Positions 1 to 39,193 of a stretch of 39,193 nucleotides of DNA are shown one piece after another (the stretch's first letter is position 1; every line of letters starts with the position of its first letter). The DNA is from Nitratidesulfovibrio liaohensis (lineage in GTDB: Bacteria > Desulfobacterota > Desulfovibrionia > Desulfovibrionales > Desulfovibrionaceae): the NCBI RefSeq assembly GCF_011682075.1, contig NZ_VSMK01000656.1, positions 1 through 39,193 on the forward strand, written 5' to 3'. The notes beneath the pieces were generated by a model. It was given only the letters and a program-made list of their open reading frames with translations. It was not told the DNA's origin and made no database searches. Both the position numbers and the translations under genes were made by a program.

Positions 1-136
1 GCCCCGGCCCGGCTGCCTCCCTCTGCCAAGGCCGCCTGCGCGCCGGTTGCCGCCCGCCGGGCCACGGCAATCCCTGGCGCGGCAGGGTGGTCATCCTCCC
101 TTTGCCAGCGCGACGAAGTGTGCTAGGAACACCCAC

Positions 137-724
137 ATGACGCAGCAACCAAGCCCCCTCCAGCGGATGTTCAACCTTGCCAACCGCATCACGCTGGCGC
201 GCATCTTCATCGTGCCCGCCATCGTCGCGCTGTTGATGTTTCCCGGGCGCATCACCTGCCTGGCGGCCGTGGTGCTGTTCGCGCTGGCCTCGGTCACCGA
301 CGTCATCGACGGCCACATCGCGCGCCGCTCGAACATGGTGACCAGCTTCGGCAAGTTCCTTGATCCGCTGGCCGACAAGATTCTCATCGGTTCGGTGATG
401 ATCATGCTGGTGGAACTGGGCTGGATTGCCGGGTGGATCGCCATCGTGATCATCGCGCGCGAACTGATGGTCACCGGCCTGCGGGCCGTGGCCGCCGACG
501 AAGGGCTGGTCATTGCCGCGGACAAGTTCGGCAAGATGAAGACCGTCATGCAGATGTTCGCGCTGGTGCCGCTGATGCTGCACTACCCGTGGTTCGGGCT
601 GGACCCCAACCCGGCTGGGCAGTTTATGCTTTACATCGCGTTGTTTCTCACGGTATTTTCAGGCTTCAACTACCTGTATACATTTTACGGAAACTGGCTC
701 AAGGAAGGCGCCGGACGGGCCTAG
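137..724 (+). CDS. pgsA: CDP-diacylglycerol--glycerol-3-phosphate 3-phosphatidyltransferase
   Basis: This integral inner-membrane enzyme transfers a phosphatidyl group from CDP-diacylglycerol to glycerol-3-phosphate, the committed step to phosphatidylglycerol. The 195-aa product carries the complete CDP-alcohol phosphatidyltransferase signature, D55-x2-DG-x2-AR-x8-G-x3-D-x3-D80 (D55, D58, G59, A62, R63, G72, D76, D80), and several hydrophobic segments, as usual for the family. The frame is open further upstream to 47, but the ATG at 137 has an AGGA-type ribosome site just before it and gives the normal family length of about 190 aa. It heads a run of closely packed + strand genes. The nearest alternative is another CDP-alcohol transferase such as a phosphatidylserine synthase, but PgsA fits length and sequence best. 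Confidence 0.93.
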   Translation: MTQQPSPLQRMFNLANRITLARIFIVPAIVALLMFPGRITCLAAVVLFALASVTDVIDGHIARRSNMVTSFGKFLDPLADKILIGSVMIMLVELGWIAGWIAIVIIARELMVTGLRAVAADEGLVIAADKFGKMKTVMQMFALVPLMLHYPWFGLDPNPAGQFMLYIALFLTVFSGFNYLYTFYGNWLKEGAGRA

Positions 725-760
725 CCCGCACAGGCGGGGCGCATGGCCGGAGACGCATTC

Positions 761-1033
761 ATGCAGGATCACGAGGGACTGCACAGCAGGTTGAAGAACT
801 GCCTGCAGACCATCCTTGAGCTTGAGCCGGATCTGGAACGGCTGGAGCTTGGGGGCGAACTGATGCAGGAGTTCACCGTGCTCAAGTCGTTCATGGAGCG
901 GCTTGACGCCGTGCTGCTGGACGAGGACGACGTGCGCCGCATAGAGCGCGCCACCGCGAATTTTCTGGAAGAACTGAAAGGGCCGGTTTCCGCCATGCGC
1001 CGTCGCGGCGAGCAGCGTCGGCTGTTGCAGTGA
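761..1033 (+). CDS. small conserved-looking hypothetical protein
   Basis: The 90-aa protein is soluble, charged and predicted almost wholly helical, with a leucine/glutamate-rich first half and an Arg-rich end (RRRGEQRR). I do not recognise the family. The ATG at 761 is preferred over the in-frame ATG at 743 because GGAG lies 8 nt upstream of it. The stop overlaps the GTG of the next gene (GTGA), so translation is probably coupled to the FtsB/DivIC-like protein. A role linked to that protein or to pgsA is only suggested by position. Confidence 0.7.
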   Translation: MQDHEGLHSRLKNCLQTILELEPDLERLELGGELMQEFTVLKSFMERLDAVLLDEDDVRRIERATANFLEELKGPVSAMRRRGEQRRLLQ

Positions 1034-1368
1034 CCGAGATGTTCTGGCGGCGCCTGCTCATCGGGCTTTCCCTGGCCCTTAACGTTGTTCTGCTGTATCG
1101 CCTTGTCTGGAGCGACCAGGGCATGGTGGCGTACAAGACGCTGAAGCAGCAGTGCACCGTCATGGAGGCCCGCCTGAAGGACCTCGACACCCGCAACCTG
1201 GCCCTGAGTCGTGAAATACGGCTCTTGCAGGCGGACGGGAAATATGTCGAAAAGATGATCCGCAAGCGGCTGAACTTCGTGAAGGACAACGAAATCCTCT
1301 ACATCTTCCCCGAGACGCAGGCGGAAGCGGCCACACCGGGAGCCGGATCTGATGAAGGCAAAAATTGA
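1030..1368 (+). CDS. FtsB/DivIC-like septum formation initiator protein
   Basis: A short bitopic membrane protein of 112 aa from GTG 1030, or 109 aa from ATG 1039. The N-terminus is basic, followed by one transmembrane segment (about residues 10-27: LLIGLSLALNVVLLYRLVW). After it comes a coiled-coil-like stretch (about 40-75) ending in the motif KMIRKRLNFVKDNEILYIF, which resembles the ERxAREELGMxxPGE-type tail of FtsB/DivIC. Family members bridge FtsL and FtsQ in the divisome. The start is uncertain: GTG 1030 overlaps the previous stop by 4 nt, while ATG 1039 starts immediately before the membrane segment. Neither has a strong Shine-Dalgarno. Confidence 0.75.
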   Translation: MTEMFWRRLLIGLSLALNVVLLYRLVWSDQGMVAYKTLKQQCTVMEARLKDLDTRNLALSREIRLLQADGKYVEKMIRKRLNFVKDNEILYIFPETQAEAATPGAGSDEGKN

Positions 1369-2290
1369 GTGGTATCAAGAGGTACTTGAACTCGAACCGA
1401 GTTCGAAGGTCTTTTTTCCGCTCGCCCGCCTGCTGGCTGAAAACGGCCAACCCGATGACGCCATAGCCACCCTGCGCCAGGGGCTTGACCGCCATCCCGA
1501 ATTCATCGAAGCCCGCCTTTTTCTCATAGAACTCCTGCATTCCAGCCACAGGGACGATTTGCGCGACGGCGAAGTGGGCAAGCTTGCCCGCCTGCTGGGC
1601 GCCTATCCCGGCTTCTGGGATGCCTGGAGCGCCTGCCTGGCCGCCGGGGACAAGGGTCGCGACACCGCGCTGGCCCTGGCCTTTCTGGCGGCCTCGTTCC
1701 GTTCCGGCACCCAGGGGGCGCTTTCGTGGACCTCCGTCATCGAACACGGGCTGCGCGCCATGCTGGGCGGCAACGGCACGGAACCCGCGGCCATGCCAGT
1801 TGCCTCTCCCGCCGCGTCGCTGCATGTGGTCGCGCCATCCTCCTCGGACATGTCCGAGATGCCGGACGGACCCGCGCACGCGGATGGATACGCCGCCACA
1901 ACGCCCGATACGCGCACCGCACCTGCTGCGTCCGGTACGGGTGGAGCGGCAGATGAGTCCGACGCGCCCGAGGCAATCGAGCCCCAGGACGAGGAAGAAG
2001 AACATTTTTCGCTGCGCACCCGCTCCATGGCGCAGGTGCTGGCCGAGCAGGGGGACCTGCGCGGCGCCCTCGACATCTACGAGGAACTGATGGCCGCCTC
2101 GGGCAGCGACGAAGAACGCGCCGACATCGCCGGCGTGATCCAGGAACTCACCAACCGCCTCAAGTCCGCGGGGGAGGGAAGCCAGCGGCAGCAGGCGGCC
2201 GACGAGGGGCAGCCCCTCCAGGGCAAGCACAAGCTCATCCACATGCTCGAATCCCTGGCCGAGCGCCTGGAGGCGCGCGCCCAGGGGTAG
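1352..2290 (+). CDS. tetratricopeptide-repeat protein
   Basis: This 312-aa protein overlaps the preceding gene by 17 nt. The N-terminal 60 residues (YQEVLELEPSSKVFFPLARL, then GQPDDAIATLRQGLDRHPEF) are typical TPR helices. A central low-complexity stretch rich in Ala/Pro/Asp/Ser (about 145-215) ends in an acidic block (DEEEEH). A further TPR-like pair follows at about 225-250 (MAQVLAEQGDLRGALDIYEELM) and the C-terminus is helical. There is no signal peptide, so it is probably a cytoplasmic scaffold. The partner is unknown. It sits directly behind the FtsB/DivIC-like gene, so an envelope or division role is possible but not shown. Confidence 0.8.
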   Translation: MKAKIEWYQEVLELEPSSKVFFPLARLLAENGQPDDAIATLRQGLDRHPEFIEARLFLIELLHSSHRDDLRDGEVGKLARLLGAYPGFWDAWSACLAAGDKGRDTALALAFLAASFRSGTQGALSWTSVIEHGLRAMLGGNGTEPAAMPVASPAASLHVVAPSSSDMSEMPDGPAHADGYAATTPDTRTAPAASGTGGAADESDAPEAIEPQDEEEEHFSLRTRSMAQVLAEQGDLRGALDIYEELMAASGSDEERADIAGVIQELTNRLKSAGEGSQRQQAADEGQPLQGKHKLIHMLESLAERLEARAQG

Positions 2291-2432
2291 CGGGCCCGAA
2301 ATTCGTATCCGAACCCACGCGCGGGGATACCGCGCGGCAGCCGTGCGCGTCCTTCGTGACGAAGGGGGACGGGGGAAGCCCCGCGCCAGTCGGTCTGCCG
2401 CAGATCGCAACGATCCATTCAGGAGAAAGAGA

Positions 2433-3398
2433 GTGCAGCGAGTCAACAAGGCCGCCTGTCTGCTGCTCGCGCTGGGCGTGCTGCTGGCGACGGGGTGCAA
2501 GCACGAGGCCAAGGGGTACTGGAAGGACACCCGCCGGTACTACCGCGAATATCTGAACACCCCCGCCAAGCTCGACCTTGAGGACAAGGGCGAGGTGGCA
2601 CCCGCCGAAGCCCGCCTGGCCGAAGGTTTTGCCGGCATCGACATTCAGTTGCGCGCCCTGGAGCGGGCGCTGGAAAACAGCGACCGCAGGCCCGACACCG
2701 CGTGGGCCAAGCAGATGTTCCAGCGCTTTCCGTGGATCAGCGGCCTGGCCGCCGTGGACAGCGAGGGCCACGTCATGGCCCAGCAGCCCGAAGCGCCCAT
2801 GAAGCCACTGGATTTCAGCCCGCTGCTGAAGGAAGACACCAAGCAGAACATGCGCGCCCTGCGCAGCTACGTGCAGGATACCCCCATGGGGCCCGAGGTG
2901 TACGTGGGCGTGCCCGTGTACTCCGGCACCGACTTCCGGGGGCTGGTCATCGCCCATTTCGACATCCGCGCGCTGCTGCCGTATTCGTCGCGTCCTGCGG
3001 ACCTGATGATCGCCGCGCCCGGCCAGGTCATGTGGCCCGGCCGCTTCGACGCGCAGGCCACCCCCATTGCCTCCACCGACTGGGGCAGCGTGGTCACCAA
3101 GGATGTCTACGGTTCGGTTTCCAACGCCAACGGTGAATTCTACTGGGTATCGCGCTACCTCGGCAACCTGCCGCTGGTCTTCGCCGTGCCCGAGGCGGGC
3201 AGCTTTCCCGAAAAGCCTGAACAGCTCTCCATCCTCAAGCAGGCCGCCGCGCTGGGGTCGGCCAACACGCCCAACGAGCCTGTGACCGAAATCCAGCCCG
3301 CCTACCCCGAACTTGACGAATCCGAGGGCAGCATCCTGACCAAGCCCGCGCCGCAGGCGTCGGACGATCAGAAGGTCAAGGAAGAAGCCATCCGATAA
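2433..3398 (+). CDS. putative lipoprotein with Cache/PDC-like sensor region
   Basis: The gene starts at GTG 2433, with AGGAG 7 nt upstream. The frame is open to 2343, but only this start puts a signal peptide at the N-terminus. The 321-aa product has a hydrophobic stretch followed by the lipobox LLATGC (acyl cysteine at residue 22). Residues about 95-250 (WISGLAAVDSEGHVM... PEVYVGVPVY... GLVIAHFDIRALL) resemble the alternating beta/alpha pattern of PDC/Cache extracellular sensor domains. The C-terminal 50 residues are Pro/Glu-rich and probably disordered. No kinase or transducer domain is attached, so the role is unknown. It may be an envelope ligand-binding lipoprotein. Confidence 0.75.
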   Translation: MQRVNKAACLLLALGVLLATGCKHEAKGYWKDTRRYYREYLNTPAKLDLEDKGEVAPAEARLAEGFAGIDIQLRALERALENSDRRPDTAWAKQMFQRFPWISGLAAVDSEGHVMAQQPEAPMKPLDFSPLLKEDTKQNMRALRSYVQDTPMGPEVYVGVPVYSGTDFRGLVIAHFDIRALLPYSSRPADLMIAAPGQVMWPGRFDAQATPIASTDWGSVVTKDVYGSVSNANGEFYWVSRYLGNLPLVFAVPEAGSFPEKPEQLSILKQAAALGSANTPNEPVTEIQPAYPELDESEGSILTKPAPQASDDQKVKEEAIR

Positions 3399-3548
3399 GG
3401 TTCGCGTCGCGCCGGGGCGTGTCCGTTTCCGTCGCATGGCGGGCGGTGCGTCCCGGCGCGCGCCGTTTCTGGCCTTTCCCCCATCCGCCGGGCCACGCCC
3501 GGTACTTCCACACCGCCCCCACCGGCGCGGTTCCGCCAGGAGCACTTC

Positions 3549-4562
3549 ATGCCAGAGGTCACCGTTACCGAGCATCTGCTGCTGCATCAGAAGCGTTCAC
3601 CCGCTGCCACCGGCCAGTTCACCACCCTGCTGAACGACCTCATCCTGTCCGCCAAGATCATCGCCCGCAGCGTGAACAAGGCGGGCCTGCTGGACGTTCT
3701 GGGCGGCACCGGTGAAGTCAACGTGCAGGGCGAGAACGTGCAGAAGCTGGACGAATTCGCCAACCGCGTGCTCATCTACCGCATGGAGCGTTCCGGCGCG
3801 CTGTGCGCCATGGGTTCCGAAGAGAACGCCGACGTCATCCGCGTGTCCGAAAAGCTCACCCGGGGCGACTACATTCTCATCTTCGACCCGCTGGACGGCT
3901 CGTCCAACATCGACGTGAACATCAACGTCGGCACCATCTTTTCCATCCTGCGCCGCAAGTCGCCTTCCGGCGATGACGCCACCATGGAAGACGTGCTCCA
4001 GGCAGGCACCGAGCAGGTGGCCGCGGGCTACATCCTGTACGGCCCCTCCACCATGCTGGTGTATTCCACCGGCCAGGGCGTGCACGGCTTTACCCTGGAC
4101 CCCACCGTGGGCGAATTCCTGCTTTCGCACCCCGACATCCGCATCCCGGAGCGGGGCAAGATATACTCCGTCAACGAATCCTACTGGCACTACTGGGACG
4201 AGGCCACCCGCGAGGCCGTCGGCTACTTCAAGGGCACCGACAACGAGCGCGGCAAGCCCTATTCCCTGCGCTACGTTGGGTCGCTGGTGGCGGATTTCCA
4301 CCGCACCCTGCTGTACGGCGGCATCTTCATGTACCCCATGGACCAGCGCGACCCGCAAAAGCCCCAGGGCAAGCTGCGCCTGCAATGCGAAGCCTCGCCC
4401 CTGGCCTTTCTGGCCGAGCAGGCCGGCGGCCTTGCCACCGACGGAACGGGCCGCATCCTGGACATCAAGCCCCAGGTGCTGCACGAACGCGTGCCCCTGT
4501 TCATCGGGTCGCGCCGCGACGTGCAGGCCGTGACCGACATCTACACCCGCCACGCGAAGTAG
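3549..4562 (+). CDS. fbp: class I fructose-1,6-bisphosphatase
   Basis: The enzyme hydrolyses fructose-1,6-bisphosphate to fructose-6-phosphate in gluconeogenesis. The 337-aa length is normal for class I. The metal/phosphate signature is clear: [13 protein letters not shown] followed by [13 protein letters not shown]. Other conserved blocks are also present (GSEEN near residue 95, [27 protein letters not shown] with the YGG loop, [20 protein letters not shown] with the acidic metal ligand). The start has AGGAG 6 nt upstream. A fructose-bisphosphatase is expected in an organism growing on lactate, because hexoses must be made from C3 units. It has its own 150-nt upstream gap, in which I did not find a convincing promoter. 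Confidence 0.96.
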
Positions 4563-4571
4563 GGCGGGGCG

Positions 4572-4588
4572 GCCTTTTCTGAAAAGGC
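4572..4588 (+). terminator. AT-core hairpin after fbp
   Basis: A 7-bp stem (GCCTTTT and AAAAGGC) with loop CTG lies 10 nt after the fbp stop. It lacks a downstream T tract, but its own arms carry T4/A4. It may be a weak bidirectional terminator. Confidence 0.4.
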
Positions 4589-4602
4589 AGTAATCGATGA
4601 GA

Positions 4603-4683
4603 GGAAGGACACTTTTGCGCGCTGCGGCCGCCATCCGCAAGACTCGCAAGCTCGCCTGACGGCTGCCGCAAAAGTGTCCTTCC
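4603..4683. repeat. perfect 17-bp inverted repeat with 47-bp interior
   Basis: GGAAGGACACTTTTGCG at 4603-4619 is exactly reverse-complemented at 4667-4683. The interior contains small direct repeats (CGCAAG...CTCGCAAGCTCGC). No T tract directly follows, so a simple terminator is not convincing. A REP/MITE-like extragenic element or a structured RNA between fbp and tsaD are the alternatives. Confidence 0.7.
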
Positions 4684-4786
4684 CCTACCCGACCGCCTCC
4701 CCATCCCTCAAAATTTTTTAATCGTGAAAGGACATTGCGCCAGCTTCGTTCGTGCGCCGTCCGATCCTTGGTAAAACGGTTCTGTC

Positions 4787-6079
4787 ATGCTCTGTCTCGG
4801 CATAGAAACCTCGTGCGATGAAACCGCGCTGGCGCTTGTGCGCGACGGCGTGGTCATTGCCGACGTCATGTCCTCGCAGGCCGACGTGCACGCCCTGTTC
4901 GGCGGGGTGGTGCCGGAACTGGCCTCTCGCGAGCATTACCGGCTCATCGGCGCCCTGTGCGACGAGGTGCTGCGCCGCGCGGGCGTGACCGCCGCCGACA
5001 TCGACGTGGTGGCCGTGGCGCGCGGACCGGGGCTACTGGGCAGCCTGCTGGTGGGCATGGGGTTTGCCAAGGGCCTCGCCCTGGCCACCGGCGCGCGGCT
5101 GGTGGGGGTCAACCACCTGCATGCCCACCTGCTGGCGGCGGGCATTGCCGCAGAGATGGCGTATCCCGCGCTGGGCCTGCTGGTGTCCGGCGGGCATACC
5201 CACATCTACCGCATGGAATCGCCCCGCCGCATGTCCCTGCTGGGGCGCACCCTGGACGACGCGGCGGGCGAGGCCTTCGACAAGGTGGCCAAGCAGCTCG
5301 GCCTGGCCTATCCAGGCGGGCGCACCATCGACGAACTGGGACGCAAGGGCAGGGTGAACCCCGCCATGTTTCCCCGGCCCTACGTCGATAACGACAACCT
5401 CGATTTCAGCTTCAGCGGCCTGAAGACCGCAGCCGGGCTGGTGGTGCAGGCCAATCCCGCGCTGATCGAGGCCGCGCGCGCCGTGATGACCGGTTCAGCC
5501 CTTTCCGCCGATGCATCCAACGCGGATGATACGGAGCCGGATTCGACGTTGACCGATGTATCCAGCCTTTGCGACATGTGCGCCTCGTTCAACCACGCCG
5601 TGGCCGACACCCTGCGCATCAAGCTGGAGCGCGCCCTGGCGCGCGAAAACGGTCCGCTGCCCGGCACGCCCACCGTAGCGGCCAGGAAAAAACGTAAAAA
5701 GAGCGGTGCGGTAGTCGTGGATGCCGGTCAGGCCGCATCGCCATGTCCGCCCACTGTGCCCGAACACGCAGCCCTCGCCGCTCATGCAGGGCAGGGCGGT
5801 GAGGTACCCGATACTCACCGGGCCCCCGTGCGGGCGCTGGTGGCCGCTGGAGGCGTGGCCGCAAACTCGTATGTGCGCGAAGCCCTTGGCGACCTTGCCA
5901 TGCGCGCTGGTCTGCCGCTCTTGCTACCCACGCCCGCCCTGTGCACCGACAACGGCATCATGGTGGCCCACGCGGGCTGGCAGCTGGCATCTCTTGGACT
6001 GTGGCACGACCTTGCGCTGGAGGCCATCCCGCGCGGACGCTCGATTCCCGATGATTTCACCATGTTCCGCAGTGTGTAG
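4787..6079 (+). CDS. tsaD: tRNA N6-adenosine threonylcarbamoyltransferase, enlarged
   Basis: TsaD transfers the threonylcarbamoyl group to A37 of ANN-decoding tRNAs, together with TsaB/TsaE. Seen: the N-terminal ASKHA motif [11 protein letters not shown], the metal-binding NHLHAH (H110 and H114 spaced HxxxH), [43 protein letters not shown], and the C-terminal metal Asp in [12 protein letters not shown]. The protein is 430 aa against about 340 in the family. Two extra segments account for this: about 224-258 (Ala/Ser/Asp-rich) and about 288-347, which includes a basic KKRKK and two cysteines or histidines in low-complexity sequence. Both fall between conserved blocks, so the core should fold normally. 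No clear Shine-Dalgarno precedes ATG 4787. Confidence 0.95.
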
Positions 6080-6104
6080 AAGCGGGCTGACCGCGCCGTC
6101 GTGC

Positions 6105-6133
6105 TTGACACGCCAGCAGCGCCCTACTATTTC
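6105..6133 (+). promoter_or_regulatory. sigma-70 promoter of trxA-trxB-bamD
   Basis: TTGACA (6105-6110), a 17-nt spacer and TATTTC (6128-6133) lie just after tsaD. They imply a leader of about 170 nt before trxA. I see no known riboswitch in the leader. Confidence 0.6.
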
Positions 6134-6313
6134 TTCATAGGTTGGCAGGAGGCGGGTCACCTGCCGGGGCATCGCCATGCGCGGTACGCCGCGCAGCCCC
6201 CGCATGACGCTTCTGCCCATGCCGTTTCCGGGGGTTCTGTCCGTATCGAGATCGGGCACAGACCGTTTCGGGTGCGGTCGCCGCATCGCATATACGACCA
6301 AAAGGAGTGCACC

Positions 6314-6637
6314 ATGGCCGTTCAGATCACCGACGCCAACTTCGAAGCCAACGTCCTCAAATCCTCCCTTCCCGTGCTGATCGACTTCTGGGCTCCCTGG
6401 TGCGGTCCGTGTCGCGCGATGGGCCCCGTCATCGACGAACTGGCCGCCGAATACGACGGCAAGGTGCTCATCGCCAAGATGAACGTGGACGAAAACCCCG
6501 CCACCCCCTCCAAGTACGGCATCCGCGCCATCCCCACCCTGATTCTGTTCAAGGGCGGCGAAGTGGTCGAGCAGATCACCGGTGCCGTGTCCAAGAGCAG
6601 CATCAAGGACATGATCTCGCAGAAGGCCCTTGGCTAA
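6314..6637 (+). CDS. trxA: thioredoxin
   Basis: A cytoplasmic protein-disulfide reductase of 107 aa, the standard thioredoxin length. The active site WCGPC is at residues 29-33 and the cis-proline loop RAIPTL follows at about 72-77, before the final beta strands and helix. The ATG at 6314 has AAAGGAG 6 nt upstream. The open frame extends much further upstream, but that part does not look like thioredoxin. The next gene, encoding thioredoxin reductase, starts 1 nt after its stop, so the pair forms a complete NADPH-thioredoxin system. Confidence 0.97.
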   Translation: MAVQITDANFEANVLKSSLPVLIDFWAPWCGPCRAMGPVIDELAAEYDGKVLIAKMNVDENPATPSKYGIRAIPTLILFKGGEVVEQITGAVSKSSIKDMISQKALG

Positions 6638-6638
6638 C

Positions 6639-7562
6639 ATGAAGACATACGACGCCATCGTCATTGGAGGAGGGCCGGCCGGCATGACGGCCGCCCTCTA
6701 TCTTTTGCGTTCCGGCGTGAGCGTCGCCTTTGTCGAAAAGCTGTCTCCCGGCGGCCAGGTGCTCATGACCGCCGAAATAGAGAACTATCCCGGCTTTCCA
6801 AAGGGCATTCAGGGGTGGGAACTGGCGGACCTGTTCGCCGCCCACCTTGAACGCTACCCCCACGACAAGTACAACGACGCCGTCACCGCGTTCGAACCCG
6901 CGCCCGGTGCCAACCGCGTGCGCGTGGGCGACGAGTGGATCGTCGGCAAGACCGTGGTGGTCTGCTCCGGCGCCCGCTACAAGAAGCTGGGGCTGCCGGA
7001 CGAAGACCGCCTGATCGGAAAGGGCATTTCGTACTGCGCCCTGTGCGACGGCAACTTCTTTCGCGGCCAGAAGGTGGGCGTGGTGGGCGGCGGCAACTCC
7101 GCCCTCGAGGAATCGCTGTACCTCGCCAAGCTGGTGGCCAACCTGCGCCTGATACACCGCCGCGACGAATTTCGCGGCTGCAAGTGCTACCAGGAAAAGG
7201 TGCAGTCCGCGCCCAACATCGACATCGAGTTTTCCTCCGTCGTCCGCAAGCTGCACGGCGACACCGGCCTGACCGGCGTCACCCTGGCCGATGTGAAGAC
7301 GGGCGAAGAGCGCTTCCTGCCGCTGGACGGGCTGTTCATTTTCATCGGTTTCGAACCCGTGGGCGACTTTCTGCCCGACGGCATCGACAAGGACCCGCAG
7401 GGCTTCATCATCACCGATACCGAGATGCGCACCAGCCTGCCGGGTGTCTTCGCCGCCGGGGACATCCGGTCGAAGGCCTGCCGCCAGGTGACCACCGCCG
7501 TCGGTGACGGGGCCACTGCCGCAACCGCAGCCTTCACCTACCTGGAACAGCTCGATGCGTAA
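6639..7562 (+). CDS. trxB: thioredoxin reductase
   Basis: A flavoprotein of 307 aa that passes electrons from NADPH via FAD and a redox disulfide to thioredoxin. Seen: FAD-binding [10 protein letters not shown] near the N-terminus, the redox motif C133-A-L-C136 (commonly CATC or CAVC), a second Rossmann motif [10 protein letters not shown], the NADPH 2'-phosphate site HRRDEFR, and the C-terminal FAD motif FAAGDIR. The HRR...R arrangement argues for NADPH preference. The start is ATG 6639; an in-frame TTG at 6630 lies inside trxA and is less likely. The stop overlaps the start of bamD by 8 nt. Confidence 0.96.
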
Positions 7563-8295
7563 CGCCCTTTCCCGTCTCCTGGCCGTGTTGCCCCCTGTGC
7601 TGCTGGTGCTGCTGCTTTCCGGCTGCGGCATCATCGACTACTTCTATCTGCCCCCGCCGGAAGAAACCGCGCAGGAGCTCTTCGAGGCCGGCAACGACTC
7701 CATGCGCGAGAAGCGCTACGGCGAAGCGGCGGAATCCTTCAGCAAACTGAAGGAACAGTTCCCGTTCAGCCCGTACACCATCGAAGCCGAACTCTCGCTT
7801 GCCGACGCCCACTTCCTGGACGAAGACTACCTGCTGGCGGGCGAAGCCTACAAGGAATTCGAAACCCTGCACCCCCGGCACGAGGCCATCCCCTATGTGC
7901 TGTACCAGGTGGGGCAGTCGCGCCAGAAGGCCTTTTTGTCCATCGACCGGCCCACCACGGGCCTGACGGAAGCCATCCAGTACTACCAGCGCCTGCGCGA
8001 AAGCTATCCCGGCACCGAATACGCCGAGAAGGCCAAGCAGCACATCGCCGAATGCCGCCGCCTGCTCGCCGAGCGCGAACTGTACATCGGCGACTTCTTC
8101 TGGCGCGCCGAACGGTACGGAGCCGCCTGGCGCCGCTACGTATACGTGGTGGAAAACTTCCCGGAAATCGAGGACCTGCGCAACCATGCCGAGGAAAAGG
8201 GCAAGGTCGCCTACCTCAAGTACCGCCAGCAGCAGTCGCAGCAGGTGCATGAACAGCGCGAAGGCTCGTGGAAGCGCTGGTTCAAGTGGCTGTAG
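7555..8295 (+). CDS. bamD: outer-membrane assembly lipoprotein BamD
   Basis: BamD is the essential TPR lipoprotein of the BAM complex that inserts beta-barrel proteins into the outer membrane. The 246-aa product has a signal peptide and lipobox LLSGC (acyl cysteine C24), then [28 protein letters not shown], the typical first TPR of the BamD/ComL family. Further TPRs follow with [21 protein letters not shown] and [15 protein letters not shown]. The length matches E. coli BamD (245 aa). ATG 7555 has GGAAC upstream and the 8-nt overlap with trxB implies translational coupling. A strong hairpin follows the stop. Confidence 0.93.
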
Positions 8296-8326
8296 GTTTC
8301 ACGGTACATAACGCAGCATGACGCAC

Positions 8327-8366
8327 AAGGGCGGCCCCCCGCGAGGGAGGCTGCCCTTTCGTTTTG
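8327..8366 (+). terminator. terminator after bamD
   Basis: An imperfect GC-rich stem (arms about 8328-8340 and 8345-8358, loop GCGA) is followed by TTTCGTTTT, 32 nt after bamD. It fits the end of the trxA-trxB-bamD transcript. Confidence 0.7.
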
Positions 8367-8541
8367 CCCGGTGGATGCAGCGTGCGAGGTTTCCATCAGG
8401 TGACCGCGCCGTTGAACGCTGAATCCGTACGGCCCGAAGAGCTCCGGTTGTCCTACCGTGCAGATCGGCCCCCGCCTCTGCATCCATTTCTCGCCTGCCC
8501 GCACACTGCAAACATCGGAAGGCGCCCGTGACGAACGGAAA
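8367..8541. other. intergenic, no gene seen
   Basis: The space between the bamD terminator and the marC-side terminator holds no ORF with a ribosome site and no recognisable RNA. Confidence 0.5.
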
Positions 8542-8570
8542 CGGCCACCCGTCAGGTGAACGGGTGGCCG
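8542..8570 (-). terminator. hairpin downstream of marC
   Basis: CGGCCACCCG and CGGGTGGCCG (plus one T-A pair) form an 11-bp stem with a 7-nt loop. Read on the minus strand it is followed by TTTCCGTT. It lies 108 nt beyond the marC stop. Confidence 0.55.
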
Positions 8571-8677
8571 GGAGCATTCAGTCTCGAAAACGAACTGGCG
8601 GGCAGGATGGCCAGCCGGTGGAGACGGGGAGGGGGCGGGCGGAATGGCCGTTGACGGGCGGGCAACCGCCCCCGTTG

Positions 8678-9280
8678 TCAGTTCAGGAATCCGCGCACCC
8701 CGGTGAACACGATCTGCGCGGACAGGGCCGCCAGGATCAGTCCGGTGATCTTACTCAGGATGGAAATGCCGGTGCGGCCCAGCAGCTTTTCGATGGCCGG
8801 GCCGATGTACAGGATCACCGCCACGCACCCCACGGCGGCCAGCAGGCCCAGGCTGGCAATGACCCGTTCCAGCGGGGTGCGCACGGTAGCGCCCATGACC
8901 ATCAGCGCACCGATGGTGGCGGGCCCCACGGTGATGGGAATGGCCAGCGGCACTACGCTGATGTCCCCGTTGACCTCCTGCACGCGCGAGGGCGAGGGGT
9001 CGCGCACCAGGGCCACGGCGGACAGGAACAACAGCGAGCCGGAGCCGATGCGGAAGGCATCCAGGGTGATGCCGAACAGATCGAAGATGTATTCGCCGAA
9101 AAAATACAGGCACATGCACACGACGTACACGGCCACGCCCACCCGCACGGCCAGCCTGCGCTGCGTCTGGGACGTCATGTCCCTGGTCATGGTCAGGAAC
9201 ATGGTCAGCACGAAGAACGGCGTCAGGAGGAAAAACATCTTCACGAAGGTGGTCACGAACAGATTGGCGATGGCGCTCAT
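8678..9280 (-). CDS. marC: MarC-family membrane protein
   Basis: A 200-aa integral membrane protein with about six hydrophobic segments. It begins with MSAIANLFVTTFVKMFFLLTPFFVL and has the MarC/UPF0056 hallmark PLAIPITVGPATIGALMVMG. The family's function is unsettled; the old link to multiple antibiotic resistance in E. coli was not supported, so transport of an unknown substrate is only assumed. The start at 9280 is preferred over 9295 because GGAG lies 8 nt upstream. The gene stands alone between a downstream hairpin and the SDR gene. Confidence 0.9.
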   Translation of the reverse strand: MSAIANLFVTTFVKMFFLLTPFFVLTMFLTMTRDMTSQTQRRLAVRVGVAVYVVCMCLYFFGEYIFDLFGITLDAFRIGSGSLLFLSAVALVRDPSPSRVQEVNGDISVVPLAIPITVGPATIGALMVMGATVRTPLERVIASLGLLAAVGCVAVILYIGPAIEKLLGRTGISILSKITGLILAALSAQIVFTGVRGFLN

Positions 9281-9407
9281 GGATGCCGCTCCCATGGGGT
9301 GGCAGGATGTGCATGCCCGGTTGCCCCGCCGACCGTATCGGTCATGGCTGGCGGAGCAGGGCAGGCGGATTGTACGACGCCGGGCGGTTCGCCGGGAAGG
9401 GGGAATC

Positions 9408-9427
9408 CTCCGGGCGATCGCCCGGAG
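9408..9427 (-). terminator. 20-bp perfect palindrome after the SDR gene
   Basis: CTCCGGGCGATCGCCCGGAG is its own reverse complement and lies 12 nt downstream of the minus-strand SDR stop. It probably works as a terminator hairpin, though only GATTCC follows on the minus strand. Confidence 0.45.
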
Positions 9428-9439
9428 TTGCGGACGATG

Positions 9440-10234
9440 TTAGGCGCGATGAACAGGCAGCGCGCCGAAGGACTGGCTGGTGGGCATGACCTCGATGCGG
9501 TTCACGTTGACGTGCGCGGGACAGGACACGGCCCAGGCGATGGTTGCGGCGATGTCTTCCGGGCGCAGGGCGGATGCCCCTTCGTACAGCCTGGCGGCGC
9601 GATCGGCATCACCGCCAAAGCGCACCACGGAAAACTCGCTTTCCGCAAGCCCCGGCTCGATGTTGGTCACCCGGACGCCCGTGCCGTGCAGGTCTGCCCG
9701 CAGGCCGCGCGAAAACTGCATCACGAACGCCTTGGTGCCACCATACACGTTGGCACCGGGGTAGGCATAGGTGCCGGTGATGGACCCCAGATTGATGACA
9801 TGCCCGCGCCTCCGCTCCACCATGCCGGGCAGCAGGGCGCGGGTGACGTGCAACAGGCCCTTGATGTTGGTGTCCACCATGGTCGTCCAGTCGTCCAGGC
9901 TGCATCGGTGGGCGGGTTCCAGCCCCAGGGCCAGGCCCGCATTGTTCACCAGCACGTCCACGGCGCGCCATGCTTCGGGCAGGTTTTCAAGCGCGTTCTG
10001 TACGGCGGCCGCATCGCGCACGTCGAAGCACAGCGGCAGACACTTGTCCGCCCCCAGTTCCGCAACCAGCGCGTCCAGACGGTCCTGGCGGCGCCCGGTG
10101 GCGATGATGCGCCAGCCATCGGCGGCAAAGCGGCGGGCGGTGGCTGCACCGAAACCGGCGGTCGCCCCGGTGATGCAGGCGATGCCCCCGCAGGAGGCGG
10201 ATTGGGCGGAAGTGGTGGGGGCAGTGGCGATCAT
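9440..10234 (-). CDS. short-chain dehydrogenase, YdfG-like
   Basis: A classical SDR of 264 aa. Seen: the dinucleotide motif TGATAGFGAATA, the RRQDRLDAL segment that suits NADP, DVLVNNAGLALG, the catalytic serine in GSITGTYAY, the YGGTK catalytic Tyr/Lys pair, and the post-catalytic NIEPGLAESEF. The C-terminal RIEVMPTSQSFGALPVHR closely resembles the YdfG family, NADP-dependent oxidoreductases of 3-hydroxy acids such as L-allo-threonine, serine or 3-hydroxypropionate. The start at 10234 has AGGA 8 nt upstream; the extra upstream frame looks non-coding. It has a good promoter at 10357-10385 and is divergent from the lactate operon, although nothing shows a direct link to it. Confidence 0.9.
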   Translation of the reverse strand: MIATAPTTSAQSASCGGIACITGATAGFGAATARRFAADGWRIIATGRRQDRLDALVAELGADKCLPLCFDVRDAAAVQNALENLPEAWRAVDVLVNNAGLALGLEPAHRCSLDDWTTMVDTNIKGLLHVTRALLPGMVERRRGHVINLGSITGTYAYPGANVYGGTKAFVMQFSRGLRADLHGTGVRVTNIEPGLAESEFSVVRFGGDADRAARLYEGASALRPEDIAATIAWAVSCPAHVNVNRIEVMPTSQSFGALPVHRA

Positions 10235-10356
10235 GATGGCGTCCTGTGCTGAAAGTTCCTGTGAAGGCCGTACCCGCCGGATGATCCGGGGCGGGGCGAC
10301 CATGCCCGCGACCCCCCGCTTTGGCGCTTGCGAAGCGGAAGCCGACACGGAGGCGC

Positions 10357-10385
10357 ATACTAGCCCCGGTGCGTCCGGCAGGCAA
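10357..10385 (-). promoter_or_regulatory. sigma-70 promoter of the SDR gene
   Basis: On the minus strand: TTGCCT, a 17-nt spacer and TAGTAT. The leader would be about 115 nt. Confidence 0.55.
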
Positions 10386-10406
10386 GCCGTTCGCACGCAC
10401 AAACGG

Positions 10407-10421
10407 TGGCAGACGCTCAGC
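10407..10421 (+). promoter_or_regulatory. degenerate sigma-54-like site upstream of lldE
   Basis: TGGCAG-N5-CAGC keeps the GG and GC at the required 10-nt spacing but lacks the TT of the -12 element. A second TGGCAC at 10452-10457 lacks the GC. Lactate genes of Desulfovibrio are known to be under a sigma-54 activator (LurR), so the site is worth testing, but the match is weak. Confidence 0.2.
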
Positions 10422-10647
10422 GGACAGGCGCAAAATCAAGGTTGCAAGCGTGGCACCTGCATATCGACATGGAACGCGCCCCCGTGCTAGGCTTGTCACA
10501 AACACTGCCGCATTCCCGTGCGGCAACCCCGAAGCCGGTGCGCTTCCGGCCTTGTCGCGCCCCCGGCCAAGCCAGCCCATTTCCCTGCCGCACCGGACCA
10601 TCCCGCCGCGCGTGGCGCATGTCCAACCGCAACACAGGAAGGCACAC

Positions 10648-11409
10648 ATGGCCCATACCTTCACCTATCCCCGCGACGTGAAAACCGTCTACTACTTCGG
10701 CACCTGCCTCGTGGACATGTCGTTCCCGCAGGCGGGCATGGCGGGCATCCACCTGCTGCGCCGCGCCGGGGTGGAAGTGGTCTTTCCGCAGGAACAGTCG
10801 TGCTGCGGCCAGCCCGCGTACAATTCCGGCTTTCTCGAAGAAGCCAGGGCCGTGGCCAGGGCACAGATCAAGGCGTTCTCCAGGGCAGACTGGCCCATCG
10901 TGGTACCTTCCGGATCGTGCGCGGGCATGATGCGCCACCATTACCCGGAAATGTTCGCCAACGATCCGGAATACTTCGACGTGCGCAAATTTTCCGAACG
11001 GATATTCGAACTGGGCGACTTTCTGCACAACGCCCTGCACGTGCGCTACGAGGACAAGGGCAAGCCGGTGAAGGTCACGTGGCATTCCTCGTGCCACGCC
11101 ATGCGCGAAATGGGGGCCACGGCAGCGGCCAAGGCGCTCATCGGCCAGCTGTCCAACGTGGAACTGGTGGAAATCGAGCGTGAGTACGAATGCTGCGGCT
11201 TTGGCGGCACCTTTTCCATCAAGCAGCCGGAAATCTCCGCCGCCATGGTGGCCGACAAGATCGAAGACATCCGGGCCACCGGCGCATCCGCCATCCTTTC
11301 CGGCGACTGCGGCTGCCTGATGAACATCGGCGGGGCCATGGAGCACAAGGGCGTGCCCGTGGCGCCCCGTCATCTTGCCGAATTCATATGGGAGCGCATC
11401 AATGGGTAG
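10648..11409 (+). CDS. lldE: L-lactate oxidation complex subunit LutA/LldE
   Basis: First subunit of the LutABC (LldEFG) iron-sulfur L-lactate oxidizing complex. The 253-aa protein consists of two CCG domains: an N-terminal one with SCCGQPAYNSG (around residue 52) and a C-terminal one with YECCGFGGTFSIK (about 182), plus SCHAMREMG and SGDCGCLMNIGG. Family members bind non-cubane Fe-S clusters through these cysteines and belong to the same superfamily as heterodisulfide reductase B and GlpC. ATG 10648 has AGGAAGG 5 nt upstream. It overlaps lldF by 8 nt. No separate FAD- or FMN-dependent lactate dehydrogenase subunit is seen nearby. Confidence 0.94.
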   Translation: MAHTFTYPRDVKTVYYFGTCLVDMSFPQAGMAGIHLLRRAGVEVVFPQEQSCCGQPAYNSGFLEEARAVARAQIKAFSRADWPIVVPSGSCAGMMRHHYPEMFANDPEYFDVRKFSERIFELGDFLHNALHVRYEDKGKPVKVTWHSSCHAMREMGATAAAKALIGQLSNVELVEIEREYECCGFGGTFSIKQPEISAAMVADKIEDIRATGASAILSGDCGCLMNIGGAMEHKGVPVAPRHLAEFIWERING

Positions 11410-12829
11410 CCAGCACCTCGACTTTACGGCCAACGTCACCGAGGCCCTTGCCGACCGCCAGTTGCGCGCCAACTTCAAGTCGGCCCTCACCGGTCTGATG
11501 AAAAAGCGCGTGGCCGTACTGCCCGACGCGGCAGAGCGTGAACGCATGCGCGACGACGCGGAAGCCGCCAAACGCAAGGCCCTGGCCAAGCTGCCGGAAC
11601 TGCTGGAGCGGCTGGAACGCAAGTGTACGGAAAACGGCATCATCGTGCACTGGGCCGAAACCACGGCAGAGGCCAACGAGATCATCCTGGGCATCATGCG
11701 CAGCCACGACGCCACAAAGCTGGTGAAGGGCAAGTCCATGGTCTCGGAAGAAATGCACCTGAACCACTTTCTGGAAACCCACGGCATGGAGGCGCTGGAA
11801 ACGGACCTTGGCGAGTTCATCATCCAGCTGAACCACGAGCCGCCCTCGCACATCATCGTGCCCGCCGTGCACAAGAACCGCCAGCAGGTGGGACGCATCT
11901 TCGCCGACAACCTGGAAGGCATTCCCTACACCGACGTGGTGGAAGAACTGAACGCCATCGCCCGCAAGACCCTGCGCGAAAAGTTCCGCACCGGGCATGT
12001 GGGCCTTTCAGGGGTCAACTTTGCCGTGGCCGAAACGGGCACCCTGGTGCTGGTGGAGAACGAAGGCAACGGGCGCATGTGCACCACGGTGCCGCCGGTG
12101 CACGTGGCCGTCATGGGGCTCGAGAAGGTGGTGGAATCGCTGTCCGACCTGCCGCCACTGCTGCGCCTGTTGACGGCATCGGCCACGGGCCAGTTGGTCA
12201 CCACCTACGTCAACTGCATCACCAGCCCCCGCAAGGACGGCGAGCGCGACGGCCCCAAGGAAATCCACCTGGTCATCCTGGACAATGGCCGCTCCCGGAT
12301 GCTGGCCGACGCCCAACTGCGCCGCACCCTGCAATGCATCCGCTGCGGCACCTGCCTGAACCACTGCCCGGTGTACATCCGCATCGGCGGGCACGCTTAC
12401 GGGTCCGTGTATCCCGGCCCCATCGGCAAGATACTTACCCCGCAGATCGACGGGCTGGCCGACAAGGGCGTGCTGGCCACTGCGTCCAGCCTGTGCAATG
12501 CCTGCGAAGAGGTGTGCCCGGTGCGCATCCCCATTCCGGGCATCATCCGGCGCATGCGCACGGAAGCGTACGACGAGAAGGGCGACGGCGTGGTCAAGGG
12601 GCACGGCGCCAAGAAGAACCTGCTGGAAACCCTGGTCTGGAAGGGCTGGGAACTGACCTACCGCATCCCGGCGCTGAACAGGTTCGTGGTGTCCATGCTG
12701 GGCAGGTTCGGCGACAAGCTGCCCAACGTCGGCCCGCTGAAGGCCTGGACCAGCGTGCGCACCGCGCCGCGCTTTGCGCCCAAGAGCCTGCACCAACTCG
12801 CCAAGGAAGAGGGGATCCGCCATGAGTAG
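11402..12829 (+). CDS. lldF: L-lactate oxidation complex iron-sulfur subunit LutB/LldF
   Basis: The 475-aa subunit has an N-terminal LUD domain (about 70-290, containing VKGKSMVSEEMHLN and GVNFAVAETGTLVLVENEGNGR). Two [4Fe-4S] motifs follow, CIRCGTCLNHCP (from C312) and CNACEEVCP (from C365), and then a C-terminal tail. This architecture and length are typical of LutB. The protein probably passes electrons from lactate oxidation toward the membrane quinone or another carrier. The ATG at 11402 overlaps the lldE stop by 8 nt (ATGGGTAG) with GGGAG upstream, and the gene overlaps lldG in the same way. Confidence 0.95.
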   Translation: MGSQHLDFTANVTEALADRQLRANFKSALTGLMKKRVAVLPDAAERERMRDDAEAAKRKALAKLPELLERLERKCTENGIIVHWAETTAEANEIILGIMRSHDATKLVKGKSMVSEEMHLNHFLETHGMEALETDLGEFIIQLNHEPPSHIIVPAVHKNRQQVGRIFADNLEGIPYTDVVEELNAIARKTLREKFRTGHVGLSGVNFAVAETGTLVLVENEGNGRMCTTVPPVHVAVMGLEKVVESLSDLPPLLRLLTASATGQLVTTYVNCITSPRKDGERDGPKEIHLVILDNGRSRMLADAQLRRTLQCIRCGTCLNHCPVYIRIGGHAYGSVYPGPIGKILTPQIDGLADKGVLATASSLCNACEEVCPVRIPIPGIIRRMRTEAYDEKGDGVVKGHGAKKNLLETLVWKGWELTYRIPALNRFVVSMLGRFGDKLPNVGPLKAWTSVRTAPRFAPKSLHQLAKEEGIRHE

Positions 12830-13478
12830 CACCGCCCGCGACCGCATCTTCGCGCGCCTGCACGCGGCGCGCACCACCGTATCGCCCTATGTGCCCCAGG
12901 GCGGCACCTGGCAGGCCCCCATGCTGGACAAGGCCCAGCGCATCGAACTCCTGAAAAAGCGCATGGAAACCGTGCGCTCGGAAGTGCACGTGCTGCCCGA
13001 GGCGGAATGGCCCGCCAAGCTGGCGGAACTGCTGAAGGCCCGCGAGGCCACGACCCTGACCTACGGACACGATGCGTGGTTTGGCGGCACCCTGCGTTCC
13101 AAGATAAAGGGCAAGGGAATGCCCAAGCTGGTGCCCTACGGCGAAAATGTGGAGGCCTTCCGCGACGAACTGTTCGGCATCGACGTGGGCATCACCTCGA
13201 CCCTGGGCGGCATTGCCGAAAACGGCACGCTCATCGTCTGGCCCACGCCGCAGGAACCGCGCCTGCTTTCGCTGGTGCCCACGGTGCATGTGGCGCTGCT
13301 GAAGGCCGACACCATCTACAGCACCCTTGCCGAGGCCATGCGCGAAATGCGCTGGGCCGAGAACATGCCCACCAACGCGCTGCTCATCTCCGGCCCGTCC
13401 AAGACGGCGGACATCGAGATGACCCTGGCCTTCGGGGTGCATGGGCCCAAGGAGTTGATCGTTCTCGTGCTGGAATAG
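12822..13478 (+). CDS. lldG: L-lactate oxidation complex subunit LutC/LldG
   Basis: A 218-aa LUD-domain protein. Seen: ITSTLGGIAENGTLIVWPT and LVPTVHVALLKADTIYSTL, the conserved LutC blocks, and LLISGPSKTADIEMTLAFGVHGP near the C-terminus. The subunit has no cysteine cluster of its own. ATG 12822 overlaps the lldF stop by 8 nt (ATGAGTAG), the third overlap of this form in the window. A strong hairpin follows, so lldEFG is probably a three-gene operon. It is physically separate from the lactate permease at 27.9 kb. Confidence 0.94.
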   Translation: MSSTARDRIFARLHAARTTVSPYVPQGGTWQAPMLDKAQRIELLKKRMETVRSEVHVLPEAEWPAKLAELLKAREATTLTYGHDAWFGGTLRSKIKGKGMPKLVPYGENVEAFRDELFGIDVGITSTLGGIAENGTLIVWPTPQEPRLLSLVPTVHVALLKADTIYSTLAEAMREMRWAENMPTNALLISGPSKTADIEMTLAFGVHGPKELIVLVLE

Positions 13479-13527
13479 GCGGGGCGACGCGGATGAAAAT
13501 CCGCATTCGCACATCGGCTGACAACCG

Positions 13528-13563
13528 CGCGCCGGAAAAGGGGGATTCCCTTTTTCCGGCGCG
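13528..13563 (+). terminator. terminator of lldEFG
   Basis: Arms CGCGCCGGAAAA and TTTTTCCGGCGCG form a long stem with GGG/CCC at the top. It lies 50 nt after lldG. The T run is inside the downstream arm. Confidence 0.65.
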
Positions 13564-13603
13564 TCGCGCATGGTGCGGCGAAATTGCAATCAAGGAGAAG
13601 AAG

Positions 13604-13927
13604 ATGTCAGGGGACGACATGCACGCAGGCGTCATGCCGCAAGTCCGCGCCACGCCCGGCCCGGCCTTCTATCGCCACTTCAAGGGGCGCTACTACCAGG
13701 TGGTGGGCGAGGCGCTGGACACGGCCACCGAGGGCAGGGTGGTGGTGTACCGCACCCTGTATCCGTCCGGCCATGCGCTGTTCACCCGCCCGTACGAGGA
13801 ATTCCACGGCTGGAAGGACAGCGCCGATGGCCAGCGCGTGCGCCGGTTCACCCCGGTTGCGTATGCCGATCTGCCCGACGACGCCCGCGTCCATGTCGTT
13901 GCCGTGCTGCACCTGTCGAGCGAATAG
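13604..13927 (+). CDS. DUF1653-family protein
   Basis: A 107-aa soluble protein. Residues about 20-65 (YRHFKGRYYQVVGEALDTAT, VVVYRTLYPSGHALFTRP, then EEFHG) match the pattern of DUF1653, small single-domain proteins of unknown function. ATG 13604 has AAGGAG 6 nt upstream; a second ATG at 13619 is less well placed. It follows the lldEFG terminator and probably has its own transcript or depends on read-through. No function can be given. Confidence 0.8.
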   Translation: MSGDDMHAGVMPQVRATPGPAFYRHFKGRYYQVVGEALDTATEGRVVVYRTLYPSGHALFTRPYEEFHGWKDSADGQRVRRFTPVAYADLPDDARVHVVAVLHLSSE

Positions 13928-14210
13928 ACGGACTTTTTCGGCCACGCCTTCCGACGCCCGCACATTCACGCGCAACCGCCTGCGTGAAGTCGATGTTCAT
14001 CATCAATGACGGCAAGATGCGCTCTTTGCTGGTCACGCCGGGCTGCCCGTGCTAGGATGCCGTGCGTTCGTTCCCCGGCATTGCCATGGCGACCCGCGTG
14101 CCACCGCGGAGGCAGCGGGAGAAACGGCGCGTACACCGCATGCCTGTCCTGCGGCCCGCATCCGCCCGCACCTCGCAGTACCGTACAGGACAGGCCATCC
14201 CGGAGGCGTC

Positions 14211-15662
14211 ATGCAACCCCACGACTATGATACCGCCCTGCGCGAAAAGAACGCCGCCGCACTGTCCTCGGTGCTGGCCGCCGTACTGCTGACCGCGCTC
14301 AAGCTGGGGGTGGGCCTGTCCACCAACAGCCTGGGCATCCTGTCGGAAGCGGCCCACAGCGGGTTGGACCTGGTGGCTGCCGCCGTCACGTGGTTCGCGG
14401 TGCGCATTTCCTCCCGCCCGCCCGACGCGCGCCACCCCTACGGCCACGGCAAGGTCGAAAATCTTTCCGCCCTGGTGGAAACGCTGCTGCTGCTGGTCAC
14501 CTGCGGGTGGATCGTGTGGGAAGCCATGCACCGGCTGTTCGTGGAGCCGGAAATCGTGGTGCCTTCGGTGTGGGGCCTGGGGGTGATGGGCGTGTCCATC
14601 GTGGTGGACATCTCGCGCTCGCGCATGCTGCGCCGTGTGGCCAAGAAATACAACAGCCAGGCCCTGGAAGCCGACGCGCTGCATTTTTCCACCGACATCT
14701 GGTCATCCGCCGTGGTCATCGTGGGGCTGCTGGCCCTGCTGGCGGCAGATATGCTGCCGGAAGGCTCGGCCCTGCGCCCCATGCTGGAACGCGCCGACGC
14801 CGTGGCCGCCCTTGCGGTGTGTGTCATCGTGGTGCACGTCAGCCTGAGCCTTGGCCGCCGCGCCGTGGACGCCCTGCTGGACGGCGGCGACGAAGGGCTT
14901 GCCGAGCGCATCGAGGATGCCGTGGACGCCCAGCCCGGCGTGGTGCGGGTGGAACGCACACGCGTGCGGGAAAGCGGGCCGCACGCCTTCGTGGACATGA
15001 CCATCATCGTGGCGGCAGGGTTGTCATTGGACGCGGCCCACGAGATCACCCGGCAGGCAGAAGCCGCCGTGCACGAGGTGGCCCCCGGCGCGGACGTGAC
15101 CATCCATTTCGAGCCGCAACAGCCCGGTGAGCGCGGGGTGCTGGACCGCATCCGTTGCGTGGCCGCCGCCCACGCACTGCCGGTGCACGCCGTGGAAGTC
15201 ATTGAAACGCAAACGGAAGTGGGTGCCCCGCAAGACCTGATGGTGGAACTTCATGTAGAGCTTGAAGGGCGCATGCCCCTGTCTGACGCACACGCACGCG
15301 TCACCGCCTTTGAAGAATCCCTGCGTGCCGAACTGGGCCCACTGCATGTGGCCACACACATCGAACCCGCACAGGACACTTCGGAAGCCTCCCCCCCCGC
15401 GCCGTCACGCCTGATGGAATCGCCACGCATTCAGGTCGCCGTGCAGGCCGCCGCCGACATGGAACCCGGTGTGTGCGACTGCCATCACATGCACGTCCGC
15501 AGGCAGGGCGAAGACATATCCTTGAGTTTCCACTGCCGCATGGCGCCGGAAACCCCGGTCACCGAGGCACACCGGGTGTCCGCCGCCCTGGAAGCGCGGC
15601 TGCGCGCCAGCCTGCCCGAACTGCACCGGGTGGTGGTGCACATGGAACCGGTGGGGGAGTAG
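14211..15662 (+). CDS. CDF cation efflux transporter with three C-terminal ZT-dimer-like domains
   Basis: An inner-membrane metal/proton antiporter of the cation diffusion facilitator family, 483 aa against about 300 usual. The membrane part (about 15-215, six hydrophobic segments) carries HxxxD at H49/D53 in helix 2 and at H158/D162 in helix 5. This pattern is typical of Zn-transporting members; Mn/Fe members more often have DxxxD. The cytoplasmic part appears to hold three copies of the dimerisation fold, about 228-302, 308-386 and 403-481, each ending in a strand with HxEP (IHFEP, THIEP, VHMEP). The third copy has a Cys/His cluster, CDCHHMH (422-428). ATG 14211 has GGAGG 4 nt upstream; the longer upstream frame lacks family similarity. 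Confidence 0.92.
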   Translation: MQPHDYDTALREKNAAALSSVLAAVLLTALKLGVGLSTNSLGILSEAAHSGLDLVAAAVTWFAVRISSRPPDARHPYGHGKVENLSALVETLLLLVTCGWIVWEAMHRLFVEPEIVVPSVWGLGVMGVSIVVDISRSRMLRRVAKKYNSQALEADALHFSTDIWSSAVVIVGLLALLAADMLPEGSALRPMLERADAVAALAVCVIVVHVSLSLGRRAVDALLDGGDEGLAERIEDAVDAQPGVVRVERTRVRESGPHAFVDMTIIVAAGLSLDAAHEITRQAEAAVHEVAPGADVTIHFEPQQPGERGVLDRIRCVAAAHALPVHAVEVIETQTEVGAPQDLMVELHVELEGRMPLSDAHARVTAFEESLRAELGPLHVATHIEPAQDTSEASPPAPSRLMESPRIQVAVQAAADMEPGVCDCHHMHVRRQGEDISLSFHCRMAPETPVTEAHRVSAALEARLRASLPELHRVVVHMEPVGE

Positions 15663-15710
15663 GGCGCAACACTGCCCCTACCTTTGGCGGCACTGTTGCG
15701 TGTCCCGCCC
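15662..15710 (+). terminator. imperfect hairpin after the CDF gene
   Basis: CGCAACACTGCC (15665-15676 region) pairs with GGCACTGTTGCG (15689-15700) with one mismatch, and outer GGGCG/CGCCC can add pairs. The 3' arm also contains TGGCGG-N5-TTGC (15685-15699), a possible degenerate sigma-54 site for the kinase gene. Confidence 0.35.
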
Positions 15711-15836
15711 CACGTGCCCGCGCCCCCTCCTTTTCTCCAAACGAAGAAACCCCAAGTTATACTTCATCAAGTCTTCAGGCCACAGTAGCCTCGCGGTATT
15801 CCTGTCCCCACGCGGGACAGTACCCACGAGGCACCC

Positions 15837-18134
15837 ATGCCGTTCCATCCGCTCAAAGGGTCCATTCGCAAGAAACTTGCGTTGCTGATCCTCATGTCCG
15901 CGCTGCCCACGCTGGTCCTTATCGTCGTTCTCGGGTTGCAGGCCAGAAACACGGCCATCGAAGACGCCACGCAGGGGCTGCAAGGCTTTGTCCGCACTGC
16001 CGCCGAAACCCAGGTGCGAGCCACCACGGCAACCCGGCTGCTCATGGAAAACCTGTCCCGTGTGCCCGAGGTGCAGCGTGCCGACATAGCGGCCTGCACG
16101 CGCATCTTCGTCAATGTGCTTCGGATCAACCAGCAACGCTATTCCGCCCTGCATCTGGTCGATCTGGATGGCAACATCCTGGCCACCGGCGGCGGCGCGA
16201 GCGGGGTCAACTTCGCCAACGTGAAGCACTTCAGCGATGCCCTGGCGACCAGGGGCTTCGTGGTGGGCGAGTATCAGCTCGGGGTCAGCCTGGGTGTTCC
16301 CGTGCTGCCTTTCGGTTGCCCGGTGATCGGTGCGGACGGAAATATCCGCGCAGTGCTGCTGGCCAGCATCCTGCTCAGCAGCTATGGCGACCTGTTCACC
16401 GAAATGCGCTTTCAGCCCGACTCCTTCTTCGGCGTTTGCGATCATCAGGGGGTGCGCCTGTTCCGCTATCCCGAAACCGACGATCTGCCCCTCGGCCGCC
16501 CCATACACGGGCCCGTGTTCACCGCCGCCAAAGCAGACGGCGAGGAAGGGCTTGTGGAAGACATGGGATCGGACGGGGTGCTGCGCATCGTGGCCTTTCG
16601 GAAAATCCGCACCGCACCGAACGCGCCGCCCTACATGTACATGTTCGCGGGCACTCCCAAGGCAAGGATCCATGCCCAGGCGCTGGAAATCCTGCGGCGC
16701 GACCTGGGCATCCTGTTGCTGATGGTGGTGCTTACGCTGGGCAGCGGCTGGTTTCTCGGTGGCCGGAACATGGGGCGCAGGCTGGAAGAGCTTGCGGCCG
16801 CGGCGGTGCGCATCGGCGAAGGCGATCTGAATACCCGCGTCGTGCCGGAGCGGGGGGTTACCGAAATAGACATCCTGGCCCGTTCGTTCAATGAAATGGC
16901 CCAGGCGCTGGAGCGGGACAGGCTGGAACGCGTCCGCACCGAGGCCGAACTGCGCGAAGCCAGAAGCCAATCCGAAACCGCAAACCAGGCCAAAAGCCTG
17001 TTCCTGGCAAACATGAGCCACGAACTGCGCACCCCACTCAATGGCCTGCTGGGCATGCTGCAACTCATCAAGGGCAACGAGGACGCCAACGAAAGGGACA
17101 CATACCTGGATCTTGCCCAGCGTTCCGGTCGCCGCCTGACGGACCTGCTGGGCGACCTGCTGGACCTGTCGCGCATAGAGGCCGGGGGCATGCGCATCAA
17201 CCACAGGCCCTTCACCCTGGCCAGTGCTTTCGCGGCATTGGCGGAAACGTTTTCGCCCATGCACCAGAGCAAGCGGGTGCCTCTCGTTCTCGCATGCGCG
17301 CCGGAAATCCCGCCTGTCCTGGTGGGGGACGAGGTTCACCTGCGGCAGATACTGTTCAATCTCGTGGGCAACGCCATGAAGTTCACCGACAAGGGCGAGG
17401 TCCGCCTCGAGGTCTTTCCGCTGGCCCCCATGCCCACCGGCGAACTACGCCTGCTGTTCATCGTCAGCGATACCGGCATCGGCATTCCGGACGACAAACT
17501 GGACCACATCGTCCGCCCCTTTGCCCAGGTGGAGGAAAGCTACACCCGGTCCCATCAGGGGGCCGGGCTTGGTCTGGCCATCGTGCGCAACCTGGTGCTC
17601 GCCATGGGCGGCACCCTGCAATTCGACAGCGCGGAGGGAGAGGGCACCTGCGTTTGCATGACCCTGCCCTTCAGCCTTCCCGACGGGGCAACGCAGTTCG
17701 CGCCGCCGGACAAAGCCCCTGCCAGCACCGGCCACGGCGGACTGCATATCCTGCTGGCCGAGGACGACGAAGTGAGCCGTCTGTGCGCCCGGCGGCTTCT
17801 GGAGCAGATGGGGCATGAAGTGACAACCACCGCCAACGGTGCCCAGGCGCTGGATGCCCTGCGGGCCAGGCGGTTCGACTGCGTGCTCATGGACGTGCAG
17901 ATGGACGTGATGGACGGCGTGGAGGCCACGCGGCAGATACGCGGCGGCTCGTCCGGGGTGCTGGATGCGCGGATTCCGATCATCGCCATGACCGCCTATG
18001 CCATGGCAGGCGACAAGGAAAAATTCCTGGCCGAGGGCATGGACGCATACGTGTCGAAGCCGGTCATGGTCACCGAACTCTCCACGGCCATCGCCGCTGC
18101 CGTGGCCCGGCGCACGTCGGCCAAGCCGACCTGA
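15837..18134 (+). CDS. membrane-bound hybrid sensor histidine kinase
   Basis: A 765-aa protein. In order: N-terminal membrane helix (about 12-35), a periplasmic Cache-type sensor (about 40-290; LHLVDLDGNILATGG, then GCPVIGADGNIRAVLLASIL), a second membrane helix (about 300-320), HAMP (about 322-375) and HisKA with MSHELRTPLNGLLGML (phospho-accepting H395). A HATPase domain follows (N box FNLVGNAMKFTDKG, G1 DTGIGIP, G2 GAGLGLAIV), then a C-terminal receiver with DD pair AEDDE, phospho-acceptor D686 in CVLMDVQMDVMDG and lysine in YVSKPV. The receiver has Asp where most have Pro (MPVMDG). No HPt protein or response regulator is adjacent, so its partner is unknown. ATG 15837 has GAGG upstream. 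Confidence 0.94.
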   Translation: MPFHPLKGSIRKKLALLILMSALPTLVLIVVLGLQARNTAIEDATQGLQGFVRTAAETQVRATTATRLLMENLSRVPEVQRADIAACTRIFVNVLRINQQRYSALHLVDLDGNILATGGGASGVNFANVKHFSDALATRGFVVGEYQLGVSLGVPVLPFGCPVIGADGNIRAVLLASILLSSYGDLFTEMRFQPDSFFGVCDHQGVRLFRYPETDDLPLGRPIHGPVFTAAKADGEEGLVEDMGSDGVLRIVAFRKIRTAPNAPPYMYMFAGTPKARIHAQALEILRRDLGILLLMVVLTLGSGWFLGGRNMGRRLEELAAAAVRIGEGDLNTRVVPERGVTEIDILARSFNEMAQALERDRLERVRTEAELREARSQSETANQAKSLFLANMSHELRTPLNGLLGMLQLIKGNEDANERDTYLDLAQRSGRRLTDLLGDLLDLSRIEAGGMRINHRPFTLASAFAALAETFSPMHQSKRVPLVLACAPEIPPVLVGDEVHLRQILFNLVGNAMKFTDKGEVRLEVFPLAPMPTGELRLLFIVSDTGIGIPDDKLDHIVRPFAQVEESYTRSHQGAGLGLAIVRNLVLAMGGTLQFDSAEGEGTCVCMTLPFSLPDGATQFAPPDKAPASTGHGGLHILLAEDDEVSRLCARRLLEQMGHEVTTTANGAQALDALRARRFDCVLMDVQMDVMDGVEATRQIRGGSSGVLDARIPIIAMTAYAMAGDKEKFLAEGMDAYVSKPVMVTELSTAIAAAVARRTSAKPT

Positions 18135-18211
18135 CCCGCGCCGCACGCACGTACCATGCCCGGAAAGGGCAGCGCGGCGCATGAAAACGCAAGCGGTTAC
18201 TCGCATCCGGG

Positions 18212-18239
18212 TTGCGCGACGGACAAAAAAACGTACAAT
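18212..18239 (+). promoter_or_regulatory. sigma-70 promoter of carbonic anhydrase gene
   Basis: TTGCGC, a 16-nt spacer and TACAAT, about 100 nt upstream of the start codon. Confidence 0.5.
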
Positions 18240-18344
18240 TCCCAATTACCCGGTGGAAGCGGCGTTCGCCGCGCGCCGGGCCTGTACGTTTTCCGCATCC
18301 CGCAATACCGCATCCCGTCCCGCACGGCAGCTCCGGAGCCTTTC

Positions 18345-19001
18345 ATGTCCGCACCCGATCTTGGCCGCTTCATCGCCGGCTTCCGGCGTTTTCAGAAAAG
18401 CTGGTTCTGCCGCGACCACAACCTGTTCGAAAACCTGGTGGAAGAGCAGTCCCCCAAGGCGCTGGTCATCGCGTGCAGCGATTCGCGCGTGGACCCGGCC
18501 CTGCTGCTGGATTGCAACCCCGGCGACCTGTTCGTGGTGCGCAACGTGGCCAACCTGGTGCCCCCGTACGAGGCGCACACCACCACCCAGCACGGTGTCA
18601 GCGCCGCGCTGGAATTTGCCGTGCGCAGCCTGAAGGTGGAAGACATCATCATTCTGGGCCACGCCCGTTGCGGTGGCATCAAGGCGCTGCTTTCCGGTGC
18701 GGCAGGGGGCAGGGACGACACGGAATTCCTGTCGCGCTGGGTCAGCATTGCCGCGCCCGCGCAGGAACGGGTGCAGGAAAGTTGCCCGCATTGCTCGGAG
18801 CAGGAACTGCACCGCGCCTGCGAGCAGGAATCCATTCTGGTCTCGCTGGAAAACCTGCTGACCTTCCCCTGGCTGCGCGAACGGGTGGAGCAGGGCGAAC
18901 TTTCACTGCACGGCTGGTTCTTCGACCTGGAGAAAGGCGAACTTCTGGGCTGGGACGCCGCCACCAAGACCTTCCAGCCCATGGTGCGCGAGTGCATCTG
19001 A
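18345..19001 (+). CDS. beta-class carbonic anhydrase
   Basis: The enzyme interconverts CO2 and bicarbonate using a zinc ion. The 218-aa sequence has the zinc ligands C44 (in ACSDSRVDP), H106 and C109 (in GHARCGG) and the D46/R48 dyad. These are all the catalytic features of a beta carbonic anhydrase. VVRNVANLVPPYE and the TTQHGVSAALEFAV segment also match. ATG 18345 has GGAG 7 nt upstream; the frame extends upstream without similarity. No sulfate-permease or other transporter is fused to it. In a lactate-oxidising sulfate reducer it could handle the CO2 released from pyruvate. Confidence 0.95.
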   Translation: MSAPDLGRFIAGFRRFQKSWFCRDHNLFENLVEEQSPKALVIACSDSRVDPALLLDCNPGDLFVVRNVANLVPPYEAHTTTQHGVSAALEFAVRSLKVEDIIILGHARCGGIKALLSGAAGGRDDTEFLSRWVSIAAPAQERVQESCPHCSEQELHRACEQESILVSLENLLTFPWLRERVEQGELSLHGWFFDLEKGELLGWDAATKTFQPMVRECI

Positions 19002-19087
19002 CGGCTTGATGATCGTAGCCCCCCGTCCGCCGACATGCCCGGCCACCCCGCCGCAGGCCACGCGGAGCATTCCTGCCGTCGAACATC

Positions 19088-19116
19088 TTGAGAAAAGCCG
19101 CCGTGCATCGTATGGT
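19088..19116 (+). promoter_or_regulatory. sigma-70 promoter upstream of structured leader
   Basis: TTGAGA, a 17-nt spacer and TATGGT. Transcription would begin near 19123. Confidence 0.5.
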
Positions 19117-19122
19117 GGCAAA

Positions 19123-19223
19123 CGGAGCAAAGGCGCTCCTGACGCCCCGCGCCCGCCAGGATGGCGCCGCGACCGGCGGAAGGCGCCCCCAGCACGCGCC
19201 ATGCGCAAGCCGGGGGCGTTTTT
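19123..19223 (+). ncRNA. candidate small RNA or attenuated leader
   Basis: Between the promoter at 19088 and the next gene lies a ~100-nt segment ending in a proper terminator, CGCCCCC (19184-19190) with GGGGGCG (19212-19218) and then T5. An earlier hairpin, GGCGCC (19163-19168) with GGCGCC (19182-19187), shares bases with the terminator's 5' arm, so the two exclude each other. This looks like either attenuation of the 464-aa protein gene or an independent small RNA. It matches no RNA family I know. Confidence 0.3.
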
Positions 19224-19284
19224 CCCGTCTCCGGGGCACCCACGCACGACGACAACACGGCACCGCCGTCGCACGGATATACCC

Positions 19285-20679
19285 ATGTTTTTCTCCAAAT
19301 TCTTCTCCGGATCACGGAACGAACCGGATGCCGCCCACCGGTCGGCCAGCGCGCCTGACGACACAGCGGGCGGCACACCCGGCAGCGCATCTGCCGAAGC
19401 GTCCGGCGGTACGCCATCGGGCGGTACTGCCCCCGGCGCCGGTTCCGATGCCGATTCCGGCCAGTCCGCGGAACGGTCCGCCGGACAGGCAGCGGAACAG
19501 CCCACCCACGACCGAGGGGGGTTCGGCGGCCTGGGCGACCTGCTGGGCGAGCAGGAGCGCAAGTACGTTCTGGCCTACATCGTCATCGGCATCGTGCTGG
19601 TGGAGTTTCTGGTGGCCATCGTGGCCATCTGGCAGGGCGTGGCCAACGTGCAGAGCATGCCCGACGGCACGGTGCGCTTCCGCTTTCCGTGGGGTGGGTA
19701 CCTTGTTTCGGTGGCCGCCGCGCCGGTGGTTGTGCTGCTGGTGTTGCAGGTCATTGCGCTGGGCTACACCCGCCTGATCAAGGGCGACCCGGTGCTGACC
19801 GAGGCGCAGCTGCGCCAGTTGCCACCGTGGCTGCAAAAGATGCTGGCCGCCGTGAACGGCGTACCCACCTTTCTGCTGTTGCTGGGCGTGACCCTGCTGG
19901 CCACGGTGATCTACTATTTCGACAAGGTGCTGGGCTTCGTCATCCGCTTGGGCGAATCCACCGAGCATCTGGTGCTGTGGGTGGGCGGCGGCGTGCTGGC
20001 CGCGTGGTGCGTGGGCTATCTGGGGCGGATGCTGTTCGCCTACAAGGTACGCCGCATGCAGGAGGAATACGCCTACCGGCGCGAGGTGCTGGAGCGTACC
20101 GGCATGATCATCGTGGACCAGCGCAGCATGCTGGCCCAATTGCCCGGACAGAACGATGCCATGATGCCGCGCGCCCTGCCGGGCACCATCGATGTTTCGC
20201 CATCCGGCGGGGTTCAGGCCACCAGGGTGCTGCCGCCCGCGCCCCCGGCACAGGCCACCGTGATGCAGGACGTGCAGCCGGTACCGCCCGCGATGCCGGT
20301 TGGCCCCGCCGAGTACGTGGTCGAGGATGCATCGCCTGATGTGCCGAGCGGGCCTGACGTGCCGGGCGTACCGGATACGGTGGATGAGGCAGATACGCCG
20401 GTTGCGACGTATACGCCGGGCGCAGCCGACGCGCCCCATGTGGCAACGCCGCACGACGCCCCCATTCCCGCACCTGCCGCCCCGGCAACCGAACCAGCCA
20501 GCGAACCTGTCAGCGCCGCCGCCAGCGAACCTGAAGGCGAAGCGATCGAACCGGGGCTGCACGAACCATCCCTCCGCAAGGCTGCGCCGCAGCCCATTCC
20601 CCTGCCGCTCTCCCGCCCCCCGGATGAAAGCGCCCCCGCGCCCCAAAAACCCCGCGCGCGCAAGAAGCCCGCGGAGTAG
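19285..20679 (+). CDS. membrane protein with long Pro/Ala-rich tails, unknown function
   Basis: A 464-aa protein I do not recognise. The first ~75 residues are Ala/Gly/Ser/Thr-rich and probably disordered, followed by GGLGDLLGEQERK. Transmembrane segments lie at about 92-115, 134-158 and 198-215, and a fourth at about 230-250. The cytoplasm-like block RMQEEYAYRREVLERTGMII comes next. The last ~180 residues are a Pro/Ala/Asp/Glu-rich tail ending in the basic KPRARKKPAE. ATG 19285 is chosen because it begins a conserved-looking MFFSKFF and follows the terminator/attenuator. No enzyme motif was seen. It converges on the beta-lactamase gene. Confidence 0.7.
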   Translation: MFFSKFFSGSRNEPDAAHRSASAPDDTAGGTPGSASAEASGGTPSGGTAPGAGSDADSGQSAERSAGQAAEQPTHDRGGFGGLGDLLGEQERKYVLAYIVIGIVLVEFLVAIVAIWQGVANVQSMPDGTVRFRFPWGGYLVSVAAAPVVVLLVLQVIALGYTRLIKGDPVLTEAQLRQLPPWLQKMLAAVNGVPTFLLLLGVTLLATVIYYFDKVLGFVIRLGESTEHLVLWVGGGVLAAWCVGYLGRMLFAYKVRRMQEEYAYRREVLERTGMIIVDQRSMLAQLPGQNDAMMPRALPGTIDVSPSGGVQATRVLPPAPPAQATVMQDVQPVPPAMPVGPAEYVVEDASPDVPSGPDVPGVPDTVDEADTPVATYTPGAADAPHVATPHDAPIPAPAAPATEPASEPVSAAASEPEGEAIEPGLHEPSLRKAAPQPIPLPLSRPPDESAPAPQKPRARKKPAE

Positions 20680-20777
20680 CCGGACCGCGCGAAAGCGAAA
20701 GGGCGGCACGCACCGCGCTGGGGACCATCCCCCGCACGGTGCCTCCGCCGCTTTCTTCCCCCCTCCAAAACAACGAA

Positions 20778-20811
20778 AAGCCGGGTGGCGTTGCGCAACG
20801 CCACCCGGCTT
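20778..20811. terminator. 34-bp perfect palindrome, bidirectional terminator
   Basis: The palindrome reads AAGCCGGGTGGCGTTGC and its exact reverse complement. It lies between convergent genes. On the minus strand it is followed by TTTTCGTTGTTTTG, which suits termination of the beta-lactamase transcript. A second imperfect hairpin at about 20700-20755 could serve the + strand gene. Confidence 0.8.
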
Positions 20812-20855
20812 GCTGATTTCTGCGGGTGCGGTTTCGGTCAGTGCTTCACCAGCCG

Positions 20856-21692
20856 CTACCATTCACCGGGGGCAACACCCAGCAGCCGTTGCATCTTGAC
20901 GATGGCCGCATCGCGCGACCTGCGCCCCGCCGGGGCGGGGTTGTCGTCCTCGTCCTCCAGCAGGTGGGCGAACAGCACGGTACGGCCATCCCCATGCTGC
21001 GCCCAGCCCACGAACCAGCCGATCTGCCGGTCTTCATCGCGGGCGCCGTCGGGCAGCAGGCGTACCCCGCTGCCGGTCTTGCCGTACAGCTTCCAGCCGC
21101 CCTGCAAATCCTGCACGAACAGGATGCGCCGGGTCATTTCCTGCGCATGCGCCGATACCGGCAGTTCGGAGCGCACCAGCCTGCCGATGAAGTCCACCTC
21201 TTCTTCGGGCGAGATGGCCAGGCTGCTGGACAGCCACGCGCGGGTCAGCCCGTCGTCCGTGCCTGCCGTACCACGCCGCCCCGAAACGTCGCGGTTGCCG
21301 TAGCCGAAGCGGTCCACATAGGCCTTGAAGCGCTCCATGCCCAGTTCGCGCGTGGTGACCTGCGAATACCACACGCAACTGTTGCGCATCCACATGACGG
21401 GGTCGTGCGGCTGCTTCCACATGTCATAGGCCACGTTCAGGGATTCGTCGTAGGGGCGCACCGGGTGCGTTTCGTCAATCAGGATGCCCGCGTCGTAGCC
21501 CATGAGGCTGATGGCGATCTTGAAGGTGGAGCAGGGCGCGCGGCGGGTGGTCAGGTCGCCCTCTGCGGCAAGCACCTCGTCGCCCTCGCGCGCAAGAAAG
21601 CTGGTGGCGGCGCGGGCCGGGACGGGCAGGGCCGCGCACAGTGCAAGCAGCAGCGCGAGGACCGTCAGGGGGAAAACATGGTGCATCCGCAT
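20856..21692 (-). CDS. class D (OXA-type) beta-lactamase
   Basis: A secreted serine beta-lactamase of 278 aa. Signal peptide 1-28 (ends PARA). Family motifs are all present: S55-T-F-K58 (catalytic serine and the lysine that becomes carboxylated), S105-C-V107 (SxV), Y131-G-N133, W153 with RAWLSSSLAISPEEEVDF (the tryptophan that stabilises the carboxylated lysine), and K205-T-G207. The C-terminal WFVGWA block also matches. The start has AAGGTGA upstream. It is flanked by chromosomal genes with similar GC, so it looks resident rather than recently acquired. No regulator gene is adjacent. Confidence 0.93.
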   Translation of the reverse strand: MRMHHVFPLTVLALLLALCAALPVPARAATSFLAREGDEVLAAEGDLTTRRAPCSTFKIAISLMGYDAGILIDETHPVRPYDESLNVAYDMWKQPHDPVMWMRNSCVWYSQVTTRELGMERFKAYVDRFGYGNRDVSGRRGTAGTDDGLTRAWLSSSLAISPEEEVDFIGRLVRSELPVSAHAQEMTRRILFVQDLQGGWKLYGKTGSGVRLLPDGARDEDRQIGWFVGWAQHGDGRTVLFAHLLEDEDDNPAPAGRRSRDAAIVKMQRLLGVAPGEW

Positions 21693-21768
21693 GCGTCACC
21701 TTCGGCATGTCCTTGGAAAGGCGCGGCGGCGGAACGATTCCGGCGTCGGCGGCCTTTCGTTCAGCCCT

Positions 21769-21797
21769 GCGTTACGCCGGATGCGTTATTGTTTCAA
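21769..21797 (-). promoter_or_regulatory. possible promoter of the beta-lactamase gene
   Basis: On the minus strand TTGAAA, a 17-nt spacer and TAACGC. The -10 match is poor. Confidence 0.3.
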
Positions 21798-21943
21798 TGG
21801 GGTGCGATGGCCATGGGCTGCACGGCGAGGAAGGCAGGCCGCCGGTCGGCAAGCTGGGCAGGGTAAAGGCAAAGGGAGAGAAAAGCGGAAAGGAGCAGGA
21901 GGGTGGCCGCCGGAACGGCAGGCAGTGCGCTGCGATTCGTGCG

Positions 21944-22903
21944 TCAACGGCTCTGGAACGGGGCCACGATGCGTTCGTAGCTGCCGTCCTTCTTCATGCC
22001 GCGCAGGGCAGCTGCCAGGCGAGGCACCAGGTCGGCATGGCGGCTGTTGAGGTACATGTACATTTCGCGCGTGGCCAGCGGAGGGGCCAGCACACGCAGG
22101 TTGGTCAGGCCCAGCTTGCGGGCGTAGTACAGGCCGCCCAGACGGTAGTAGAGCACCACATCCACGCGCCCGGCCCGCAGCAGCGCAAACAGGTTTTCCG
22201 GCGTGGCGACCTTTACCGTGCTGCTGGCGCGCACGTTCTCGTCGTAAATCTTCCAGCCGATGATGTAGGCCACGGTGTAGTGGTGCAGGTCGTCCCAGTT
22301 GCGCACGTTCACGTCTGGCCGCAGGGCAAAGGCCGTGAACTCGTAGGTCATGTTGCTTTCCGGCACCTGGAGCAGGTTGGGGTAGGCGGCCTGCAACCCG
22401 CTGATGCGGTTGCCGTCGCCGTCCACCTGCCCGTTGTCGGCCATGACCAGTCCGCGCTCGCTGGGTAGTTGCTGCAAGGCTACGTGCACCCCGATGCGCG
22501 CGAAGGCCCCCTTGATGATCTGATCCAGCATGCCGTTCTGGCCGGGTTCGCTGAGCGGCGGGGATATGGTGGTGGCAAGGGTGAGGGCGGGCGCAGACGG
22601 AGCGGGAGCGGACGACGCGGAAGCGGACTGGGCAGGGCCGGACGGGACACCAACCGACGGGGTGCCAACGGACGGGGCGGAAGCTGGTGGGGCTGCAACC
22701 GGGGTGGACTGCCCGGCGCTGGCACCCGAAGCGACAACGCACAGCAAAAGCGCGCATGGCACCACCCGCGACAGCATCCGTGAGATATTCGGGGCCATGT
22801 TCCGGACCATGTTCCGGGTCATATTTCGGGTCATATTTCGGAACATGACCAGTGCCACGCCGCGCAACATTGCCCGCAGTCTCTTCATTCGTGCAAAAGC
22901 CAT
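21944..22903 (-). CDS. periplasmic solute-binding protein (SBP_bac_3-like)
   Basis: A 319-aa exported protein. The N-terminus is unusually long: a basic Met/Arg/Asn repeat (NMTR/NMTR/NMVR, about 23-38) precedes the hydrophobic signal core VVPCALLLCVVASGASA. A Pro/Ser/Ala-rich linker (about 65-105) follows. The rest (about 108-319) has the type 2 periplasmic-binding fold signature (ISPPLSE, GMLDQIIKGAFARIGV, ERGLVMADNGQVDGDG, VATPENLFALLRAGRVDVV), like polar amino-acid-binding proteins. No ABC permease or ATPase is adjacent, so it is an orphan binder. The start at 22903 has AGAGG 6 nt upstream; a shorter form from a later Met is possible. Confidence 0.82.
   Translation of the reverse strand: MAFARMKRLRAMLRGVALVMFRNMTRNMTRNMVRNMAPNISRMLSRVVPCALLLCVVASGASAGQSTPVAAPPASAPSVGTPSVGVPSGPAQSASASSAPAPSAPALTLATTISPPLSEPGQNGMLDQIIKGAFARIGVHVALQQLPSERGLVMADNGQVDGDGNRISGLQAAYPNLLQVPESNMTYEFTAFALRPDVNVRNWDDLHHYTVAYIIGWKIYDENVRASSTVKVATPENLFALLRAGRVDVVLYYRLGGLYYARKLGLTNLRVLAPPLATREMYMYLNSRHADLVPRLAAALRGMKKDGSYERIVAPFQSR
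22797..22844. repeat. four 12-bp tandem repeats within the signal region
   Basis: Units ATGTTCCGGACC, ATGTTCCGGGTC, ATATTTCGGGTC and ATATTTCGGAAC are contiguous. They encode repeated Asn-Met-Thr/Val-Arg in the binding protein upstream of its signal core. Confidence 0.8.
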
Positions 22904-23215
22904 TCGGCGCCTCTGTGAACCCTGAATCCTCGACCTGATCGTCAGCGCGCGCTCATGGAGCCGTGGCCTGTGCAGTCGGGCGTATCACTTCGGAAACATG
23001 GCGGAACGGGGCGGAGCGCGGCACGGCATGGCGTCGTCCATGGTCCGCACCTGCCCCACGGCGCGCACATGAACCCGAAGTCGTTTTGTCGAGTGTCTAT
23101 TCTATCCTGAATTTTCGTCAACAGGCCAGAGCGGGTGGGGCGAGTGCGCTTTCGCGCGGCGGCGTGGAACGTAGGGGCTTTAAGCGGTAGGCAGACATAG
23201 CCAGTGCGGACGAAC
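22904..23215. other. leader of the binding-protein gene, no other gene
   Basis: The stretch between the binding protein and the tmRNA terminator holds a minus-strand promoter (23094-23121) and an apparent ~185-nt leader. I see no ORF with a ribosome site and no known RNA motif. Confidence 0.5.
23094..23121 (-). promoter_or_regulatory. promoter of the solute-binding protein gene
   Basis: On the minus strand TTGACG, a 16-nt spacer and TAGACA. Confidence 0.45.
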
Positions 23216-23255
23216 CAAAAAGATCGGGCCGACCTGCCTTGCGGCAGGTCGGCCC
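23216..23255 (-). terminator. tmRNA terminator
   Basis: A perfect 13-bp stem (GGGCCGACCTGCC with GGCAGGTCGGCCC, loop TTGC on the + strand), followed on the minus strand by GATCTTTTTGG. It lies 7 nt past the tmRNA 3' end. Confidence 0.9.
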
Positions 23256-23261
23256 AGAAAT

Positions 23262-23614
23262 TGGTGGAGGCGGCGGGAATCGAACCCGCGTCCGAGAACA
23301 TTCCACGCGAAACGTCTACAGGCTTATGTCGGGAACAATTGTCGTCACGGGCTTGGCCCCCGACCGGGCGGCCCTAGACCAGCTCACCTGTAGTTCTTAC
23401 ATCCGCAGCGGCGAGCGCCCTTGGATGCCAGCCCGATGAAGTTACACCTCGCCGACGTATCAGGCGTCGATCGGTTTGGCGTGGCCACTAATTAGGCAGC
23501 CAGTGCGTATTCGTAATTGTTGGCAATTACTTTTGGTGCCGCTTTTTACGAGGCCAGCGGCGCCTCGGCCTGCAGTTCCGGCTTCCACATCCCCGTCGAA
23601 ACCAGGGCGCCCCC
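23262..23614 (-). ncRNA. ssrA: transfer-messenger RNA (tmRNA)
   Basis: A 353-nt one-piece tmRNA that rescues stalled ribosomes by adding a degradation tag. The 5' GGGGGCG pairs with CGCCTCC of the 3' end, CCA is encoded at 23262-23264, and the T arm GGGTTCGATTCCC is visible. The open reading frame near 23490-23522 encodes ANNYEYALAA and then TAA. The 5' region has the conserved CUGGUUUCGACGGGG. The tag ends in LAA as expected for ClpXP recognition. The gene has its own promoter and terminator. Confidence 0.97.
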
Positions 23615-23686
23615 GTATGTACGGCGGTGTCCGGCGAACGGCGTGTTCTGCCGTGATGCAATGCGGGCCACCATCCCGCTTCACAT

Positions 23687-23714
23687 ACTATAATGCCGTC
23701 TCCGGCAAAGGCAA
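23687..23714 (-). promoter_or_regulatory. tmRNA promoter
   Basis: On the minus strand TTGCCT, a 16-nt spacer and TATAGT. A precursor of about 65 extra 5' nucleotides is implied, to be removed by RNase P. The same bases read TATAAT on the + strand (23689-23694), without a good -35. Confidence 0.6.
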
Positions 23715-24043
23715 GGTGGCGGGCAAGCGCGTGTGGCGGTTGCGCACCCACCGGCCCCGACCGGAACAGGGGCTATACGGGCTTTTGCACCCGGTGGCAA
23801 GGGATGCGCTCTGTGCGGGCTACAACGTACAACGCCCGTGCCGGGCATGCTGTTGCCGGGGCCGGGCGGACGTGTTTTTCCAGATGCGGGGCGAAGGCGT
23901 TAGGGACGTGTGGGGTCACCGGGTGCGGGGCACGGCACGCTTGCGCCATCTTCATGCCGGGCGCACCGTACGTCAGGGCGGCGCGGGTCGGCCTGGCCGC
24001 ATCCTCCTGGATACGCAGCCGGGCAGCCCGCAAGGCAGGGCGG
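23715..24043. other. intergenic, no gene seen
   Basis: This stretch between the tmRNA promoter and the stop of the 207-aa gene contains only ORFs without ribosome sites and with no protein-like pattern. I found no RNA gene or clear terminator in it. Confidence 0.45.
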
Positions 24044-24667
24044 CTAGGTGTTTCTGCCGAAGTAGAAGTGCGACATGGCCCCCTTCAGGCTGACCCGATA
24101 GGCGGAAGATGCCGTCTCTGCGGTATCGGCCGTTGCCGCGTCCACCGCGTCGTAGGCGGCAGCGCCAACGCGCGTGGTAACCACCCGGCGCAGGCTGCGG
24201 ATGTCGCGGATGAGTTCCGACTGCGAGGCAAGCTCTCCGAAGGCCGAGGATAGTTCCGGCGCATCGGCCAGGGTCTGTTCTATGCGCGCCTTGTCCGGAT
24301 GGTCGCCCAGCACGGAAAGCGCCCCATCATCATTCATGGACAGAGTCAGCTTTTCGTCCAGCGACACCCCGGCGGCGTCCAGCCGGTCGGAAAGGGTGTC
24401 CAGAAACCCCTCTTGCAGGTCCGCGACGTTCTGTTCCAGCGTTTCCAACACGTTGCCGCCACGCTCGGAAATATCTTCCAGCGTGGAGCGCAGTTTGGGA
24501 TTCAACGCGGAAAGGCTGGCGCTGTCGGTCAGGCGGGCAAGGTTGCCATCCGCCGTCTGCGCCTGCTCGGACCCGGACGCGGAGCGTCCTGCATCGGCGT
24601 CCTGCCCCGTGGTACGGTGGACGACCATCATGCTACCGAGATTGTTGAAAATGCCGTCTATGGCCAC
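24044..24667 (-). CDS. unknown 207-aa protein under a sigma-54 promoter
   Basis: The GTG at 24667 has GGAGG 5 nt upstream and lies about 40 nt after the predicted sigma-54 start site. The frame is open further upstream to 24883, but that part precedes the promoter. The product begins VAIDGIFNNLGSMMVVHR, has a Gln/Ser/Asp-rich stretch (about 20-45), then long helical segments with leucine periodicity (STLEDISERGGNVLETLEQN, then QEGFLDTLSDRLDAAG). A later block is ELIRDIRSLRRVV and the end is SLKGAMSHFYFGRNT. No signal peptide or membrane segment was found. I do not recognise the family. Sigma-54 control suggests a conditional function such as motility, surface or nitrogen/carbon response. Confidence 0.75.
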   Translation of the reverse strand: MAIDGIFNNLGSMMVVHRTTGQDADAGRSASGSEQAQTADGNLARLTDSASLSALNPKLRSTLEDISERGGNVLETLEQNVADLQEGFLDTLSDRLDAAGVSLDEKLTLSMNDDGALSVLGDHPDKARIEQTLADAPELSSAFGELASQSELIRDIRSLRRVVTTRVGAAAYDAVDAATADTAETASSAYRVSLKGAMSHFYFGRNT

Positions 24668-24719
24668 GCCCGCCTCCGTCGTGCAGAAATTTCCCTTCCC
24701 GTGTCTGGGGCAGGAATGA

Positions 24720-24734
24720 GCAAGATCGGTGCCA
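24720..24734 (-). promoter_or_regulatory. sigma-54 (RpoN) promoter
   Basis: On the minus strand TGGCACCGATCTTGC: -24 TGGCAC, N5, -12 TTGC followed by T, with the required 10 nt between GG and GC. It matches the YTGGCAC-N5-TTGCW consensus throughout. Transcription would start near 24708. Confidence 0.8.
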
Positions 24735-24978
24735 GCCAAAAGAGGCAGGCAGACGGCATCGTTGCTACGGACAGGGCGGGCCGCAAATCTGTGTGCAGTC
24801 ACGCGGGTGGCCTGCCGCTTCCGGATTCGCCAGACTCGGCCAGATTTGTCCAGATATGACCAAATGCGCCCGGGCTCGCCCAACCGCCATCAGTCGCGTT
24901 GACAGTCGTGGGGGTTTTGCCGGAATCTGAGAGAAAGTCCGGAGTCCCGCCGCATACGGGGCACGGCAGGAGAACGCC
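24735..24978. other. divergent intergenic region
   Basis: It lies upstream of both the sigma-54 promoter (minus strand) and the exported-protein gene (+ strand), so activator sites for the former would be expected here. A TTGACA at 24899-24904 without a good -10 could serve the + strand gene. Short direct repeats of the type CCAGAT occur around 24840-24858. Confidence 0.4.
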
Positions 24979-25404
24979 ATGCGAAACAACGCGTTGACGA
25001 TGAACGACATGTCGGATGGTCGGGCCGGGTCTTTCTGCGGGGATTGCCGCGCAGGCCGCCTCATGCCCGACAGGCGTGGACGAAGCATAGTGCGCCGCCA
25101 CATTGCGGCGGTACTGACATGCCTGGCCCTGGGGAGCGTGCTTTCGGGGATGGTGCCTGCATCCGCGCGGGCAGAGGCCACGCTGCTGCCGGGGGGTGAA
25201 TACCCAGATGCGCAATGCACCTCGCCCATGCGTCCCTTTGCGGGGGACAAAGCCTGGGAATGGGACCTGTACCGCCAGAAGATGGGCGCCTACCGGGCTT
25301 GCGTGGACGCTTACGTGCGCCGTGCCCGGGCGGACATCGAGCACATCCAGGGCAAGATCGACAAGGCCGTGCGCGAGTACAACCGCGAGGTGACCATGCC
25401 CTGA
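24979..25404 (+). CDS. small exported protein, unknown function
   Basis: A 141-aa protein starting at ATG 24979 with AGGAG 6 nt upstream. A long charged N-region is followed by a hydrophobic core (AAVLTCLALGSVLSGMV) and a signal-peptidase site near ASARA. The mature part is about 75 aa: EATLLPGGEYPDAQC, WEWDLYRQKMGAYRACVDAYVRRA, then a helical charged tail. Two mature cysteines could form a disulfide. An alternative start at 25063 gives a more normal signal peptide but lacks a ribosome site. The family is not recognised. Confidence 0.7.
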   Translation: MRNNALTMNDMSDGRAGSFCGDCRAGRLMPDRRGRSIVRRHIAAVLTCLALGSVLSGMVPASARAEATLLPGGEYPDAQCTSPMRPFAGDKAWEWDLYRQKMGAYRACVDAYVRRARADIEHIQGKIDKAVREYNREVTMP

Positions 25405-25441
25405 CCAATGGGCGCAAGGGAATGGGGAACGGAACGGGTGG

Positions 25442-25471
25442 CCCCGCCCTGCCCAGCGGGGCAGGGCGGGG
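25442..25471. terminator. 13-bp GC hairpin between convergent genes
   Basis: CCCCGCCCTGCCC pairs perfectly with GGGCAGGGCGGGG around loop AGCG. No T tract is present. It lies between the stops of the exported protein and the zinc-ribbon protein. Confidence 0.55.
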
Positions 25472-25523
25472 AGGTGGCATGGCCTGACGACCGCCGTCGC
25501 CATGGGGCTACCAAGCAGTTGAC

Positions 25524-25718
25524 CTAGCCGGGACCATTCCAATGCCCGCAATTTTCGCAGGCAAAGCCGGAAAAGTCCGCCGCCCCGGCATCGTCCGTCC
25601 AGACCTCCACTTCGTTGATGTGCCCGCAGTTCTCGCATGGGATGCGGGCCATGTGTTCTTCGGGATCGTAGTCGCAACCTTCGCCGCGAATGATCAGGGT
25701 GGCGGTGTATTCGGGCAT
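25524..25718 (-). CDS. small zinc-ribbon-like protein
   Basis: The ATG at 25718 has GGAGG 5 nt upstream; the open frame before it looks non-coding. The 64-aa product has two identical knuckles, CENCGH at residues about 29-34 and 55-60, separated by an acidic stretch (EVEVWTDDAGAADF). This spacing suits a single zinc ribbon. No other domain is present, so DNA, RNA or protein binding cannot be distinguished. The region carries no close partner gene. Confidence 0.75.
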   Translation of the reverse strand: MPEYTATLIIRGEGCDYDPEEHMARIPCENCGHINEVEVWTDDAGAADFSGFACENCGHWNGPG

Positions 25719-25979
25719 GGCGGCCTCCGGGTGTGCGGCGCGGCTGGCAGGGCAGGCACACGCCGTGCGCGTTGGGGGGGGGTATCCATTCTGACGATGC
25801 CGCAGGTTTCGCGCACGGTCAACCCTGGCCTTCATTCCCATGCCGGGCCAGCCCCGCACGGCATGTCACGTGCCTGCCAATCCGGCACCGCCCAGTGCAG
25901 TCCGGCGCAATCCGGCGCAAGCCGCCGACCACATGGCTTTGCGCGGCGGCCAGCGGGCCTGTTGCCGCCTCTCGGCATC
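25719..25979. other. intergenic, no gene seen
   Basis: It lies between the zinc-ribbon gene and the greA promoter. It has a short 10-bp tandem duplication (TCCGGCGCAA twice, about 25902-25921) and no convincing promoter for the minus-strand gene. Confidence 0.45.
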
Positions 25980-26008
25980 TTGACCGGCGCGCCCGGCTGG
26001 CCTATATT
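25980..26008 (+). promoter_or_regulatory. sigma-70 promoter of greA
   Basis: TTGACC, a 17-nt spacer and TATATT, one of the best sigma-70 matches in the window. The leader is about 110 nt. Confidence 0.7.
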
Positions 26009-26128
26009 GTTGAGCATGCCGTCGGATGACGGTACCGAACTGTGCCGCTGCGCGGGGTTTGCCCCGTCGGCGGGACACTTTCTTTTTGCCCGGTAACAGA
26101 CCATGCCCAGATATTTCAAGGAACGAGC

Positions 26129-26611
26129 ATGAGCAGCATCCCCATCTCCACCGAAGGCTACGATCGACTGATGAAGGAACTGGAACGCCTGAAGTCGGAA
26201 CGCCCGGCGATCATCCAGGCCATCAAGGAAGCCCGCGAAGAAGGCGATCTGAAAGAAAACGCCGGGTATGACGCCGCCCGCGAACGGCAGGGCATGCTCG
26301 AAGCCCGCATCTCGTACATCGAATCGCGCATGGCCCAGTTCAACGTCATCAATCTGGACAGCCTGTCCGGTGACAAGGTGATGTTTGGCGCCACCGTGGA
26401 AATCGAGGATCTCGACAGCGGCGAATCCAAGCGCTACACGCTGCTCGGCCCGGACGAGGCCGATTACGCACAGGGGACCATTTCCGTGCTTTCGCCGGTG
26501 GCGCGAGCGCTGCTGGGCAAGGAAGAAGGCGACGAGATCGTGGTCGATGCCCCGCGTGGCCGCATCAGCTACGAGATCATTTCCATCGCCTTCGAGGGCG
26601 CGCGCCGCTAG
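26129..26611 (+). CDS. greA: transcription elongation factor GreA
   Basis: GreA enters the secondary channel of RNA polymerase and stimulates cleavage of backtracked RNA. The 160-aa protein has the N-terminal coiled coil (GYDRLMKELERLKSERP to about 75) with the catalytic acidic tip in EEGDLKENAGYDAA. The C-terminal FKBP-like domain follows (GATVEIEDLDSGESKRYTLLG, then SPVARALLGKEEGDEI). ATG 26129 is preceded by AAGGA. It is monocistronic, with a good promoter and terminator. Confidence 0.97.
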   Translation: MSSIPISTEGYDRLMKELERLKSERPAIIQAIKEAREEGDLKENAGYDAARERQGMLEARISYIESRMAQFNVINLDSLSGDKVMFGATVEIEDLDSGESKRYTLLGPDEADYAQGTISVLSPVARALLGKEEGDEIVVDAPRGRISYEIISIAFEGARR

Positions 26612-26640
26612 CGCCGGGCCCGCCATCCGCTGTACTCCAT

Positions 26641-26672
26641 GCGCCCCGGCCCACCCGCCGGGGCGCTTTCGT
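26641..26672 (+). terminator. greA terminator
   Basis: GCGCCCCGGC pairs with GCCGGGGCGC around CCACCC and is followed by TTTCGT, 30 nt after greA. Confidence 0.8.
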
Positions 26673-26867
26673 CAGAGCGGCGTTGCCCGGCGAAGTGCCC
26701 ATTGCCGCATACGGTTCCGGCGCCTTGCAGGCGACAGCCCGCGTCAGCCGGAAAACCCCACGCGCAGGGGGTTTCGCCCCGGCGTGAAAAATGGCATGAT
26801 CCACGTGAAAGAAAGCACATGCGGAGCCGCATCCGACATGCGGCCCCCCCAACGGAAGGAGTGCGCC

Positions 26868-27551
26868 ATGGCCCCCGCCCGCAACCTGACCACCGAACGT
26901 CTCGACGCCTTGCGCCACAAGCTGTTGGCCATGCTCGCAACGGTGGAGCAGGCCATCGACAGCTGCATTGACGCCTATTGCCACCGCGACGAGGCCAAGG
27001 CCTGGACCGTCGCCGCACACGACCACGCCATCAACGAGATGGAAACCTGCATCGACGAAATGGGCATGCGCCTTCTGGCCCGCGAAGGGCCACTGGCGCA
27101 AGACCTGCGCACCGTGCTGGCCACCATGCGCATTGCCAACGACATCGAGCGCATGGCCGACGAGGCCGCCAACATCGCCGAACGCACCATGCCCCTGGTG
27201 GCATTGCCTCCGCTGCCCTTCGACGAGGACTTCAAGGCCTTCGTGCCGCTGGTGCGCAACATGGTGCACCAGGCGGTGCAGTGCGTGGTGGACATGGACC
27301 CCGACCTGGGCCGCAGGCTGGCCGAGTTGGACGAAGGCGTGGACTGCGGGTTGCGCCAGCTCACCCTCAGGGTTGTGCAGCACATGAAGTCCAACCCCGA
27401 AAAGATCGAGGCGGCGCTGTCGTTCCTGATCATCTGCCGCAGGCTGGAACGCATCGGCGACCTTTCCACCAACATCGGCGAGAGCGTGTTTTTCGCCGTG
27501 CGCGGCGTCAACGCCAAGCACAGCCACTTCGACGATGACGAACCGGCATAA
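26868..27551 (+). CDS. phoU: PhoU-like phosphate regulatory protein
   Basis: PhoU proteins are helical regulators of the PhoR/PstSCAB phosphate system. The 227-aa protein has two three-helix PhoU repeats (about 10-100 and 115-205). The metal-coordinating pattern occurs in both: ATMRIANDIERMADEAANIAE and LIICRRLERIGDLSTNIGE, matching the E/DxxxD motifs of the family. ATG 26868 has AAGGAG 6 nt upstream. No pst genes or phoR/phoB are adjacent, so it is isolated from the usual operon. A strong hairpin follows. Confidence 0.93.
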   Translation: MAPARNLTTERLDALRHKLLAMLATVEQAIDSCIDAYCHRDEAKAWTVAAHDHAINEMETCIDEMGMRLLAREGPLAQDLRTVLATMRIANDIERMADEAANIAERTMPLVALPPLPFDEDFKAFVPLVRNMVHQAVQCVVDMDPDLGRRLAELDEGVDCGLRQLTLRVVQHMKSNPEKIEAALSFLIICRRLERIGDLSTNIGESVFFAVRGVNAKHSHFDDDEPA

Positions 27552-27556
27552 TGCTT

Positions 27557-27576
27557 TGGTGCACTTTCATGCACCA
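27557..27576. repeat. inverted repeat just after phoU
   Basis: TGGTGCA and TGCACCA are separated by CTTTCA. It may be an operator or a weak hairpin. Confidence 0.45.
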
Positions 27577-27620
27577 CGCATGACTTGAACTGCCAACACC
27601 CCACGCAACAGTCACAATGA

Positions 27621-27660
27621 AACGGCTTCGGATGCACATGCTCCGGAGCCGTTCCTGTTT
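27621..27660 (+). terminator. phoU terminator
   Basis: AACGGCTTCGGA pairs with TCCGGAGCCGTT (one G-T pair) around a 9-nt loop and is followed by CCTGTTTG. Confidence 0.75.
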
Positions 27661-27943
27661 GCGACGAATATTCCCACAGCAATACATTCATGACTGGCAA
27701 TTGATTCTGCATATTCTCCGAAATGCTTGCGCCGCCGTCTGTACAGTAAGCACACGGCATGATGAGTGCAGCACTACACATCGCGCACGCGCCGCAACTT
27801 CATGGAAAATGCCTACCCCGAATCTTGACGCTGTCAGGTCGAAATGCTACCACCCCGCTCATTGCTTGACCAACCAATGCATTCGGCATGGCGTGAGGAC
27901 ATGCCGGATAGTGTGAACGCTCACTTCGGAGGTGCATCCCACA
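27661..27943 (+). promoter_or_regulatory. AT-richer upstream region of lctP
   Basis: The ~280 nt before the permease are visibly less GC-rich than their surroundings. They hold TTGACG-N17-TACCAC (27825-27853) and a sigma-54-like TGGCAA...CTGC (27695-27710) with one base too many between GG and GC. They also hold an interrupted palindrome CGGCATG-N9-CATGCCG (27884-27906) close to the start. This suggests a regulated promoter, but the exact site is uncertain. Confidence 0.4.
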
Positions 27944-29464
27944 ATGGCGTCCATGGATTATCTGCAATTGGCGGCAGCGCTCGCCCCCATCGTCTGGCTG
28001 ATCTTCTCGCTTGTCGTGCTCAAGCTGCCAGCCTATCGCACCTGTGCGCTCACGCTGGTCTGCACGCTGGCCCTTGCCGTGTTCGGCTGGTGGAAGATGC
28101 CCGCCGTCATGGCCCTTTCCGCCGCGCTTGAAGGGGCGGCCATGGCCTTGTGGCCCATCATGATCGTGATCATCGCCGCCGTGTTCACCTACAACCTTGC
28201 CCGCCACACCGGCAGCATGGACGTGATCACCCGCATGCTCTCGTCCATCACCACCGACAAGCGCCTGCTGGTACTCATCGTGGCCTGGGGCTTCGGCGGC
28301 TTTCTCGAGGGCGTGGCCGGATACGGCACCGCCGTGGCCATTCCCGCCAGCATCCTTGCCGCCATGGGCTTTCAGCCCATGTTCGCCGCGGTGATCTGCC
28401 TGGTGGCCAACACCGTGCCCACGGCCTTCGGGGCCATCGGCATTCCCATCGTGACCATGGCGGGCGTCACCGGCCTGCCGGTGGAGACCATCAGCTACTA
28501 CACCGCGTTGCAGCTGTTCGTGTTCATCATCCTGATCACCTACCTGCTGGTCATCCTTACCTCCGGGTTCAAGGGCATCAAGGGCGTGTTCTGGGCCACC
28601 CTGGTTTCCGGCCTGGCCTTCGCCTTTCCGCAGCTGTACACCGCAAAGTACATGGGCGCCGAACTGCCGTGCCTCATCGGCAGCGTGTGCAGCATGATCG
28701 CCACCATCGTCTGGGCGCGCCTGTTCCACCGCGACACCGCCGCACAGGTCGATCCCATTCCCGCCGCCGAAAAGGTGAAGGCCTGGCTGCCGTACATTCT
28801 GGTGTTCGCCTTCATCATCCTGTGCAGCAACCTGTTCCCGGCCATCCGCGACGCCCTGGGCGCCGTGAAGACCACCGTGCGCATCTACGGCGACAATCCC
28901 TTCACCTTCAAGTGGATCGCCACCCCCGGCGCGCTGATCATCATCGCCACCTACATCGGCGGCATGATCCAGGGCGTGAAGGTGCGCGAGATCACCGGCG
29001 TGCTCGGCAGCACCGCCAAGAAGCTGGTGTACTCGGGCATCACCGTGGTTTCCATCGTGGCGCTGGCCAAGGTCATGGCCACCAGCGGCATGATCAACAC
29101 CATCGCCATCGCCGTGGCCGATTCCACCAGCAGCTACTTTCCGTTCATCTCGCCGCTGCTCGGCGCACTTGGCACCTTCGTCACCGGCAGCGACACCTCG
29201 TCCAACGTGCTCTTCGGCCAGTTGCAGATGGAAGTGGCCAATCGCATCAGCATCGACAGCACGTGGATCGTGTCCGCCTCTGCCGCCGGCGCCACCGCGG
29301 GCAAGATGATCTCGCCCCAGTCCATCGCCGTGGCCACTGCCGCCACCGGCCTTACCGGCTACGAAGGGCGCATCATGAACCGCACCCTGGCCGTGTGCGT
29401 GGGCTATGTGCTGGTGCTCGGCACCCTGGTCTACGTGGCCATTCCGTACCTGCACCTGCTGTAG
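27944..29464 (+). CDS. lctP: L-lactate permease (LctP/LldP family)
   Basis: A proton-coupled lactate importer of the inner membrane, 506 aa with about 12-14 hydrophobic segments. Family hallmarks seen are WGFGGFLEGVAGYGTAVAIPASILAAMGF, ANTVPTAFGAIGIPI, ALGTFVTGSDTSSNVLFGQLQ and the C-terminal ASAAGATAGKMISPQSIAVA. ATG 27944 is preceded by GGAGG (27928-27932) at 11 nt. An in-frame GTG at 27932 overlaps that site and is less likely; a third option, ATG 27953, is also possible. It supplies substrate for the LldEFG complex encoded 15 kb away. A strong terminator follows. Confidence 0.96.
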   Translation: MASMDYLQLAAALAPIVWLIFSLVVLKLPAYRTCALTLVCTLALAVFGWWKMPAVMALSAALEGAAMALWPIMIVIIAAVFTYNLARHTGSMDVITRMLSSITTDKRLLVLIVAWGFGGFLEGVAGYGTAVAIPASILAAMGFQPMFAAVICLVANTVPTAFGAIGIPIVTMAGVTGLPVETISYYTALQLFVFIILITYLLVILTSGFKGIKGVFWATLVSGLAFAFPQLYTAKYMGAELPCLIGSVCSMIATIVWARLFHRDTAAQVDPIPAAEKVKAWLPYILVFAFIILCSNLFPAIRDALGAVKTTVRIYGDNPFTFKWIATPGALIIIATYIGGMIQGVKVREITGVLGSTAKKLVYSGITVVSIVALAKVMATSGMINTIAIAVADSTSSYFPFISPLLGALGTFVTGSDTSSNVLFGQLQMEVANRISIDSTWIVSASAAGATAGKMISPQSIAVATAATGLTGYEGRIMNRTLAVCVGYVLVLGTLVYVAIPYLHLL

Positions 29465-29495
29465 GCACGGCACTCGACCGACCTGACCCTGCAGG

Positions 29496-29525
29496 GGGGG
29501 CGTCTTCGGACGCCCCCTTTTTCTT
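29496..29525 (+). terminator. lctP terminator
   Basis: GGGGGCGTC, loop TTCG, GACGCCCCC and then TTTTTCTTT: a textbook intrinsic terminator. Confidence 0.93.
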
Positions 29526-29756
29526 TGCGGAATGAAGAAAGGGCTGGGGTTTGCCGCCCCAACATGCCTCGCGGTCTTGTGGTGTTGCGCCAGCGTTGGC
29601 GTGCGCGAAGGAGCCATAGAGCAAGAGCAGGGCGGGTGGGAAAAGTCCGATCGCGGCCCGGCGGGGGAGGGCACGATGCGCCACGGCGGGCGTGATCAAC
29701 GAACGTCGGAAGAAAAGGGAAAGGTATGAACCGCCAGCGAAGGCGGGCACACATGA
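29526..29756. other. intergenic, no gene seen
   Basis: The space between two terminators facing each other holds no ORF with a ribosome site and no recognisable RNA. Confidence 0.55.
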
Positions 29757-29784
29757 AAACGGCCGCCTCCATGGAGACGGCCGT
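29757..29784 (-). terminator. terminator of the small membrane-protein gene
   Basis: An almost perfect palindrome (ACGGCCG-C-CTCCATGGAG-A-CGGCCGT, one mismatch) is followed on the minus strand by TTTTCATG. Confidence 0.65.
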
Positions 29785-29822
29785 GCGGTGGCGACAGGGC
29801 GCCTGCAGCGCGAAGGGCGTGC

Positions 29823-30338
29823 TTACTGGTGCGCGTTGTGGGCAGCCTGTTGCAGGCTGCCGCGCACGATGAACAGTGCCGCCAGCAGCATGCCGGAAAT
29901 CAGCGGCTGCGAGCGAGTGATGAAGGCCAGCACGAAGGCGGCAAAGGTGGCGTACAGCATGTAGCGGTCCCACGGTTCCGCGTTGCCGCGCGGCATGTCC
30001 AGCAGGGCGCTGGGGCGGGCCAGATAGGTGACCCCCGCCGTGAGCAGGATGATCACGAACACGCCCGCCGCGCGCAGGTCGGCCAGCATGTGCGCAAGGC
30101 CCGGCGTGCGTGCGTACAGGCCAAGCCCGCCCAGCATGATGGAAATGTTCACCCCCAGCAGCAGCCGGTCAAGCAGAATGCGCCGCCACATCAGCACGGC
30201 CATGCACAGCGCGGCGCACAGCGCGCCAAGACCGTAGGGCAGCAGCGCCTGCTCGGGATCGTCGCCCGCCAGTCGCGAGGCGATGGCGAAAACCTGCAAT
30301 GGCAGCAGTTCGAAGGCAAGGCGTATCCACTTGTGCAT
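29823..30338 (-). CDS. small multi-pass membrane protein, unknown
   Basis: The 171-aa product from the ATG at 30338 begins MHKWIRLAFELLPLQVFAIAS. It has about five membrane segments (near 8-22, 33-50, 58-75, 90-110 and 130-165). No transporter signature was recognised. The start is uncertain: an ATG at 30395 adds 19 non-hydrophobic residues, and both ribosome sites are weak. It is transcribed on the minus strand after mntH, 190 nt apart. A link to manganese transport is possible but not supported by sequence. Confidence 0.65.
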   Translation of the reverse strand: MHKWIRLAFELLPLQVFAIASRLAGDDPEQALLPYGLGALCAALCMAVLMWRRILLDRLLLGVNISIMLGGLGLYARTPGLAHMLADLRAAGVFVIILLTAGVTYLARPSALLDMPRGNAEPWDRYMLYATFAAFVLAFITRSQPLISGMLLAALFIVRGSLQQAAHNAHQ

Positions 30339-30527
30339 GGGGTGTCCGGGAAGCTGGTCTTCAGGGGTGGCGGAGCCTGCGGGGCCGCCGGGCATGCGGC
30401 CCGTGCGAGAAGTTTCGTGGGACAAGGTCGCGCCTGTGCTGGTCAAAGATGAATGGGGTGAATGGGGTAAGGAATTGAGACGGGAGAACGGCACCGCTGG
30501 CAACCAATCCATCGGCGACGCGTAGCT

Positions 30528-31850
30528 CTAACCGAAAAACAGTTCCCGCAGCAAGAGGGCGTTGAGCCCGATTACAATGAGCGCTATGCAGCACAGCATG
30601 GCCCGCGTGGACGGCGGATTGGCGTACTGGCCCATCACCCTGCGGCTGGACGTAAGGTACAGTTGCAGCAGCACCGTCAACGGAAGCTGCATGGAAAGGG
30701 CCACCTGCGAATACACCAGACCCTTCAGCGGGTCGTCTATGGCGGTGATGATCAGGGCTGCCGCCCCCAGGGTGATGCCCACACCCCACCGGGTGTGCTT
30801 GTCCTTGATGGCGTAGGGCTCGCCGAACATGCCGGCATAGATGCTGCCCCCGGCCATGCCCGCCGTGACGCTGGACGAAAGCCCCGCGAACAGCAGCGCC
30901 AGTGCGAACACCGTGGACGCCGCCCCGCCCAGCAAGGGCGAAAGCAGGGCACAGGCCTGCTCCAGTTCGTCCACCTGAAGGCCATGGCTGAAAAATGCGG
31001 CCGCCGCCAGCAGGATCATGCCGCTGTTGATGGCAAAGCCCACCAGCATGGAAAACAGGGTGTCCAGGTACTCGTAGCGCAGTTGCCGCTTGATCACCAC
31101 GGCGTCCTCGAGGTTCCACTGGCGGCTCTGGATGACCTCGGAGTGCAGGAACAGGTTGTGCGGCATGACCACGGCCCCCAGCACGCTCATGACCACCACC
31201 AGCGCGCCGGGCGGAATGGAGGGCGTCACCCAGCCGTGCGCGGCGGCGCGCCAGTCCACCGGCACCAGAGTCAGCTCGTACAGGAACGAGATGCCGATGA
31301 GCGATACGAACCCCACGATCCAGCGTTCGATGCGGGTGTAGGAGTTGGTCAGCAGCAACACGCAGACCACGGCCATGGTCAGCACCGTGCCCGCCCCCAG
31401 CGGCAGGCCGAACAGCATGCGCAGGGCGATGGCCGCCCCCAGCAGTTCCGCCAGGGCCGTGGCCACGGACGCCGCCACGGCAGACCCCAGCACGAAAACG
31501 GAAACGGAGCGCGGCAGATGGGTGGTGGCCGCCTCGGACAGGCACAGCCCGGTGGCTATCCCCAGATGCGCGGCGTTGTGCTGGAGCAGGATGAGCATGA
31601 CCGTGGACAGCGTGACCATCCACAGCAGCGAGTAGCCGAATTGCGCTCCGGCGCTGACGTTGGAGGCCCAGTTGCCGGGGTCGATGAACCCCACGGTGAC
31701 CAGCAACCCCGGTCCCACGTAGCGCAGGAATTCGCGGGCGGATGCGCATGATCGGCATTCCGACGTGGACAGGACGTCCTTCAGGCGGTCCATCAGGCTG
31801 CCCACGCGATGGCTGGCGGGGGTGCTGCGTGAAGGGGGGGCGGTCTGCAT
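30528..31850 (-). CDS. mntH: Nramp-family Mn(II)/divalent metal transporter
   Basis: A proton-coupled importer of Mn2+ and related metals, 440 aa with about 11 membrane helices. The TM1 metal site is D57-P-G-N60 in GFIDPGNWASN, and TM6 has A-V-V-M-P-H-N in GAVVMPHNLFLHS. Both match canonical MntH proteins, including the methionine that favours soft transition metals. The extracellular/TM8 pattern AGLSSSVTAGMAGG also fits. The start at 31850 has GAGG 6 nt upstream. The N-terminal ~40 residues are an extra hydrophilic extension with two cysteines (ECRSC). No MntR site was identified upstream. Confidence 0.94.
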   Translation of the reverse strand: MQTAPPSRSTPASHRVGSLMDRLKDVLSTSECRSCASAREFLRYVGPGLLVTVGFIDPGNWASNVSAGAQFGYSLLWMVTLSTVMLILLQHNAAHLGIATGLCLSEAATTHLPRSVSVFVLGSAVAASVATALAELLGAAIALRMLFGLPLGAGTVLTMAVVCVLLLTNSYTRIERWIVGFVSLIGISFLYELTLVPVDWRAAAHGWVTPSIPPGALVVVMSVLGAVVMPHNLFLHSEVIQSRQWNLEDAVVIKRQLRYEYLDTLFSMLVGFAINSGMILLAAAAFFSHGLQVDELEQACALLSPLLGGAASTVFALALLFAGLSSSVTAGMAGGSIYAGMFGEPYAIKDKHTRWGVGITLGAAALIITAIDDPLKGLVYSQVALSMQLPLTVLLQLYLTSSRRVMGQYANPPSTRAMLCCIALIVIGLNALLLRELFFG

Positions 31851-32047
31851 GAGTGCCTCTGGGCATGGGAAAGAAGGTTGCCAATGCAGGCAGACTAGCA
31901 CGGCGCGCGGGGTGCGTCATCAAGGCGCCCGGTGCACGCCGCGCCGACAGTGAGAGACCATGGCGCGGCGGAGCCGAAACGGACCGGGCGGGCAGGGTGT
32001 CCGGAAGGAAGGGCGGGGCGTGACGACCGTGACGGGAGAGAGGAGCG

Positions 32048-32084
32048 GAAAAACGAAAAAAGGCCCTGTGTCCACAGGGCCTTT
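32048..32084 (-). terminator. tRNA-Met terminator
   Basis: An 11-bp stem (AAAGGCCCTGT with ACAGGGCCTTT, loop of 4) is followed on the minus strand by a T-rich run (TTTCGTTTTTCC). Confidence 0.88.
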
Positions 32085-32092
32085 CGTATTCT

Positions 32093-32169
32093 TGGTAGCA
32101 AGGGAGGGATTTGAACCCCCGACACTGCGGGTATGAACCGCATGCTCTAACCAACTGAGCTACCTTGCC
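32093..32169 (-). tRNA. tRNA-Met (anticodon CAU)
   Basis: The 77-nt gene with encoded CCA folds as a cloverleaf: acceptor GGCAAGG/CCTTGCT (first pair G-U), D arm AGCTCAGTTGGTTAGAGC, anticodon stem TGCGG/CCGCA with loop TTCATAC, and T arm GGGGGTTCAAATCCCTC. The paired first position and absence of the initiator's three G-C pairs argue for elongator Met. tRNA-Ile2 (lysidine-modified CAU) cannot be fully excluded by sequence alone. Confidence 0.95.
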
Positions 32170-32214
32170 AAGTCCAGTGCCGCTCGGGACTCGTTCCCGT
32201 TGCGACGGATGGTT

Positions 32215-32243
32215 TCTCTACCGGACACGGGGTGCCTTGGCAA
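32215..32243 (-). promoter_or_regulatory. tRNA-Met promoter
   Basis: On the minus strand TTGCCA, a 17-nt spacer and TAGAGA, 46 nt upstream of the mature tRNA. Confidence 0.55.
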
Positions 32244-32253
32244 GCGTTTTTTG

Positions 32254-32275
32254 GCGGCTTTTTGAAAAAGTCCGC
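32254..32275 (-). terminator. AT-core hairpin after uppP
   Basis: On the minus strand GCGG(A)CTTTTT-C-AAAAAGCCGC, then CAAAAAACGC, 43 nt past the uppP stop. It resembles the hairpin after fbp. Confidence 0.45.
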
Positions 32276-32317
32276 GCAACCACGCCCGGCGCGGCATTGC
32301 GCCCGCCCCACACGGCG

Positions 32318-33115
32318 TCAGTTGACCATGAACCAGAACACCAGCGGGGCCACGGCCAGCCGGTACCAGGCAAAGGGGGCCAGGGTCACCCGGCCCATGA
32401 GCCCGATGAACACCTTCACGGCCACCCACGCGGCCAGGAACGACACCACGAATCCGGTGGCGAAGAAGGGAATGTCCGCGCTGGTGAACAGGGCATGGCT
32501 CTTGAGCAGATCATAGCCCGTTGCCGCAAACATGATGGGCACCGCCGCAATGAACGAATACTCGGCGGCCAGGCCGCGTCGCGCGCCCAGCAGCATGCCA
32601 CCCATGATGGTGGCGGCAGAGCGCGAGAACCCCGGCCACAGGGCCAGACACTGGAACAGCCCGATGCCCAGCGCCAGCGCCGGGGTCATGTCGTCCAGGT
32701 CCATGTACACGGGGCGGTGTTTGCGCCGCTCCACCAGCAGCATGGCCACGGCGCCCACGCCCAGGGCCAGGGCCACGGTGGCGGGGCTGAACAGGTGATC
32801 CTTGATGTAATGATGCGTCGCAAGGCCCAGCAGGCTGGCGGGCAGCGAGGTGATGCCCAGCAGCACGATGCCGCGCACCCCGGCAAAGCGCACGTACGGT
32901 TTTGGTCGCAGCAGCCCCCAGAAGCGGTCCCAGTACAGCACGACCACTGCCAGGATGGCCCCGAGTTGGATGACCACCTCGAAGGTGGCCGCCTTGGGCC
33001 CGGTGAAGCCCAGCAGGTCGCCCGCGATGATCAGGTGCCCGGTGGAGGACACCGGCAGGAATTCTGTCAGCCCTTCGACGATGCCGAGCAGGACGGCGGA
33101 GATGATGTCGTGCAT
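32318..33115 (-). CDS. uppP: undecaprenyl-diphosphate phosphatase
   Basis: This membrane enzyme recycles undecaprenyl pyrophosphate to the monophosphate used as lipid carrier for peptidoglycan and O-antigen, and gives bacitracin resistance when abundant. The 265-aa length is typical. Catalytic motif 1 is E14-G-L-T-E18-FLPVSSTGH27 and motif 2 is PGFSRSAATIMGGMLLG (about residues 163-179). About eight hydrophobic segments are present. The start is chosen by alignment with MHDIISAVLLGIVEG; the ribosome site is weak. It is divergent from the lptFG group. Confidence 0.95.
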   Translation of the reverse strand: MHDIISAVLLGIVEGLTEFLPVSSTGHLIIAGDLLGFTGPKAATFEVVIQLGAILAVVVLYWDRFWGLLRPKPYVRFAGVRGIVLLGITSLPASLLGLATHHYIKDHLFSPATVALALGVGAVAMLLVERRKHRPVYMDLDDMTPALALGIGLFQCLALWPGFSRSAATIMGGMLLGARRGLAAEYSFIAAVPIMFAATGYDLLKSHALFTSADIPFFATGFVVSFLAAWVAVKVFIGLMGRVTLAPFAWYRLAVAPLVFWFMVN

Positions 33116-33259
33116 GGATGGTGTTCGGCCTGGAGCGGCCGTGCGGCTGGGGGTGGAGGCGCAGCCCCGCGCGGGCAGAGCACGGAAAGACTCGGCCGGG
33201 CGCGGCAAGGCGCGAAAAAGCGCGCAGGATTGCGCAAGGCCGATACGCCGGATTGCGCG

Positions 33260-33288
33260 GGGATACCGCATGGACCGGCGAGTTGCAA
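33260..33288 (-). promoter_or_regulatory. promoter of uppP sharing its -35 with the opposite strand
   Basis: On the minus strand TTGCAA, a 17-nt spacer and TATCCC. TTGCAA is palindromic and is also the -35 of the + strand promoter. Confidence 0.4.
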
Positions 33289-33311
33289 CCCCGTCGTGGT
33301 TGATGTAAATT
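33283..33311 (+). promoter_or_regulatory. promoter of the 33432-lptF-lptG group
   Basis: TTGCAA, a 17-nt spacer and TAAATT. It shares the hexamer 33283-33288 with the uppP promoter. Confidence 0.5.
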
Positions 33312-33431
33312 CCACGCCGCGCGAACGGCCGCAAGCCTTCTGGCCTCCGACTGACTCTAGACTGGATGTCGACTGGCCGCCAAGACCATCGCCTGCAACC
33401 ATGCCGCTCCGCAAACCCGCCAGGGGGGACC

Positions 33432-33629
33432 ATGACCACCGTCATTCCGCACAGCGAACTGGTAAAGCGCGCCGCCGCCTGGGTGGCGGAACACCGTGCC
33501 GAGCAACCGTCCCGTCCCCTGACCGACATCGTGGACGAGGCGGGCGCGCGGTTCAACCTCGGCCCCATGGAAACCGAAATGCTGCTGGACCTGTTCCGCA
33601 ACTGCCACAACGACCACATACAGGAATAA
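33432..33629 (+). CDS. small hypothetical protein
   Basis: A 65-aa soluble protein starting at ATG 33432 behind a G-rich ribosome site (AGGGGGGAC). It is predicted to be all helical (LVKRAAAWVAEHR, DIVDEAGARFNLGP, ETEMLLDLFRNC) and is not recognised. It stands immediately before lptF, whose likely ribosome site (AGGA) lies inside its last codons, so it is probably translationally coupled to lptF. Confidence 0.7.
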   Translation: MTTVIPHSELVKRAAAWVAEHRAEQPSRPLTDIVDEAGARFNLGPMETEMLLDLFRNCHNDHIQE

Positions 33630-33657
33630 CCCTCTGTCCCTCCGTCTCAATACCCTG

Positions 33658-34821
33658 TTGCAGCGCCAGCTGTTTGGCGAACTGCTGCACCTGTTCCTGC
33701 TCTGTCTGGGCTCGCTGCTCACCCTGGTCCTCATCGGCCGGGGCCTGCAACTGCGCGAACTCTTTCTGGGGCTGGATCTCGGCCTTGCCGACGCGGTGCT
33801 GCTGTTCGTCTATCTGACCCCGTTCTTCATGCTGCTGGTGGTACCGGTGGCGTGCATGCTCAGCGTATTCCTGACCTTTCTGCGCATGAGCACCGACCGC
33901 GAACTCATCGCCCTCAAGGCGGGCGGCGTCAGCCTGTACCAGATGCTGGCCGCGCCGGTGCTGTTCTGCGTGCTGTGCACCCTGCTGACCCTGGGCATCT
34001 CGTTGCAGGGGCTGGCCTGGGGCATGTCGCACTTCCGCGCCACGGTCATGGAAATCGCCAACAGTCGCGCCCGCGTGGTGGTGCAACCCGGCGTGTTCAA
34101 CAAGGACATTCCCGGACTTACCCTGTTTGCCCGCCAGGTGGACCCCGCCGACAGCAGACTGTCGCAGGTCATCGTGGAGGACCGTTCGCGCAAGGACGCC
34201 ACCCTGACCATTCTGGCGCCCACCGGCGACATCGCCACCGACGAGGCGCGCGGCGAGTTGCTGTTCCGCCTGCAGAACGGCCGCCTGTACAAGACCGAAG
34301 GGCAGCAGGTATCCGTGCTGGGCTTTGGCGAGTACGTGGTGCGCATCGATCTGGGGCAGATGTTCAAGGGGCTGGACCTTGGGGAGATCAAGCCCAAGGA
34401 GCTGTCCTGGTCGCAGTTGCGGGCGTTGCCCCAGGACGAGGCCAATGCCTCGCTGGGCGACAAGTACCTGCGCAAGGTGGCGGTTGAACTGCACAAGCGC
34501 TGGGTATTCCCGGCGGCCTGCCTGGTGCTGGGGCTGTTCGCCATGCCGCTGGCCTGCGCCTTCGAAGGGCTGCACCGCCAGTTCGGCGTAGTGCTGGCAC
34601 TGCTGATGTTCCTGGTCTACTACAGCCTGCTCTCGTTCGGACTGACCACGGGCGAGGCGGGCACCATCCCGCCGGTGGTGGGCCTGTGGATGCCCAACGC
34701 CCTGTTCCTGGCCACCGGGCTGTGGGGGCTGCGTCTGGCCGCGCACGAGCGCACGCCCGCCGTGGTCAGCCTGTTCTCGCACAGCCGGCTCGCCCTGCGG
34801 CGCAAAAGGGCGTCCGCATGA
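33658..34821 (+). CDS. lptF: LPS export permease LptF (YjgP/YjgQ family)
   Basis: Permease subunit of the LptB2FG ABC transporter that extracts lipopolysaccharide from the inner membrane. The 387-aa product has three N-terminal and three C-terminal membrane helices around a periplasmic beta domain. Typical blocks are FLRMSTDRELIALKAGGVSLYQML near residue 78 and the C-terminal KRWVFPAACLVLGLFAMPLA. The start is uncertain: TTG 33658 lacks a Shine-Dalgarno, whereas CTG 33634 lies 8 nt after AGGA (33622-33625). No ATG or GTG is available before the first helix. The stop overlaps lptG by 4 nt (ATGA). Confidence 0.9.
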   Translation: MQRQLFGELLHLFLLCLGSLLTLVLIGRGLQLRELFLGLDLGLADAVLLFVYLTPFFMLLVVPVACMLSVFLTFLRMSTDRELIALKAGGVSLYQMLAAPVLFCVLCTLLTLGISLQGLAWGMSHFRATVMEIANSRARVVVQPGVFNKDIPGLTLFARQVDPADSRLSQVIVEDRSRKDATLTILAPTGDIATDEARGELLFRLQNGRLYKTEGQQVSVLGFGEYVVRIDLGQMFKGLDLGEIKPKELSWSQLRALPQDEANASLGDKYLRKVAVELHKRWVFPAACLVLGLFAMPLACAFEGLHRQFGVVLALLMFLVYYSLLSFGLTTGEAGTIPPVVGLWMPNALFLATGLWGLRLAAHERTPAVVSLFSHSRLALRRKRASA

Positions 34822-35903
34822 GCCTGCTTTCGCGCTACCTGTTCCGCAACAACCTGACGCTGATCCTCCCCACCCTGGCCATCGGCACCGGGCTGTACAT
34901 CCTGTCCGACCTGTTCGACAGGCTGGACGACTTTCTGGAAGCTGGGGTGAGCTTCGGTGTGGCCGCTTGGTATTTCGTGGCCAAGACGCCGCTGATCATC
35001 TCGCAGATCCTGCCCGCCGTGTTCCTGCTGGCCACCCTGGCCCAGCTCTGCCTGATGTCGCGCGGGCGCGAACTCGTCGCCTTGCAGGCTGGCGGCATAT
35101 CCATGGGGCGGGTGGCCCGCAACCTGGTATTCTGCGGCGTGGTCTGGGCCGTGGTGCAGCTTGGCTTCTCGCAGGTGCTGGGCGTTTCCGGCGAGGTGGA
35201 GGCCGCACGCATCTGGAGCGAGGACGTGCGCGGCAAGACCGAGGCCACGGCCACCCTGCGCAACGTTTGGTTCACTGACGGCCCCTACGTGGTCAACCTG
35301 GCGGAAGTGGTACCGGCCAAGGGGACGGGAACCGACCTTGCCGCCTACGAATTGTCCGCCGACGGCCTGACCATCGCCCGGGTGATTCGCGCTGCATCGT
35401 TCACGGCCGGCAATGAAAATTGGGAACTGCGCGACGTGACCGTATTCGACCCTACGGGGTATCTCAGCACCCGTCAGGATACCCTGTCACTGCATCTGCG
35501 GCAGGACGTGCAGGCCTTCCTGATCACCGCGCGCAACGCCGACCCCTCGCGGCTGCCCTTGTGGCAACTGGGCGACGCCATCGACCGGCTGTCCGCATCC
35601 GGCTCCAACGTGGAAGGGGTGCGCACTGCGTGGCACATGAAGCTGGCCTACGCCGCCTCGCTGGTGGTCATGGCCATGGTGGCCGCCGCCGTGGTGACCT
35701 GGCGCGACAACATCTACCTGTGCATCGGCCTTGCCCTGATCATCACCTTTCTGTTCTACACCATGTTCACGGTGGGCGGCACGTTGGGTCAGAAGGGCAT
35801 CGTCACGCCGCCGCTGGCCGCCTGGGGATCCAACGGGCTGATCGGGGGCATTGCCCTGATCCGGCTGGCATGGGTGCTGAAACCACGCTTCAAGGCCGGG
35901 TGA
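34818..35903 (+). CDS. lptG: LPS export permease LptG (YjgP/YjgQ family)
   Basis: Second permease subunit of the LptB2FG complex, 361 aa. It opens with MSLLSRYLFRNNLTLILPTL, like other LptG proteins. The coupling segment LCLMSRGRELVALQAGGISMGR is at about 75-95, a periplasmic domain occupies about 120-270, and three C-terminal helices end in RLAWVLKPRF. Its ATG overlaps the lptF stop. Assignment as G rather than F rests on order and on the C-terminus, so the two names could be exchanged. lptB, lptC and lptA are not in the window. Confidence 0.9.
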   Translation: MSLLSRYLFRNNLTLILPTLAIGTGLYILSDLFDRLDDFLEAGVSFGVAAWYFVAKTPLIISQILPAVFLLATLAQLCLMSRGRELVALQAGGISMGRVARNLVFCGVVWAVVQLGFSQVLGVSGEVEAARIWSEDVRGKTEATATLRNVWFTDGPYVVNLAEVVPAKGTGTDLAAYELSADGLTIARVIRAASFTAGNENWELRDVTVFDPTGYLSTRQDTLSLHLRQDVQAFLITARNADPSRLPLWQLGDAIDRLSASGSNVEGVRTAWHMKLAYAASLVVMAMVAAAVVTWRDNIYLCIGLALIITFLFYTMFTVGGTLGQKGIVTPPLAAWGSNGLIGGIALIRLAWVLKPRFKAG

Positions 35904-35933
35904 TCCGGCAACAGGACGAAACAGCACCAATGA

Positions 35934-35970
35934 ACGGCGCCCCGGCATGCATGACATGACGGGGCGCCGT
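35934..35970 (+). terminator. hairpin after lptG
   Basis: ACGGCGCCCCG pairs with CGGGGCGCCGT across a 15-nt loop. No T tract follows. It lies between the convergent lptG and engB. Confidence 0.5.
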
Positions 35971-36051
35971 GCCGTTCGGAGGAAAGACGAGCAGGCCTGG
36001 ACGAATCAGGGCCACCGCAGCCCGAACAGAACGGAACAGGGTGGGACAGGA

Positions 36052-36078
36052 CTGACAGGGCTGACAGGGCTGAACAGA
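36052..36078. repeat. 9-bp tandem repeat
   Basis: CTGACAGGG is repeated twice and followed by the variant CTGAACAGA, in the gap between lptG and engB. Confidence 0.5.
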
Positions 36079-36104
36079 ATCGGGCAGACGGGACGGAGGT
36101 CGGT

Positions 36105-36845
36105 TCACTCCCCGGTTGCGTCGGATTCGGAAGCAGGGCGCGGGGCCGGAGCATCCACGGCGGCGTCAGGATGAGCGGCGGCGCGGCCCTGAGACGCGGC
36201 ATCCGCCAGCGGCACGTCGCGTTTGGCGCTGCCGAAGGGATCCAGAAGAGCGGACCCCCGCACTTCGCCCACGGTAACCACCTTGCGCAGTGACGCCCAC
36301 AGGTTGTCCACGCCCATGCCCGTCTTGGCGGACACCACCAGCGGGGCAATGCCCCCCAGGATGTCGCGCCACTGCCGCTGGCGCTCGGCGCGTTCGCGCT
36401 GGGAGCACTTGTCGGCCTTGGTCAGCACCGGCAGCAGGGTGATGCCGCTCTTGCGGGCGAACGAGGTCAGGTCCAGGTCCAGTTGCTGCGGCTCCAGGCG
36501 GCTGTCCAGCAGCACGGTCAGGGCCTTCAGGGTGGGGCAGGTGCTCAGGTAGCGTTCGATGAGCTCTGCCCACTTCTGGCGTTCTTCCTTGCTGCACTTG
36601 GCGTAGCCGTAGCCGGGCAGGTCCACCACGTAGAAGCCGTCGGGCTTCACGCGGTAATAGTTGATGGAACGCGTCTTGCCGGGGGTGGCGCTGATCTTGG
36701 CCAGCGCCTTGCGGCGGGCCAGGGCGTTGACGAGCGAGGATTTGCCCACGTTGGAGCGCCCGGCAAGGGCTATCTGCGGCGCGTCGAAGGCGCGCATCTG
36801 TTCAAGGGTGTAGACGGTGGCTTCAAGTTCAAGCACTGGTTGCAT
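36105..36845 (-). CDS. engB: ribosome biogenesis GTP-binding protein EngB/YsxC
   Basis: A small essential-type GTPase acting in 50S subunit assembly. GTPase motifs are G1 G29-RSNVGKSS, the switch region [10 protein letters not shown]3 [10 protein letters not shown]4 TKADK and G5 SAKTG. All are diagnostic of the EngB family. The protein is 246 aa against about 200 usual. The surplus is a C-terminal Ala/Pro/Asp-rich tail after about residue 205 ([20 protein letters not shown]). The start at 36845 is chosen because it gives [16 protein letters not shown]; the ribosome site is weak (GGA). Confidence 0.94.
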
Positions 36846-36966
36846 GGTCGTATCCGATGGCGCCGGGCGCCGTGTGGCTGGGGGTAGACCCGATGGACGG
36901 CATGATGGGGGCCTGTCGGGCATGACGTGGGGCGGCTGCCGGAGCATGGAGCCCGGCGTGGCTTCA

Positions 36967-36998
36967 TTGTTGACAACAAGCCGCCGTTGGGAAAAAAT
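36967..36998 (+). promoter_or_regulatory. aroQ-efp promoter with embedded operator-like palindrome
   Basis: TTGACA (36970-36975), a 17-nt spacer and AAAAAT. The -35 lies inside the perfect hyphenated palindrome TTGTTG-A-CAACAA (36967-36979), which looks like a repressor site. Confidence 0.5.
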
Positions 36999-37113
36999 AT
37001 CCTGTTACCCGATGCGGGCGCATGGTGTCCAGTCCGGCCCATCCCCGTTCCGTCGCAACCGGCCACGCTCCCAACAACCGGCCCCGCGCCGCCAACCGCA
37101 CAAAGGACGCCGC

Positions 37114-37596
37114 ATGGCCCGCTACCGCATACTGGTGCTGAACGGCCCCAATCTGGGCGCGCTGGGCGTGCGCCAGCCCGACATCTACGGCAGCGTGGGC
37201 ATGGATGCCGTGCCCGGCCTGGTGGGGCAGGTGCTGGGCGCTGGCGCCAGCGGCGTGGAACTGGAGTTCTTCCAGTCCAACGGCGAAGGCGCGCTCATCG
37301 ACCGGCTGGAACAGGCCCGGCGCGACGGCGTGGACGGCGTGGTGCTGAACGCGGGCGCGTACACCCACACCAGCCTTGCCCTGGCCGACTGCCTGGCCTG
37401 GATCGGGCTGCCCTGCGTCGAGGTGCATCTCAGCAACGTGCTGGCGCGGTCCGAACCGCTGCGCCAGAAGAGCTACATCGGCCGCCACGTCATCGGCGTG
37501 GTGGCGGGCTTCGGCATCACCAGCTACGCGCTCGCCGTGCAGGCGCTGGTGCTGCATCTGGATGCCCGGCAGTCGCCCGCCGCGACCCCGGTGTAG
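37114..37596 (+). CDS. aroQ: type II 3-dehydroquinate dehydratase
   Basis: Third step of the shikimate pathway, 3-dehydroquinate to 3-dehydroshikimate. The 160-aa product has [18 protein letters not shown] (catalytic Arg and Tyr), [33 protein letters not shown] (catalytic His) and the arginine in PLRQKSYIG. The commonly conserved Glu after the catalytic Arg (REP) is Gln here, and the HARE-type loop reads LARS, so it is a somewhat divergent member. ATG 37114 has AAAGGA 6 nt upstream. efp follows 37 nt downstream, an arrangement often seen for aroQ. Confidence 0.93.
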
Positions 37597-37633
37597 CGCC
37601 GCATATCCCTACGAACATCACTCCGGAGGCTTC

Positions 37634-38191
37634 ATGTATTCAACCACCGATTTCAGGAAGGGTCTCAAGATCGAAATCGACGGCACGCCCTTCGAAATCG
37701 TCGAGTTCCAGCATTTCAAGCCCGGCAAGGGCGGCGCCATGGTGCGCACCAAGCTGCGCAACCTGCTGAACGACCGCGTGGTGGACAACACCTTCCGCTC
37801 CGGCGAAAAGGTGGGCCGCCCCGACATGGAAACCCGTGAAATGCAGTACCTGTACCGTGAAGGCGACGATCTCGTATTCATGGACCTGACCACCTACGAA
37901 CAGCTGCACATCGCGGAAGACACCACCGACGGCAAGGCCGGCTTCCTCAAGGAAGCCCAGCAGGTGCGCGTGCTGCTGTACAACGGCAAGCCGCTGGACA
38001 TCGACCTGCCCGTGTCCCTGGTGCTGGAAGTGACCGACACCGAACCCGGCGCCAAGGGCGACACCGTGAGCAACGTGACAAAGCCCGCCACGCTGGAAAC
38101 CGGCATCGTCATCGGCGTGCCCATCTTCGTGAACATCGGCGACCGCGTGAAGGTCGATACCCGCACCCGCGAATATCTGGGCCGCGAATAG
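37634..38191 (+). CDS. efp: elongation factor P
   Basis: EF-P binds between the P and E sites and relieves stalling at polyproline. The 185-aa protein has the three-domain family length, the N-terminal KOW-like domain with the modification loop FKPGKGGA (K32 at the tip), [28 protein letters not shown], and the C-terminal [32 protein letters not shown] 37634 has GGAGG 4 nt upstream. The genes for modification enzymes are not in the window. A good terminator follows. Confidence 0.97.
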
Positions 38192-38305
38192 CCCGGTTTC
38201 GCGCACGGCCCCCTGGGGCACTTCACCCCCCTCCGAGGCGGATGGCGGCCATGGTCGCCAGTCCGGTGCGACGGGGCCGTGTGGACGGAAACCCACGAGT
38301 ACGGT

Positions 38306-38342
38306 AAGGGATATGGCCGATACGGTCATATCCCTTTTCCTT
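38306..38342 (+). terminator. efp terminator
   Basis: A 14-bp stem (AAGGGATATGGCCG with CGGTCATATCCCTT, one G-T pair) with loop ATA is followed by TTCCTTG. Confidence 0.8.
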
Positions 38343-38394
38343 GCGGGCCGCCCCGCGCCAATACGCACTCCGCGACAATCAGGAGGGTGCCGCC

Positions 38395-39193
38395 ACGGAC
38401 GGCAACAAACTGGCCCGCGAACTTTTCGGGCTCTTCCTCATCTTCTGGGGGCTGCTGCTGTTGCTCAGCCTCGCCACCTTCGACGCTCGCGATCCCAGCC
38501 TGAACCACGTGGTCAGCAATGCCACGCAGGTGCGCAACAGCGCGGGGTTGTTCGGCTCGTATATCGGCGGCATCCTGGTGGATCTCTTTGGCTTTTCCGC
38601 GTTCCTGTGGCCGTTCGGCTTCATGGGGATCGGCGCGCGCTACGTGGTCATCCCCTTTGATGTGCCGTGGTGGCGCTGGCTGGGGTTGATCCTGCTGGGC
38701 GCGTGCGTGGCCACCATGGGCGCGGGGTGGAACCTGTCCGTCGGCGACGTGGGCGGCGGCGGTTTTTTCGGTGTCGTCCTGCATAACTTCGCGGCACGCT
38801 ATTTCAGCCCGCGTGGCTCGGCGCTGGTGTGGCTGTTCCTGTTCCTTATCTCGGCCCAACTGGTGCTGGCCCTGTCCTGGTCGGCCATGGGCCGCCGCAT
38901 CCTTCAAGGGTTGCGTGAAGGGCTGACGCCCAAGGCAAAGCCCGCCGCAAGACTGGAAATTTCCGCGCAGCGCAGCCCAAAGGAACCCGCCATGCCCCGC
39001 CCGGTGATCGTGGGGGGCGACGACCGTCTGCCAAATCCCGCGGACCCTGCGGACCCAGCGGCCAGCACCGCGCGCGCTTCCCGCTGGCTGAGGCTGCCGG
39101 GCATGGGCGTGTTCCAGTTCCTGTGGAACCGCAAGCGCGGGGCAAGGCAGGGCCAGGTGGTCGATGTGACCCCCGCGCCGCTGCCCGCCGGGC
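38395..39193 (+). CDS. ftsK: DNA translocase FtsK, N-terminal part (runs off the window)
   Basis: The frame is open from the stop at 38305 to the end of the window. The N-terminus TDGNKLARELFGLFLIFWGL starts a four-helix membrane domain (FGLFLIFWGLLLLLSLATF, SAFLWPFGFMGIGARYVVI, LGLILLGACVATMGAGW and LVWLFLFLISAQLVLALSW). A linker follows. This matches the division-linked membrane anchor of FtsK; the motor and gamma domains would lie beyond the window. A perfect AGGAGG (38381-38386) sits 8 nt before ACG 38395, where an ATG would be expected. No in-frame ATG occurs before the second membrane segment, and the only upstream start is TTG 38341 in the terminator tail. SpoIIIE-type proteins have the same layout. 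Confidence 0.85.

Follow-up and report, generated by a model that had tools for sequence, protein, structure and literature searches.

The region 24044-24734 on the minus strand of the window, by which we mean the whole 39,193-nt stretch of Nitratidesulfovibrio liaohensis DNA analyzed here, is likely to be a single-gene unit that belongs to the flagellar sigma-54 regulon, in which a FlbD-type activator would act on a dyad in the leader and whose product would be a lineage-specific flagellar accessory protein. The preliminary description of this DNA had suggested that the gene may belong to an undescribed RpoN-controlled response. The leader dyad, the promoter geometry and the co-occurrence of the gene family with fliD, the flagellar cap gene, indicate instead the known flagellar sigma-54 regulon, and the 207-aa protein encoded here is probably an unrecognised flagellar accessory part rather than part of a new stress response. 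The type of regulon is thus already known; the 207-aa gene is a new member of it, from a superfamily for which we found no Pfam or NCBIfam model. An orphan gene thereby becomes a testable flagellar candidate.

Conservation of the predicted sigma-54 promoter

The gene of the 207-aa protein (24044-24667, minus strand, stop codon included), delimited by its open reading frame and by orthologue alignments, starts with GTG (24665-24667), and a Shine-Dalgarno sequence GGAGG can be read at 24673-24677 on the same strand. Upstream lies the sigma-54 (-24/-12) promoter core TGGCACCGATCTTGC (24720-24734, minus strand), which agrees with the consensus at 10/10 positions, its TGGCAY-N5-TTGC elements being exactly spaced with 10 nt from GG to GC. 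The preliminary description had thus been correct about the consensus match and its spacing, the start codon with its GGAGG and the length of the product. The distance of about 40 nt that it gave between promoter and GTG is right when counted from the predicted transcription start (24708, minus strand), a position that follows from promoter geometry only, and wrong when counted from the GC of the -12 element, which lies 52 nt from the GTG.

Such a match had also been called rare by chance, which is overstated. An expected 0.27 exact matches occur per shuffled window, at least one being present in 22 of 100 shuffles, and 15 exact matches are present in the 4.24-Mb assembly, where the reversed pattern, used as a control, occurs 7 times. 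Taken alone, an exact match is therefore weak evidence for a promoter, and these counts are what speaks for a coincidental match with some other promoter driving the gene. We consider this very improbable, as the core is invariant amid diverged upstream DNA and the promoter recurs before orthologues in other genera: the site is convincing because it is conserved, not because the match is rare.

In a protein search of 59 genomes, one of which is that of the window, 19 proved to have the gene or a homologue of it, G001, from the same genus, having a distant homologue only. At the ten strongest matches (L009-L018, the window's locus among them), the gene is preceded by an exact TGGCACN5TTGC; the identity of these orthologues goes down to 42%, and the exact promoter recurs before orthologues that are 42-54% identical. 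In the alignment of the seven loci from the window's genus, the core is identical in 7/7 (15/15 columns invariant). Invariant columns amount to 15/21 in the spacer, 18/20 in the dyad region and 14/14 from the Shine-Dalgarno sequence to the start, against 10/120 upstream of the promoter. A search for the same promoter and protein in relatives, as had been proposed, hence supports the promoter. Of the region 24735-24978, which had been put forward for activator sites, the promoter-proximal 120 nt are not conserved in the genus.

Of 18 further homologue loci, eight (six in the window's genus) combine a one-mismatch sigma-54 site with a dyad at offset 39; the remaining ten are without this architecture. 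It is also absent at the homologues L022, L265, L266 and L270, and in the last three, which are distant homologues, the sigma-54 promoter is not conserved. Loss of the promoter elements from orthologous loci had been named beforehand as the outcome that would speak against RpoN control. Since the closer orthologues retain these elements, which a few distant homologues lack, this test favours RpoN control. RpoN itself (PF04552) is encoded in all five genomes searched, namely the window's own and four relatives.

An operator-like dyad in the leader, shared with fliD

The aligned sequences place a conserved operator-like element inside the predicted transcript and not upstream of the promoter. 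This dyad, GGGAAATTTCTGCAC (24681-24695, minus strand), was first spotted by eye in the leaders; it is found at about +13 to +27, at an offset of 39 from the T of TGGCAC, and is a putative FlbD-type activator site. Its half-sites are GGAA and TGCA with a 5-nt spacer (GGAA-N5-TGCA), and most leaders show the form GG[A/C]A-N5-T[G/T]C[C/A].

The same type of dyad is present behind the sigma-54 site of fliD, at an offset of 38-41 in 15 of 19 leaders, and the 207-aa gene thus shares its promoter architecture with a known flagellar gene. A script detected a sigma-54-like site at 25 of 50 fliD loci and none at the other 25, which is an undercount by at least one, as L167, scored without a site, has one with a single mismatch. 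A dyad matrix was trained on 19 of the 25 leaders, the family of the 207-aa gene being kept out of training; those of G004, its second copy, G005, G006 and G007 (window's genus) and of G043, which is close to G051, were dropped. The matrix has a correlation of 0.83 with its own reverse complement and is therefore near-palindromic, as expected of a dimeric DNA-binding protein. It gives the window dyad a score of 13.97. Scores of at least 13.96 are found at 3 of 78,356 window positions, the 24681-24695 site included, and of 100-base stretches taken at random from the window, 0.41% reach the score of the dyad anywhere in the scanned range.

With the same fliD-trained matrix, the best dyad falls at offset 38-41 in 22 of the 24 family leaders with a sigma-54-like site, seven of these leaders coming from one genus and L045-L047 being near one another. 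Their scores range from 7.1 to 16.9, and 4/24 lie below 10, which is no better than the best unrelated leader of G007 (at another offset). Outside the 24 stand L020, L022, L265, L266, L270, L267, L269 and L271, one leader that could not be parsed (L115) and several repeats (L116 of L044, L042 of L017, L043 of L019, and L039-L041 of loci already counted). L020 has a sigma-54 site with three mismatches and a dyad at offset 40, and L267 has CGGCATTTTTTTTGC and a dyad at offset 38; at the g42 loci L269 and L271, a dyad-like string coincides with the ribosome site and the ATG.

At the one fliD match of the window's own genome (L178), the script found no sigma-54-like site, and same-genus genomes were therefore used for the comparison. 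In the window's genus (L166, L168, L170, L250), fliD likewise has a sigma-54 core and a short leader, and its dyad, GGGAAATTTCT..., is like that of the 207-aa gene, at offset 41 (L166, L250). The two differ in their second half-site, which is TTCC for fliD and TGCA for the 207-aa gene, and in that the fliD product is a known structural protein while the other is not. The single-contig genome G007, of the same genus, contains 30 TGGCAYN5TTGC sites (29 read afresh, the 30th being L012, the orthologue of the 207-aa gene). A dyad at offset 38-41 follows two of them, those of fliD (score 17.1) and of this 207-aa gene (13.97), and the next-best leader dyad scores 9.8 at offset 30. The flagellin sigma-54 leaders L224, L256 and L258 are without the dyad; these flagellin genes have sigma-54 cores and very short leaders.

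A pattern search for core plus dyad in the 59 genomes returned 26 places, against 2 for the reversed control. Ten belong to the 207-aa family, 2 to fliD (G020 and G028, in agreement with the PF02465 matches), 2 to a TPR protein and 12 to another gene or none. This two-element signature, a sigma-54 core with a leader dyad at offset 38-41, can help to find further genes. Upstream of a conserved TPR-like protein (LDYEINKELGECYLFMG...), too, several genera show a sigma-54-like site (L240, L255, L123, L136).

The candidate activator

The leader dyad resembles the operator of FlbD, or DVU1063 in Desulfovibrio vulgaris, an activator of flagellar sigma-54 promoters. We infer that a FlbD-type protein would be its binder and that it would activate rather than repress. 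Part of the comparison is with Caulobacter, which belongs to a different phylum from the window organism.

In the available portions of the papers cited here, DVU1063 is described as a FlbD homologue with the motif GGCAxxxxTGCC (PMC3333781), whose regulon in D. vulgaris Hildenborough likewise has sigma-54 promoters, some with downstream activator sites, and whose targets are flagellar genes and hypothetical proteins (PMC3333781, PMC4641369). Downstream activator sites, at 40-70 bp from the promoter, are few in D. vulgaris and mostly belong to DVU1063, and six of the 23 sigma-54 operons without a predicted activator site are co-expressed with flagellar genes (PMC4641369). The 207-aa family is not named among the DVU1063 targets in these portions, where bare gene numbers could hide it (PMC3333781, PMC4641369). 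It is likewise undescribed in titles and abstract openings, supplements excluded, on the D. vulgaris sigma-54 regulome, on DVU1063 and its targets, on FlrC/FlbD and on Desulfovibrio motility. The half-sites of the window dyad, GGAA/TGCA with a 5-nt spacer, differ from the motif printed for D. vulgaris, GGCA/TGCC with a 4-nt spacer. On the other hand, the 5-nt spacing of the window family is that of Caulobacter FlbD, whose ftr sites carry the dyad GGCA-N5-TGCC at sigma-54 flagellar genes and, in the text available, serve both activation and repression (PMC3930126, PMC3333781).

The printed motif GGCAN4TGCC, with at most one mismatch, has 64 matches in the window for 48.5 expected. A match at 24755-24766 was rejected as an activator site, being present in 0/6 other loci of the genus. 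Another, inside the gene (24536-24547), is exact in 4/6 (L010-L013), has one mismatch in L015, is absent from L014 and was not kept.

One would also wonder whether the gene could depend on sigma-54 while the dyad is the site of another regulator, a repressor site or an RNA element, the flagellar link then being indirect, a matter of lifestyle and not of the machine. The deviation of the half-sites from the DVU1063 consensus would fit this, as would, according to the same partial texts, the repression that Caulobacter FlbD also exerts at some promoters (PMC3930126) and the 37 sigma-54 activators of D. vulgaris (PMC4641369). The same geometry at fliD and the exact GGCA-N5-TGCC dyad at two homologue loci, L038 and L022, argue against it, and we regard it as unlikely. 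As for a CsrA-type RNA site, in which GGA is fixed, the half-sites vary between GGAA, GGCA and AGCA among the fliD leaders, which speaks against such a site. At L022 (G032), the exact dyad adjoins the -24 element and is not in the leader, which could mean the opposite regulation.

Under the preferred reading of a FlbD-type activator, RpoN-RNA polymerase would bind the TGGCAC/TTGC elements and then wait until the activator, the DVU1063 orthologue, opens the complex from the leader dyad at about +13 to +27, and expression of the 207-aa gene would come on jointly with that of fliD, the gene of the filament cap. A fixed downstream site at both fliD and the 207-aa family would offer a clean case of an enhancer-binding protein acting inside the transcribed region.

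Co-occurrence with flagella

The distribution of the family was determined in 297 genomes of the order with the profile A1 (E of 0.001 or below, which takes in distant homologues). The profile matches 143/297 genomes and fliD (PF02465) is present in 243/297; both occur in 141 genomes, the family alone in 2, fliD alone in 102 and neither in 52 (Fisher p = 6e-15, genomes being treated as independent of phylogeny). Thus 141/143 family genomes have fliD, and 2/54 fliD-less genomes have the family, namely G003, which has five flagellin matches, and G277, an 82% complete assembly. The family is missing from 102/243 fliD genomes. In the genus g42, it is found in 39/47 fliD genomes versus 0/11 listed fliD-less ones. 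As a soft control for genome reduction we used lactate permease (266/297), which is kept in 19/20 listed fliD-less genomes, the family being present in 1/20. Both comparisons use 20 listed of the 54 fliD-less genomes, and the lactate permease count of 19/20 was made by eye.

Beyond the order, three genomes of the phylum match a wider profile (17/395 overall). In one of them, G466, a perfect TGGCACTGGTCTTGC again precedes the ATG by 45 nt, and no dyad was seen there by eye.

The 207-aa protein and its possible role

In agreement with the preliminary description, which assigned the protein to no known family, the window protein has no match above cut-off in Pfam, NCBIfam or PHROGs, and ten homologues have none above curated cut-off in Pfam or NCBIfam. 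In alignments, the orthologue core shares G[DEN]HP, and a C-terminal SLKGxMSHFYF is almost invariant; in the window protein it reads SLKGAMSHFYF (residues 193-203, codons 24059-24091, minus strand) and is strongly conserved and modelled in a beta hairpin. AlphaFold2 predicts residues 1-38 to be disordered and the rest to consist of helices and two hairpins, with a pLDDT of 69.5 for the full model and of 83.6 for residues 70-207 alone; the core is confidently modelled as alpha/beta and mostly helical. No signal peptide was seen by eye.

Foldseek gave no confident fold match (best E 0.29 and 0.27). With VIA-align, the best match of the core was 8gup_A (Z 7.1, rmsd 3.4, 96 aligned; in a second run Z 6.3, rmsd 3.4, 95 aligned). 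This weak likeness to the EsaG/DUF600 fold (8gup_A, 2ia1_B; 12-14% identity) has a Z below the level that the tool considers meaningful and near that of unrelated matches, with no Foldseek support among the matches listed. In a sequence search of solved structures, a match to C-type lectin domain family 4 member M (3jqh, E 9.5e-6, 46 profile positions) was judged spurious, and the one other match had an E of 0.31.

The N-termini of paralogues encoded in the same genomes are rich in Ser. Three g42 proteins of about 410 residues (L262, L263, L264) contain the alpha/beta unit of the 207-aa family repeated several times in tandem.

Given the predicted disordered N-terminus, the repeats and the fliD-type control, our first guess is an exported flagellar accessory protein and our second a chaperone or regulator. 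The product would then have, after a disordered stretch of some 40 residues, an alpha/beta core and a C-terminal hairpin that hardly varies, and would perhaps leave the cell through the flagellar apparatus. For the second guess, the gene would still belong to the flagellar sigma-54 regulon, its product being a cytoplasmic chaperone, export helper or regulator like FliT, FliS or FlgM. The fliD-type promoter, the lack of a visible signal peptide and the small, mostly helical modelled core with a hairpin suited to partner binding would agree with this. However, neither Pfam nor NCBIfam returned a match, and the Ser-rich N-termini of the relatives and the tandem copies of g42 are less chaperone-like, which makes this second possibility rather unlikely in our view. 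Extending the preferred exported-accessory reading to all relatives, we tentatively propose, as a possible if doubtful generalisation, that Desulfovibrionaceae and related bacteria have a new superfamily of exported filament or cap accessory proteins, with paralogues and tandem-repeat versions, many of them switched on with fliD through sigma-54 and an activator bound at a constant place within the transcribed leader. Should the protein indeed belong to the flagellum, then this organelle would, in a major family of sulphate reducers, have components that homology-based annotation has missed.

Genomic neighbourhood

Among the neighbours identified in 20 regions, where only some neighbours were scanned, no flagellar gene was seen. 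Those of the strict family include tmRNA and tRNA-Met, as well as proteins that, from their sequences, we take to be LptF/G-like and UppP-like; those of the paralogues include PhoH, 7TM-HD and YbeY. In the window, ssrA (tmRNA, 23262-23614, minus strand) is directly downstream of the 207-aa gene on the same strand. Read-through into ssrA need not be invoked, because a sigma-70-like site (23714-23687) precedes the tmRNA. The tmRNA was not found in the compared regions of G026, G009, G023 and G032, and the order 207-aa gene-ssrA recurs in four genera (the window's genus and those of G028, G018 and G015). On the other side, the 207-aa gene is adjoined by the divergent gene of a 141-aa protein (24979-25404, plus strand), which has no Pfam or NCBIfam match above cut-off and of which traces are seen upstream in same-genus loci.
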